Shown here: in pieces, positions 1-64,000 of the stretch
Layout: every line of letters starts with the position of its first letter
How positions within the stretch are numbered: the stretch's first letter is position 1
Origin: Xanthocytophaga agilis
GTDB lineage: Bacteria; Bacteroidota; Bacteroidia; Cytophagales; 172606-1
Direction of reading: 5' to 3'
Length of the DNA stretch: 64,000 nt
NCBI RefSeq assembly: GCF_030068605.1
Contig: NZ_JASJOU010000003.1
Coordinates: 186,001-250,000 of the forward strand
The notes under the pieces: model-generated
What the model was told of the DNA's origin: nothing
Database searches by the model: none
What the model saw: only the letters and a program-made list of their open reading frames with translations
Position numbers and translations under genes: made by a program

Positions 1-31
1 GGAGCATATTCTCAAACCAGATTTTGTGAGA

Positions 32-490
32 CTAGTGGGTGCTCTTATAACCGTTTATAAAGGATACTACAACCTCAACAAGAAATAATGTTAGTATACA
101 CTGGTAATATATGATATTAGGCCGCCAGTTATGAATAAGGATATAGTTAATGAAACCTTTTGCATTGGGAGTATTAATGATTATATCAAAAGGAAGAAAA
201 GCAAAAACAAATGATACTACTAATCGTACTAACAGATAGAAAAACAATCCATATATTCTTTTTTTGAACCAATTGCAAAGCTCAGAGTCAATACTATAGA
301 TTGCACCACCAAACGTAAGGCACTCAAGTAATAACCTCATTCCTTGAGGATATCCCAATAGAAACTTTGCCGAAAGAGGATTAGTATGTACAAAGACAAG
401 AGTTAATAACAGTATACAAAAATAAATTAGATATTTCAGGTTTCTTTTCATTGGTAGTTCCAAAGTCTCCAGTCTCTTTTTGATAATCAT
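32..490 (-). CDS. small multi-pass membrane protein, unknown function
   Basis: A 152-residue protein with about four hydrophobic stretches (near residues 19-35, 50-66, 80-100 and 125-145), so probably an integral inner-membrane protein. I do not recognise a family. A second ATG at codon 14 (just before the first hydrophobic stretch) is a plausible alternative start. The gene starts 7 bases from copy 1 of the 143-bp dispersed repeat, so the repeat probably supplies or carries its upstream region. The gene downstream on this strand lies outside the window. Confidence 0.55.
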   Translation of the reverse strand: MIIKKRLETLELPMKRNLKYLIYFCILLLTLVFVHTNPLSAKFLLGYPQGMRLLLECLTFGGAIYSIDSELCNWFKKRIYGLFFYLLVRLVVSFVFAFLPFDIIINTPNAKGFINYILIHNWRPNIIYYQCILTLFLVEVVVSFINGYKSTH

Positions 491-496
491 AGTTTT

Positions 497-639
497 CCTA
501 TAAAGTGAGCTAGTTATAGTTAGAGCCTAGGTGGTCTTGGCAAATTCAACAGGAGCTATAAAACGCTAAGATTCTATTTCACAGAAAGCTATCTGGTATT
601 TTAGCTAACTATAATTTAATTAACTGTGCTTCATCAGAT
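497..639 (-). repeat. 143-bp dispersed repeat, copy 1
   Basis: Nearly the same sequence recurs at 1591-1733 (same length) and in truncated form at 22853-22930. Read on the minus strand, the element begins with the 3' end of a reading frame ending SDEAQLIKL-stop and finishes just before the next gene start. In this copy the frame can be followed back to an ATG near 692, giving a hypothetical 30-codon ORF. The function is unknown; it could be a recombination footprint or a conserved gene-tail plus leader. Confidence 0.75.
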
Positions 640-729
640 ATAAACTTAAATCCTCCTCCTTTTTCAGTGAGTATAGGAGTTGAGCTTGCGTGGGGAAGCA
701 TTAAGCAGAGTGTCCTTTTTTGGTTGCTT

Positions 730-1533
730 TTATTTTCTTTGAGAAACGAAATTATATTTAAATACTTCCTTATAGAATATTTTCTTTTTATCTACTGTAA
801 TAATTACCTCTATCTTCTGTATTAATCCATGTGTATAATAGTATTTCCTTTCAATAACTGTATCTTCAAATACAAACTTATCATCTAATAATAAATTACT
901 TTCAGTGTAAGAAACTTACATTCTTTTTAGAAAAGTTTCGTTTGAAATACCATATTGTGAAAATAATTCAGTGCGACAATTTGTGCTATAAGAATCGATT
1001 AATACTGCTACCGAATCTCTTTTTAGCTTTCTTGAATCTTTCTTGTAGGCATTATTAACTATTATGTCTATTTCTCCTATCTCTTTTTCAAGAAGTTTTA
1101 AAGGATCTTTAAATAGAAGAGTGGGAAAAATTGGCTCGTATAATTTAACAGTATTAAAATTGCCCTTTATATCTATTAAGGAGTTCCTTTCATTATAGAT
1201 ATAACTAATTTCATTTGCTTTTTCATACTGTGTATTTACCCTTTTTCCTTGATTTATAGGCAAATACTCAATTTGAGTGATTAAATTATTTTTACTATCA
1301 TAGGTAAAGACTATTGAATCTAATACACTGTTATTATAAATATTAAATTCAACAAGATTTTCCAACAACCTTTTTTGGTTATATGTCCGTTTTTCAGAAA
1401 GGTATGTGTGACCATTTGCCTTGCTACATCTTATAACTTGCAATATCTCAGTATTGTGTTGAGGCAAGTCCTTGACATTTACTAAAATCAAGAGAAAAAC
1501 AATTATTGGTAATTGTTTCTTTAAAGTTACCAT
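730..1533 (-). pseudogene. secreted protein gene interrupted by an in-frame TAA
   Basis: The first open part (1533 to 919, 205 codons) has an N-terminal hydrophobic signal-like segment (residues 8-20) and short motifs such as FTYDSKNNLITQIEY, resembling YD-type Bacteroidota surface proteins. It stops at TAA 918-916. Reading straight through in the same frame gives another 61 codons of similar composition (for example RKYYYTHGLIQKIEV) before a second TAA at 732-730. I infer one ancestral gene of about 267 codons cut by a point nonsense mutation. Alternatively the 205-residue product may be the functional form. No function is assignable. Copy 2 of the 143-bp repeat lies just upstream. Confidence 0.55.
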
Positions 1534-1590
1534 ATGAAGCCACGGGGATTAGTTGTTCCATTTCTGGGAATTGATATATCTGTAAGCTCC

Positions 1591-1733
1591 CCTATAAAGC
1601 GAGCCAGTCATAGTTAGCGCCTAGCTAACATTGGCAAATTCAACTGGAGCTATAAAACTTTAAGATTTTATTTCACAGAAAGCTAACTGGTATTTTGGCT
1701 AATTATAATTTAATTAACTGTGCTTCATCAGAT
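1591..1733 (-). repeat. 143-bp dispersed repeat, copy 2
   Basis: Same length as copy 1 at 497-639 and mostly identical by eye. It again ends, in the minus-strand sense, shortly before a gene start (1533). It also begins with the SDEAQLIKL-stop tail. The frame leading into the tail (1734 to about 1910) is open for some 60 codons but has no clear start and no recognisable protein. Confidence 0.75.
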
Positions 1734-1931
1734 GGTAGTATAGTAGAGTTTGTTGTGGCTGCTAACATTACGACCATAAATTTTTCCAAATAACGTAAGA
1801 GTTTGTGAACAGCAGATTGAAGAGTAAAATAAGAAACTGAGTAACGTAATAATTCGCATACGTAGTAAAGTTTAAAACGGGTTTTGAGTGCAATTTACCT
1901 CTTTCCGATACAGTAGCTTGCCTTTTTACGA

Positions 1932-2609
1932 AAAATTTCCACACTGTTTCTTTTCCGGATAATAACAGAGCAGTAAAAAATCAGTTTAATTTGCATTCAT
2001 GATTAAGCTACAAGACCTGAAAGGATTTACTATAAACAAGATAAAAGACCTGTTATGGGATCAGAGAAATATATTATGGACACGAGATTCGAAAACATTT
2101 TTTATATCCATTCCCAAGACAACCCAATGGCCTATTCATTCAAAGGCTGAAATTGCATCTGATTATCTCAACCTGGCTTTTTGTGGTCAAGAAATATGGG
2201 AGATTGCTAAAGATAATGGGGACGATTTTGAAAGTGATTTTCAATATCAACCTGTTCCTATTGAAGAAGACGGGAGTGTATTATTCACTGTTTCATTCAA
2301 AAATACGGAATGGGCAATGAGTGAGTTGGCGGATGCTATTTGTTTACTTGCATTCCTATATCGTTATACTGATGATACCGGATTTCATGACAATATAGAT
2401 TGGTCAGAATATGAGAATAATTTGGACTTGCTTCGTTTAGACATGATCAAAGGATTTAAAGAAGATATGGAATGGCATGAATTCTATCCAGCCTGCCCCT
2501 ATTTTCTTGAAGTTTATCATAATTTTAGCAAGGAATAAGAGAATACTGAATATTCAGAAAGAACATCCCACTGTCTCCGAATTCATTGCGGGTATGCGTT
2601 CATTGTTGT
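1932..2609 (+). repeat. 680-bp segmental duplication, copy A
   Basis: This segment recurs at 33231-33909, about 31.3 kb away in the same orientation. The alignment runs through the whole coding region with no internal indel and only about 15 mismatches in 540 coding bases by eye count. It includes about 65 bp upstream and 70 bp downstream of the gene. No terminal repeats or transposase are visible at the edges. Confidence 0.85.
1999..2538 (+). CDS. hypothetical protein, intact member of a duplicated pair
   Basis: A 179-residue acidic, aromatic-rich soluble protein without signal peptide or membrane segment. I do not recognise the family; size and composition resemble small immunity-type proteins in Bacteroidota toxin islands, but that is only an impression. 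An almost identical copy at 33299-33838 carries a stop at codon 5, so this is the surviving full-length version. The ATG is supported because similarity to the second copy also extends upstream as non-coding sequence. Confidence 0.7.
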   Translation: MIKLQDLKGFTINKIKDLLWDQRNILWTRDSKTFFISIPKTTQWPIHSKAEIASDYLNLAFCGQEIWEIAKDNGDDFESDFQYQPVPIEEDGSVLFTVSFKNTEWAMSELADAICLLAFLYRYTDDTGFHDNIDWSEYENNLDLLRLDMIKGFKEDMEWHEFYPACPYFLEVYHNFSKE

Positions 2610-2910
2610 CAAATAGTATTGAAAGATGTACCTCCATCTGTTCCTTTATATCCAAAAGAGTCTCAATAAAACAAAATGACTGTTGGACTGGCAAATAGTA
2701 GTCTGAAAGGTTCTACAATTTTGAAATAATACTACTTATCCCTACTATTACTTAAACAACAGAAATAGTGTTAATCGAACTCAAATATAAATTTTGATAA
2801 ACCTAAATTAAAGGTTCCGATAAGTAGGAAATAGACGAAGTTCGTAAACACAGATGTTGGCAGTCATTGTAAAAATCAAAACCATAGACAGTAACAGACA
2901 ACAAAAGACA
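2539..2910. other. intergenic stretch, tail of the duplication
   Basis: The first 70 bp belong to the duplicated segment. The remainder is AT-rich. I see no RNA gene, clear terminator or remnant here. Confidence 0.4.
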
Positions 2911-3393
2911 ATGGAAAAAGAACTTGAAAATATAATTGAAAAGACAAAAATTAGCGACTTGCACATTCGCTATTTCAGAGCTATTGACGAAAAAACACTT
3001 GATAAAAGCATCGTTGCAGACACTTTTACCGCAGACGGACAAATTGTAAAACCAAACGGTGCAGTTTCTATTGGACACCACAACATACTCGACGGACAAC
3101 TAAAAAGTTTTGCACGTTTCCAAGCGACACAACACACGACAAGCGACTTTATCATAGAACTTAACAACGACAAAGCGACAATTAGAATAAACTTGACGGC
3201 AATGCACGTTTGGGGCGACGTTGACGAAAATCCGACACTTAAAGGGAAACATTTTCACGCAGGTGGGGTTTTGACAACAAAAGCCATTAAGACAGACAAT
3301 CAATGGAAAATAAGTGAATGGATTTTTCGCAATGTTTGGAGGACAGGCGAAGGAATGAATGAAATGGCGAAATTTGCAAGACCAACAGAATGA
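2911..3393 (+). CDS. SnoaL-like / NTF2-fold protein
   Basis: A 160-residue protein of the SnoaL-like (NTF2-fold) type: an N-terminal helix ending in IRYFRAIDEKTLD, a TFTADGQI strand, HFHAGGVL, and a C-terminal W-rich strand (WKISEWIFRNVWRTG). Such cone-shaped proteins act as small-molecule isomerases, hydrolases or binding domains; the substrate cannot be inferred. I chose the ATG at 2911 over an in-frame ATG at 2854 because the extra 19 residues are not part of the fold. Codon use (many GAC/ACA codons) differs from neighbouring genes, which may indicate transfer. An AraC gene is convergent downstream. Confidence 0.7.
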   Translation: MEKELENIIEKTKISDLHIRYFRAIDEKTLDKSIVADTFTADGQIVKPNGAVSIGHHNILDGQLKSFARFQATQHTTSDFIIELNNDKATIRINLTAMHVWGDVDENPTLKGKHFHAGGVLTTKAIKTDNQWKISEWIFRNVWRTGEGMNEMAKFARPTE

Positions 3394-3643
3394 AAAAACA
3401 ACAAACTGCCAATCGGGTAGACGGCTCTGCCGTATCCGCCTGAGCTGTAGTAGTTAGCTGTAAGCTACAAGGCATCAATCCCTATGAATAGTTACAAGAT
3501 ATACCAGAGCGATTACCTAATCATCCTAGTAATCAGTTCGGCCAATTAATCCCTTCCCATGGAAGCCTACTGCTTCCTAAATGGCTACTTTAGCGAATAG
3601 ATATACACTTTTACGGGGAAACTCCATTCGCTTTCTGCCATCT

Positions 3644-4558
3644 TTAATGAAACGATTGTCTGAACTCCAAAGGCGAAACATTTGTCTTTGTCTTGAAAAG
3701 TTTGCTAAACGATTGTGAATGTTCAAAACCTAATTCATACGCAATCTCTGAAACGGAAAGATTTGTCATTGATAATTTTTCTTTGGCTTTTTCTATGATG
3801 GCGTTCTGAATGTATTGTTGGGTATTGAGTCCCGTCAGTGAACGCAACATATCACTCAAATAACGCTGCGATAGCTTTAATTCTGCGCTGATATATTTCA
3901 CGGATGGTAAACCGTTTCTCAAACTGTTTTCTTCTTCAAAATAGTTTTCTAAAAGTTTATCCAAAGAAGCTATGATGTCATGATTGACCGCTTTTCTCGT
4001 AATGAATTGGCGATTGTAAAAACGATTGCTGTAATTGAGCAGTAATTCTAGTTGTGATACCAGAACATCCTGGCTGAAACCGTCAATATTGTTGGCTAAC
4101 TCGTGGGCTATTGTCGTAAATAAATTGGCTATAATTTCTTTTTCTTTCGCCGACAAAAACAAGGCTTCTGAAACATTGTAAGAGAAAAAGCCATACTTAT
4201 GTATCGTATTTCCTAATGAATAATTTCGTAAAAAGTCAGAATGAAAATACAAAGCAAAACCTTCATAATTTTCTGTTTCTGTTGGTGAAAAAACGATTTG
4301 CCTAGGCTTCAAAAATGCCAATCCGCCTTCTTCAAAATCATAATGTCCCTGTCCGTATTTTATCTGTCCCTTAAATGTAGACTTAAAGGAAATTTTATAA
4401 AAATCAAGACTTATTTTTTGTCCTTTCGGAAACTTTTCAATCGAAACCTTATTGTAATCCACCAACCCAACCAATGGGTGCAAAGGTGCAGGAAGTTCCA
4501 ATTCCCGCATCAGTTGCGATATGCTCTTAATATGCTTGATGTCAGCTTGTCTTTCCAT
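3644..4558 (-). CDS. AraC-family transcriptional regulator
   Basis: 304 residues. The N-terminal part is a cupin-like sensor (GLAFLKPRQIVFSP region); the C-terminal ~100 residues carry the double helix-turn-helix of AraC regulators, with SVKYISAELKLSQRYLSDML and the signature SVSEIAYELGFEHSQSFSKL. It lies downstream of, and on the same strand as, an aldo/keto reductase gene (5152-6129), a common pairing in Bacteroidota in which the regulator controls the reductase. The ligand is unknown. A C-terminal fragment of a close homologue is stranded at 31759-31936. Confidence 0.9.
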   Translation of the reverse strand: MERQADIKHIKSISQLMRELELPAPLHPLVGLVDYNKVSIEKFPKGQKISLDFYKISFKSTFKGQIKYGQGHYDFEEGGLAFLKPRQIVFSPTETENYEGFALYFHSDFLRNYSLGNTIHKYGFFSYNVSEALFLSAKEKEIIANLFTTIAHELANNIDGFSQDVLVSQLELLLNYSNRFYNRQFITRKAVNHDIIASLDKLLENYFEEENSLRNGLPSVKYISAELKLSQRYLSDMLRSLTGLNTQQYIQNAIIEKAKEKLSMTNLSVSEIAYELGFEHSQSFSKLFKTKTNVSPLEFRQSFH

Positions 4559-4730
4559 TTTTCAGATTACGAATTTAATCAATTTTGTTTTGACGGACGA
4601 ATAACGATGTCTCCGCTCCTTCATTTTTTGCTTGCCCAAAAAAGGACAACAAATGAGAATTTGTTGGGCCAGCATTGTGTGTTGGACAAAAGAAAAAGAC
4701 ACTTTTCTCCGATCCTCCCCCACACAGGCC

Positions 4731-5013
4731 AAAGGCCAACCCTTACCATGTCCCATAAATTTTTCAATTTTGAGAATTTTAGGAAAAAAATCTCTTTTTT
4801 TTTTACCCTCTCAACTCCCTCTCTGTCCTCCTGTAAGGATCACATGGCAAGACCGGCGGCCTTTCCAACTAGAGATAATTGTGTGCCCGTTGTTGGTGTT
4901 ATCACCAACAACCACTTTCCCATCGTTCAGGTTGTTGATAACACCAACCTGGGGACGAATATTTCATAAACCAAACGCAACTCTATTTGTCACAAGATCC
5001 TTACAGGAGGACA
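4731..5013 (+). mobile_element. MITE-like inverted-repeat element, copy 1
   Basis: The core (4824-5013, 190 bp) is bounded by a perfect 18-bp inverted repeat, TGTCCTCCTGTAAGGATC at 4824-4841 and its complement at 4996-5013. Conserved inner blocks are GGCAAGACCGGCGGCCTTTCC-like sequence and CTCTATTTGTCACAAG. Related copies lie at 18877-18987 and 47900-48013. About 90 bp upstream (4731-4823) is also shared with copy 2. This copy carries an extra palindromic insert (4892-4957). No ORF is credible inside. It could be a non-autonomous transposable element or a structured RNA/terminator. Confidence 0.7.
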
Positions 5014-5151
5014 GGAAAGGTTGCTTTTCCTTTATTTACAAATCATGTTTCCAGAAAAGTTATGGAACACGATAAGGGGCTTTATCCATTCCACTGCTTG
5101 CACCTGTAACAACTATTACTTTCCTTTAAGAGGTTGCATTACTGCAAGCTT

Positions 5152-6475
<1,324 letters not shown>

Positions 6476-6588
6476 CATTAAAGCTGTACCGGAAGGACAT
6501 TCCTCAAACAAGTTCGTTTAATTTACTGGCTATGAGCAGGGCAAATCCCATCCAGCAGGACACTCGCCTACTTATATTCAATACCGTC
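6476..6588 (-). pseudogene. umuC remnant (Y-family DNA polymerase), piece 1
   Basis: The minus-strand translation gives DGIEYK-stop-ASVLLDGI followed after a frame change by NLFEECPSGTALM. This matches, piece for piece, the better preserved remnant at 33976-34228 (GIEYKKAGILLDGI ... NLFEEHPSN) and the conserved YKKAGV ... QLNLF region of UmuC-type polymerase V proteins. Stops and frameshifts make it non-functional. The family assignment rests on motif memory, not a search. Confidence 0.5.
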
Positions 6589-6961
6589 CGAGCCACACCA
6601 TATTTTCGGAGAGCAGTCAAGTTGATATCGTTGCGGAATGAAAGCCACCTTACCTTTACAAGCTCGAATGTTTCGGATCTACCAACGTTTCAAGCAAAGC
6701 AATCTAATCAGAGCAGCTTCCTAGCCGTTGGAAAAAGTAAGGTAACGCCATTTAAAGGTCTTATTCGGACGCTTAGATTGTTTGCTCTTACGAACTGATA
6801 AAAGATAATTAAGTATGTACTATTTCTGAGAGAATATATGATTATATATCCTACATATCAAAAAGCAAGAAAATACTACAGAGTTTTGGAAAGGCACTTA
6901 GATGAGATAATCAACTAATTATATAACTTCTATACTCAACTCTTTTTCGCATTAAGATTTT

Positions 6962-8356
6962 ATGATTTTAGATAAATTATTGTTTTCTTTTATTCTTACT
7001 ATGGGGCTTTCTTTAGGAAAGATAGCCGAACCTATATTACTAAAAACGCCTATGGCATATATAATAGAGTTTTTAGACCATCACTCCTCTCTTAATTCAT
7101 TGGCTGTTGATGATTACGGGAATACTTATGTTACAGGCTATTATACAGAAAGTGCAATATTTGATACAATAAGGCTAAACTCTAAAGGGGATAGGGATGC
7201 TTTTATCGCAAAATATAATTCTGAAGGAAGAGTAGTTTGGGCAAAAACGATAGGTAATAAAAATCAGGATGAAGGACAGCAAGTGGTTGTAGATGATGCG
7301 GGTAATGTCTATGTAACAGGCTATTTTACAAAATCTATCTTAGTAGAAGATACAGTATTACATTCGTATATGTCTATTTACGATATATATATGGGAGAAA
7401 ATAATGTCTTTGTGATTAAATATAACAGCAAAGGAAAGTTAGTATGGGCTCGAACTGCCGTTGAGGGAAAAAAGATACAAGGAAAGGGTATTGCTGTAGA
7501 TAAAGAAGAGAATGTGTATGTATTGGGTGAATTTTATAATTCAGCGACTTTTGATACAACCACTTTAAATGTTAATACATATTCAGATATTTTTATTGTG
7601 AAATATACGCATGAGGGGAAGGTGGCTTGGGCAAAAAATATAGGAGGATCAAAATCTGTATCCCCTTTTCAACTAAAAGTAAGTCAAAAGGGAAGTATAT
7701 ACATACTGGGAGGTTTTGAGTCTTTGATCATAGGAAATGATAGTTTGACAGCAGATTATATGGAAGGTTATTTTATTGCAAAATATTCTAATTCAGGAAA
7801 GGCACTTTGGGGAAGAAGTATAGAGGGAGGCGATACCTCCAGGCTGGATGTTGTATCTGTTGAAGCGATTGATGTAGATGCTGAAGACAATCTATATTTA
7901 ACAGGATGGGTGGACGGAGTAGTCAAACTAGATCACATAACACTATGGCCTTTTGCGAATAGAAAAGGTGTAGATTTTTGTGCCAAATACAATGAAAAAG
8001 GAGATATTCAATGGGCAAAGCACTCCAGTGAAAAAATACATGATACAATGGCAATGGCGTTAGGGACTGGGAGTGACTTTTATATCACAGGTTCTTCTTA
8101 TTCTATTTTACCAACAGATTGGAATGCATTAACCGGAGAGGAAAAAGATGATATGTATATTGGTAAGTATAATCCTTCTGGTGAGCTGTTATGGGAAAAG
8201 GAGGTAGGAGGAAATAAATCACAATCTGCTCCTTTTATTGCTCTAAACCATACCAATACTATATATGTGGCAGGAGATATTTATGGAGAAATTTCCCTTG
8301 GGGATACAACGTTTACCAGCAATGGATTTGGAGTTTTTGTTTGGAAATTACCATAG
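6962..8356 (+). CDS. secreted SBBP beta-propeller protein
   Basis: 464 residues beginning with a hydrophobic signal-like segment (residues 5-19), followed by about seven ~55-residue repeats of the SBBP type, each with a variant of GNVYVTGYF, then AFIAKYNSEGRVVWAK. These fold as a beta-propeller and occur in cell-surface or secreted proteins of Bacteroidota. It ends at GVFVWKLP with no T9SS sorting domain, so export is probably to the periplasm or outer membrane by the Sec route. No enzymatic motif is visible. A weak hairpin with six-base arms (8409-8429) follows the stop. Confidence 0.85.
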   Translation: MILDKLLFSFILTMGLSLGKIAEPILLKTPMAYIIEFLDHHSSLNSLAVDDYGNTYVTGYYTESAIFDTIRLNSKGDRDAFIAKYNSEGRVVWAKTIGNKNQDEGQQVVVDDAGNVYVTGYFTKSILVEDTVLHSYMSIYDIYMGENNVFVIKYNSKGKLVWARTAVEGKKIQGKGIAVDKEENVYVLGEFYNSATFDTTTLNVNTYSDIFIVKYTHEGKVAWAKNIGGSKSVSPFQLKVSQKGSIYILGGFESLIIGNDSLTADYMEGYFIAKYSNSGKALWGRSIEGGDTSRLDVVSVEAIDVDAEDNLYLTGWVDGVVKLDHITLWPFANRKGVDFCAKYNEKGDIQWAKHSSEKIHDTMAMALGTGSDFYITGSSYSILPTDWNALTGEEKDDMYIGKYNPSGELLWEKEVGGNKSQSAPFIALNHTNTIYVAGDIYGEISLGDTTFTSNGFGVFVWKLP

Positions 8357-8680
8357 ATTTTAGGAGAGAATATACGTAAGCATCCGAGCCGTACGTATGC
8401 ATAATTGCACCTTATATAGCGAGTAAGGTCGCTTGTCTTTTGGATAGTTGTAGTTGTTTTCAGTTTTCAATAAATATAAACACATCTCAACACAAAGAGT
8501 CTTTGCTAAGTTTATGTAACCATTCGCTCTACACCAGAGGCAGTTAGCAGAAGGCGAACTTATTAATTACTTTTGTTACCAGCAATCGCTACTCCATCGC
8601 ATGCTTACTTTCGTATCGTTCGGAAATTAGTTACTTCACCGAATGAACGTACCTATCCGGCTTGTTACAGGGAGATTAGT
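8357..8680. other. intergenic stretch after the SBBP gene
   Basis: Holds the weak hairpin at 8409-8429 and a motif CGTAAGCATCCGA (near 8376) that recurs inverted near 10170-10185. No gene or RNA recognised. Confidence 0.35.
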
Positions 8681-9121
8681 TTAATTTATTCCAATTTCGT
8701 CATGCCAGTCATATAGACCAGCAGTATCGAAGACATTTCCTTTGAGAAAGCGCGTAAGAAATTCACTAAGTGAGTTTGTCAAGGCTTTGTCTGGATAGCT
8801 GCCATTAAATATTTCGTATTCTCCACTGGATGTAAGTCGCAGTCCCCACATGTCTGAGTAGATCATATACTCCGAAAAATAAAACCAGTTTACTCCATAG
8901 TCTTTTGGAAACTGCCTAATGAGAGAAAGCGGAAGCATAGTAAAGATATCCTCATTGCAAGCAAAGCCATTACAGGTTAAATAAAACTCTCTGAAATCGG
9001 CTGGCAAAAGAAAGCCAGCTAGTCTTTCAAAGTCTTCAATCTCTGAGAGCTTAGCGGGTGGATTGACATCTATACCGCTTTCCCAATGTTTTTGAGCTAT
9101 TAACTCGATGAGTTCCTTCAT
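8681..9121 (-). CDS. SUKH-superfamily (SMI1/KNR4) protein
   Basis: 146 residues with the SUKH core: an N-terminal helix with IEDFERLAGFLLPADFREFYLTC including the family's hallmark LP-x-D-F-R-x-F-Y-x-x-x-N-G, then W-rich strands (WGLRLTSSGEYEIF) and a C-terminal helix (LTNSLSEFLTRFLKG). In bacteria SUKH proteins are mostly immunity proteins that neutralise polymorphic or contact-dependent toxins. No toxin gene is adjacent, so this would be an orphan immunity gene. Cytoplasmic, no signal. Confidence 0.8.
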   Translation of the reverse strand: MKELIELIAQKHWESGIDVNPPAKLSEIEDFERLAGFLLPADFREFYLTCNGFACNEDIFTMLPLSLIRQFPKDYGVNWFYFSEYMIYSDMWGLRLTSSGEYEIFNGSYPDKALTNSLSEFLTRFLKGNVFDTAGLYDWHDEIGIN

Positions 9122-9363
9122 AAGTATTGTCTACTAATTGCGTAGGTATCGTATCTATTCGTCTGGTAACATGTAGGCCGCTTTCTCAACCGTGTTCGAT
9201 TGGGTAGCAGATTGCTGAACTTACCTTCGAAATTGCAGTCATTCAATTTACTCAATTGTAAGCTATCTGAAATGGTTACTGTATCCTTATAAACCAAAAT
9301 CAGACAATAACGCCTGACTTTTACAATAGTTCTGGGTGTAATAGTTTGACAACAAACTTTTTT

Positions 9364-9723
9364 TTATTGTAGAATTGAATCATAAACCAGCGTTTTTCCT
9401 GCATCAGTATATACTTTGTATGTCCATTCTGCCTCACTTTTAATTATAAGTTGAACATATTCAGGCGATTCCCAGTTTACATTTGAAAATAAATGTTGTC
9501 TGAATCCTTCTTCATCGAAATAATTGTAAGCGCCTATAAACATATTACCTGATAGTTTTTTCCTTCCTCCATACCAGGTAACAAATTCCTCTGGATTTGG
9601 CTCATTGATTGATATTAAATTTATGAGTATGCCTCTATACGTAAAAGAATTCACTTCTTTCATTCTTTCTAGTTCATCTTCTATGTCAGGAAAAAGTAAA
9701 ATAATATTCGTGATAAAGCTCAT
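9364..9723 (-). CDS. small conserved Bacteroidota protein, possible immunity protein
   Basis: 119 residues, soluble. The pattern WYGGxKxLxxNxFIGAYNxxDxxGFxxHL...NWExPExVQLIIK is one I associate with a small protein family found repeatedly in Bacteroidota genomes, often near toxin islands. I cannot name its function. It follows the SUKH gene's upstream region on the same strand, with about 240 bp between them. Confidence 0.65.
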   Translation of the reverse strand: MSFITNIILLFPDIEDELERMKEVNSFTYRGILINLISINEPNPEEFVTWYGGRKKLSGNMFIGAYNYFDEEGFRQHLFSNVNWESPEYVQLIIKSEAEWTYKVYTDAGKTLVYDSILQ

Positions 9724-9882
9724 CTATTTATTCTTTAGCAGGTAGAACATAAGGTTTAGTTGAAATTTTTAGTATTGGATATGGAAGTATTCATTTTCTA
9801 TGAGCCTGCTAATTACTAATTTAAACTTCTAAATCACTCATTCAGAATGTTTACATTTCAGATGATTGTACTTGTGTGTCTA

Positions 9883-10070
9883 TCATATCCATATCCTCTC
9901 TGGGATAGATAGGGTAAACCGATTACTCTGCATCGTCGAAAGCATCTGCCAGGACTGAGTCGTGCTGTTGGATGCCAGAAAAGCCGTTCCTGCTCCCCAG
10001 CGTGCATTAATCTTGTCGATCACAGCCATCAAAGTTGGATGGAAAGACGTTCGTCAAACAAGTGTAAGCA
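9883..10070 (-). pseudogene. umuC remnant, piece 2 (3' end)
   Basis: The minus strand from about 10070 reads LFDERLSIQ, then in a shifted frame TLMAVIDKINARWGAGTAFL ... SWQM ... SNRFTL before a stop at 9885-9883. This is the typical C-terminus of UmuC/polymerase V (LM-x-x-x-D-x-x-N-x-x-x-G ... W-x-M ... R-x-T). No N-terminal polymerase domain is nearby. It is complementary in content to pieces 1 and 3. Confidence 0.5.
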
Positions 10071-10368
10071 TCCACTCCGTCACGTATTCTCTCCTATTGC
10101 TTGAGTTACCAGGTTTGCAGGATGATAAAACAAACGTATAAATTAGCTTCCTTTAATGAAAGACGGTATGAGTCGGATGCTTACGGTGCATTCCCGCTCC
10201 GAGGCCGTTGACAGAGCTTTGAGAAACAAACTAGTCTGAATCAATACATCCATGCGCTTGCAAACCCGCCCGGGTAGGTATTTTTTTGTTTTCCGGTGAT
10301 ACTATCTTCTAACCACACTGTTTTCCAACCACACTATTTTCGGACAGTCAAATACACATGTTCATGTC
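10071..10368. other. intergenic stretch upstream of a lipoprotein gene
   Basis: Contains the inverted recurrence of the CGTAAGCATCCGA motif and a short tandem pair AACCACACTGTTTTCC / AACCACACTATTTTCG near 10313-10344. Nothing coding is supported. Confidence 0.35.
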
Positions 10369-10400
10369 TTGAATGCCACCCAGCCGTTGGGCTATCTTTG
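10369..10400 (+). promoter_or_regulatory. candidate Bacteroidota promoter
   Basis: TTG at 10369-10371 and TATCTTTG at 10393-10400, 21 bases apart, fit the Bacteroidota consensus TTTG-N19-21-TAnnTTTG. Transcription would start near 10405, leaving a leader of about 100 nt before the ATG at 10506. Sequence match only. Confidence 0.45.
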
Positions 10401-10505
10401 TTGTGTTACCACAAAACCTTCTACCGGGATCTAGGGTAACAGACCAACTGACAAGCATGGGGAGTTGTAAACATTTTTCTTTTTCACTTCTCAAATCTAA
10501 ATTTT

Positions 10506-11384
10506 ATGAAAACGTTTCAAATCAAAACTATCATCCTTTTTTCTGTTTTAACAGCCCTTGTTCTGTTTTTCAGCTCCTGCCAGCGAGAAAACGACATAGT
10601 GCCGCAGCCCAGTGTTACCGACAAATCAGCTAAGCTTGACCTTACTATACCACCCATCCAGATTCAGTCTGCCTATATCTCCAGGATTTCTCTATCGGCT
10701 AATGAATTTATACAGTTTTATTACCGGAGTGGCAGTACATTTCCCAGTATGGCAGATGTTACTCGTAAAAATTACTCAGACGGACAATTAGTTACCACTC
10801 GTTGGAACTTCAGCTATGATGCCAGTCGGCATCTGACCAAAGTTACCTCTACTGCAGATGGCAGAGTTATCGATGTAACTACCAACTCAGATGGCCTGAT
10901 TACCGGAGCTAGCTGTCTGATCAATGGTAGCTTTTACCTTGGCCAAACTCTTACCTACAATACATCCAATCAGCTTACTTATTTTCATATTGCATATCCG
11001 GGAGCCCATAGCAATTACGCTTTTACCTATCTGGCAGATGGCAACCTGAATACTCTTTACCGGACAGGAGAAAACGGCTCGGCAAACTTCAATATTCAAG
11101 CCACCGGGCATGATGGCAAAATAAGCCCTTGGATTTCTGCCAGAGGTAACCTTGCCTTTTGGTTCATGGTGACCATGGTGGGACGTTTAGAAGGTACGCC
11201 TGGTCTGTGGCTTTCGTACAAGAACAACGTGACTAGCTATACCATCCAGCAAGGAACACCCTATAGTGCAACAATCAGTTACTCCTATGACAGCGGTTAC
11301 GGGTATGCGGCAAGTCTGGTGGCTACCTGTACCAATCCAATCTATAATGCGGGCCCTTACGGGATTACCTATTTCTATCAGTAG
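10506..11384 (+). CDS. lipoprotein with YD-like repeats
   Basis: 292 residues. Signal peptide with lipobox LFFSSC (Cys25) and a following QRENDIV, so an exported lipoprotein probably at the outer membrane. The body contains short beta-hairpin repeats such as [20 protein letters not shown] and [14 protein letters not shown], reminiscent of YD/RHS-type repeats in Bacteroidota surface lipoproteins. Function is unknown. GC is somewhat higher than in neighbouring small genes. A GC-rich hairpin after the stop (11419-11459) probably terminates transcription. Confidence 0.75.
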
Positions 11385-11418
11385 CAGTGTTTTAGCGCTG
11401 ATGCCAGAGTACTGATTC

Positions 11419-11459
11419 CAAGCCGGGTGTTGCCAGTCATGAGGAAACCGCCCGGCTTG
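11419..11459 (+). terminator. rho-independent-like hairpin
   Basis: A perfect 9-bp stem, CAAGCCGGG / CCCGGCTTG, with a 23-base loop, just after the lipoprotein stop and followed by GCGTTTTGCG. The T-tract is weak. Confidence 0.45.
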
Positions 11460-11600
11460 CGTTTTGCGCCTTAATAAGTCGGCTCATCCATATATTCTTT
11501 AGATACACATCTCTAAAGACAGTCCCAGATCGCTTTGAGAAGCGGAATACTGTTTACTTTTGCTTTTATGGATTCGCTAAATTTTCATTTGGCAAAACAG

Positions 11601-12059
11601 TTATTCCCAATAATTTTTCATTAGATCCTCTACCCAGGAAGGTTGTTTTAAGCTCCCCTTTGGTTCAAATTCTTTGAATACTGGTTTTATATCTAATACA
11701 GGCGTCCCATCAATTGCATCTAAGTATTTGACTTTTAAGGTTCTACCCTTATGTTCCAGAAGTTCGACTGTGGCCAAGCCAATGGCGTTGGGTCTGTCTT
11801 TTTTTCGTTGGCCATAAATGCCCACCAAAGGATAAGCGGGATTACCTCTTGGTCGACCTGAAAAAACAATATCTCTATCTTCAACCTGATTGAAGTAGTA
11901 AATTATTTCCAGATGAGAGAAATCCGAAATCTGATCAAAGGCTTCAGTAGGAATATGATCTGCCAATTCAATTTCAGAAACAACCCCTTCCCAGTAATCA
12001 TCTGTTGGGGTTTTTCGTGTGTTTTTTACAATGGCTACTGAATGTAGTTTTATTTCCAT
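11601..12059 (-). CDS. trmO: TrmO-like tRNA methyltransferase (UPF0066/TsaA family)
   Basis: 152 residues covering the conserved beta-barrel SAM-binding domain of the YaeB/TsaA family, which N6-methylates threonylcarbamoyladenosine 37 in tRNAThr. Visible motifs: RGNPAYPLVGIYGQRKKDRPNAIGL (positions about 76-100; key R-PN-IGL) and LDAIDGTPVLDIKPV near residues 120-134. It is shorter than E. coli TrmO, which has an extra C-terminal domain, but single-domain versions are common. It starts 37 bases from a large inverted repeat shared with the divergent gene. Confidence 0.82.
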   Translation of the reverse strand: MEIKLHSVAIVKNTRKTPTDDYWEGVVSEIELADHIPTEAFDQISDFSHLEIIYYFNQVEDRDIVFSGRPRGNPAYPLVGIYGQRKKDRPNAIGLATVELLEHKGRTLKVKYLDAIDGTPVLDIKPVFKEFEPKGSLKQPSWVEDLMKNYWE

Positions 12060-12096
12060 TTGATTTTTTTTGTCATAGGGAGTTAATCTAAGCTGA

Positions 12097-12158
12097 AAAT
12101 CCTGTTAATGCGTACTAATACGATCATTATTGAGTACTAGTACGTATTGATAGGATTT
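12097..12158. promoter_or_regulatory. 62-bp inverted repeat between divergent genes
   Basis: Arms of 25 bases at 12097-12121 and 12134-12158 match at 21 of 25 positions when inverted, with a 12-base centre. It lies between the starts of the trmO-like gene (12059, minus) and 12215 (plus). It could be a dimeric operator, a cruciform or a small mobile remnant. No homologous copy was noticed elsewhere in the window. Confidence 0.5.
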
Positions 12159-12214
12159 ATTTTTACTTCGTTATTGGGCTATGCTTTGTAAACATATTCT
12201 TCTCTATTTAACGA

Positions 12215-12634
12215 ATGAAAGATGCCAATACGCGACTGAAAGTAGGTGATATTGTTGAAAATATTCTGTCTGGTGCTCAAATGACCATCATTCACATAAC
12301 GTCTGATAAGGTGTTCAATCAAGAGATTTTCCATTGTGCCTATTTTGACAAAAAGTATTTTATGGAAATAGAAATCTTTCAGCCGGAAGAAATTAGATTC
12401 CCTTCTTCATCAAAGGATGTGGAAAGAAAAGAAAGTGATATGAACATAAGCGATATGAACATGCAGGATAGAGTACTATGTAAACATCAGGTGAATTCAG
12501 ACAAACCAGTTATGAAAGTTACAGGTCTTTACCCGACTAGTATTCCACATGTCATCTGCAAATGGTTAACCCTAGATGGAGAAATACAAACTGAAATTCT
12601 TCCCTTGACAGCATTAAAAAAAGCTGAGTACTAA
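12215..12634 (+). CDS. small protein with YodC/DUF2158-like modules
   Basis: 139 residues. The first half begins RLKVGDIVENILSGAQMTII and resembles the YodC/DUF2158 pattern (F-K-x-G-D-x-V-x-x-x-S-G-x-x-M-x-x). The second half repeats a similar plan (MQDRVLCKHQ ... MKVTGLY ... VICKWLTLDGEIQTE), so it may be a tandem of two small SH3-like modules. Role unknown, cytoplasmic. The divergent inverted repeat upstream may control it. Confidence 0.6.
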   Translation: MKDANTRLKVGDIVENILSGAQMTIIHITSDKVFNQEIFHCAYFDKKYFMEIEIFQPEEIRFPSSSKDVERKESDMNISDMNMQDRVLCKHQVNSDKPVMKVTGLYPTSIPHVICKWLTLDGEIQTEILPLTALKKAEY

Positions 12635-12823
12635 AACTACTTTTCTACGTTTAATCCAAGAAAAATGCACCTTAGAAAAGTGAAAGAAAAATAGGACTTG
12701 TCCAGTATCGTAAAATAAAGTGGTTTTATGTGAAGGGATTACTAATTTTTCACTAACTGTCCGATCAAGTCGTGACTAGTTCACTTTTGCAAAACGGCTG
12801 TTAGCGGTTCGGGCTTCTTTTGT

Positions 12824-13480
12824 CTATGGATATTCAAAACCAAATTCAATATAATCGAGTTTATCATTTTTCAGTCTGTAAATTGCATAATAAGTTGGCA
12901 TATTGTTGCTCGTCAATAGTTTTGTTTTGCTGTCATTTGGAAGCTCAATTCTGTAATTAAGTTCAATACTGATTTTTGTGCTGTCTTTGGCTACATAACA
13001 AGTTCCAAGTTTTTTAATGATTTCTTTTTTGCTTATTCCAAGTTTAATTTCTTTTTCAGTCTTAAATTCCTTTGTATTTATTTGTCGGAAGTTCTGTGTA
13101 GAGTTGTCCGAATAAGCTATTTTGAAAATACTCACCTGGCTGTAATAGTCTCCTGGATGCACTGTCAGTCCAAGTTTTTGTTTTTTGTCACTCGAATAAA
13201 ATACATGAGTAGAGTCGCCTTCTAATTTGGTTTGCTTTCCTAAAATAGCTAAAGTGCTTTTTACATCTCCTATTTTAATACCAGCCACAGAAGTGTCTGG
13301 GTCAACAAAAGAACATTTGGATTTATTCAATTTTTGTTGTTTTTCATACTCTTCACGTAATTCTTTGTCTGGTCCAAGAACAAGTTCTAGTCTATCGTTT
13401 TTGTCAACAGAATTTGACTGCGAATTAGTGTAGTTTGTCAAGAGTAAAATTGTCAATATTGCTACTACTATTCCCTTCAT
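12824..13480 (-). CDS. secreted hypothetical protein
   Basis: 218 residues with a signal peptide (MKGIVVAILTILLLTNYTNSQ) and a soluble lysine-rich body. Two segments share a pattern (AGIKIGDVKSTLAILGKQ and IKLGISKKEIIKKLGT), as in repeated small beta-alpha modules of Bacteroidota periplasmic proteins. I do not recognise a named family. Codon use is lysine/AAA-rich and unlike the neighbouring GH5 gene, which hints at separate origin. Confidence 0.65.
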   Translation of the reverse strand: MKGIVVAILTILLLTNYTNSQSNSVDKNDRLELVLGPDKELREEYEKQQKLNKSKCSFVDPDTSVAGIKIGDVKSTLAILGKQTKLEGDSTHVFYSSDKKQKLGLTVHPGDYYSQVSIFKIAYSDNSTQNFRQINTKEFKTEKEIKLGISKKEIIKKLGTCYVAKDSTKISIELNYRIELPNDSKTKLLTSNNMPTYYAIYRLKNDKLDYIEFGFEYP

Positions 13481-13539
13481 TGTTTGTCGGTTTGTGTCGT
13501 TATAGCCTGACCGTTAACTCGTAAATAGACGCATGTTTT

Positions 13540-13574
13540 GCATTCTTTCGTAACAAATATACCAAAAAGAATGC
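13540..13574. promoter_or_regulatory. short inverted repeat upstream of a secreted-protein gene
   Basis: GCATTCTTT (13540-13548) and AAAGAATGC (13566-13574) form a perfect 9-base inverted repeat with a 17-base centre in the gap between the GH5 stop and the 12824-13480 start. It may be a terminator for GH5 or an operator; there is no decisive T-tract. Confidence 0.3.
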
Positions 13575-13754
13575 GCAGGTTGGATAACTATTCCATTGAT
13601 TATACCTGGAAGCAAACAATGATTAGTTTCCTTAAGAGTCAATACCTCAAATGATGTATTTTTAACAAAAGGTTATCAGTATAAGCGATCATTACTTAGA
13701 TGATTGACATGCAACCTGTTTTGTTGGACAACGGCAATTTTTAAGGACATCGGG

Positions 13755-14843
13755 TTAAGGACATTGTGAATTATTCACTAGAAATGGTGCCAGAATGGAC
13801 GTTTTCTGAATGCTATTTGTATGGGTAAGGGCTGTTTCTTTGCCCCAACCTGTCAAATTAGTGAACTGGCCGTCTGTGCTCATGTCCATCACTGAACACA
13901 GCGGATCGCCTCCGCCCGCATTGCCCGGTCCCCATTCCCAAGCCAGCCACCCAATACCTAGCCGTTGAGCTTCACTGATAATGGTCTGGTAATCTACCTT
14001 TCCATTGGGTCCGCAAATACTCTCATCCCCTGCGTACGCTCCATAAGCGGCAAACTCACCCACAATAAATGGCAGGCTGGCATTGACAGCCGCTTCAAAT
14101 TGCTGTCTGATAAATTGTGCATTAGCCCCCAAAGCAATAGGCCAGTAAGTATGTACCGAAAACAGTAGGTTCTTAGCCGGATCGGCCTGTATCAAATCAG
14201 CTCCAACACGCACCAGTTGCTCAAGATTTTTTCCCCAATCCGAGCCATCGATCACCAACGGCGTGTGAATACCCGCCTGCCGGAGTTGTTGCACAGCATC
14301 TGTGTAGCCTTGTATAAACTGAGCATCGGTCACCTGGTCATCACCACACTCGTTGGCAATATTGACCAGCAGGTACTGCTCGTGTTTTTTAATAAGCTGT
14401 ACAATATCCGATCGTTTCCAGAATGCAACCATTTGTCCCAGCTTGCTCCACTCACCTGTGGCATCGTGCACTTCGACCATCGGAATCATTTGTTGGGCAA
14501 CACAAAGCGAAATCAGATTGTCCAGTTCAGCCGCTGAAGTAGGTTGCCCGTTTTCCTCGCGGGCAAGCCAGACAATCCGAACACAATTGGCACCGGTTTT
14601 GGCAATCTGGGCGAAGGAGCTCCCCGTTCGGTCGGTCCATACGTTCATCTTGTTGACTCCCCGCAACAGGACCTGGTTGCCACAATGATCATACAGGAAC
14701 CGCCCCTGTACGTAGAAGCCTGGTCGTTGGGCAGCAGTTGTATCAGGCGTTTGTGAGACAGAGTCCTGTCGCTTACAAGCTCCAGCCAGCAAGCCGATGC
14801 CTAGCACTGACAACCAAAACACGAAAAGGATGCATACTTTCAT
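13755..14843 (-). CDS. lipoprotein glycoside hydrolase, family 5-like
   Basis: 362 residues. Signal peptide and lipobox GLLAGAC (Cys23) predict a lipid-anchored enzyme. The body has the GH5 (clan A) landmarks of a TIM-barrel endo-beta-glycanase: RGVNKMNVW near residue 61, the acid/base Glu165 in VNIANECG, HTYW near 231 and the nucleophile Glu263 in PFIVGEFAAYG, then WEWGPG. The WLAREENG and IANE context is nearest to beta-mannanase or cellulase subfamilies; I cannot choose the substrate. It stands alone, without a SusCD pair. Confidence 0.85.
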   Translation of the reverse strand: MKVCILFVFWLSVLGIGLLAGACKRQDSVSQTPDTTAAQRPGFYVQGRFLYDHCGNQVLLRGVNKMNVWTDRTGSSFAQIAKTGANCVRIVWLAREENGQPTSAAELDNLISLCVAQQMIPMVEVHDATGEWSKLGQMVAFWKRSDIVQLIKKHEQYLLVNIANECGDDQVTDAQFIQGYTDAVQQLRQAGIHTPLVIDGSDWGKNLEQLVRVGADLIQADPAKNLLFSVHTYWPIALGANAQFIRQQFEAAVNASLPFIVGEFAAYGAYAGDESICGPNGKVDYQTIISEAQRLGIGWLAWEWGPGNAGGGDPLCSVMDMSTDGQFTNLTGWGKETALTHTNSIQKTSILAPFLVNNSQCP

Positions 14844-14995
14844 ACATTTACTTCAGAAAAGTTTGGAGTCACCAATTTACCTCAATCAGGTCTGTTGAGT
14901 CAATAACCTTTTTCACACAAAAGTAATCCGTCACACGACAAGAGGTAATAAACCAGTGGTAATAACTATTTCTCTTGGTTGCCCCTAACGGTCAA

Positions 14996-15098
14996 GTATA
15001 AGCGCAGTGCGGATTTCGGAGCGATTCATTAACCGCCCACAGTAAACTTTGCTAAATGCCAAATCAATTTAGCTATTCAGCCCGCATTACGCTTATAC
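14996..15098. other. spaced inverted repeat
   Basis: GTATAAGCGCAGTGCGG (14996-15012) and an inverted partner at 15082-15098 match at 15 of 17 positions, about 70 bases apart, between the GH5 start and the SDR stop. The role is unknown; it could be a transcript-end structure. Confidence 0.35.
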
Positions 15099-15125
15099 AA
15101 TGGTAACGATTGGTATTTTCTTCTT

Positions 15126-16016
15126 TCAAAGATTTAAAATCTCTTTACTATCATTCCATACTTTCTCCATTACTTCATCTTTTTGAGCAAGTTCGGAAGG
15201 CAAAGGAAAGGTCATTTTTCCCGCTCTCAATGCAGCATATTCTTTCCCCGCAGGTATACTTATTTTACCAAGTGCAATGTCAGCCAGTGCTTTGCCGGCA
15301 TCCTCAATACTATTCGATTTTGGAAACACCCGTTTTCTTAAAAATGAAATCGAAAATAGTTTCCAAAGAATGCGACGGACGATACCAAGATTTTGCGTCA
15401 GCCCTGTTCCTGGAGTCGGTCCTGGGTCATAAGCAATTCCTTCCCAATTTCCTGTAAGCGTATTGATATACCTTGCAGTTAGCAGATTGCATAATTTAGA
15501 AGAAGCATAAGCCCTTTCGGCATTAATTTTATCCTTTTCATCAAGCGTTTCATCCTTTTCGGGGTAGGCTAACCAATAGATGTTTGCGTGTTTTGGTGGA
15601 GCAACCCGAGAGCCTTCGTCAGGATTGTGTGTACCACTTGTCGTTAAAATAATTTTAGTAGTATCTGCAAGATTTTGTTTCAGTAAGTCAATCAACAAAA
15701 AATGGGCTAAATGATTGACTGCAAATGTTGTTTCAAACCCATCTTCCGTTTTAGTGTCCACAGTTGGAATGCTTATTCCTGCATTACAAATCAGTACGTC
15801 AATTTTTTTGTTTTCAATCGTTGAAATTACAGCAGAGGAAAATTCCTTTACCGATCGTACGCTTTTTAAGTTTAAAGGCAAGTGTTCCGCACCTTCAATG
15901 CGCTTATTTCTATTGCCTAAAATTAAGTGAGTACCCGGTTCTTGCAGGAGTTTTTTGGAGGTAATAGCACCAAATCCCGAAGTGCCGCCTGTCATTACAA
16001 TTATCTTTTCAGCCAT
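15126..16016 (-). CDS. short-chain dehydrogenase/reductase (SDR)
   Basis: 296 residues from the ATG at 16016, chosen over an upstream ATG at 16082 because the Rossmann motif TGGTSGFG should lie near the N-terminus. SDR features: glycine-rich TGGTSGFG, ICNAG, catalytic Ser in ILTTSGTH and Tyr/Lys in AYASSK, then a loop similar to protochlorophyllide-reductase/WWOX-like classical SDRs (YDPGPTPGTGL). Oxidises or reduces an unknown carbonyl/alcohol with NAD(P). It follows the AraC gene on the same strand, so probably one transcription unit under that regulator. Confidence 0.88.
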   Translation of the reverse strand: MAEKIIVMTGGTSGFGAITSKKLLQEPGTHLILGNRNKRIEGAEHLPLNLKSVRSVKEFSSAVISTIENKKIDVLICNAGISIPTVDTKTEDGFETTFAVNHLAHFLLIDLLKQNLADTTKIILTTSGTHNPDEGSRVAPPKHANIYWLAYPEKDETLDEKDKINAERAYASSKLCNLLTARYINTLTGNWEGIAYDPGPTPGTGLTQNLGIVRRILWKLFSISFLRKRVFPKSNSIEDAGKALADIALGKISIPAGKEYAALRAGKMTFPLPSELAQKDEVMEKVWNDSKEILNL

Positions 16017-16086
16017 ATAAATATAGTTTTTCACTGCAAAGCTGACTATTGCCTGACTGAAAAAATTGTACACTAGCGACATCTTG

Positions 16087-16977
16087 CTAAACGGCTGAAC
16101 TGGTGCGGATTAGTTTATTTAGTTGGCGGTAAAAATCGGCTTTTTCAAAAAAATGGTTTGGTCTATAGTTCGTGAAGAATTTAAAATCTCTTGAAAAATG
16201 AGACTGGTCAAAATAGCCCGAATTGTAGCCCACGTCGGTTAGGGTGTTATATTCAAACTGCATTTGCTTAAATGCTTTTTGGAAACGGCTAATTCTTCTG
16301 TATGATTGAATATTGACGCCTATCAGTTTTTTGAATGTACGTTCTAATTGTCGATTACTTAATGGAATGGTTTGTTTCAATTCAGTGATCGATAAATCAT
16401 CATTTAAATCCCATGTATCAACCATATCAAAAATAGCCTGTTCTATGTCTGAAGGCTTTCTGATACGTGCTATTAAAAAATCTTCAATAAGGGATATGTT
16501 TTCTTTTAAATTCGTATGAGATAGTAAACAGTTGTTCAATTCGTTTGCTTTGTTACCCCATACAGAATCACTTTCAATAATAGTATTTGCGAATTTATCA
16601 ATTTGAATAGTGGTAAATCGACTCATTCCATAGGGAGAAAACCTGACAAAAACTCCTTTACCTTTCTCCCATTTCATGGGTAGAGGTTCCGTTTGAATGC
16701 CAATCAGAAAATTGCGGTATTGTGAGTTGTGAATAGTAACAGACAAGTTGGTAAGAGCCCAAACCATTCCATTTTTAGGAACAAATTCTTTACGTAGGGG
16801 TTGTTCGTTTTCTGTTTCGAGAATCACAAATTCTGTAACAAACCTTCGCAAAAATATATTTTCTGGCTGTATTGAAATATGGTTTATCATTTTTACTTTT
16901 TTACTAGTCGCTAACATGTATACACCCGAAACACCTTTACTAGTTCCGTGTATTGCAGCAATAATGTGATTGCACAC
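16087..16977 (-). CDS. AraC-family transcriptional regulator
   Basis: 296 residues from the first ATG; the in-frame ATG at 16890 (MINHISIQ) is more likely, giving 267 residues. The N-terminal sensor resembles the DUF6597-type domain (FVPKNGMVWALTNLSV); the C-terminal HTH contains LSNRQLERTFKKLIGVN and the second-helix signature VGYNSGYFDQSHFSRDFK. It directly precedes the SDR gene on the same strand and likely controls it. Ligand unknown. Confidence 0.88.
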   Translation of the reverse strand: MCNHIIAAIHGTSKGVSGVYMLATSKKVKMINHISIQPENIFLRRFVTEFVILETENEQPLRKEFVPKNGMVWALTNLSVTIHNSQYRNFLIGIQTEPLPMKWEKGKGVFVRFSPYGMSRFTTIQIDKFANTIIESDSVWGNKANELNNCLLSHTNLKENISLIEDFLIARIRKPSDIEQAIFDMVDTWDLNDDLSITELKQTIPLSNRQLERTFKKLIGVNIQSYRRISRFQKAFKQMQFEYNTLTDVGYNSGYFDQSHFSRDFKFFTNYRPNHFFEKADFYRQLNKLIRTSSAV

Positions 16978-17154
16978 AACAAAGTGACTTTTTAAAGCTC
17001 TTGTCAGGTAGTAAAAAATACCCGAAATAGCTCCTCAGATACCCTCTCACTCAATCACCAAACATCCTTATGTGATCTCCAACAAGATCATACCTCTGGT
17101 ATTCAAACCTGTATATCTTTCCTGAATCCCAATAGGCAAAAAGCAGAAACAAAC

Positions 17155-18189
17155 ATGATTCTTTTTCGTAAACGCATATATATCCTTTCTTCTATGAAAT
17201 ATACTTTCCTTTATCTTCTACTAACACCTCTACTTCTAAGTACTTCATGCAAAAAAGACGACGTTAGTGACTCCAATGCTGACTTATCAGGCATTGAGTT
17301 TAAACAGGAGATGCGAAACTTTGTACAAGGTATAAGTACTTATAGCAAAAGTATAAAAGCAGGTATGCTTATTATTCCTCAAAATGGTCATCAGATACTG
17401 ACCCAAAACGGTGAGCCACAGGGCCCTTTAGCTACTTCATACATCACAGCCATTGATGGCATAGGCCGGGAAGACCTTTTTTATGGGTATGATAATGACA
17501 ATACACCAACCAAAGCTTCAGATCAGAATGAAATGCTTCCTTTTTTGAACATAGCCAAAGATCATCAGGTAAAGGTACTCGTTACAGACTACTGTTCAAC
17601 TCAGTCCTACATGGATGATTCCTATACTAAAAATAAAGAGAAGGGATTTATTTCATTTGCGGCAGATCACCGCGAACTGGATCATATTCCAGCCTATCCT
17701 GTTAAACCGTATGCCGAAAATAATCAGAATATTACCAATTTATCAGCAGCCCAAAATTTCCTGTATGTATTGAATACGGCGTCATATACCTCTAAAGCTG
17801 CATTTCTGGATGCAGTGAAAGCTACTAATTATGATGCCATTATTATGGATTTATTCTTCAATGATATCGCCTTTTCGAATACTGAAATTCAATCTCTAAA
17901 GACAAAAGCAAATGGAGGAAAGCGACTTGTTATCTGCTATATGAGTATTGGAGAAGCTGAAGATTATCGCTACTACTGGAATGATACCTGGAAAAGCAAC
18001 AAACCAGCCTGGCTCGAAAAAGAAAATCCGGAGTGGAAAGGTAATTATAAAGTGTACTACTGGAACAAAGACTGGCAAAACATTATCTATGGAAATGATC
18101 AGTCCTATGTAAAAAAGATAACGGATGCCGGATTTGATGGTTTGTATCTCGATATCATAGATGCCTTTGAATATTTTGAAAACAAATAA
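17155..18189 (+). CDS. lipoprotein, GH114-like (TM1410-type) glycosidase
   Basis: 344 residues from the first ATG; the ATG at 17194 (MKYTFLYLLL) fits the signal peptide better. Lipobox LLLSTSC. The C-terminal half carries TIM-barrel motifs of the TM1410 / endo-alpha-1,4-polygalactosaminidase family: VICYMSIGEAEDYRYYW, WLEKENPEWKGNYKVYYW and GFDGLYLDIIDAFEYF, with conserved acidic residues after the barrel strands. Such enzymes cleave galactosamine-containing exopolysaccharide. The protein stops soon after the DIID motif, so it is at the short end for the family. Confidence 0.8.
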   Translation: MILFRKRIYILSSMKYTFLYLLLTPLLLSTSCKKDDVSDSNADLSGIEFKQEMRNFVQGISTYSKSIKAGMLIIPQNGHQILTQNGEPQGPLATSYITAIDGIGREDLFYGYDNDNTPTKASDQNEMLPFLNIAKDHQVKVLVTDYCSTQSYMDDSYTKNKEKGFISFAADHRELDHIPAYPVKPYAENNQNITNLSAAQNFLYVLNTASYTSKAAFLDAVKATNYDAIIMDLFFNDIAFSNTEIQSLKTKANGGKRLVICYMSIGEAEDYRYYWNDTWKSNKPAWLEKENPEWKGNYKVYYWNKDWQNIIYGNDQSYVKKITDAGFDGLYLDIIDAFEYFENK

Positions 18190-18238
18190 AATGCTAAACC
18201 ACCCTCTTTAGTTTTGTCTATAACTTATCCTACATGAA

Positions 18239-18511
18239 AGACTTTGTTTACTCCTACCAGTGAAGAAGAGCTATGGCTGGCTTCCGCCTGCCATTTACAA
18301 ATTGTGGCTTACGTGTTTTAAACCCATAGATAAAAGCCGGATGGGATCGAAGCTGATCGTCATTTAGTTCGGTCCGACTCCAGAAGAAAACCCAATCCAG
18401 ACGATTATTCCAATGGGTGTTACATCCATTGAAGGGGAAACGTATCCCGAGGATTTTGATTATCGATTAGTGGATTTGTTAATGAATGATTTTTGGCCGG
18501 TTTTATACCCT
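18239..18511 (+). other. possible degenerate coding remnant
   Basis: One forward frame reads WLPPAIYKLWLTCFKPIDK ... KLIVI-stop-FGPTPEENPIQTIIPMGV ... EDFDYRLVDLLMNDFWPVLY. The composition is protein-like, broken by a stop at about 18375. No family is recognised and no start is evident. It could be chance. Confidence 0.25.
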
Positions 18512-18550
18512 GCCAAGAGGGCCAGCAACAACTGTTCTGGCCCTCTTGGC
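18512..18550 (+). terminator. strong hairpin
   Basis: A perfect 14-bp stem, GCCAAGAGGGCCAG / CTGGCCCTCTTGGC, with an 11-base loop, followed by TACCACCCTTTTTGG. Probably a transcription terminator for the GH114-like gene or for the vanished gene before it. Confidence 0.55.
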
Positions 18551-18650
18551 TACCACCCTTTTTGGTCAACATTGATAAGTCCCCCTGAACATCGAGGATA
18601 ACGAGAAAGGCGGTGGAAATACACTTTGCTCCCCACATCCGGTATATGTT

Positions 18651-18770
18651 TGCCTTGATTTAGGCTGTATAAACCGTCGTTAGGTGTAGTCTTCTGACTC
18701 TGCCGTGGCGGACAGATACGACTTTGCAGGCAGGTAGTCTCTGACTACCCGACGAAGACTAATCAAGGCA
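18651..18770. repeat. nested palindromic element
   Basis: A 120-bp block bounded by a perfect 10-base inverted repeat (TGCCTTGATT / AATCAAGGCA) with inner complementary pairs: AGTCTTC / GAAGACT and the perfect small hairpin GGTAGT-CTCTG-ACTACC. It would fold into a branched structure. It may be an RNA, a terminator-like structure or a tiny mobile element. No second full copy was noticed. Confidence 0.4.
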
Positions 18771-18790
18771 CTGCCCGCACACTGTAGGCA

Positions 18791-18987
18791 CAAGCCGATG
18801 CCTTATCCTGTCCCAGAACTTTTTCAATTTTGAAGGCCTTAGGGAAAACCTCTCTTTTTTGACCTTACACCTTTTTTGTCCTCCTGAAAGGATCTCTTGG
18901 CAAGACCGGCGGCCTTTCCGACTGGAGAGTAATTCTCTCAGGAAGGAAAAATGTCTCTATTTGTCACAAGTTTCTTTCAGAAGGACA
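18791..18987 (+). mobile_element. MITE-like inverted-repeat element, copy 2
   Basis: The core (18877-18987, 111 bp) starts TGTCCTCCTGAAAGGATC and ends with the imperfect inverted partner TTTCTTTCAGAAGGACA. Inner blocks GGCAAGACCGGCGGCCTTTCC-like and CTCTATTTGTCACAAG are shared with copy 1. The 86 bp before it (18791-18876) also align with the sequence before copy 1 (TTTTTCAATTTTGA and neighbours). It lacks the palindromic insert present in copy 1. Confidence 0.7.
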
Positions 18988-19075
18988 AAAAAGAAATATG
19001 AAAAAAAGAAATAAACTTCCTTAAGTTGACAGCATTGAGCGTCCTCTTTCGCCAGAAAGGGAGGACTATTTACTA

Positions 19076-20149
19076 TCACCACGGGCCAGTCTTCTTGACT
19101 TGATAGAAACGAATACCATCAAACCGATAGAGTCCTTGACCAGTACCCCACCACATATTCCCACCTTTATCCTGAAACATACTTTGTACACAGCAATTCA
19201 GGCCATCCGCAGGTGTAAAAACCTTAAATGCGTTGGGATTTGGTAAGGGAATCGTTGGGTCGAATCTTGTGGTGCTACCGCGAGCTGTAACCCAAATAAT
19301 ACCGGATTCTTCAATGAGTATTCCCCAAAATTCGGTACCCCCCAAGCCATCTTTTGAAGTATAGGATGTAAACGTTTTACCATCATATTTACAAATACCA
19401 CTTTTCATTGTAAACCACATATTGCCTGCTTTGTCTTGTGCGATACCGCCTGCGTAGTTTTCGCCTAAATTTTCTTTTTCTTTGAGATGAACAAGACTTT
19501 TTTCTCCCTCTGAAGGCTTATATCGAAAAACACCTGCATTTGAAGAAGCAAACCAGATAGTACCCTCTTTGTCTTCCATGATGCCCGCAATATTCACCGC
19601 ACCTAGTTCTTTGAATAATGAAAAACTTTTTTGGCCTTTCCTATCTGCTACGCGATCATATCGGTAAACTCCTCCATGAGTACCCACCCAGCTATTGCCC
19701 GCTTTGTCAAAAAGAATACCTTTCCGGGTTATATCTACATGGGTTAGTCCATCTTTTTGATTATAGTTTTTGAAGGTTTTACCGTCATATTTATAAACTC
19801 CCTGGTCTGTCCCAAACCACATATTTCCATCCTTATCTTCATTGATAGCATAAACCGTTTGGTTAGCAAAACCATCGGGGGTAGAAAAGTAAGTCAACGT
19901 TTTTACATCGTATTTCACAACTCCGTCGCCTATTGTCCCAAACCATATATTTCCTTTTGAGTCCTGAAAAATACTTCTGATATACTGACTAACTAAGGTT
20001 GTGTCAAAATCAGGAGCTAAAGAAGCCGGTTTAAAGTTTCTGATTACGTTAGGAATGGGTTTGGATGCATTTGTTTTGACTTGTCCGTTGCAGGAAGTGC
20101 AAAAACCAAACACCAAGAGCAAAGCAAATAGATGTATGTATTTCATCAT
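19076..20149 (-). CDS. Reg_prop beta-propeller lipoprotein
   Basis: 357 residues. Lipobox FCTSC after a short signal. The body consists of about six to seven two-component-regulator-propeller repeats with the hallmark GNIWFGT...GV-x-K/R-Y-D-G-K-T-F (for example GNMWFGTDQGVYKYDGKTF). In hybrid two-component systems these propellers sense ligands in the periplasm; here the propeller is free-standing with no kinase or HTH. It is the last of three co-directional genes (with 20158 and 20799) divergent from a ToxR-like regulator. Confidence 0.88.
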   Translation of the reverse strand: MMKYIHLFALLLVFGFCTSCNGQVKTNASKPIPNVIRNFKPASLAPDFDTTLVSQYIRSIFQDSKGNIWFGTIGDGVVKYDVKTLTYFSTPDGFANQTVYAINEDKDGNMWFGTDQGVYKYDGKTFKNYNQKDGLTHVDITRKGILFDKAGNSWVGTHGGVYRYDRVADRKGQKSFSLFKELGAVNIAGIMEDKEGTIWFASSNAGVFRYKPSEGEKSLVHLKEKENLGENYAGGIAQDKAGNMWFTMKSGICKYDGKTFTSYTSKDGLGGTEFWGILIEESGIIWVTARGSTTRFDPTIPLPNPNAFKVFTPADGLNCCVQSMFQDKGGNMWWGTGQGLYRFDGIRFYQVKKTGPW

Positions 20150-20157
20150 GTATTTGC

Positions 20158-20700
20158 TCAGCAGCCGCCTTTGCGAGGGGCACGCTTATACAGTATTTTA
20201 CTGTCTCGTTCCACATAGTCGCCCGCTACGATCGGATAGGAATACTTGGGTGCGTACGATACAAAACGGCTTCTTATTAGTAGTTTGTCGTTAACTTTCA
20301 GGCTATGCAATGGCTGAAATTCAGTAGACTGTTGTAGCCCAAAACTAAGAATGTAATCGTCACCATTAATCCTGACCATCAATCCGAAGCCCAATCGTGA
20401 GCCTGGTGGAAGAGCAAGAGAGGTTACAACACCCTCCATAGGAATAGAATCACGTATAGACTTCCTTAGTTTAGCAGCCCCGGCAAGCACTTTTTTACCT
20501 TCGGCAGATGCTTCCCATTTTTTGTACTGTATGCCGTCAGGAGTAGCTTCCCATTTTTTCAATGCAGCTTCCCTTTCCGCAGCAGAGAGTGGCTTTGGGG
20601 TTGATTTTTCAGAAGTTTCCTTTTTGATTTCGCGATAGGCAAATGCCAGTCCGCTTGCCACAACCAGCGGTATGATCAGAACATAGATAATTTTTTTCAT
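20158..20700 (-). CDS. exported or membrane-anchored hypothetical protein
   Basis: 180 residues with an N-terminal hydrophobic anchor (IIYVLIIPLVVASGLAFA), an internal near-repeat (LKKWEATPDGIQYKKWEAS with further EGKKVLAG) and a C-terminal beta-rich domain (GVVTSLALPPGSRLGFGLMV ... DDYILSFGL). Not recognised. Only 8 bases separate it from the Reg_prop gene, so they are probably cotranscribed. Confidence 0.7.
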   Translation of the reverse strand: MKKIIYVLIIPLVVASGLAFAYREIKKETSEKSTPKPLSAAEREAALKKWEATPDGIQYKKWEASAEGKKVLAGAAKLRKSIRDSIPMEGVVTSLALPPGSRLGFGLMVRINGDDYILSFGLQQSTEFQPLHSLKVNDKLLIRSRFVSYAPKYSYPIVAGDYVERDSKILYKRAPRKGGC

Positions 20701-20798
20701 ATTTTTCGTAGTTTTAACTAATACAGATCAATCCTCTAACAAATCAGATCCGTTCAAGGTATTTCGGAGTCGGACTTGTATAAATACGTTATTGAATA

Positions 20799-21371
20799 CT
20801 AATTGGCCTTATGGAATACGGTCTTCCAGGAACGTACTTTGCCGTATAAGTCTGATTTTGCACTGGCCTGAACAGTGATAGACTTGCCATCATTGCTCAA
20901 GTTCCAAACCTCCGTTACGTAAACAATCATTTGTTCGAGCACACTGGTATTGGAAGCAGAGGCAACCCCCAGGTGTACAGTTGAGTTAACCGTCATTGTT
21001 TGTCTATCAGCTGACATCTTTACGGTAAACTTCTTTCCTCTTTCCGGGCCATGATTAATTTGGTTTTCTTTACCGTCGAAGGTCAGCTTCTCCTGACTTG
21101 TAACCGGCGTTGTACCAGGAAACGAGCTTGATACGGCTATGGTTAAAAAATCTGCATGCTCTGTTATTTTCATTGTTGTAGCAAGCATACGATCACCCGA
21201 GTCATAGCAACAAACAATATTTCCGCCCATACTTATCGACTCTTTGGATTTCCATTCGCCAGAAAAGTTAGCATGATGCGTGTCATTTTTTTGCTGTGCC
21301 TGTACAGCAAAAAAAATTACTCCTGTTAACAGAATAATCAGGCAGAACAAAACGTTTCTTTTAATTTTCAT
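20799..21371 (-). CDS. secreted hypothetical protein, lipocalin-like barrel possible
   Basis: 190 residues with a signal peptide (ILLTGVIFFAVQAQ) and a strand-rich body beginning NFSGEWKSKES and containing KLTFDGKENQINHG and AVSSSFPG, a layout seen in Bacteroidota lipocalin-like proteins that measure ligand or stress. No firm family. First gene of the three-gene set and divergent from the membrane regulator at 21549. Confidence 0.65.
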   Translation of the reverse strand: MKIKRNVLFCLIILLTGVIFFAVQAQQKNDTHHANFSGEWKSKESISMGGNIVCCYDSGDRMLATTMKITEHADFLTIAVSSSFPGTTPVTSQEKLTFDGKENQINHGPERGKKFTVKMSADRQTMTVNSTVHLGVASASNTSVLEQMIVYVTEVWNLSNDGKSITVQASAKSDLYGKVRSWKTVFHKAN

Positions 21372-21499
21372 CTATGTATTTTTGCTTTTTAAGGGTGATG
21401 AAGCAATCCTGATTTACCGTGCGGGGTTGGGCAAAATCAGGATAGTTCCTGTCAAAATTGATGCAGCAAATCTACTTTGATATTCTTCGGCTTGAGAAA

Positions 21500-21529
21500 T
21501 TTGGATTGTAAATAATACTGTAAACTTTG
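21500..21529 (+). promoter_or_regulatory. candidate promoter of the membrane regulator
   Basis: TTTG at 21500-21503 and AAACTTTG at 21522-21529 are 18 bases apart, close to the Bacteroidota TTTG-N19-TAnnTTTG consensus. Transcription would start near 21535, leaving a 41-nt leader to the ATG at 21576 or only 14 nt to that at 21549. Confidence 0.4.
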
Positions 21530-21548
21530 TAAATATTCTCGTGACAGT

Positions 21549-22433
21549 ATGCTTGTTAAAAGAAATTTCCTGCACATGAAACGTACACACATCAGTGGAG
21601 TATTGATTCTGTTGTTCATTTCGGTAATCTGCGTGGCTTTCCGTATGACCGGCAATGATGACTTTGACTCTGCCCGAAGGGAAATCCTGCTTCGCCGGAT
21701 CGGACACGAACTGCTCCTTCAGTCGGGCGACAGTACCTCACGGGTATTACCGGTAAAAAAGATTGCCGGTAATGAATACCAGATAAGCTTTGAACATGCG
21801 TTTGCTTTCCAACCCGGCTCCCTGGTAAATACTACCCAGCGTTTGCTGGCCAAAGATCCGCTCGCAAGTGAGTATGTTGTCAACGTACTCAACTGTGCCG
21901 ATGCCACCATAGTCTACGGATATATGATATCAAAAAATAAGAAAGATGACATTGTAGCCTGTATCGGAAGACGGCAACCCCTGGCGTGTTACAAGATTAA
22001 TATTAAATTCAAACCGACCGGAATAATTACCCCAACGAATGGATATGTTCTGGGCAGCCTGACCGTTTTAGCATTTGCTGGATTTATTTTTTTAAGATCT
22101 GTTAAGCCACCGAAGGCCTTACCTGACAGTCCTGCTATAGTCACGTTAGGATCAATGTCGTTCGACACAGAGACTGGTAAGCTCCTGACCAATGGAAAGA
22201 CCATAGATCTGACCAAAACGGAAACCCGTGTACTACGCATTTTCGCGTTGTCTCCTAACGAGGCTATCGAGCGAAGCCGGCTACAAAAAGAGATATGGGA
22301 AGATGAAGGTGTTATTGTAGGCCGTAGTCTGGATATGTTCATTTCAAAACTCAGGAAAAAACTGGAATTTGATCCGAACATCAAGATTGTTGTCATACGT
22401 GGCAAAGGCTATAAGCTTGAAATCAGTTCTTGA
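21549..22433 (+). CDS. membrane-spanning winged-helix regulator (ToxR-like, reversed topology)
   Basis: 294 residues from the first ATG (the ATG at 21576, MKRTHISG, is also good). One transmembrane segment near residues 15-32, a sensor region of about 130 residues, a second transmembrane segment near 166-184, and a C-terminal OmpR/PhoB-type winged helix (about 197-293) with LTKTETRVLRIFALSPNEAI, RSLDMFISKLRKKL and VVIRGKGYKLEI. There is no receiver domain, so it is a one-component regulator that would bind DNA from the membrane. The divergent 20799-19076 genes are the obvious targets. Confidence 0.85.
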   Translation: MLVKRNFLHMKRTHISGVLILLFISVICVAFRMTGNDDFDSARREILLRRIGHELLLQSGDSTSRVLPVKKIAGNEYQISFEHAFAFQPGSLVNTTQRLLAKDPLASEYVVNVLNCADATIVYGYMISKNKKDDIVACIGRRQPLACYKINIKFKPTGIITPTNGYVLGSLTVLAFAGFIFLRSVKPPKALPDSPAIVTLGSMSFDTETGKLLTNGKTIDLTKTETRVLRIFALSPNEAIERSRLQKEIWEDEGVIVGRSLDMFISKLRKKLEFDPNIKIVVIRGKGYKLEISS

Positions 22434-22672
22434 GAAGGAGGCTGCCGGCAACTGGATCAGAAACGGGTACCCAATGACCTGGGTTTCTGTAAAAATTCAT
22501 TTCCAACCAGAACTCAGTACCTGGTACAATTTTTATAAATTTTACATCATACTTAGTGTGTAGATCAAAATAGCCTTTATCTGATTGGATGGCAATCGAA
22601 GAGTCAAAACTAAAGTTTCTTTTCAGTGAAGGTAGCAAGCAAAAGGCCTGAATGCATCTCCAGATCTTTTGT
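22423..22672 (-). pseudogene. frameshifted fragment of an unidentified gene
   Basis: The minus strand reads TKDLEMHSGLLLATFTEKKL in one frame and then, after a +1 change, SFDSSIAIQSDKGYFDLHT and KFIKIVPGTEFWLEMNFY to a stop at 22423. Both parts are protein-like and appear contiguous, which suggests a single 3' gene fragment with a frameshift. Family not recognised. It slightly overlaps the end of the regulator gene. Confidence 0.4.
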
Positions 22673-22715
22673 GTTATAAAGTTTATAAGTAGAAAACCAT
22701 TTGTACTACTTCATC

Positions 22716-22852
22716 CTACTGCACCACAACACGCTGTATCGAAGTACCCTTGTTGGTCTGAATATAGATCAGATACATACCGCTTAGCCTGCATAATTAG
22801 CTGTATAGCCTGATTACTTGTGGATAAAATGGCCATTCGCAGTTGTAGACTC
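22716..22852 (-). pseudogene. remnant of a T9SS C-terminal sorting domain
   Basis: The minus strand encodes NQAIQLIMQAK, then after a 5-base deletion GMYLIYIQTNKGTSIQRVVV and a stop. This is nearly the same as the end of the giant T9SS protein at 25279 (QAVQLNMQAKPKGMYLL ... NKGTSIQRVVVQ). Only the last ~45 codons remain, and they abut copy 3 of the 143-bp repeat. Confidence 0.75.
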
Positions 22853-22930
22853 CACTATAAAGTGAGCCAGTCATAGTTAGAGCCTAGCTAACATTGGCAA
22901 ATTCAACAGGAGCTATAAAACTTTAAGATT
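22853..22930 (-). repeat. 143-bp dispersed repeat, copy 3 (truncated)
   Basis: About 78 bp match copies 1 and 2 (from the TATAAAGTGAGCCAGTCATAG end to CTATAAAACTTTAAGATTTT). The other half is replaced by the 3' end of the gene at 22943. In minus-strand order it is followed directly by the T9SS-domain remnant. Confidence 0.7.
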
Positions 22931-22942
22931 TTTTTGGTTATT

Positions 22943-23362
22943 TCATAAATCTGTGTCAGACTTAGGCGGGAAATGATATACCTTTTCCGTTTTAAAAGAT
23001 ATGTCTTTAGCAGCAACAAAGAATCCAAAATCTTCCTGTTCCTCAAAATACTCTGGGATAATCTTAAATAATGTATAGCCTTCTTCGATCTGATACTTAG
23101 CATTCAAATATAAATTTTCTTCATCAGAGGCCAGCATAAGCATATCTTTTGAGGTATCTGTCATCCACGTATAATTTATTTCCATAAAAGAGGTAGCAAT
23201 GAATGTGATCTCAATTGTATAATTTGAACTCAAGTCAATGCCTCCTATTATTTTCAAGCTTCCATATTCAAAGGCGAGTATTTTAAAGTCTTGCCAAAGG
23301 TCTTTCTTAACAAAATTATTTATTTCAAGAATTGTTTGTTTCAGCTTGTCCATAAGAAGCAA
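22943..23362 (-). CDS. small hypothetical protein, immunity-like
   Basis: 139 residues (an ATG at codon 4 is equally plausible), soluble, with alternating strands (YTIEITFIATSFMEINYTW). Size, charge and setting between a repeat and an orphan lipoprotein resemble immunity genes, but no family is recognised. Seven bases separate it from the lipoprotein gene upstream on the same strand, so they probably share a transcript. Confidence 0.6.
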   Translation of the reverse strand: MLLMDKLKQTILEINNFVKKDLWQDFKILAFEYGSLKIIGGIDLSSNYTIEITFIATSFMEINYTWMTDTSKDMLMLASDEENLYLNAKYQIEEGYTLFKIIPEYFEEQEDFGFFVAAKDISFKTEKVYHFPPKSDTDL

Positions 23363-23369
23363 TCAAGTC

Positions 23370-23888
23370 TCAATACGATATAGGTTTATAGGATAAATCC
23401 TGGTTAAAGTACAATTCTACTTTTTTATACACCTCACTTCTATATTTGTTAATATAAGAAAACAAACCAACAGGATAGTAACAATCAGCCTGAAAAACAT
23501 CGAACTGAACGTTTAATACCAGGGCATAAGGTATACCCTTAATCTTATCAATCAGCAAAAATGCTAGATCGCCAACCAATAAATTTTTATCAAAAGCGCA
23601 AACCCTGGCAGATGTTATAGTTGAGTCCAATATAAGTCTTATAGTGCTATGTTGTTTTGTAGAAAAAGTAGTGACGAGTGAACGATACAAACTATCCTCT
23701 ACAATTCTGGAGCAATCATTATCCCAATTAAAAGAAACCCCATTCGGTAATTCTATTAAAATAACACCATTCACTATTTTCAATTGATTCCTTGTATGTA
23801 CATAGACACTATCCACTGAAACGTCAGAGCTTGACGAAGAGCAAGACAATAAAAGAGCCAATACACTAGTATATAGTATGTTTTTCAT
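23370..23888 (-). CDS. small lipoprotein, unknown function
   Basis: 172 residues, signal peptide with lipobox LALLLSC followed by a serine run, then an unrecognised domain with four cysteines (DNDCSR, ARVCAFD, ADCYYPV). Likely outer-membrane or periplasmic. Same strand as 22943 and 7 bases from it. Confidence 0.6.
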   Translation of the reverse strand: MKNILYTSVLALLLSCSSSSSDVSVDSVYVHTRNQLKIVNGVILIELPNGVSFNWDNDCSRIVEDSLYRSLVTTFSTKQHSTIRLILDSTITSARVCAFDKNLLVGDLAFLLIDKIKGIPYALVLNVQFDVFQADCYYPVGLFSYINKYRSEVYKKVELYFNQDLSYKPISY

Positions 23889-24187
23889 TCGTATGTTTTT
23901 CAGATGATTATTTCATCATGAGACAGTCACTCTCCCAAAAGTGATTGCTCTATTTTATCTAATCTCTTATGAATTGTATTTGTAGGTAAGTCTGTCTTTC
24001 TGCGAATACTTGCCCGGCCTCTTAGAAATACAAAACAGCACAAGGCTTGGGGGTTACTCCCAACTGGAAGGTTAATTAATATAAACATCTACCACTTCAT
24101 TTTTATATTCAATATAGGTTATCTGGACATGAACTGGCAGAAAGAAACAATGCATAAAGTAATCAAAATATATTTCCACACAAGTAT

Positions 24188-24715
24188 TTACTTATCCAGA
24201 TATACAATAGACCTGGCCGGGTTTTCAACCCAATAGGTCACTTCAAGTGGTTGTCCTTCTCTTAGATTGGGGTAGTTTTTCAGAGAATCAGATCCTATAT
24301 ATTGAATACGTTCATAGTCTTTCCCATCAACAGTATATTCAAACTTAACAGAACCAGACACAGACATTACACTTAGAACCACTCCTGCTGTTTTATGTGT
24401 TTTTTCGTCTTCTAAAAAGACAGGTCTATTATAAAATACGTTCAGGTTTTCACAATCTTCACTATCATATTCGGCATAATACCTGTCACCTACCATATGA
24501 GATCCTGATAGCGCTAATATGGTACTGCAAGAATCATAGGTAAAAACACCACCGAACCCAGTCGCTAAAGGAACTCTTTTACTAATTAGTGCGATTGTTT
24601 GAACAGGTTTTCCTTTAAAAGAAGTATCCATAGAATTATAAGCCGCGAAGACAATACCACCTACGATTAGCAACATAATACTACAGGTTACTATCTTGTC
24701 CATTGTACTGCTCAT
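24188..24715 (-). CDS. membrane-anchored hypothetical protein
   Basis: 175 residues with one N-terminal membrane segment (IMLLIVGGIVFAAY) and a periplasmic beta-rich domain (GVVLSVMSVSGSVKFEYTVD, GQPLEVTYWVENPARS). The C-terminal pattern, a two-strand unit ending EVTYWVENP, resembles small Bacteroidota proteins with a DUF3592-like plan, but I would not name it. Stands alone. Confidence 0.6.
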   Translation of the reverse strand: MSSTMDKIVTCSIMLLIVGGIVFAAYNSMDTSFKGKPVQTIALISKRVPLATGFGGVFTYDSCSTILALSGSHMVGDRYYAEYDSEDCENLNVFYNRPVFLEDEKTHKTAGVVLSVMSVSGSVKFEYTVDGKDYERIQYIGSDSLKNYPNLREGQPLEVTYWVENPARSIVYLDK

Positions 24716-24881
24716 ATATATTTCTCTTTAAATGTATGCTTACAGATGATTCTTTTGCTCTTTTTAAGCTAGTCTTACTAATAACAGGAAAGTAAGCCAA
24801 TGACTACAAACCACAACAAAGGTTCAGACAAACATCCAAACCTTTGTTGATATAACCGTCTGTATCGCTCTTTACAAAATC

Positions 24882-25244
24882 TTATCGTGTGGCTACTACC
24901 CGCAAAGGTACTTCTTTCACCCTTGGATTTGTTCGTCTAACCGCTGCAATCTCTCTTTTCAAATGGGCTATATCGGCTACTTTTAGCAGGAAAATGGCTT
25001 CATCCATACTGTGGATAGTCCCCTGCTGGATTGCCATCTCAAAAGCAGGCCGATATTCTTGAGAAGCTTCTCTGGTAAGGGTGAGTATAACCCAGTCTTC
25101 GGTATAGGTTAATTGGGCGATCTGACCTTCTGCATATAGCCGCTGAAAGTGTTCAATACTGATGGGTATACCGGGGTCGCGAGGCATACATCCACTCAGG
25201 GATAACACCAGTAGTACTGTAATAAAATGTATAGTCCGGAACAT
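24882..25244 (-). CDS. small lipoprotein
   Basis: 120 residues; lipobox LSLSGC. The first half (ISIEHFQRLYAEGQIAQLTY then DWVILTLT) loosely recalls the extracellular domain of FtsH, which begins with the same strand-helix-strand plan, but the similarity is weak and there is no ATPase. Followed on the same strand, beyond a short gap, by nothing related. Confidence 0.55.
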   Translation of the reverse strand: MFRTIHFITVLLVLSLSGCMPRDPGIPISIEHFQRLYAEGQIAQLTYTEDWVILTLTREASQEYRPAFEMAIQQGTIHSMDEAIFLLKVADIAHLKREIAAVRRTNPRVKEVPLRVVATR

Positions 25245-25278
25245 AATTTACATCTAAGTTAAAACAATCCATACTTTC

Positions 25279-28200
25279 CTACTGTACGACAACGCGCTGA
25301 ATGGAAGTACCTTTATTGGTATGAATATGGAGCAGATACATACCCTTAGGCTTAGCCTGCATATTCAGTTGTACAGCCTGGCTGTCTGTAGCAGAGAGGC
25401 TTACAGTCTCTAACTCACCAAGCAGGTTATAGATTTTAACCTGCTCAATACGCAAAGAGGCATCTACCGACTGAATCCATACCTGACTCTGGGTAGGATT
25501 CGGATACAGGCTCAGCTTGCCTTTCAGGGCATCCGGTTCAGAAGCCATTACCTTGTCAATAATCGAATCATCCAGTTGATTGGCAGGGTTAATTATCTTA
25601 GGCACATCATACATTACGTTCGTTGTTGTATTGGTACGCACCGGATCGTTGTAGTCAAAGAAGATGTCAGCATAATTCTCAATAAGAGTCCTCTCTGGTA
25701 GATTAGCTTTTGGTTTGATTGAGAACTGAATAAATCCGTTGCTGCCTGCCTGATCACGGGTGCTATCGGGTAGGTTAATATTATAAAATGTCCAGGTTAG
25801 TACAGGTTGTCCTTTGCCACTTACTTTCAGTGAATAGGTATGTGAGGCAGCTCCTATTTGCAGCGTGGCTATATCCAGATTTTCAGACAAGGTATCTACT
25901 ACCACCACTTTATAGGCATAATCAGTTCCGGTATTCTGGAAATGAATGGTATACTTCAACTCTGTATCTGTTGGTGTATAATGGTCATTGGCAGTTCCTG
26001 CCGGACTTACCTGTTTGTCGTTGGGATCAAACGAATCAATGATTGGCATACATTGAATGGCTACCTCGGGCTCGATATCATCCTGTGGCAGTATATCTAC
26101 CAATCCTTTGCTCACTACATCACTAGTAGAAGCTATACACCCCTCAATAGTGAGATTGGATTGGGATTTACGTGGGTGATCCGGCCGCTGGTCAGCTTCC
26201 AGACGAATGGTTTTGCCATTGGCAGGTATTTTTAACACCAAACTATCTCCTGTTATTAACTTATAGTTCTTCCGAAAAGCTAACTGAGCATCCAGCAATA
26301 TTCTAAACTCAGCACTATCAGCCATTGACTGTCCGATGTTTTTAATCACCATCTGTACCCGACCATTCCCCACGCACTTACCTATTAGTATAATATCCGA
26401 CTTATCCCATTGTGAATTTGCGGGTAGCGTAGCGGTATACTCATTTGGAGGAGTAATCCAGACTTTGGTACATTGTGTCAGTCCGGTAATATTAGCCACG
26501 CATGCTACCGAATCCATGATATAAATACTGCCTGACTGGTTAGGTTTCAGACTATCAATACTAAACACATAGTTGTTATCTGCATCAATAGTATATGGTT
26601 TGTTAGCGGACTTAAAAATAACATACTGAGGCAGTTTTACATATACCTTCACATTGGTAGCAGCTATATACCCAGTGTTGGAATAGGTAACAGCCATCAT
26701 GCTGGTAAAGCATCTTCGGCGACGATCTGAATTTACAGATACTTCCAGATGAGGCACATCAATAACCGTGTTGGCAAAGTTGATACCGGTTACCTGGTCT
26801 TTTTCCTTAGCTACTGTAACCGATTCGGATACGTTGCTGGCAGGACACACAGGTTGTAGCAATATCTTGTCTGCATTGAGTACCTGGCTCACTGTATACG
26901 TTCCTACAGGCACTGGTATCCGATAGTTGCCTAATTTATCTGTGCTGGCATAATATTTACCAGGATTCGCTACTACTGTAATAGATGGAATCCCTGCATC
27001 TGTGTTGTCAAAGCCACAATTCTGATTTCTGTCAGCATAGATTTTACCACTGATATACGATTTTTGATCTGTACTGTACACAAAAACACCTGCTTTAGGA
27101 TTTGTCCAATAGACATCTCCCTCTTTACTCACAGCAAGCTCAGTAGGCATACAGTGTGGAATATCTATTTTAGATAACAATCTTCCTGTAGAATCCAGCT
27201 TTTGAATACGATAGTTATCACTATCAGCAATCCATACATTATCTTCAGAGTCTGTTGTTATTCCTATAGGATAAGAGAACTTTCCATCTGTAATCCCACC
27301 TACCTTTAACAAAAAATTGCCATTCGTATCAAATTTTTTGATATTATTTGAAGAATAATTCGTTACCCAAATATTTCCCTGTCTATCTGTTGTAATCCCA
27401 TAAGGCATCTCTTGCACCTCATCCCCATAATATTTAGTTGCCAGTAAAAACTTGCCAGTCGAATCAAATTTCTGAATTGTAAGATTGGTGAGATCTGTAA
27501 TCCATACATTTCCCTGAGGGTCTACCGCTATTCCACCTGGAGAATAAAGCTCTCCAATGAGAATTCCTACATGACCTATCCTTTGTAAAAACTTACCATT
27601 GGAATCAAATTTTTTAGCACACCAGTTGCCTATATCTGTAATCCATACATTCCCTTGAACGTCTGTTGTGATACCATAAGGATTAGTTAGGTGAAGAGGA
27701 TAATCACCAGGTGCAACAGGATCAAATGAAAATAAGAAATTACCTTCTACATCAAATTTCTGAATACGATGATTACTACGCTCTACTACCCATGTATTAC
27801 CTTGTTTATCCACTGCAATCCCCCGTGGAGATATAAAATCGCCATCTTTTGATTTGGGATATATATAGTTGCCAATAAAATTTCCAATATTGTCAAACTT
27901 TTGAATACGATTGTAATGATAATCTGCTACCCAGACAGTACCATGATTATCGATAGTGATTCCACGTGGGTCATAAAATGTATCATTCTGTGAGCCAAAA
28001 GATATAACTGTGGATATCACGAAGCCATTTTTGTCAAATTTCTGAATACAATTCCACAATTGATTTATAATCCAGACATTATCTTCCTTATCGATTACTA
28101 CGCCCCAGGGATCGATTACCCGGTTATTATCCCCTATGAAATTGGTAAGTTTGAGCAGAAATTTACCAGTTGGGTCAAACTTCTGCATACATCTGCTCCC

Positions 28201-28800
28201 GTAATTTGCTACCCAGACATTTCCCTGACTATCTATGGCCAAGCCGGTTGGAGTGTGTAATTGTCCATCTCCATCTCCATATGAGCCGAATCTTACTAAA
28301 AATCTGCCAGTTGGATCAAACTTCTGGATGCATGAGTTTCCTCTATTGATTACCCAAACATTCCCTTCAGAGTCCAGCGTTATTTTGCCTGGGTTGTTTA
28401 ACTGCCCATTACCATTTCCTTTTGAATCAAGTTTAAGTAATACATTTCCAAGCGCATCCAATTTGGTTATCTGGTTATTATAGCCATCAGTCACCCAAAT
28501 ATTGCCTACTGCATCCAAAGCTATATATTTTATCAAGTCTGTGTATGCATATATCTTTGATGTCTTATTAGCAGCAACAATAGTAGAATAATAACCTCCA
28601 TCTGGATCCATCTTTACTACAGAACCATTATCACTGGAAACATATACAAAGCCTTGTTTATCTACGGCTATATCATTTGGTGCATCTATAGCCATTTTCC
28701 CTATAGTCCGTTTAAATGTATACTCCTGGCCCCATCCTGAAACAGAGAATACAATAGTAACAAGTATAAATAAAAGAGTAACTTGTAAAGTTTTCATCAT
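25279..28800 (-). CDS. giant NHL-repeat T9SS cargo protein
   Basis: About 1173 residues from the ATG at 28800 (an upstream in-frame ATG at 28821 precedes a poorer signal). Order: signal peptide; about eleven NHL-type beta-propeller repeats (GNVWVTD ... IQKFD-x-x-G-x-F-L) over the first half; an SdrD-B-like domain (GKIYADRNQNCGFDNTDAGI); a repeated-strand region; a DUF11/DUF7619-like domain (FDPNDKQVSPAGTANDHYTP, IHFQNTGTDYAYKVVVVDTL); and a T9SS sorting domain beginning LSLYPNPTQSQVWIQ and ending GTSIQRVVVQ. It is probably exported through T9SS and surface-bound or released. Its central and C-terminal DUF domain is paralogous to that at 61686-64000. Confidence 0.92.
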   Translation of the reverse strand: MMKTLQVTLLFILVTIVFSVSGWGQEYTFKRTIGKMAIDAPNDIAVDKQGFVYVSSDNGSVVKMDPDGGYYSTIVAANKTSKIYAYTDLIKYIALDAVGNIWVTDGYNNQITKLDALGNVLLKLDSKGNGNGQLNNPGKITLDSEGNVWVINRGNSCIQKFDPTGRFLVRFGSYGDGDGQLHTPTGLAIDSQGNVWVANYGSRCMQKFDPTGKFLLKLTNFIGDNNRVIDPWGVVIDKEDNVWIINQLWNCIQKFDKNGFVISTVISFGSQNDTFYDPRGITIDNHGTVWVADYHYNRIQKFDNIGNFIGNYIYPKSKDGDFISPRGIAVDKQGNTWVVERSNHRIQKFDVEGNFLFSFDPVAPGDYPLHLTNPYGITTDVQGNVWITDIGNWCAKKFDSNGKFLQRIGHVGILIGELYSPGGIAVDPQGNVWITDLTNLTIQKFDSTGKFLLATKYYGDEVQEMPYGITTDRQGNIWVTNYSSNNIKKFDTNGNFLLKVGGITDGKFSYPIGITTDSEDNVWIADSDNYRIQKLDSTGRLLSKIDIPHCMPTELAVSKEGDVYWTNPKAGVFVYSTDQKSYISGKIYADRNQNCGFDNTDAGIPSITVVANPGKYYASTDKLGNYRIPVPVGTYTVSQVLNADKILLQPVCPASNVSESVTVAKEKDQVTGINFANTVIDVPHLEVSVNSDRRRRCFTSMMAVTYSNTGYIAATNVKVYVKLPQYVIFKSANKPYTIDADNNYVFSIDSLKPNQSGSIYIMDSVACVANITGLTQCTKVWITPPNEYTATLPANSQWDKSDIILIGKCVGNGRVQMVIKNIGQSMADSAEFRILLDAQLAFRKNYKLITGDSLVLKIPANGKTIRLEADQRPDHPRKSQSNLTIEGCIASTSDVVSKGLVDILPQDDIEPEVAIQCMPIIDSFDPNDKQVSPAGTANDHYTPTDTELKYTIHFQNTGTDYAYKVVVVDTLSENLDIATLQIGAASHTYSLKVSGKGQPVLTWTFYNINLPDSTRDQAGSNGFIQFSIKPKANLPERTLIENYADIFFDYNDPVRTNTTTNVMYDVPKIINPANQLDDSIIDKVMASEPDALKGKLSLYPNPTQSQVWIQSVDASLRIEQVKIYNLLGELETVSLSATDSQAVQLNMQAKPKGMYLLHIHTNKGTSIQRVVVQ

Positions 28801-29050
28801 AGAATAAATACAGCAATTCAATTACAAAAGTAGCTAAACAAATACAACGTTTTATGGCAACTACAATTATTTCCTATTTTTACAGAGAACTTTTGTCTGG
28901 AAATAGATAGAAGTGAGTTAACCTGGTAGTGGTGAATGGAAAGAAAGTAGTACGTAGATTTGACGAAAGGTAATTCTGTCGGAATGTATTCACAGGTCCA
29001 ATGATGATACTATACAAATCAGCGAAGCCCCATCAAACCAATTAAAAGCG

Positions 29051-29641
29051 ATGCATCTGAAAGGATACGTAGTTGTGGAAAGACGGCCAGACTTAATTTG
29101 GCTGAATCATCCGATTTCAAGAGGTAAGAATACTGCCTACATGGGATTTGATGGCTTTCGTACTTATCCCAACGTAGATGAGTGGATTGAGTTCTCAAAC
29201 TCATCCATAGACAGATATAATGAAGATAGCTGGCATTGTATAGAACTTGAAGAAGTACTATCGTATTTCAACTGGTTTGTTCGTACTTACCCAGATCAAA
29301 CAGTTAATCTACTATATCTGTGTGAAGAATCGGATACCACACTACCAGACCCTCGATTCACTTTTATAGGCTATGATTATGGGGTAGTATATGAAGACTA
29401 TACGTATCCCTTTTTTTCCTCACTGATCAATGAAGTACGCATAGGTGGAAATCCGCTTTTAACCCAGTTTATAAATATAGTAAATTCATTCTACCTTTTA
29501 CCAACCCTTGAGGATTGCGTTGCCTATGCCTCAGCCCGACAATTAGCTTTAAAAATAGATACCAGTTGTATGGAAAGTGCGTACGATGGCAGTTCGTTCG
29601 CTCCATTCAAAGTATTTTTGTTTCATTACCAGCAGAGCTGA
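29051..29641 (+). CDS. hypothetical protein, possibly immunity-like
   Basis: 196 residues, soluble, acidic, with many aromatic residues (FNWFVRTYPDQTVNLLYLCEE, FIGYDYGVVYEDYTYPFFSS). Not recognised. It is divergent from the giant NHL gene and precedes an ankyrin protein gene on the same strand, in a run of three plus-strand genes. Confidence 0.6.
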   Translation: MHLKGYVVVERRPDLIWLNHPISRGKNTAYMGFDGFRTYPNVDEWIEFSNSSIDRYNEDSWHCIELEEVLSYFNWFVRTYPDQTVNLLYLCEESDTTLPDPRFTFIGYDYGVVYEDYTYPFFSSLINEVRIGGNPLLTQFINIVNSFYLLPTLEDCVAYASARQLALKIDTSCMESAYDGSSFAPFKVFLFHYQQS

Positions 29642-29799
29642 TAGGGAAAATAGGAGGTATTGTGAGTGTTATAACGGCACTATGTGTTATTTTCTACTTT
29701 ATTAGTCTTTTTAACCCATTTTAAAACCAGAAACAAGCAACAGATCTTTACCTGGAAGATTTGCTCGCATGGAGACCTCAGACTATTTAATACTAAGCC

Positions 29800-30849
29800 A
29801 TGGCAAAGAAAAGGAAAACCTTACCCAAAAATTTTGAAGAGCTATTAAGCACAGGAGATCTTCAGGCACTGAAAGCAGTGTTTACTACATGTGAGCCAGA
29901 TGCTCGTGGAGGGTATGCAAAAGCAACAGCACTGGACTTTGATAACTGTCCCCATGAACTGGCTGTATGGTTAGTGCAACAAGGAGCATATTTACAAGCC
30001 ACAGATACCTGGGGGAACACCCCTCTACACAATCGGTCACGTAGTGTACATGGCAATATAAAAAGTTTGTTGACACTGGGTGCCTATGTACATGCTAAAA
30101 ACAACCATAAAGATACACCTCTGCATACGGCAGCAAGTGCCCATAACGTTGAGAATACAGAGCTTTTGCTTGCCTATGGAGCATACATACATGCCCTCAA
30201 TTCCGATGGCAATACTCCTTTGGAACAAGCATTACAAATGTGTCGGAATGCCTATATTGTTAACACTGTAAAACTAGCTAAAATATACCTGCAGGCTGGT
30301 GTACAAATAACACCCAAAATGAAAGGATTTGTACACGCTATAGGGAAACAGTTCGAATTCTACCGAGCTGGTTTCAATCAGGAGTATGTGGAAGAGGTAA
30401 GTGCAGCTCTGGAAGAATTATACCAGCTATTTGATGTGGAACCTGTGGCAAAACGAATACTGCATGATGGAAAATCTCCTATAACCACTACTACTCAAAC
30501 CTGGCAACAACAACATACAGAACTTTGGAATCTTTTGGTTCCCTCCAGTGGCCCGGCAGCAACCCTACAAGGTGAGGTGATTCGAATCACAGGACGAATT
30601 GCCAATGAAGTACAAGGCAATGGAGGCATAAATTGGGATAGTGAGTATAAGAAAATGGCAGATGCATTCCTTGCTTTCATTAAAGAGGGAAATCCCCTCT
30701 CCTCTTCTGAAATTGTGGAGGCACAAGAACTTGTAAGAAAAATTAAACGAAGATCAGGCGATACGTCCAGACTGTGTGAACTGGGTGTACAATGGGTAAC
30801 CAACAACCCCTTGCCCTTAATTCTTTCACATGTAGAGTACAATCGATAA
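29800..30849 (+). CDS. ankyrin-repeat protein
   Basis: 349 residues. The first half has about four ankyrin repeats with the hallmark GNTPLH (WGNTPLHNRSRSV, KDTPLHTAASAHNVENTELLL, GNTPLEQAL). The second half is a helical domain of about 180 residues without a recognised name. No signal peptide, so cytoplasmic. In Bacteroidota such proteins are protein-interaction modules and sometimes immunity proteins; the partner is unknown. Confidence 0.82.
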   Translation: MAKKRKTLPKNFEELLSTGDLQALKAVFTTCEPDARGGYAKATALDFDNCPHELAVWLVQQGAYLQATDTWGNTPLHNRSRSVHGNIKSLLTLGAYVHAKNNHKDTPLHTAASAHNVENTELLLAYGAYIHALNSDGNTPLEQALQMCRNAYIVNTVKLAKIYLQAGVQITPKMKGFVHAIGKQFEFYRAGFNQEYVEEVSAALEELYQLFDVEPVAKRILHDGKSPITTTTQTWQQQHTELWNLLVPSSGPAATLQGEVIRITGRIANEVQGNGGINWDSEYKKMADAFLAFIKEGNPLSSSEIVEAQELVRKIKRRSGDTSRLCELGVQWVTNNPLPLILSHVEYNR

Positions 30850-30896
30850 AATAATAGTAGGCTACCTACCACTACTTGCTATACACCTAGAGAACA

Positions 30897-31625
30897 ATGT
30901 ATTGTAAAAGAGTTTATTCATTTCTGCAAAAAATAGCCTTAGGGATATGTCTGCTTGCAGGTAGTGGCTGTACAGATTCCAATATAGCTGATACTATTAA
31001 AAAAGAACCGCAGAACAAAGAGATAGAGTTAGATGGTATTGTGTATAAAATCATTCATCCGGAAGATAACACGATCGCAGCTATGAATGAAAAGTTGGGA
31101 GATAGTGAACGAAAAGGCTTATTTGCCAACTACTATGATAAATATTGCATTCTATCTATTACCAATCAGCTGGATTCAAGCATTGCTGTCTATGCAAATA
31201 ACAAATGTTTGTTGATAGGAGAGTTTACTATATTTGGACCCTATCTTGGTAGATATAGACAATCACTATATAAAGATGAGAAACGGAAAATATATACAGA
31301 AAGTGAATCCCTTCATGTATCATATTTTAGTAGGTTTAAAGGTGATCAGGCCTACGAAATTAAAAAAGGAAAAGAAGAACAGTTTTATCTTCCCTACCGA
31401 TCGCTTCAGTACTATGAATCACAGGATTCTACTTATAAAGCATTGGGTATTGTGAATCCACCTGTAAAACTCGAACAGCGAATTGATTCTATCTACATAT
31501 GGGAGGGCTATATGATAGGGACGTCAAGAAAACACAGTATATACTCCTCCTATCTGATGGTAGGAAAGCTTGACTCGAAAGATAACTTTTGTTTGCAAAG
31601 GATACGTAAACCGGATAGATTGTAA
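30897..31625 (+). CDS. lipoprotein, unknown function
   Basis: 242 residues. Signal with lipobox LLAGSGC, then a domain of unknown family with tyrosine- and lysine-rich strands (SLYKDEKRKIYTESESLHVS). It follows the ankyrin gene by 47 bases on the same strand and may be cotranscribed. Confidence 0.6.
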   Translation: MYCKRVYSFLQKIALGICLLAGSGCTDSNIADTIKKEPQNKEIELDGIVYKIIHPEDNTIAAMNEKLGDSERKGLFANYYDKYCILSITNQLDSSIAVYANNKCLLIGEFTIFGPYLGRYRQSLYKDEKRKIYTESESLHVSYFSRFKGDQAYEIKKGKEEQFYLPYRSLQYYESQDSTYKALGIVNPPVKLEQRIDSIYIWEGYMIGTSRKHSIYSSYLMVGKLDSKDNFCLQRIRKPDRL

Positions 31626-31758
31626 AACAGAGTGGCAGGGTATCTGACAACCTACAAATCTACTATCCACTCAGCAGATTTCGGATACAACAAAACCGAA
31701 TTTGACTACATCCCTCTTCCGGATAGTACCGACCTTTGACCCAACAAATACATCAAAC

Positions 31759-31936
31759 ATGAAAAAGATTCTGGTCATTGGGGCATCCGGGTTTGTAGGA
31801 AGTTATCTAACCCGCCAATTTATCTGTCAGCGAGATTGCCTATCAGCTGGGCTTTGAACATTCCCAATCTTTCAGCAAGCTATTTAAGTCCAAGACTCAG
31901 CAGTCGCCACTGGAATTCAGGAAAGCTTTTAATTGA
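31759..31936 (+). pseudogene. deletion scar joining an epimerase start to an AraC end
   Basis: The first 20 codons (MKKILVIGASGFVGSYLTRQ) are the Rossmann start of an NAD(P)-dependent epimerase/NmrA-type protein (GASGFVGS motif). Then, out of frame, the last ~40 codons of an AraC regulator follow: NLSVSEIAYQLGFEHSQS, FSKLFKSK, SPLEFRKAFN-stop. This closely resembles the end of the AraC at 3644-4558. The whole middle of both genes is gone, so one deletion probably fused two neighbouring same-strand genes. The joint is near 31820. Confidence 0.75.
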
Positions 31937-32117
31937 ATACTCAAACAAGTTTTCAATTTAGCTTACAACTCATCCCCTGCTTTGTGCAGTAAATTCACCC
32001 AAAGCCCCAATCCAACGGATAGTCTTTCGCCAGCCATTCAACCTGTCCTAGCTTTGAATCATCCAATACAGATTTATCCGATCACCTATCCATTTACATT
32101 CAGCTGTAAGTTGAACT

Positions 32118-32879
32118 ATGAAACCTAAAATATTCATTTGTATGGGACTTGTATTGTCCCTGCTGATAAGTAGTTGCAGTCCATCTGCGCCAGACAGCAA
32201 TCCCAACCAGGCCGAAAAAGGAGTGGTAAAAGGTCGTGTCCTGGACAAAGACGGCAAACCCGTTGCCAATGCAGTCATTGTGGCCTCCAGCACTGATTAC
32301 TACAACAAAAACAGTACTGGTTATTCAGATGCGAGCGGCAACTATTCATTTTCTCTGCCAACAGGCATTGCAGAAGGTTCCTATTCAGTAAGCGGAACAG
32401 TCACCTTTCAATATCAGGGGAAGAATTATACGATGGCTTTATATCCTGAACAGGAAGGGGTATTTTCTGCCTATGATGGAGCAGTACGTAACTTTGTCTT
32501 TCGCCTCAATGGTCCCCGGTCAACCACTTCCGATGCAGAGGATATGCCACTGGGTGGTACATTGGAAGTACATGCCCAGCCGGATAACGTCAATGATAAA
32601 AACCTGGAAATTACGCTTGAACCTATGGGCCCGCTGGTGGATGGCAGTACGGGCAAAACCCTGGTTGTTGGTCTGCCAGAAAATGACTACCGTATCAAGG
32701 ATATACCTGTAGGTAAATATAAAATTACGGCTCGTGACAAGGTTACCGGTCAGCAGTTGGGAGTTGCCATTAATGGTGCTTTCCAGGACTATGCCCCTGC
32801 TGTGGAAGGACTGTTCACAGATAAAGATTTTGAAGGCTCTACGTTCTTTGATCTGGTGATTAATATTAATACATTATAG
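32118..32879 (+). CDS. lipoprotein with carboxypeptidase-regulatory-like domain
   Basis: 253 residues. Lipobox LLISSC, then a transthyretin-like CarboxypepD_reg domain (KGRVLDKDGKPVANAVIVAS ... GYSDASGNYSFSLPTG), followed by a second strand-rich domain (GTLEVHAQPDNVNDKNLEIT, IPVGKYKITARDK). These are binding or stability modules in surface proteins. No catalytic motif. A strong hairpin follows the stop. Confidence 0.8.
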   Translation: MKPKIFICMGLVLSLLISSCSPSAPDSNPNQAEKGVVKGRVLDKDGKPVANAVIVASSTDYYNKNSTGYSDASGNYSFSLPTGIAEGSYSVSGTVTFQYQGKNYTMALYPEQEGVFSAYDGAVRNFVFRLNGPRSTTSDAEDMPLGGTLEVHAQPDNVNDKNLEITLEPMGPLVDGSTGKTLVVGLPENDYRIKDIPVGKYKITARDKVTGQQLGVAINGAFQDYAPAVEGLFTDKDFEGSTFFDLVININTL

Positions 32880-32921
32880 AATATCAATAGCATCTGTGGA
32901 AGGATATATTTACGAAGAGAG

Positions 32922-32971
32922 CAGTTGCTGAATTTAGTCCAACTTTATATACGGACTAAGTTCAGCAACTG
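32922..32971 (+). terminator. hairpin after the lipoprotein gene
   Basis: A 19-bp stem (CAGTTGCTGAATTTAGTCC and its inverted partner, 18 of 19 matching) with a 12-base loop, 43 bases after the stop. It looks like a transcription terminator, although no strong T-run follows. Confidence 0.55.
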
Positions 32972-33165
32972 ATATAGGCTTTATCCAAACTGGCAGCTTA
33001 TGCTCGTACCCTGTCTCATATCTTTTGAGGAAATGAGGGTTTTAGGGCAAAAAAGGGACTGGTTTAAATAGAAAGAGGCTGGTTCGAACGTCCGTTAGGA
33101 CCCAAAATGAAAGCAATGTCTGTTGCGTTGGGACAAAGAGAGCCAAGTTCAGGTTTTCATTTCCG

Positions 33166-33199
33166 TCGTTGGTGTTATCACCAGCGAGTTGTTTCCCAC
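33166..33199 (+). repeat. dispersed GTTGGTGTTATCACCA motif
   Basis: GTTGGTGTTATCACCA and the following TTTCCCA match the insert in copy 1 of the MITE-like element at 4892-4921. The core GGTG-TTAT-CACC is a small hairpin. Its role is unknown. Confidence 0.4.
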
Positions 33200-33230
33200 T
33201 AAGGGCTTATAGAACCCATTTTTCTTTTCG

Positions 33231-33909
33231 AAAATTTCCACCCTGTTTCTTTTCCCAGATAATAACACAGTAGTAAAAAATCAGTTTAATTTGCATTCAT
33301 GATTAAGCTATAAGACCTGAAAGGATTTACTATAAACAAGATAAAAGACCTGTTATGGGATCAGAGAAATATATTATGGACACGAGATTCGAAAACATTT
33401 TTTATATCCATTCCCAAGACAACCCAATGGCCTATTCATTCAAGAGCTGAAATTGCATCTGATTATCTCAACCTGGCTTTTTGTGGTCAAGCAATATGGG
33501 AGGTTGCTAAAGATAATGGAGACGATTTTGAAAGTGATTTTCAATATCAATCTGTTCCTATTGAAGAAGACGGGAGTGTATTATTCACTGTTTCATTCAA
33601 AAATACGGAATGGGCAATGAGTGAGTTGGCGGATGCTATTTGTTTACTTGCATTCCTATATCGTTATACTGATGATACCGGATTTCATGACAATATAGAT
33701 TGGTCAGAATATGATAATAATTTGGACTTGCTCCGTTCAGACATGATCAAAGGATTTAAAGAAGATATGGAATGGCATGAATTCTACCCAGCCTGCCCTT
33801 ATTTTCTTGAAGTTTATAATGATTTTAGTAAGGAATAAGAGAATAATGAATAGTTAGAGAGAACATCCCACTGTTCCTGAATTCATGGCAGGTATGCGTT
33901 CATTGTTGA
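33231..33909 (+). repeat. 680-bp segmental duplication, copy B
   Basis: Same-orientation duplicate of 1932-2609, offset by 31,300 bases with a single one-base indel upstream of the gene. The copy is about 97% identical over the coding part by eye count. Confidence 0.85.
33299..33838 (+). pseudogene. duplicate of the 1999-2538 gene with a stop at codon 5
   Basis: Aligned codon for codon with 1999-2538. The fifth codon is TAA (33311-33313) where the other copy has CAA. The remaining 174 codons are open and nearly unchanged. An internal ATG at 33617 could give a 73-residue C-terminal piece, but no functional reason for it is visible. The single change and high identity imply recent inactivation or a sequencing difference worth confirming. 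Confidence 0.8.
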
Positions 33910-33975
33910 CTATTACGTTTATACTCCGATGTCTGCGCAAAATATAACTCTTATAAACCACCACCATTCAGAGCC

Positions 33976-34228
33976 GGATTGGAAGGGTGTTCCTCAAACA
34001 AATTCGTTTACTGGCTATGAGCAGAGTAAATCCCATCCAGCAGGATACCTGCCTTCTTATACTCAATACCTTCTTTATAAATGGCGTTTCCTTAGAACGT
34101 GAAGACTGGATGAAGACCGTAAGCACAGAGGCTATTGTTATCTCGGTATGCAGTTTTCAGAAGCCTTGCTGGCATAAGATCTATGAGAAGCTAGCCAGAG
34201 AGCTGGTAATCGAAAGACATCTTGAGAC
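33976..34228 (-). pseudogene. umuC remnant, piece 3 (C-terminal half)
   Basis: Best preserved of the three umuC pieces. In three changing frames the minus strand reads ITSSLASF, ITIASVLTVFIQSSRS, AIYKEGIEYKKAGILLDGI and, after a stop, TNLFEEHPSN. This is the order expected for a Y-family polymerase V C-terminal half (TVFI ... YKKAGV ... NLF). At least two frameshifts and a stop make it non-functional. Confidence 0.6.
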
Positions 34229-34498
34229 TTTACTCTATTTGTCATATCGTCATCTGGAATACCCCGCATATTGCGATTTATCGAACCAGGTGTCAAAACC
34301 ATCCTTATCCTATCCAGGAAGCTTCTTCAGGAGAGACTCCACTATGATAGGACAGCGTAAGTGAATAGGAACTTTCCTGTGGACACGGAATAGTTAACAC
34401 AAGCAAACTATAGATAAAGTCTCCTGCAAGGTAAAAATATAAATATCCTCCTAAAATTCACATGTAAACTACATGAGTGTGTACTATGTATCTATGTG
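34229..34498. other. intergenic stretch after the umuC remnant
   Basis: No further umuC-like reading and no other gene or RNA recognised between the remnant and the next gene's stop. Confidence 0.35.
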
Positions 34499-35188
34499 TT
34501 ACTCACGTATTTGAGGAGTTACTTTTAAATCTGAAACTGTAAAAATAAAAGCAAACTCGCTTTGCTGAAAGAAACGGTCTTTCCAGTTCAGTATACATTT
34601 TTCGGCTTGTGTGGATGTTAGGTTGACAGGAAAAACAGTCACAAAAGTGATCTTATGATTCAGGCCGGGAGCACTTTCCCGAATACACAAGCTGGGTGTA
34701 TACGACTGCTTGTCTACCTGCAAGGTAATATCTTCAGGTAATTGCATATCCAACTGATTTAAGGCATCGGAAAGAGTAATCGAAACATCTTTTTGTAAGA
34801 ATTTTTGCAGATCTACTTTTTCACTCAGGCTTTCGATGGTTAGATAGAACGTAGTATGACCTGCATAGGACTTGAGTGTACTATCGAGCAAAGCAGGAGT
34901 AAAAGCCAATCCGGATTTTTGTATGTCTCCATAGGCCAGATAGGCAGCTGGCATATAGTGTACACTCATCTTTAGTTTATCGCCAATAGCGTGAGACTGC
35001 ACCAATCCATTGGAAGGATTACTCAGATACACTTTGTATTCTTTGGCTGTCAGGATATCTGAACCACAGCCACAAAACGAAAGAAAAATAGATAAGGCAA
35101 CGAAAGAAAAATAGAAGTATTTTCTTTTGACTTTAACTTTAGAACAAGATGTAGAATAATATAACTCACCACTAGAACTTTGAAGCAT
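34499..35188 (-). CDS. putative lipoprotein or secreted protein
   Basis: 229 residues. A hydrophobic segment (YFYFSFVALSIFLSF) ends in FCGCGSD, which could be a lipobox, but about 24 hydrophilic residues precede it and no better ATG is available. A non-ATG start nearer the segment is possible. The body (IGDKLKMSVHYMPAAYLAYG, LPEDITLQVDKQSYTPSLCI) has no recognised family. It is divergent from the pilus-like operon beyond a 700-bp gap. Confidence 0.6.
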   Translation of the reverse strand: MLQSSSGELYYSTSCSKVKVKRKYFYFSFVALSIFLSFCGCGSDILTAKEYKVYLSNPSNGLVQSHAIGDKLKMSVHYMPAAYLAYGDIQKSGLAFTPALLDSTLKSYAGHTTFYLTIESLSEKVDLQKFLQKDVSITLSDALNQLDMQLPEDITLQVDKQSYTPSLCIRESAPGLNHKITFVTVFPVNLTSTQAEKCILNWKDRFFQQSEFAFIFTVSDLKVTPQIRE

Positions 35189-35935
35189 AACTCAATATCT
35201 CTGTTATCCGGATATTTATTGTAAAGTAACTCCTATATAAGCTCACAAAACAACAGTACATTCTATACAAAATATCTTTATTTTCGCTTTTTTCTATACA
35301 CAGTAGTAAGACTAGCAAAATCAACTATCACAAAAAAACATAAGAATCTATAAATGCTGAGTTACACGTGTTCTACCATAAATTTTATCATATTTATCAC
35401 GATCGGGATACAAATCCACTAAATGAGTATATGTAGTAAGCTTATTTTTTGTAAAAAAAAACGATAAAAATACTACCCATCTATCATAATCCTGTAGCTT
35501 TCTTACATCAGAAAAATCTTCCTATCTATACATAAAACAGGTGAATTCTGGTTCAAAAACAAAGATTACACTAACGTTTACCCTCGCAAAGAGAAGAAAA
35601 TAAGTACTGAACATGTGTGCTTTTACCTGGATACAGACAAAAATTGGCTTTGCAAAGCTTCCTTTTTCACAATCATTCTTATACTATATTTATTCTTCGT
35701 AATAGCACTCACAAAGCCTTCAAATACACACTCATTAGTATATAGTATTCCACAACAGGTAATGGTTCACTGATATAATTACGGATTGTTATTCAATCTT
35801 CCCCTACTCATATGCTTCTCATAATTAATTAAATATGAGCAATTTCATACATTGTTCTTTTTTAATAAAAACCATGTGGTTTCATCATCTAAGATTTTGC
35901 TTTTTGCAGAGAAATTCTACAGAAGTAAAATACAA
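35189..35935. other. AT-rich region upstream of the T2SS-like operon
   Basis: About 750 bp with no credible gene. It should hold the promoter of the operon and of the divergent 34499 gene. A short palindrome CTCATA-N10-TATGAG (about 35817-35838) is the only regular feature I noticed. An in-frame upstream ATG at 35852 exists, but its 28 extra residues would sit before a normal prepilin leader, so I do not use it. Confidence 0.4.
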
Positions 35936-36364
35936 ATGAAACCAAGACTCAACGTATTCAAACACAAAACATTACCTGCTTTTACCCTTACAGAATTACT
36001 CATTGTACTGGTAATAGTAGGAATTCTCATTTTGCTGGCGTTACCTGTACTGATGCCACTGATTAGTAGGACACGCAGCCTGGAAGCCAAACAGGCACTG
36101 AAACATGTATATACTCTTGAGAAAACTTACTTCTACGAACATGCCAAATATAGTTCGAGTGTAGAAGCCATTGGCTTTGAAAGCGAAAAGCTTTCGACAG
36201 AAGTAGAGGGGGGCAAAGCAAACTACAGAATAGAAATCGTAGATGCATCGGTAAACGGATTCACAGCTCGTGCTACAGCTGTAGTAGACTTCGATGGAGA
36301 TGGACAAATGAATGTCTGGGAAATGGATAACAACCAGAATTTACGGGAAGTAACACCTGACTAA
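35936..36364 (+). CDS. gspG: GspG/pilin-like major pseudopilin
   Basis: 142 residues from the ATG at 35936. Type IV prepilin signature: basic leader, cleavage expected between Ala15 and Phe16 in LPAFTLTELL, Glu5 of the mature protein present, then a hydrophobic helix (LLIVLVIVGILILLALPVL). The globular part has helix AKQALKHVYTLEKTYFYEHA as in GspG/PilE-type pilins and a C-terminal loop matching the EF-hand consensus (DFDGDGQMNVWE, residues 118-129), consistent with calcium-stabilised GspG folds. First gene of the operon; the processing peptidase is next. Confidence 0.88.
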   Translation: MKPRLNVFKHKTLPAFTLTELLIVLVIVGILILLALPVLMPLISRTRSLEAKQALKHVYTLEKTYFYEHAKYSSSVEAIGFESEKLSTEVEGGKANYRIEIVDASVNGFTARATAVVDFDGDGQMNVWEMDNNQNLREVTPD

Positions 36365-36416
36365 TCATTGAACACAAATTCTGTAACACCAACTCTGTTC
36401 CTTGCTTTCATCCGTT

Positions 36417-36932
36417 ATGACTATTGCCCTGATAGTATTATTACTGCTCACTTTCTGGCAGGATATGCGCAGCCGCATACTTAGTGTATGGCTATGGGCT
36501 GTCATGACAGGTATTGTCATAATCATTCGCTTTGCAGATGCAGGAAATGGCGTACTAGCTGTAGGGTATGAGATGGGTATAAATGTTTTGATTATCTTCT
36601 GGCAACTCTTCTTTTTAACACTGTATGTATCTGTAAAGAACCGAAAGCTCACGCAACCTGTAGGTCAATTTCTGGGATTGGGCGATGTATTTTTCTGGAT
36701 CGTACCCACCTTGTTTTTCACACCTGTATCTTTTCTGATTTATTGGGTTTTCAGTTTGCTGTTTGCGCTGGCAGGGCATTTGATTTTTCGTTCGCTGTTG
36801 TCAGCAACGTATCCATCTACTGTCCCTTTGGCAGGCATGCAGGCATTGTGTATGGCAGGCTATGTTGGCGTTAGCAAACTTGATCCTACGCCACTCTTTG
36901 CTTGTCTTCAGATAGGAGGTCAGCATGCATGA
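36417..36932 (+). CDS. prepilin peptidase (A24 family), peptidase domain only
   Basis: 171 residues from the ATG at 36417 (a TTG five codons earlier is also in frame). An integral membrane aspartyl protease with the two expected catalytic aspartates: Asp16 in FWQDMRSR and Asp90 in the GxGD motif FLGLGDVFFW. It lacks the cytosolic zinc-binding N-methyltransferase domain of PilD/GspO, as in short archaeal and many Bacteroidota versions. It would remove the leader from the adjacent pseudopilin. It overlaps the ATPase gene by 8 bases, indicating translational coupling. Confidence 0.88.
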   Translation: MTIALIVLLLLTFWQDMRSRILSVWLWAVMTGIVIIIRFADAGNGVLAVGYEMGINVLIIFWQLFFLTLYVSVKNRKLTQPVGQFLGLGDVFFWIVPTLFFTPVSFLIYWVFSLLFALAGHLIFRSLLSATYPSTVPLAGMQALCMAGYVGVSKLDPTPLFACLQIGGQHA

Positions 36933-38406
36933 GTCTGTAGACAAACGAGCGGGAGATAGCGGCGTATTTCTCAAAGTTCCGGCAGAGATGATGCAGGTGC
37001 TATCTGCTGCACAGGTATGGCATTATCGTATCCTGCCTAAGGAATTACAAGGGTCTACGTTATATATATATGCCGATGAAAGTAGATTTGATTCTTCAAC
37101 AGAAGAAGAATTAGAGATGGTTTTAGGCCAGTCAATTAAAGCTGAATGTGTAGAAACATCACTGATTGAAGAAGCCTTACAACGATATTTCCCTACTACA
37201 CAAGTATCTGACGCTAAACAATCCAGAGGCTCTTCGGCTATAACCTCCAAACCCGATACGGAAGGAGAAGCTTTTCTGATGCAACTCATTCGGGAAGCCA
37301 AAAGCCTGCGCAGTTCAGATATTCATATCGAATCGTATCAGCAGAGGGCACGTATCCGCATTCGTATTGATGGGATGCTGGTAGAACGGTATCAACTGGA
37401 AAAGCATGAATATCCGGCTCTGATTAACCAGATCAAGATTATGTCCAATCTGGATATAGCCGAAAAACGTCTGCCTCAGGATGGACGGATTTTCTATCAT
37501 CAGGGAGAAGATCGCTTTGACATCCGGGTATCTGTGTTACCTACTTTACATGGAGAAAAGGTGGTAATGCGTATTCTAAGTCAGGATGCTACACGTATAG
37601 ATATTCAGGTCCTGGGTTTTGAACCACAGGATCTTCGTCGCTATCTGGAAGGGATACGACGACCCACAGGTATGATGCTGATCAGCGGTCCTACAGGTTC
37701 AGGAAAAACCACAACCTTGTATGCAACGCTTAAGTTGCTCAACAAGGAAAGCCGTAATATTCTGACCATTGAAGATCCTATTGAGTATACCCTGGAAGGT
37801 ATCAACCAGGTACAACTTAAGGAAAATATTGGCCTGGGCTTTGCCGCAGCCTTACGGACATTTCTGCGTCAGGACCCGGATGTGATTATGGTGGGTGAGA
37901 TACGGGATACGGATACTGCCAACATGGCTATTCGGGCTGCTCTTACCGGACACCTGGTGCTCTCTACTATCCACACCAATTCGGCATGGGGCACTGTGTC
38001 ACGTCTGATCGATATGGGGGTGCCTCCATTTCTGGTAGCCAACACACTGCATACATCCGTAGCTCAGCGACTTGTCAGGTTGCTGTGTCCGGATTGTAAA
38101 CAAAAAGAATCTTTTGAAGAAAGTATGTATCCTCCTGGTTTTGTAACAAACAAACACATAACACACCACTTTATACCCACAGGCTGCTCCCGGTGTCATC
38201 AGACAGGTTTCAAGGGTCGTAAAGCTATTTATGAGGTGATCCCAATGGACCATGAACTGGCAACCTATGTAAAGGAAGGAAAAATGAATGCAGACGATCT
38301 ATTATCAAATAAACAAGTTAAAACTCTGGCAGAAAATGCCTTTTCGCTTTTTGAAACAGGACAAACCTCTCTGGAAGAGATATACCCGTTGTTATTGAAT
38401 TACTAA
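36925..38406 (+). CDS. gspE: GspE/PilB-type secretion ATPase
   Basis: 493 residues, normal length for GspE. N1E-like domain (about 1-110), then the catalytic core: Asp box (DIHIESYQQRARIRIRIDG near 132-150), Walker A GPTGSGKTT (255-263), Walker B DPDVIMVGEIRD (317-328), His box GHLVLSTIHT (342-351) and the zinc tetracysteine C388-x-x-C391 ... C421-x-x-C424 typical of assembly ATPases. It hydrolyses ATP in the cytoplasm to drive pseudopilus growth. Its stop overlaps the secretin start (TAATG). Confidence 0.95.
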   Translation: MHESVDKRAGDSGVFLKVPAEMMQVLSAAQVWHYRILPKELQGSTLYIYADESRFDSSTEEELEMVLGQSIKAECVETSLIEEALQRYFPTTQVSDAKQSRGSSAITSKPDTEGEAFLMQLIREAKSLRSSDIHIESYQQRARIRIRIDGMLVERYQLEKHEYPALINQIKIMSNLDIAEKRLPQDGRIFYHQGEDRFDIRVSVLPTLHGEKVVMRILSQDATRIDIQVLGFEPQDLRRYLEGIRRPTGMMLISGPTGSGKTTTLYATLKLLNKESRNILTIEDPIEYTLEGINQVQLKENIGLGFAAALRTFLRQDPDVIMVGEIRDTDTANMAIRAALTGHLVLSTIHTNSAWGTVSRLIDMGVPPFLVANTLHTSVAQRLVRLLCPDCKQKESFEESMYPPGFVTNKHITHHFIPTGCSRCHQTGFKGRKAIYEVIPMDHELATYVKEGKMNADDLLSNKQVKTLAENAFSLFETGQTSLEEIYPLLLNY

Positions 38407-40457
38407 TGAAACCAGCGCTATTACCGAAAAAATTGTTTACCCGAAAGTTACTTACTGAAAAATTATATACAGGCATTTTATCCTTATTACTTATTCTGTT
38501 ATACAGCTTGGTAGCCACATCCCTGCAGGCACAAGACCCAAATAGAATACGACAGGAAAGGGAAAAATATCTTTTTCAGGTAGAAAATCAATTGAGAGCC
38601 TTATCAGACTCTCTGGTCCCTGGATTACGGGAAGTTGCCTCTCTGACCGTTTCTGAGGCTTCTCTGGGTGACTTCCTTCGTGGACTTGCACAAACACACC
38701 GACTTAATATCAGTGTAGAGCCAGGACTGGACAATAAGGTGACCAACAACTTTACAGGTGTAAAAGTACAGGATCTGCTATTGTTCCTTTGCAGGGAATA
38801 CAATTTGGATATTCGTTTTACAGGAACGATCATGGCATTTTCACGCTATCAGCCTCCTGCAGAGCCTAAACCCACGCCTCAGGTCAGAATTCCACAGATA
38901 CAATATGATATTTCAAATGACCGACTTGTGGCAGACCTTGCCAATGATAGCCTTCCTGCCGTAGCCCGACAACTCACCCGGCTTAGTAAGAAAAATGTGG
39001 TACTGGCTCCTGGTCTCAATGGAAAAATGGTAAGTAGCTATATCGAAGGAATGCCACTGGAAGCAGGTTTGGATAAGATTGCGTATGCAAACGGATTGCG
39101 TCTGGTAAAGACTTCCGATAATGCCTATTTATTGGAAGGCAATGATAGTCCAGCAGCTGCCTCAGGATCACGAAACCGTCTGGGTCAGAACGGACTGGTG
39201 TCTGCAGGATATCCGTCTAACCGCCAAGGAAATGGAGGTGGCGGAGGTAACAATGCAGACAATCTGTTTATCGATGTAAAACAAGGTCCTGATGGGAATC
39301 AGTGGCTCACGGTAGATGCATCCGGAGTGCCTATTGTAGACATTATCAATGAAGCCTCTTCGCGGTTAAATATAAACTATGTTCTTTTTTCCAATCTTCC
39401 AGGCAATACCACTGTGCGACTTCAGAATGTACGATATGATGACCTGCTTAGCTTTTTGCTGCAGGGGACCAGCCATACAATGAAACGGATGGATGGGATC
39501 TATCTGATCGGAGAACGCAACCTGGAAGGATTTCGGAATACACGTTTAGTTAAGATGCAATTTCGTCCGGCAGATAAGATAGATGAGGTTATTCCTCCTG
39601 AATTGAAAAAGGGAGTTGATATTAAAATCTTTAAAGAACTAAACAGTGTCATCTTATCCGGGGGATTGCCACAAATTGAAGAGATTACCAACTTTCTGAA
39701 AGCCATTGACCAGCCTGTACTCAATGTACTGATTGAAGTTATTGTCATGGAGGTCAACAAGTCTTTCTCTGTAGAGACAGGTATCAGTGCATTACTCTCC
39801 GATTCGACTAAGAAGACAGGTGGAACAGTATTTCCAGGTCTGGATATGACCATTGGTTCGGGAGCCATTAATAAATTTCTAAGTACCTTGTCTTCCAATG
39901 GCCTTGTCAATATTGGCAGGGTTACTCCAAACTTCTATCTTCAGTTGAAAGCGCTTGAGCAAAACAGCAATGTACAGGTGCATTCTACGCCCAAGCTCTC
40001 TACACTAAACGGACACGAAGCAACATTAACCATAGGACAGTCGGTTTATTATCTCGAGCAAACACAGAATATTACGGGAAGTGTAACAACAACTACCTCT
40101 GTTACACAAAGGTATAATAAGGTGAATGCGGATATGAGTATTAAAATCAATCCAATGGTTTCGGGTGATGAACACATTACACTGGACATAAACGCGGAAT
40201 TCTCAGACTTTACAGCCCCTACCATAGCAGGTGCTCCTCCTGGTAACGCAACCAGAAAGTTTACCTCTATGATCCGAATTAAAAACGAAGAAATGATTAT
40301 CCTGGGTGGTCTGGAAGAGGCACGTAAGTCTGCCAGCGGTTCTGGAGTTCCTATCCTTTCTCGTATACCCATCCTGAAATGGTTGTTTAGTTCACGTAAA
40401 CGTGAAAGAAGTGACAAACGCTTGTTGATATTCATTAAACCGACCCTGATGTATTAA
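38406..40457 (+). CDS. gspD: GspD/PilQ secretin
   Basis: 683 residues. Signal peptide (LLSLLLILLYSLVATSLQAQ), several N-domains including an STN-like one near residues 80-140 and a further N1-type repeat around 330-400 (NTTVRLQNVRYDDLLSFLL), a glycine-rich linker, then the secretin domain with VLNVLIEVIVMEVNKSFSVE and the conserved LLIFIKPTLM end. It forms the multimeric outer-membrane channel. It is the fourth gene of the operon. Confidence 0.93.
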   Translation: MKPALLPKKLFTRKLLTEKLYTGILSLLLILLYSLVATSLQAQDPNRIRQEREKYLFQVENQLRALSDSLVPGLREVASLTVSEASLGDFLRGLAQTHRLNISVEPGLDNKVTNNFTGVKVQDLLLFLCREYNLDIRFTGTIMAFSRYQPPAEPKPTPQVRIPQIQYDISNDRLVADLANDSLPAVARQLTRLSKKNVVLAPGLNGKMVSSYIEGMPLEAGLDKIAYANGLRLVKTSDNAYLLEGNDSPAAASGSRNRLGQNGLVSAGYPSNRQGNGGGGGNNADNLFIDVKQGPDGNQWLTVDASGVPIVDIINEASSRLNINYVLFSNLPGNTTVRLQNVRYDDLLSFLLQGTSHTMKRMDGIYLIGERNLEGFRNTRLVKMQFRPADKIDEVIPPELKKGVDIKIFKELNSVILSGGLPQIEEITNFLKAIDQPVLNVLIEVIVMEVNKSFSVETGISALLSDSTKKTGGTVFPGLDMTIGSGAINKFLSTLSSNGLVNIGRVTPNFYLQLKALEQNSNVQVHSTPKLSTLNGHEATLTIGQSVYYLEQTQNITGSVTTTTSVTQRYNKVNADMSIKINPMVSGDEHITLDINAEFSDFTAPTIAGAPPGNATRKFTSMIRIKNEEMIILGGLEEARKSASGSGVPILSRIPILKWLFSSRKRERSDKRLLIFIKPTLMY

Positions 40458-40487
40458 GCAGTTTCGGATTGTAGTCAATTTATTTGT

Positions 40488-41717
40488 ATGAAAAAATTAC
40501 CAGACATACTCACTCCTCCCCGTCAGGCAGGAGGTATTGCACTGGTCCGTGCAGATGACGGACAATGGATGGGGTATGGCTTAGTATTGCAACAACAGAA
40601 GGGCGTCATTACTATTCAGAAACAATGGCAGGGACTGATTCAGGATGTTGCATTTACAGAACAAATGCCTAAATCTGTTGCCTATACACTTTGTGTGGAT
40701 GGCAAAGGTATTCTGCATAAATCTTTACCTCTTACATCCGGTAAACCTTTACTGGAGCGTATCAAAGAATCCGTTCCAGGTGTTGTAGCCAAGGACTTCT
40801 ATATACAACTTGCCGAAGGTTCGGGAAAGGATTTTGCCTCACTGATCCGCAAAGATTTACTGGACCCTGTACTTACTCAATGGCAGACAGCAGGCTTTGG
40901 CATAACAGGCTTATCATTAGGCCCCTTTGCAGCATCTATTCTGGCCACAATTGTATCTGATTCAGCTAATAACCTGCCTACTGCCTGTCAGGTATTGAAC
41001 ATCCAGGATGGCAGGCCATATGCCTTATATCCTTTAGCACAGGCAGAAGCGACCATTACAATTGGAGAGGATATAATAGGGCGAGAATGGACTACAGCTT
41101 ATGCAGTCGCCTTTCAGACATTACTGACAGGCAACGTAACCCCTTTTGCTGAGTCAGAGTTTATTTCTGCTCAGCAAAAGCAGTGGAAATACCGAAAACG
41201 TTTTGAAACTACAGGTAAAGGTATACTAATAGCTATATTTCTGGGACTTTTACTCAACTTCTTTCTTTTTCAGCATTTTCAACAGGCAGCATCTGTACTC
41301 GAAGAACAGGTAGGTCACCAGATGGAATCTTCTGAACGACAGAATGTATTAGTAAAGAACCTGAAAGAAAAGCGAAACTTTCTGGCTACCAGTGGCTGGT
41401 TATCCCCTACTCATCATAGCTTCTTTGCAGATACGCTGGCAGCTAGTCTGCCAGGAGGAATACGGCTAACAGAATTAAGCATCTATCCCAGAAACGAAGC
41501 CTTATCCCGTCAGGAAAAACGATCTGTGTTTACTCCGGATGTAATCCTGGTAAAAGGAGCCTGTGCAACACCGGAACCACTTCGGGAATGGATGACCATA
41601 TTGGAACAAGCCTCCTGGGTAAGTCAGGTAAGTCAACCTGGTTATCAGTACGACCAGCAAAACGGTGTAGCGATGTTCACAGTATGGATATACCTGAAAC
41701 CCTACCAAACTCCATAA
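40488..41717 (+). CDS. GspL/PilM-N-like inner-membrane assembly protein
   Basis: 409 residues: a cytoplasmic part of about 240 residues that would take the place of the actin-like PilM/GspL domain, one membrane segment (KGILIAIFLGLLLNFFLFQH, 244-263), then a coiled stretch and a periplasmic ferredoxin-like domain (LPGGIRLTELSIYP ... WMTILEQASWVSQV). This matches a GspL, or a PilM fused to PilN. It would link the ATPase to the periplasmic parts. Sequence conservation is low, so the call rests on architecture and position. Confidence 0.75.
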   Translation: MKKLPDILTPPRQAGGIALVRADDGQWMGYGLVLQQQKGVITIQKQWQGLIQDVAFTEQMPKSVAYTLCVDGKGILHKSLPLTSGKPLLERIKESVPGVVAKDFYIQLAEGSGKDFASLIRKDLLDPVLTQWQTAGFGITGLSLGPFAASILATIVSDSANNLPTACQVLNIQDGRPYALYPLAQAEATITIGEDIIGREWTTAYAVAFQTLLTGNVTPFAESEFISAQQKQWKYRKRFETTGKGILIAIFLGLLLNFFLFQHFQQAASVLEEQVGHQMESSERQNVLVKNLKEKRNFLATSGWLSPTHHSFFADTLAASLPGGIRLTELSIYPRNEALSRQEKRSVFTPDVILVKGACATPEPLREWMTILEQASWVSQVSQPGYQYDQQNGVAMFTVWIYLKPYQTP

Positions 41718-41745
41718 ATTTCAGAGAGACGATAGCAGATTATAT

Positions 41746-42318
41746 ATGTTTGAAAACCTGTTAAACTGGAAATCCTTTTCCTATCAGAAACGCTACCGCC
41801 TTTTATGGTTTGTAGTAGTGATCTTTCTATGGATTGCCTATACAATAGCCATCTCTCCTACTATCGAAGCATACCAGCATTATCAGGATCTTGCCCGCAA
41901 GGCAGCACAGGGATCTTCCGCACCAGACCAGCTAGCCCGATTACATCAGGAAATGCAGCGTGCCAATGCCTATATGGTTTCGGAAGGAGCAGACAGCAAC
42001 CGAACCGATCCTCTGCTGGCAGGCCTTACACCTCTTTGCCGCAAGTATGGTGTACGAATAGATGCGTTATTGCCGGCCAAAGAAGAACAAAAAAATAACC
42101 ATATCATTGTCACCCGCTCAGTAAGACTGCAGGGCGACTACCTTTCACTGGTACAGATTGTTCATCGGCTGGAATACGAATTGGAAACCGGACGGCTAGC
42201 CTCTGTTCAGTTTAGTGTACAGGAAGATATCTTCCATCAAAAACGAACCTTATATGCCGAATGCTTTCTGCAACAGATGTACGAACGCAAAAAATCAGTA
42301 TCTGAGGAAACTCACTAA
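41746..42318 (+). CDS. GspM/PilO-like inner-membrane protein
   Basis: 190 residues with one N-terminal membrane segment (LLWFVVVIFLWIAYTIAI), a coiled-coil stretch (ARLHQEMQRANAY) and a C-terminal ferredoxin-like domain (VRLQGDYLSLVQIVHRLEYE, ASVQFSVQED) as in PilO. It directly follows the GspL-like gene, as gspM or pilO do. It would form the periplasmic alignment subcomplex. Confidence 0.75.
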   Translation: MFENLLNWKSFSYQKRYRLLWFVVVIFLWIAYTIAISPTIEAYQHYQDLARKAAQGSSAPDQLARLHQEMQRANAYMVSEGADSNRTDPLLAGLTPLCRKYGVRIDALLPAKEEQKNNHIIVTRSVRLQGDYLSLVQIVHRLEYELETGRLASVQFSVQEDIFHQKRTLYAECFLQQMYERKKSVSEETH

Positions 42319-42341
42319 TTACATTGACATCAAGCTTTATC

Positions 42342-43322
42342 ATGAAAAAAACATATAATGCGATTACTTATTTACTGAACTTCCACACTACCTATATACT
42401 GCCAGCATTTCTTATAAGCTGTGTATGTATGGTAATGGGTTGTGACGAGATTTTTGAACAGGACATTACCAACAAGAAAGTAGTCTTGATGGCTCCTGCC
42501 GATAGTGCAGCCTCCGTTAAAGTAACCCAGACCTTCCGCTGGCAAACATTGGAAGGAGCCCGACAGTATCGTCTGGAAATAGGTTCACCATCCTTGCTTG
42601 AGGCCTCTGATTATTTCATAGACACAACAACCTCAGCTACCTCATTGCGTCTCGTACTTCAGCCTGGACGCTTTGAATGGCGCCTTACAGCTTTAAATGC
42701 GGGTTATACTTCCCAATCAGCAGAGCGGTATCTTCGCATTGATACATCTTCTGACCTGGGTCAACAAAGTTTCCGTCTGCTTTATCCTGCCAACAACAGT
42801 ACTCAGGGAAGTAATGCCATTACATTTCAATGGGAAGCGCTACCAATGGCTGATAGATATGTATTTGAACTGGATGGAGAAACTATTGATACCTTATCAT
42901 CGAATAGATTTATTAAAACCTTTGCTACAGACTCACGCAGTTATTCCTGGCAGGTTACAGCCCTGAACGCTAAATCCAGCAAGGCAGCAGATCAGGCATT
43001 TACATTCTCTATCGACATGAGTAATCCAACAGCCCCAACTCTGGTGAGTCCGCTGAGCAATGCAACATTACAAAACCTACCTGTCACACTGAGCTGGCAG
43101 CGAGGTGCTACTGCGGTTGTACGGGATAGTGTCTACTTATATACCAATGCACAGACACTTATCACAGGTTATCCCAAAGCGGTTACAACCACATCCTATC
43201 AAATCACATCTTCTACTACCAACCTTGGTGCAGGCACCTATTATTGGGCAGTGAAGTCAGTGAGTACCAGTGGTAAAGCCAGTAGTTTGTCAGAAATGCG
43301 AAGCTTTACCTTATTATTTTAA
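42342..43322 (+). CDS. lipoprotein with three fibronectin-like modules, inside the T2SS-like operon
   Basis: 326 residues from the ATG at 42342 (a TTG at 42324 is also in frame). Lipobox VMGC, then three repeated beta-sandwich modules: each starts with LMAPADSAA / LLYPANNST / LVSPLSNAT and contains a W-bearing strand (TFRWQTLEGARQYRLEI, TFQWEALPMADRYVFELDGE, TLSWQRGATAVVRDSV) and a closing Y/F-W-x-V strand. It could be a secretin pilotin or partner, or a substrate. No T2SS lipoprotein of this type is familiar to me. Confidence 0.8.
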   Translation: MKKTYNAITYLLNFHTTYILPAFLISCVCMVMGCDEIFEQDITNKKVVLMAPADSAASVKVTQTFRWQTLEGARQYRLEIGSPSLLEASDYFIDTTTSATSLRLVLQPGRFEWRLTALNAGYTSQSAERYLRIDTSSDLGQQSFRLLYPANNSTQGSNAITFQWEALPMADRYVFELDGETIDTLSSNRFIKTFATDSRSYSWQVTALNAKSSKAADQAFTFSIDMSNPTAPTLVSPLSNATLQNLPVTLSWQRGATAVVRDSVYLYTNAQTLITGYPKAVTTTSYQITSSTTNLGAGTYYWAVKSVSTSGKASSLSEMRSFTLLF

Positions 43323-43334
43323 ACAGGACTTGCC

Positions 43335-43859
43335 ATGAAAAATAAAAAGATGATGTTCGTGCTTCTTCCGGCAGTTATTCTGATATGGGGCCTTATCATT
43401 TATCGCATTGTAGATGCTGTACAGGAAAAGGATGTACCTGATACATATTCAGAACCTAACAGAAAACTTCATACTTCTACGACTACTCTTCCAGATACAG
43501 TACATTTACTGGTCAACTATCGTGATCCTTTTCTGGGATCAGGACCTGCTAGAATCCGGAGAGAGCCTTCACCCTCTATAACTTCTCATCCAGCACAGGC
43601 AACGAGTTCGATCCAGGCAGTACATAGCAGTACACCCACTGTACCTGCCCCCAAAGTAGTTATAGCCTGGCCAACTGTTAAATATGTAGGTATGATTCAA
43701 AATGGAAGCTCTCAGATAAAGATTGCTATTTTAAAGATTAATGGTAAAAGCCACCTGATTGCAGAGTCTTGTAGTGAAGCAGATATTACTGTGCAAAATA
43801 TAGTACAGGACTCAGTAGGCTTGCAGTATCGGGGTGAACACAAATATTTTAAACGGTAG
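43335..43859 (+). CDS. GspC/PilP-like periplasmic protein
   Basis: 174 residues: one N-terminal membrane segment (FVLLPAVILIWGLIIYRIV), a proline-rich linker and a C-terminal homology-region-like domain. NYRDPFLGSG, then WPTVKYVGMIQNG, AILKINGKSHLIAE and VQNIVQDSVGLQYRGE match the plan of PilP and GspC (DPF motif; Y-x-G-x-I ... A-x-L-x-x-x-G; V-x-x-I-x-x-D-x-V). In T2SS this protein couples the inner-membrane platform to the secretin. It is the last gene of the operon, 12 bases after the lipoprotein gene. Confidence 0.75.
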   Translation: MKNKKMMFVLLPAVILIWGLIIYRIVDAVQEKDVPDTYSEPNRKLHTSTTTLPDTVHLLVNYRDPFLGSGPARIRREPSPSITSHPAQATSSIQAVHSSTPTVPAPKVVIAWPTVKYVGMIQNGSSQIKIAILKINGKSHLIAESCSEADITVQNIVQDSVGLQYRGEHKYFKR

Positions 43860-44044
43860 CCTTTATCTATCTAAAATAAATCCTACAACATTCTACTTTC
43901 AGGGAAACTTCCATACTAAAAGCCACATATATGTCGAAACTTTTAGTAATAAATGACCACTGCTTGTATCTGAATCCATATGTTCAAAATATAACCTTTG
44001 CAACATCTTTGGATATAGTATAGATAAGAGTAGAAATAAAGTGG

Positions 44045-44497
44045 TTAATTGGTTTTCAGATCAAACCGTCTATCGGTGAAATGAATGGTCTCACAATCAG
44101 GTAAGGAAATAATCCTGAATGCAAAAGTACCTGACAGAATTTCAGCCTGATAATCTACAAGAGTCAGTGTAACATTGCCTTGACATATAGCACTGTCATC
44201 GCTAAAATACTGGCATTGCTAAACCCAAAATAACCTCAGTTACATGTGTGCTATCCGTCCGACCCATGGGAGAGGCACCAACCGATCCGGCTACATTGGA
44301 GAAAAATCTACATACTCTCCCCGCTTTGTATTAGATGCCCGAATCTGAAATACCCCTGAATCTAGATATTTTTCAAATTCGTACACTAGCATAGTATCGT
44401 AGTCAACAGGCTTATCTGCTTCAGGTACCCAGGCTTTGCCATTAATGCGGCAACCAAACGTATTGGCTCCAATCTGAGTGACGGCATGTAATTTCAT
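44045..44497 (-). pseudogene. decayed DUF6252-like lipoprotein gene
   Basis: In three successive frames the minus strand reads VTQIGANTFGCRINGKAWVP ... GEYVDFSPM-stop, then SNVAGSVGASPMGRTDSTHV, then QYFSDDSAICQGNVTLTLVD and SGTFAFRI ... HFTDRRFDLKTN-stop. The TQxGxNTFGCxxNGxxWVP start and the GTFxF ... DGRFD end are what I associate with Bacteroidota DUF6252 lipoproteins. Two frameshifts and loss of the signal peptide make it a pseudogene. Confidence 0.65.
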
Positions 44498-44844
44498 CTC
44501 TTCCTCACAACAAACAAACCACTAGTATCTATACTAGATATCAAACAAATAAGACGATGCATCAACAGGTACATGTATCTGAATTTAGATAAGTACTTAT
44601 TTTTTAGGGAGAGGAGGAAGTAAAGGTATCTACCAAAGATACACTTTCTCTAAAATTCGACAGTAACAAGTAAAACATATGAAACAAACAAGTTATGGGA
44701 TATTTCTCCTTAATTAACTTAGTAACCTGCATATATAAATTAAATTTAGCAAGCAATTCAGAGCTGAAGGCATGTAATGATCCTATGTGTACCGAAATCA
44801 CTAAAAGCCTTAGATAGTACCAAACGGCCTGGCCTTATGCGTAC
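44498..44844. other. intergenic stretch
   Basis: AT-rich. One 65-codon minus-strand frame exists but has no protein-like character. Nothing else recognised. Confidence 0.4.
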
Positions 44845-45222
44845 CTAAGGAAGGTTTTCTTCTATAGTAGGATCTGCTGGTGAGCTTGTAAATACATCCA
44901 AGAGCCAGGAGAAGAGAATAAAAAATTGTAGTAAGGACACAAGACTTAAGAGGATACATGGGATAAATGCAATACCTTTAAGGATCAGATTATTGGTTTT
45001 CATCACACAATATACCAGAATACTAGTGAGAGGGAGACTGGAATGAAAAAGAAAGTCTTTTGTGAGAAATTCCACTGTTTCCTTGTGTTGAGGGAAATGA
45101 CTAACTAACCAGTTATCACAATAGGTCAGACTATAGAGAACCAGAAAGTATAGCAGAATTATTCCTGCTACCCTTTCGACTCGTCCTACCCGAAACTCTT
45201 CGGAAACCTCCTTGTTAGACAT
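44845..45222 (-). CDS. small membrane protein
   Basis: 125 residues with three hydrophobic stretches (IILLYFLVLYSLTYC, LPLTSILVYCVMK, FIPCILLSLVSLLQFFILFSW). Unrecognised. It is 35 bases downstream of another small membrane-protein gene on the same strand, so the two are probably cotranscribed and may work together. Confidence 0.6.
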   Translation of the reverse strand: MSNKEVSEEFRVGRVERVAGIILLYFLVLYSLTYCDNWLVSHFPQHKETVEFLTKDFLFHSSLPLTSILVYCVMKTNNLILKGIAFIPCILLSLVSLLQFFILFSWLLDVFTSSPADPTIEENLP

Positions 45223-45257
45223 TGTTTAATCAGTTATCTTTTCACAATATACATCCC

Positions 45258-45755
45258 TCAAGCCTTCTTCAAAAACTGCAGTCTGGGAATACCCCATAAT
45301 CCAAACAGGAAGGCACTCAAGAAGCCCAGCGTGTTAAACACCGCCAATATCCAGTCCTTTGTATTAGAGGCAAATAAAGTAAATACCAATGTCAACGCCA
45401 GTGCGCCAATACCCAACAAGACAGCTCCTATGACATGGAGGATTTTTGAGTCCGTGAAGAAAGAGGCAATCAGTCTGACAACCGCAAAGACAATAGCCTG
45501 ATACACCGAAAAATAGAAGCCAATAAAGATAAACATCAACAGAAAGGCCATAAATGTAAAAGGCTCTTTATCTGAAGGATGCAGAAAATCAAAAGTAGCA
45601 ATCATCAAGGTTATTCCTCCACAAACAATCACAAGTCCTAAAAGAAATACCAGCACGATTTCCATACCATTTCCACTACGCCGATAGCTGTAAAACAGTA
45701 GTGCAATCACTGCAACTAGTAGAACTGCAAATAAGAAAGCTGAGCTTAGAGCCAT
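45258..45755 (-). CDS. multi-pass membrane protein
   Basis: 165 residues with five probable transmembrane segments (for example FLFAVLLVAVIALLFYS, VIGAVLLGIGALALTLVFTL). Unrecognised family. Upstream partner of 44845. Confidence 0.6.
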   Translation of the reverse strand: MALSSAFLFAVLLVAVIALLFYSYRRSGNGMEIVLVFLLGLVIVCGGITLMIATFDFLHPSDKEPFTFMAFLLMFIFIGFYFSVYQAIVFAVVRLIASFFTDSKILHVIGAVLLGIGALALTLVFTLFASNTKDWILAVFNTLGFLSAFLFGLWGIPRLQFLKKA

Positions 45756-56060: not shown

Positions 56061-56354
56061 CTATCCCCAATTAGTCAACACAACAAACAGGAAGGCCAGC
56101 AATAACAGACCTAGTACCACAAACGATTTGAGTAAAAAAAGCAATCCAGCCGCTATCTTTTGCATTACAGACTCGTTTATCCTGGCAAGCAGAAAAGATA
56201 AAAGTGTTATGACAGCAATGATTGGGAAGGCTATGAGCAGATACATACATTCAGATGCAAGGGTTAGCAAGCGATAACAACGGTCTACAAGATAACCATT
56301 TTTAAGCTTCCTATCCAGACAACAGGTTATCGTTTCTTTCATCTTTCTGAACAA
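56061..56354 (-). CDS. small membrane protein
   Basis: 97 residues with two strong hydrophobic segments (YLLIAFPIIAVITLLSFLL and LLFLLKSFVVLGLLLLAFLF). The start is close to a small ORF edge. Not recognised; could be partial. Confidence 0.45.
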   Translation of the reverse strand: MFRKMKETITCCLDRKLKNGYLVDRCYRLLTLASECMYLLIAFPIIAVITLLSFLLARINESVMQKIAAGLLFLLKSFVVLGLLLLAFLFVVLTNWG

Positions 56355-56608
56355 ACCAGAATCATACTATCTCTTGTTCATCTATGAACAAAGCTTGTCC
56401 GATAACGGACACTTCAAAATGCATAAACCAGTTATAAAGCAGTTGAGGGCTCATACAAAGCTTTGGCATTGGAATTGGGATAGATATATAGTATGTAATA
56501 TACCTGTAAATGTTTATCGTGATTTCTTTACAAGTATATATAATCAAATAATCCAGGTAAAAATCTGTTTATACTGTACAAGTCCGGTATTCCTGAAATT
56601 TTCTTTTT

Positions 56609-59071
56609 ATGTTATACAACTACCTTAAAATTACCATTCGAACACTGTTTCGCAACAAACTTTACACCAGTCTCAATATAGCTGGACTTACTTTTGGCCT
56701 TACCTGCTTTTTGCTGATAGGACTCTATCTGTTTGATGAGTTAACCTTTGATCAGCAACACAGTAAGGCTGATCGTATTTACAGGGTAATCGAATACCAG
56801 AAAAATAAATCGGAAGAACTGACTATTGCCGCTACCAGCTACAATATGGCAGAAGAGTCCAAAAAAAATATTGCTGAGATTGAAAATACTTCACGTATCA
56901 CACTTATAGGACGTGATAACATTTCCAGTCCTGAGAGCAAAACAAAGTTTCTGGAAACTATCGGCTTTGCCAATCAAAGTCTGATGGAAATATTTGATTT
57001 TGAAGCAATAGATGGCACTGCCCAAACAGCTTTACAGGAACCTAATTCCATTGTAATAGTGGAAGAACTAGCCCGTAAGCTGTTTAATACCACTCATGTG
57101 GTAGGTAAGACGCTCAAATTTGACTTTTTGGAAGCTCCTCTGCGTATAACAGCAGTTCTGAAAAACCATCCTTCCAATTCCAGCTTTGATTTCAACCTTA
57201 TGATCTCCGAAGCAACAATTCTGCACGACAAACAGTTTTCTGAAAACATGGTAAACGACTGGAGTTCTCACAATTATATGGTTTACGCCTTATTGAAAGA
57301 GAACGCTAATCCTCAGTCCGTATCCCAGAAAATAACCCGTTTTGTACTCTCGCACCAAAAGCCGGAAGCTGGCACCACCCTCCGGTTCAGATTGCAGCCA
57401 CTGGCGGATATGCATTTGTATTCAGAAGATATAGTAGATGGTGCCAAAAATCCCAATGTGTCAGCTACCCAATATGGATCATTCTTATATATCAAGATTT
57501 TTGCGTTGGTAGCCGTTTTCCTGCTTGTGATTGCCGCCATCAACTACATCAATCTTACCACAGCCAGAGCATCTAACCGTTCCAAAGAAATTGGAGTTCG
57601 TAAAGCTACCGGAGCCACAGATAGCCACCTGATCAAGCAGTTTCTGTTTGAATCGTTACTGGTTACCTTGATGGCTTTTGTATTGGCCTTTACACTGGTC
57701 AATATCATTCTACCTACCTTTAACACATTCACAGGTAAACATCTCTCATTTAGCCTCCAGACAGACTATCGCATCTGGTTGTATGCCATATTGACTACAC
57801 TTAGTACAGCTATTGTTTCAGGTAGTTATCCGGCACTTTTGCTTTCTCGCCTTAAGCCAGTTGCCCTACTTAAAAATGTAAAGCTACATAGCAAGACAGG
57901 TTTGTCCTTACGCAAGAGCCTGGTAGTATTTCAGTTTACCGTTTCGGTTGTGATGATGATTGCCACTATGGTGCTTTTTCTTCAGGTACAATATGCCAAC
58001 AATAAAAACCTGGGCTTTAATAAAGACTTGCTGGTGGTAGTTGATATTAATAGTGGACAGGTACGTAAAGAAGCTGAGACTATCAAAACAGAATTTGGAA
58101 AAATTGCAGGTGTTAACGAAGTATCTGTTACTTCTCGTGTTCCGGGTGAATGGAAGTCAATTCCGACAGTTAAGGTCAAAACAGAAGGCAATACAGATAA
58201 TCCTCAGGTAGCCTATGTGATTGGAGCTGATGAAAACTTTGCTAAAACATTTGAGGTACAATTACTAAAAGGCAGAATCTTTACCAGTTTGCGTGATTCA
58301 TCTTCTATAATACTAAATGAAACAGCAGCCAGAGCCCTGCATATTCAGGAAGCATCTGATCAACTGGTCGAAATTCCTGAAATGGCGTTTGGAGGCAAAT
58401 ACTTTCCTGTTAATGAATCCAAAAAACCTTTTAAGGCACGTGTGATTGGCATTGTCAAGGATTTTCATTTCCAGTCTCTGCGTGAAAAAATTGCACCTCT
58501 TGTGTTAGCATATAGCCAAAATCCTGTACAAAATATTGATTACTTCACAGCCAGAATAGAAGGCAAGAATATACAGAATACACTCAAACAAATGGAAAAT
58601 ACATTGATCCGCATAGATCCCAACCATCTGTTTGAGTATCATTTTCTGGATCAGCAGTTGGCGCGTTTTTATGCAGACGATCAGCGTCGTGAAACCCTCC
58701 TGATCTGGGCAGCACTGGCTACCATTTTTATAGCCTGTCTGGGATTGTTTGGTCTGGCAACCTATGCAGCAGAACAACGCATCAAGGAGATTGGCATTCG
58801 CAAAGTATTAGGGGCAGATGTGTTGAATCTTACGGCTTTGTTGTCCAGAGACTTTCTTAAACTGGTTCTGATTGCCAATGTACTGGCAGCACCCATTGCC
58901 TGGTGGGCAAGTAACCTCTGGTTGCAGGAATTTGCCTATCATATTTCTCTTTCCTGGTGGGTATTTGCAGGTGCGGCTATCTTATCTTTCCTGATTGCTT
59001 TAGCGACAGTAAGTTATCAGGCCATCAAAGCAGCTATTGCCAATCCTGTCAAGTCTCTACGATCCGAATAA
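56609..59071 (+). CDS. ABC transporter permease, FtsX/MacB-like
   Basis: 820 residues with the long Bacteroidota layout: first membrane helix (LFRNKLYTSLNIAGLTFGLT), a MacB-like periplasmic core (about 50-270), three helices with an FtsX motif (NYINLTTARASNRSKEIGVR), a second periplasmic core (about 440-630) and a second FtsX domain (EQRIKEIGIRKVLGADVLNL). Such permeases pair with an ATPase to export peptides or lipoproteins. No ATPase gene is next to it, so the partner is probably elsewhere. Confidence 0.92.
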   Translation: MLYNYLKITIRTLFRNKLYTSLNIAGLTFGLTCFLLIGLYLFDELTFDQQHSKADRIYRVIEYQKNKSEELTIAATSYNMAEESKKNIAEIENTSRITLIGRDNISSPESKTKFLETIGFANQSLMEIFDFEAIDGTAQTALQEPNSIVIVEELARKLFNTTHVVGKTLKFDFLEAPLRITAVLKNHPSNSSFDFNLMISEATILHDKQFSENMVNDWSSHNYMVYALLKENANPQSVSQKITRFVLSHQKPEAGTTLRFRLQPLADMHLYSEDIVDGAKNPNVSATQYGSFLYIKIFALVAVFLLVIAAINYINLTTARASNRSKEIGVRKATGATDSHLIKQFLFESLLVTLMAFVLAFTLVNIILPTFNTFTGKHLSFSLQTDYRIWLYAILTTLSTAIVSGSYPALLLSRLKPVALLKNVKLHSKTGLSLRKSLVVFQFTVSVVMMIATMVLFLQVQYANNKNLGFNKDLLVVVDINSGQVRKEAETIKTEFGKIAGVNEVSVTSRVPGEWKSIPTVKVKTEGNTDNPQVAYVIGADENFAKTFEVQLLKGRIFTSLRDSSSIILNETAARALHIQEASDQLVEIPEMAFGGKYFPVNESKKPFKARVIGIVKDFHFQSLREKIAPLVLAYSQNPVQNIDYFTARIEGKNIQNTLKQMENTLIRIDPNHLFEYHFLDQQLARFYADDQRRETLLIWAALATIFIACLGLFGLATYAAEQRIKEIGIRKVLGADVLNLTALLSRDFLKLVLIANVLAAPIAWWASNLWLQEFAYHISLSWWVFAGAAILSFLIALATVSYQAIKAAIANPVKSLRSE

Positions 59072-59158
59072 ACTCAAAATGTAGTTGCCAAAATTTATTT
59101 GGCTTCTTTAATGGACAGATCTTCCTTTCTAGAGTATAACGATCCGATTCTTTGTCAT

Positions 59159-59198
59159 AATTAAAAGCCACTGAAAATATTTTCAGTGGCTTTTAATT
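59159..59198. terminator. bidirectional terminator
   Basis: A perfect 20-base self-complementary sequence (AATTAAAAGCCACTGAAAAT followed directly by its complement) between the permease stop and the convergent 59220 gene. A/T tracts on both sides. Confidence 0.75.
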
Positions 59199-59219
59199 AG
59201 TTTTATCAGATTCTAAAGA

Positions 59220-59598
59220 CTAAGTACATATATACATATCTGTTTCCAACAGTATTTTTACTTCATCTGCAAGCAGAATTACATCTTTCCATTGGGGATC
59301 ATTCAGAATAGCATAATGATACTGTGAATGGAATGGATAGTCTTCATTCATAAAGAAAGCATCATAAACCTGTGCAAACCTATACAGCTTACTTTTTAGC
59401 AGATCAGAAAGAAAGATATTTTCAGCCCAATCCCATTCGTTATCCAGTATAAAATGTCCACATAACCAATCTACAAAAGTATAATAAAGCGAATCCCAGG
59501 TAATTAAAAAACAACCATTCCTGCCTCTGAGCCTCCCAATCAGACAAGAAATCAAAGTGGCGTTGTATATTTTCTATAAATAAATCAGCCTTCTCCAT
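59220..59598 (-). pseudogene. small gene with homopolymer frameshift
   Basis: From the ATG at 59598 the minus strand reads MEKADLFIENIQRHFDFLSD and WEAQRQEWLFF before losing frame at a run of six T (59511-59506). With five T the frame continues as QEWLFLITWDSLYYTFVDWL and on to the stop at 59220, giving about 125 residues. The downstream part (LLKSKLYRFAQVYDAFF) is clearly coding-like. The family is not recognised, but size suggests an immunity-type protein. Could be a sequencing error. Confidence 0.65.
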
Positions 59599-59698
59599 TG
59601 GGTACTCAGTATTAGAATGTTTTATTTCTCACAAGCATATATCCAGAGACAGATATTGTGATTAGTTTTCTTTCATCCGAAGTAGTTTTTAAGGCCAT

Positions 59699-60201
59699 TT
59701 AGATCAGCAAATAGTTCTCTTCATTGAATAGCTTATAAGCAACAGGAAAAAAGCAATTCAGGATCTTTTCAAAAGCCTCAAGAGTTTCCTGAACACTTTT
59801 ATGTATGTCATCAGTTTTACACCAATACTCTTTTATTAGTTGTCCATTAGACTTTCTAATTACAATTTTACTATCTGTAGTATCCTCATTATCGATGTAG
59901 AATGCAATTTTCAAATCAAGCTCGTACATATATAAAACAAACTCTTTCTCTTCTTTTTTATCCAAAAAATCAGCAAGTCAAGCAGTTCAGGCATAACCGA
60001 AGTAAAATCATATTTAAAATCAAGTACTGTGCTAATTACGCCTTCATCCGTTGTTACATGAAAGCTGGCAATCTGTCTTGAATCAATCACTTCGCAAACT
60101 TTACCGAAAATAGTAATTAAGTCTGTCTTATCTCTATACTGTTCTCTACTTTTCTTAGTAGGAAAAACTTTATTTTGTATTATTTCAAAGTATATATGCG
60201 T
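59699..60201 (-). pseudogene. small gene with homopolymer frameshift and missing ATG
   Basis: The 3' part (59965-59699) is open for 88 codons starting MDKKEEKEFVLYMYELDLK. Upstream coding sequence in another frame (YFEIIQNKVFPTKKSREQYR ... VTTDEGVISTVLDFKYDFTS ... MPELLDLLIF) leads into it through a run of six T; seven T would restore frame as LLIFLDKKEEKEF. The 5' end begins at ACG (60201-60199) where ATG would be expected, just after a TAA. Restored, the protein would be about 167 residues. Function unknown. Confidence 0.6.
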
Positions 60202-60287
60202 TTAGGTGGTATCTATGTATACAATTTGAATTCCGGATTTGAAACAATTCCTAATCCAGGTATTTTATAACTACTGTCTCTGTTTAC

Positions 60288-61061
60288 ATGTCCAGTCAAT
60301 CCAGTCATACCAGAACCCGAAAGCATAATCTCACATTAGCCTCAAGCTTTGCGATGGTGGCTGGTATGGTTAATGTAACCGGATTTCTTGCAGTGCACAC
60401 ACTCACTACACATATCACAGGACACGTAGCCTTTCTGGCAGAAGCACTCTTTAATCACAACACAGGGAGAGCACTCATTCTATTTCTTTATATTTTCTTC
60501 TTCTGGTTGGGTGCATTTATCTCTGGAGTGTTGATCGAAACTGTCAGTAATAAAAATGAAAGATCTATCTATGTTGTCCCAGTAATCCTTGAATCAGGCT
60601 TACTGGGACTGATCGGGTTATCTCCCCTATTGCCAAAAATGTTTTCTCCTGCACTAATTACCTTTGTACTATTGTTTGCTATGGGTCTTCAGAATGCGAC
60701 AGTGACTCAGTTAACCAATGCGTTAGTGCGCACAACACACCTAACCGGGTTATTTACAGACCTAGGCATTGAATTGGCCCAAACATTCTTTTCCAAAGAT
60801 TTAACTCAACGAAAAAAACTCAGAAGCCGTATGCAGTTACGTGTTCAGATTGTTACATTCTTCCTGACAGGAGGTCTGTTGGGTGGGTTGGTCTATAGCA
60901 TGATAAGAATCCATGCCTTATTGATTCCAGCATTGTTTCTGATCATTATTCTGACTTTCGACTATGTAAAATTTACCATATTCCGTCAGAGAAATAAACT
61001 ACGAAATTTACTTCATTACCAGTCAAAGAATGCATCAGACAACAATATAAAGTCATACTAA
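60288..61061 (+). CDS. DUF1275 (YoaK-type) membrane protein
   Basis: 257 residues with about six transmembrane helices. The family pattern is present: AGMVNVTGFLAVHTLTTHIT then GHVAFLAEALFNH, LLFAMGLQNATVTQLTNALV and RTTHLTGLFTDLG (the T-H-x-T-G motif). YoaK/DUF1275 proteins are inner-membrane proteins of unknown transport or regulatory role. No operon partner is evident. Confidence 0.85.
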   Translation: MSSQSSHTRTRKHNLTLASSFAMVAGMVNVTGFLAVHTLTTHITGHVAFLAEALFNHNTGRALILFLYIFFFWLGAFISGVLIETVSNKNERSIYVVPVILESGLLGLIGLSPLLPKMFSPALITFVLLFAMGLQNATVTQLTNALVRTTHLTGLFTDLGIELAQTFFSKDLTQRKKLRSRMQLRVQIVTFFLTGGLLGGLVYSMIRIHALLIPALFLIIILTFDYVKFTIFRQRNKLRNLLHYQSKNASDNNIKSY

Positions 61062-61100
61062 TAGTTAGTAAGAGCAAAGAGAAACCAGGAAACTTATGCT

Positions 61101-61670
61101 CTAGGCGCTCAATGTTAGATCCAGAATCGTAAGTTGCAGGGTTATATTTTCCAACATGATAGTACCGATTGTGCTGTGGGAAAGATTATCATCCGAAAAC
61201 ACACAATTTGTTTTGCAGAAATGTGAGTCAATAATAAAGTATAGATTTGTATCCTGTCCGTTTTCTAATAATCCTGCTTTACGAAGAAGAGCAACAAAGT
61301 TTCTATATTTTAATTGGTTGATAGTTACTCCAGCCAATTTAGTTACATGCTCATCCTTACGGCAAGGGTTTGCTAAGTTGATATTTTCGCCAGGAAGAAA
61401 ACCACCAGCAGCAACAATGTACTGGTCGTTATAATGCATAAAATCAGAAATGTAATAATTCAAGTCACGTATAATTGCACTATCCATCGACTTTTTTTCA
61501 GATACCTTCTTTAACTGATCGAATTGGGATCCTACCATAGAATAAAGGAGTCTCACAGAAATACCTGAACACAAAGGAGTTCCATTATTCGTATGAGAAC
61601 TGTTCTCACAGGAAGATAATACAAACAGAATGATAAAAATCGTTTTGATTCTATTTTCTATTACTTTCAT
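61101..61670 (-). CDS. small lipoprotein
   Basis: 189 residues; signal with lipobox LFVLSSC. The body has cysteines at ANPCRKDEH and SHFCKTNCVFS. Not recognised. Lies just before the end of the third T9SS gene on the same strand. Confidence 0.6.
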   Translation of the reverse strand: MKVIENRIKTIFIILFVLSSCENSSHTNNGTPLCSGISVRLLYSMVGSQFDQLKKVSEKKSMDSAIIRDLNYYISDFMHYNDQYIVAAGGFLPGENINLANPCRKDEHVTKLAGVTINQLKYRNFVALLRKAGLLENGQDTNLYFIIDSHFCKTNCVFSDDNLSHSTIGTIMLENITLQLTILDLTLSA

Positions 61671-61685
61671 AAATATGAACAGGTA

Positions 61686-64000
61686 TCATTTGAGTATTAT
61701 CTTTCGGGTAACAGTTCCTTTGTCAGTTTTCACCAAAATCAGATACAATCCAGTTGCATTTCCAGACAAATCCACTTCGTATTTTGAAGTTATTGCAGTA
61801 ACCTTTTCAGATAATATGCGTTTGCCTATATTATTAAATATTTCAATCTGTTGCATTTGAGCCATAGACTGAGAAAGATCAATAGCCACCTTTCCGTCGG
61901 TTGGATTTGGAAATATAACAATCACATCATCCCATTCTGCATTATCCCGTACAACAAAGTTGGTACTACTTATCACAGAACCAGTTGGAGTGGTTACTTG
62001 AATTTTGTCTGTGGCAGCTCCTTCCGGAATTCGAATTACCAGTTCGGTTTCACTGGCCGAAATAATGTCTGCCTCCTTTCCATAAATAACTACACGATTA
62101 TCAGAAGCAGTTGACTGGTAGTATTTTCCGGAAATGATAACCTGAGTTCCTACAAAGCCCGTAGCAGGATAAAAAGAAGTAATGACAGGTAAAAGCGGTA
62201 CAAAATCTTTCTCGCTGATTGCTGTGCCCCCCTCCGTAGCAACACTTACCTTTCCTATTGTTACTCCTGTTGGTACAGTAATCACCAATTGCGTTTCGGC
62301 TGCAGATACGATACTTACTACCATACCATTGATTTTCACAGTATTCTGATTGGATATTGGATTAAAATTCATCCCTGTAACCAGAATCTGCTCACCCACC
62401 TGAGCCTCTTCCGGAGCGAAGGCTGTGATAACAGGCTTGAATAAAATAACCAATTCAGATGGACTTATAACACTACCACCACGTGTAGTCAACGAAACTT
62501 TACCATCAGTTGCATTTTCAGGAGTCACCACAGTAAGCTGTGTAGCTGTTGCTGTCAATACCTGCATAGGAATATCATTAATCTTTACCAAATTATATTC
62601 TGCAACACTTTCAAAGTGAATTCCAGTAAGTATAATCTGATCACCTCGATGTGCTTTCGCCGGGTTTATGCCTGTAATAACAGGAGGTTGGAATACTACC
62701 AAATCGGTAGCACTCACAGCTGTTCCTGCAGGGGTAGTTACACTAATCCTGCCTGTTGTAACCTTTGATGGGAGAGCCACCACTAACTGAGTTTCAGAAG
62801 CAGATATGACAACAACAGGTATTTCATTGACCTTAACAATATTATCAGTGGGAACAGTCTGATAATGGTTTCCGGTTAAGGTAATCTGTCCGCTCAACTT
62901 CGCACCTTCAGGGGTAAAACTGCTGATGGTAGGCTTCTGCTGCACAATAGTCTTCTCATTTAGCTGATTTTGTTTGTCTATTACAGGTGGTACATCATAT
63001 ATGACGTTTACCGTTGTATTCGTACGCACAGGTTCATTATAGTCAAATATAATATCAGCAAAGTTCTCAATTCGGACCTTTTCAGGCAGGTATACTTTTG
63101 GCTTAATGGTAAATTGAATAAATCCGTTGCTGCCTGCTTGATCACGAGTGCTGTCGGGTAGATTAATTCCTGCAAATATCCAGGTAAGCACCGGACGACC
63201 TTTACCACTCACTTTAAGTGTATAGCGATGAGAATAAGCTCCCATCTGCAGAGTGGTTATATCCAGATGTTCAGATAATGTATCAATTACAGTAACGGCG
63301 TACGCTGTATCTGTTCCTGTGTTTTGAAAGCGAATCACATACTTCAGCTCAGAAGCTGAAGGCGTATAATTGTCTGAAGGTGTACCGGCAGGGCTTACCA
63401 ATTTGTCGTTTGGATCATAGGAATCTACAATTTGGAGGCATTCACTAGCTACTTCAGGTTCAGCATCATCCTGGGGCAATACAGCTACATATCCTTTGCT
63501 AATTACATCACTCACAGAGGCTACACAGCCTTCAATAGTCAGGTTAGTTTGAGATTTGCGCGGATGTCCGGGTCGCTGATCAGCCTCAAGACGAACCGTT
63601 TTACCATTGGCTGGTATACGTAATACCAGACTATCACCAATCGCAAGTTTGTAGTTTTTGCGGAAAGATAGCTGGGCATTTAATAGTATTCTGAACTCCG
63701 CACTATCAGCCATTGTTTTTCCTGTATTTTTAATCACCATCTGTACACGACCATTCTCTATACATTTACCAGTAAGTAAAATGTCTGACTGGTCCCAGGG
63801 TGAATTCTCAGGTAAGGTATAGCTATTGGCAGGGGTAATCCAGGCTTGGGTACAGGCTGTCATACCCCGAGCCTCGACAACACAAGCTATGGAATCCGTA
63901 ATCTGAATAGCACCGGTTTCCTTTGCTTTTAATGTTCCAATTGTAAAAACATAGTTCTTGTCTTTATCAATAGTATAGTCAACATTTGATGACTTGAGAA
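61686..64000 (-). CDS. large T9SS cargo with DUF11-like and IPT/TIG domains (partial)
   Basis: Runs off the window at 64000 (5' end missing), since the frame stays open upstream of the ATG at 63863 (VDYTIDKDKNYVFTIGTLKA). Order in the visible part: the same repeated-strand/DUF11-like region as in 25279 (WITPANSYTLPENSPWDQSD; DSYDPNDKLVSPAGTPSDN; YVIRFQNTGTDTAYAVTVID), then four IPT/TIG immunoglobulin-like domains of about 80 residues (ITGINPAKAHRGDQIILTG, ITAFAPEEAQVGEQILVTG), and a T9SS sorting domain beginning VIVFPNPTDGKVAIDL-like and ending GTVTRKIILK. A surface or secreted adhesin-like protein. Confidence 0.9.
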   Translation of the reverse strand, partial: LKSSNVDYTIDKDKNYVFTIGTLKAKETGAIQITDSIACVVEARGMTACTQAWITPANSYTLPENSPWDQSDILLTGKCIENGRVQMVIKNTGKTMADSAEFRILLNAQLSFRKNYKLAIGDSLVLRIPANGKTVRLEADQRPGHPRKSQTNLTIEGCVASVSDVISKGYVAVLPQDDAEPEVASECLQIVDSYDPNDKLVSPAGTPSDNYTPSASELKYVIRFQNTGTDTAYAVTVIDTLSEHLDITTLQMGAYSHRYTLKVSGKGRPVLTWIFAGINLPDSTRDQAGSNGFIQFTIKPKVYLPEKVRIENFADIIFDYNEPVRTNTTVNVIYDVPPVIDKQNQLNEKTIVQQKPTISSFTPEGAKLSGQITLTGNHYQTVPTDNIVKVNEIPVVVISASETQLVVALPSKVTTGRISVTTPAGTAVSATDLVVFQPPVITGINPAKAHRGDQIILTGIHFESVAEYNLVKINDIPMQVLTATATQLTVVTPENATDGKVSLTTRGGSVISPSELVILFKPVITAFAPEEAQVGEQILVTGMNFNPISNQNTVKINGMVVSIVSAAETQLVITVPTGVTIGKVSVATEGGTAISEKDFVPLLPVITSFYPATGFVGTQVIISGKYYQSTASDNRVVIYGKEADIISASETELVIRIPEGAATDKIQVTTPTGSVISSTNFVVRDNAEWDDVIVIFPNPTDGKVAIDLSQSMAQMQQIEIFNNIGKRILSEKVTAITSKYEVDLSGNATGLYLILVKTDKGTVTRKIILK

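Follow-up and report, generated by a model that had tools for sequence, protein, structure and literature searches.

The window, the whole 64,000-nucleotide stretch of DNA analysed here, corresponds to positions 186001-250000 of contig C3 in the 9.77-Mb genome of Xanthocytophaga agilis (G000). It carries eight co-directional genes on the + strand, at 35936-43859, with intergenic spacings of -8 to +37 bases:

35936..36364, + strand: major prepilin, GspG/PilA-like, with site LPA/FTLTE and the C-terminal calcium-type loop DFDGDGQMNVWE (TIGR02532 above cut-off)
36402..36932, + strand: short A24 prepilin peptidase (Peptidase_A24, E 0.0012, weak on the single sequence)
36925..38406, + strand: assembly ATPase GspE/PilB (T2SSE, 7.8e-128)
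38406..40457, + strand: secretin GspD/PilQ (Secretin, 4.9e-40)
40488..41717, + strand: GspL-like inner-membrane protein with a PilN-type C-terminal part (PilN in relatives)
41746..42318, + strand: PilO/GspM-like protein (T2SSM 0.0042, PilO 0.04, both weak on the single sequence)
42342..43322, + strand: conserved lipoprotein with FN3/Ig-like domains (alignment of 42 relatives)
43335..43859, + strand: GspC-like protein with an N-terminal hydrophobic stretch, an invariant DPF and a putative HR-type C-terminal part (T2SSC in some relatives)

On the window sequences themselves, Pfam and NCBIfam identity is firm for the ATPase and secretin and weak to fair for the prepilin and A24 peptidase; the L-, C- and lipoprotein-like proteins matched no firm Pfam or NCBIfam family on their own. 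No tRNA or Rfam family was detected within the window. A preliminary description of this DNA had read the eight genes as a T2SS/T4P-like operon. All are present on one strand in an order that recurs in relatives, and its gene assignments proved right, with those of the L, M and C proteins firming up over relatives (PilN, PilO, T2SSC). Because the identical gene order recurs in tens of genomes, chance is excluded for the operon.

For 64 loci, each covered by at most 20 kb of sequence, we assigned genes with family profiles built from the window proteins; a pattern scan of named relatives' contigs gave two loci only. ORF labels are unsure in some G+C-rich loci (L067, L068). After truncated, odd or near-duplicate ORFs were left out, alignments retained 32 of 62 secretin rows, 30/60 for the L protein, 29/56 for M, 44/50 for C, 42/62 for the lipoprotein, and 36/43 and 33/40 for the 419- and 287-residue proteins introduced below. 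The secretin is found in 62 of 395 class genomes at E<=1e-30 and is thus not rare, contrary to the earlier expectation that such a machine is uncommon in Bacteroidota. At E<=1e-3 it was matched in 72 of 296 phylum genomes, with many matches distant, and there were matches in 8 of 39 relatives. One genome with a PilB-type match and no secretin match (G357) was counted as a non-carrier.

The machine is a 13-gene, two-module system, a make-up that is new in this analysis. GspF lies outside the window operon (module A), at C3:92.5-93.7 kb, and reading around it revealed the second module:

C3 89,360-93,693 (L003:5361-9694): module B, whose genes run MORN_2 protein (287 aa), prepilin-like protein (419 aa), two short prepilins (168 and 185 aa) and GspF (381 aa)

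In the window genome 128 kb separates the two modules; in many relatives they lie side by side, in either order and either orientation. All of module A was recovered in 37 of 52 class-level loci and all thirteen families in 27 of 52, with many stretches stopping at contig ends. All thirteen genes are contiguous in G296 (L087), a congener and the one further carrier detected in the genus. Its secretin shares just 44% identity with that of the window, compared with 49% for another genus of the family, which suggests transfer. Copies of the machine also occur on records labelled as plasmids, in Persicobacter (two, each with all thirteen families), Pontibacter and Flavobacterium jumunjinense. The mapped loci contain no separate PilM gene.

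Comparison across relatives sharpened the identity of individual parts. Of 47 class-level relatives of the major prepilin, 43 have a D-x-[DNS]-x-[DNSG]-G loop. The prepilin site noted in the preliminary description is present; in the window protein it has Ala, not Gly, at -1. Gly is the usual -1 residue of prepilins elsewhere. Here, by a script heuristic, Ala is the commoner of the two in four prepilin families (38/47 for the major prepilin; 26/34, 23/33 and 25/37 for the others). The short A24 peptidase has GxGD in 43 of 44 class-level relatives and CxxC in 2 of 44; the tetracysteine seen in the preliminary description does exist, in the ATPase and not in the peptidase. Secretins from 32 relatives matched 14 families, including Secretin (32/32), STN (31/32), Secretin_N (30/32) and GspD_N0 (18/32), and AMIN was absent among them. 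The L protein has a PilN domain in 23 of 30 relatives and none on the window protein alone. Its N-terminal part matches E. coli GspL weakly (E 0.0025, probability 11.7%), its profile found no match among PDB sequences up to E 1, and hhalign to HofM gave nothing usable. PilO was detected in 11 of 29 relatives of the M protein, whose family profile matches the M. xanthus PilO structure 3jc8 (5.3e-07). The C protein matched T2SSC in 8 of 44 relatives, PilP in 2 of 44 and, weakly, V. cholerae GspC (2lnv, E 0.012); D-P-F is invariant in the 44 aligned sequences, and the hydrophobic N-terminus was judged by eye.

Of 50 lipoprotein rows, 42 were parsed, and most of these show a mature end of the form C-x-D-[IF]-[FI]-E-x-[DN]-[IL]. 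FN3-like domains follow this motif, three in the window protein and one in the 114-aa form of L042, with domain matches to Y_Y_Y in 25 of 42 relatives and to Big_13 in 23 of 42. It adjoins M and/or C in 45 of the 48 class-level loci that have it. We dropped its HMM count of 62 as a tally of true members, since the count takes in RHS and other FN3-rich proteins; statements about the lipoprotein therefore draw on the 42-row alignment and the adjacency count. Examples of such false assignments are L091 17099-18181, L109 6292-7269 and L099 1-5548. Among the three further prepilin-type families of module B, two have mostly Glu at +5. The 419-residue family mostly does not. In 26 of its 36 rows a stretch matches bactofilin weakly, hhalign found no match to E. 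coli GspK and the family profile gave only weak matches to PDB sequences; by analogy the protein may be a GspK/PilX-like prepilin. The 287-residue protein has MORN_2 repeats in 29 of 33 rows and a Lys-rich tail.

The window genome has a single T2SSE ATPase. Its best NCBIfam model is PilB (487.9 bits), and the GspE model (TIGR02533) gives 475.8 bits against a cut-off of 630; both scores are below the curated cut-offs. Our tree drew on 22 Bacteroidota ATPases, two of them plasmid-borne and the other 20 taken from 56 long sequences; references were few and some branches long. The 19 Bacteroidia rows form one clade (support 100/100), placed with T4aP PilB at 88/93, a value short of the tool's mark for strong support, and the ATPase previously described as GspE falls outside the GspE clade. 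This placement agrees with PMC6668835, which, in the part drawn on here, has the Bacteroidetes system clustering with T4aP rather than T2SS and possibly representing an independently derived secretion system. The clade is a known one in Bacteroidota and its cargo putative, which goes halfway to the refutation that the preliminary description had named (a known clade with an established function). No class genome encodes a PilT (TIGR01420) above cut-off (0/395, versus 5 of 14 control genomes), and strong sub-threshold PilT matches fall at the gspE places of this system. From the parts, the phylogeny and the lack of PilT, we read the machine as a T4aP-derived pseudopilus exporter. We hold its identity as a T4aP-derived pseudopilus machine of Bacteroidota type with high confidence, and it probably secretes rather than builds a surface pilus.

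Large proteins adjoining the machine are RHS/YD-repeat proteins. Among the 395 class genomes, the RHS core (TIGR03696) is present in 61 of 62 carriers and 140 of 333 non-carriers (Fisher 2.3e-19). The sole RHS-negative carrier, G522, is 78% complete. Within the 17 families that include both kinds of genome, the core is found in 53 of 54 carriers versus 46 of 113 non-carriers (CMH 2.5e-11), 0 of 20,000 stratified permutations were as high, and the trend is the same in every genome-size bin. Since 140 non-carriers have RHS, the machine is not required for RHS in general.

We then considered position, using 63 carriers (53 of the 62 in the class sample and ten from the phylum and relative samples). 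An RHS core lies within 15 kb of gspD in at least 27, within 25 kb in at least 38 and within 40 kb in at least 40; upper-bound expectations are 3.2, 5.2 and 8.2. By our own count among the matches listed, the 38 linked genomes span 19 family labels. The T9SS gene sprA served as a control in the 24 carriers with a listed SprA place: among the matches listed, 0 of the 24 have an RHS core within 25 kb of sprA, and 13 of them have one within that distance of gspD. In this control, 17 of the 33 RHS places of G595 were entered. The window genome is not among the 38 linked because its RHS genes sit by module B. Two RHS/YD-repeat proteins are encoded directly behind that module (L003:11042-17173 and 17293-18942, - strand), and the 128-kb inter-module stretch holds 3 of the genome's 23 RHS cores among the matches listed, where 0.30 would be expected (P 0.004, a simple Poisson count).

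Fetched flanks contained RHS-like ORFs in 27 of 68 loci. In L043 the gap between gspM and a following YD gene on its strand is 36 bases, and in L095 it is 130 bases; gene pairs encoding a YD protein and then an RHS-core protein recur. At the position just behind gspM some loci carry something else, for example GIGTxxP-type proteins in L093. The closest RHS-like gene shares the machine's strand in no more than about half of the 27 loci, with no strand bias, indicating that co-transcription is not general. Scoring by eye found a Sec-type signal in 21 of 24 ORFs longer than 1000 aa (20 further stretches plus L003, a LamG-like L003 ORF omitted). Six linked RHS/YD proteins were scanned; they matched RHS_repeat, DUF6443 or no family, and none of the six matched the T9SS tail Por_Secre_tail. 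T6SSiii TssC was detected in 3 of 20 RHS-positive carriers, the window genome among them. The preliminary description had placed the machine alongside T9SS. SprA does occur in 62 of 62 carriers, which is uninformative given its presence in 321 of 333 non-carriers (p 0.12).

From this co-occurrence and linkage we infer that RHS/YD-repeat proteins are a main, perhaps not the sole, cargo, a proposal to which the presence and position statistics lend an even chance; linkage is no proof of export. Where a specific set of enzymes or surface proteins had been suggested as substrates, the genomic evidence points to RHS/YD-repeat proteins instead. We found no paper in the open-access PMC literature linking Bacteroidota RHS proteins to this machine. 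'T2SS' does appear as the export label for many RHS toxins in a table of PMC3482391, at least in the portion used here, and is taken to be a generic label that does not denote this machine.

We envisage the following working. Sec would bring cargo and prepilins across, and the A24 peptidase would process the prepilins at their Ala -1 sites. One ATPase, GspF and the L/M/C platform would extend a pseudopilus that is short, does not retract and carries the minor prepilins at its tip; this pseudopilus would drive folded periplasmic cargo out through the secretin. At the outer membrane, the lipoprotein probably serves as a seat or a cap for the secretin. Overall, we lean slightly towards the explanation that the window operon is module A of a T4aP-derived pseudopilus exporter with nearby-encoded RHS proteins as a main cargo. 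A bolder form, which we advance tentatively and rate below an even chance, is that this would be a distinct secretion system, arisen from type IV pili independently of T2SS and devoted to delivering proteins that resemble RHS/YD-repeat polymorphic toxins onto the outer membrane or across it. The bactofilin-like tip of its pseudopilus and the FN3 lipoprotein would then be outer parts peculiar to it.

The main rival is shared residence: the machine would export enzymes and surface proteins in general, a role suggested for that of C. hutchinsonii, and RHS genes would lie nearby only because both occupy mobile, variable regions of large genomes. Plasmid-borne copies fit this reading, as do the congener's secretin identity (44%, versus 49% in the other genus), with its hint of transfer, and the C. 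hutchinsonii phenotype, which concerns cellulose utilisation and adhesion in the part of PMC5553014 drawn on here. Yet the linkage recurs across 19 family labels, co-occurrence persists within families and size bins, and sprA lacks RHS linkage (0/24 among the matches listed), although sprA is a chromosomal control that does not fully exclude shared residence. We regard a general exporter as unlikely. A surface pilus for adhesion or DNA uptake, with no secretion, seems improbable to us. The ATPase sits on the T4aP PilB side, as PMC6668835 places its Bacteroidetes representative in the part used here, adhesion to cellulose is reduced in C. hutchinsonii mutants (PMC5553014), and the bactofilin-like stretch and the FN3-like domains would fit an adhesive role. 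PilT above cut-off is nonetheless missing from all 395 class genomes, the C protein appears GspC-like rather than PilP-like, and the part of PMC5553014 drawn on reports no pili for C. hutchinsonii and no morphology difference in a chu_3195 mutant by electron microscopy. Exit of the RHS proteins by T9SS or T6SS, with the pseudopilus machine serving something else, is similarly improbable: every carrier has SprA, the window genome has T6SSiii TssC and T9SS was speculated, on neighbourhood grounds, for another Bacteroidetes toxin class, TANFOR (PMC7073777), but TssC is absent from 17 of 20 RHS-positive carriers, Por_Secre_tail went unmatched in 6/6 linked RHS/YD proteins and SprA is without RHS linkage in 24 genomes among the matches listed.

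For the favoured pseudopilus exporter, the RHS linkage ties together two questions: what the machine carries, and how signal-peptide-bearing RHS proteins leave cells that have no T6SS. The 13-gene parts list should also be useful for systems often annotated as 'hypothetical protein' (for example, L109). It includes three conserved parts whose roles are putative at most: the lipoprotein with FN3-like domains, the bactofilin-like prepilin and the MORN_2 protein.

Compared with the T2SS of Pseudomonadota (E. coli gspC-O), the system shares GspG with a calcium-type loop, putative GspC-like and GspL/M-like proteins, a single ATPase, a GspD_N0 secretin (in 18 of 32 relatives) and I/J/K-like minor prepilins. 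It differs in its ATPase outside the GspE clade and Ala at -1, no GspH gene was recognised, and it adds the FN3 lipoprotein, the MORN_2 protein and the bactofilin-like prepilin. With T4aP (PilB/PilC/PilQ/PilM-P) it shares an ATPase nearest PilB and PilN and PilO domains; unlike T4aP, it is without PilT above cut-off, a separate PilM gene or AMIN in the secretin. Its linked proteins resemble the RHS/YD-repeat polymorphic toxins of Bacteroidota in their RHS cores, RHS_repeat and DUF6443. Known RHS delivery is chiefly by T6SS in Pseudomonadota, whereas T6SSiii is absent from 17 of the 20 RHS-positive carriers here.

The closest counterpart is the putative T2SS of Cytophaga hutchinsonii, chu_3191-3201, whose existence the preliminary description had correctly noted (PMC5553014). 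According to the part of that report used here, mutants of three of its genes are impaired on cellulose and in adhesion, with motility unaffected. Set against its Table 2, our mapped loci have the same parts and the G-O-E-D order followed by platform genes, with GspF and minor pseudopilins. That table skips one locus tag in the platform run of C. hutchinsonii, F. johnsoniae, P. heparinus and O. splanchnicus; from the tag numbers, we infer that the skipped position is that of the lipoprotein. As far as the portion drawn on extends, PMC5553014 leaves the lipoprotein, MORN_2 and bactofilin-like parts unnamed and an RHS link undescribed. In the window genome, unlike C. hutchinsonii, module B is split off by 128 kb. 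This kind of system is thus already known from C. hutchinsonii (PMC5553014), and what is new is its two-module make-up and its association with RHS proteins.

The two modules of the machine lie 128 kb apart in the window's genome (G000) and are contiguous in locus L087 of a congener:

G000:C3 89,360-93,693, module B (MORN_2 protein, x419, two minor prepilins and GspF)
G000:C3 221,936-229,859, module A

The MORN_2 protein, x287, carries a long Lys-rich tail (L003 5361-6224). It adjoins x419, a prepilin-like protein with a bactofilin-like stretch, in 32 of the 34 loci having both, a conserved pairing.

Our secretin search probably overlooked a carrier, G357, which lacks a secretin match and has a PilB-type ATPase match at a contig start (G357:C3:811-1620). 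Separately, copies of the machine were found on records called plasmids (L107, L108, L109 and L110) from Persicobacter, Flavobacterium jumunjinense and Pontibacter; the record from F. jumunjinense is linear and 11 kb long, and could be a fragment left by the assembly.

Secreted proteins with a GIGTxxP-type motif adjoin the machine in some loci, with a gap of 31 bases downstream of gspM (PilO/GspM-like) in L093, and may be additional cargo:

L093 12035-14242
L094 13831-14661
L046 4186-5166

The window's genome also encodes the following:

G000:C7:84684-85976, T6SSiii TssC
window 25279-28821 and 61686-63863, a pair of large proteins that are related to each other and look secreted, one of them bearing NHL-like repeats

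By eye, the C-terminal ends of the latter two proteins resemble the T9SS C-terminal tail.
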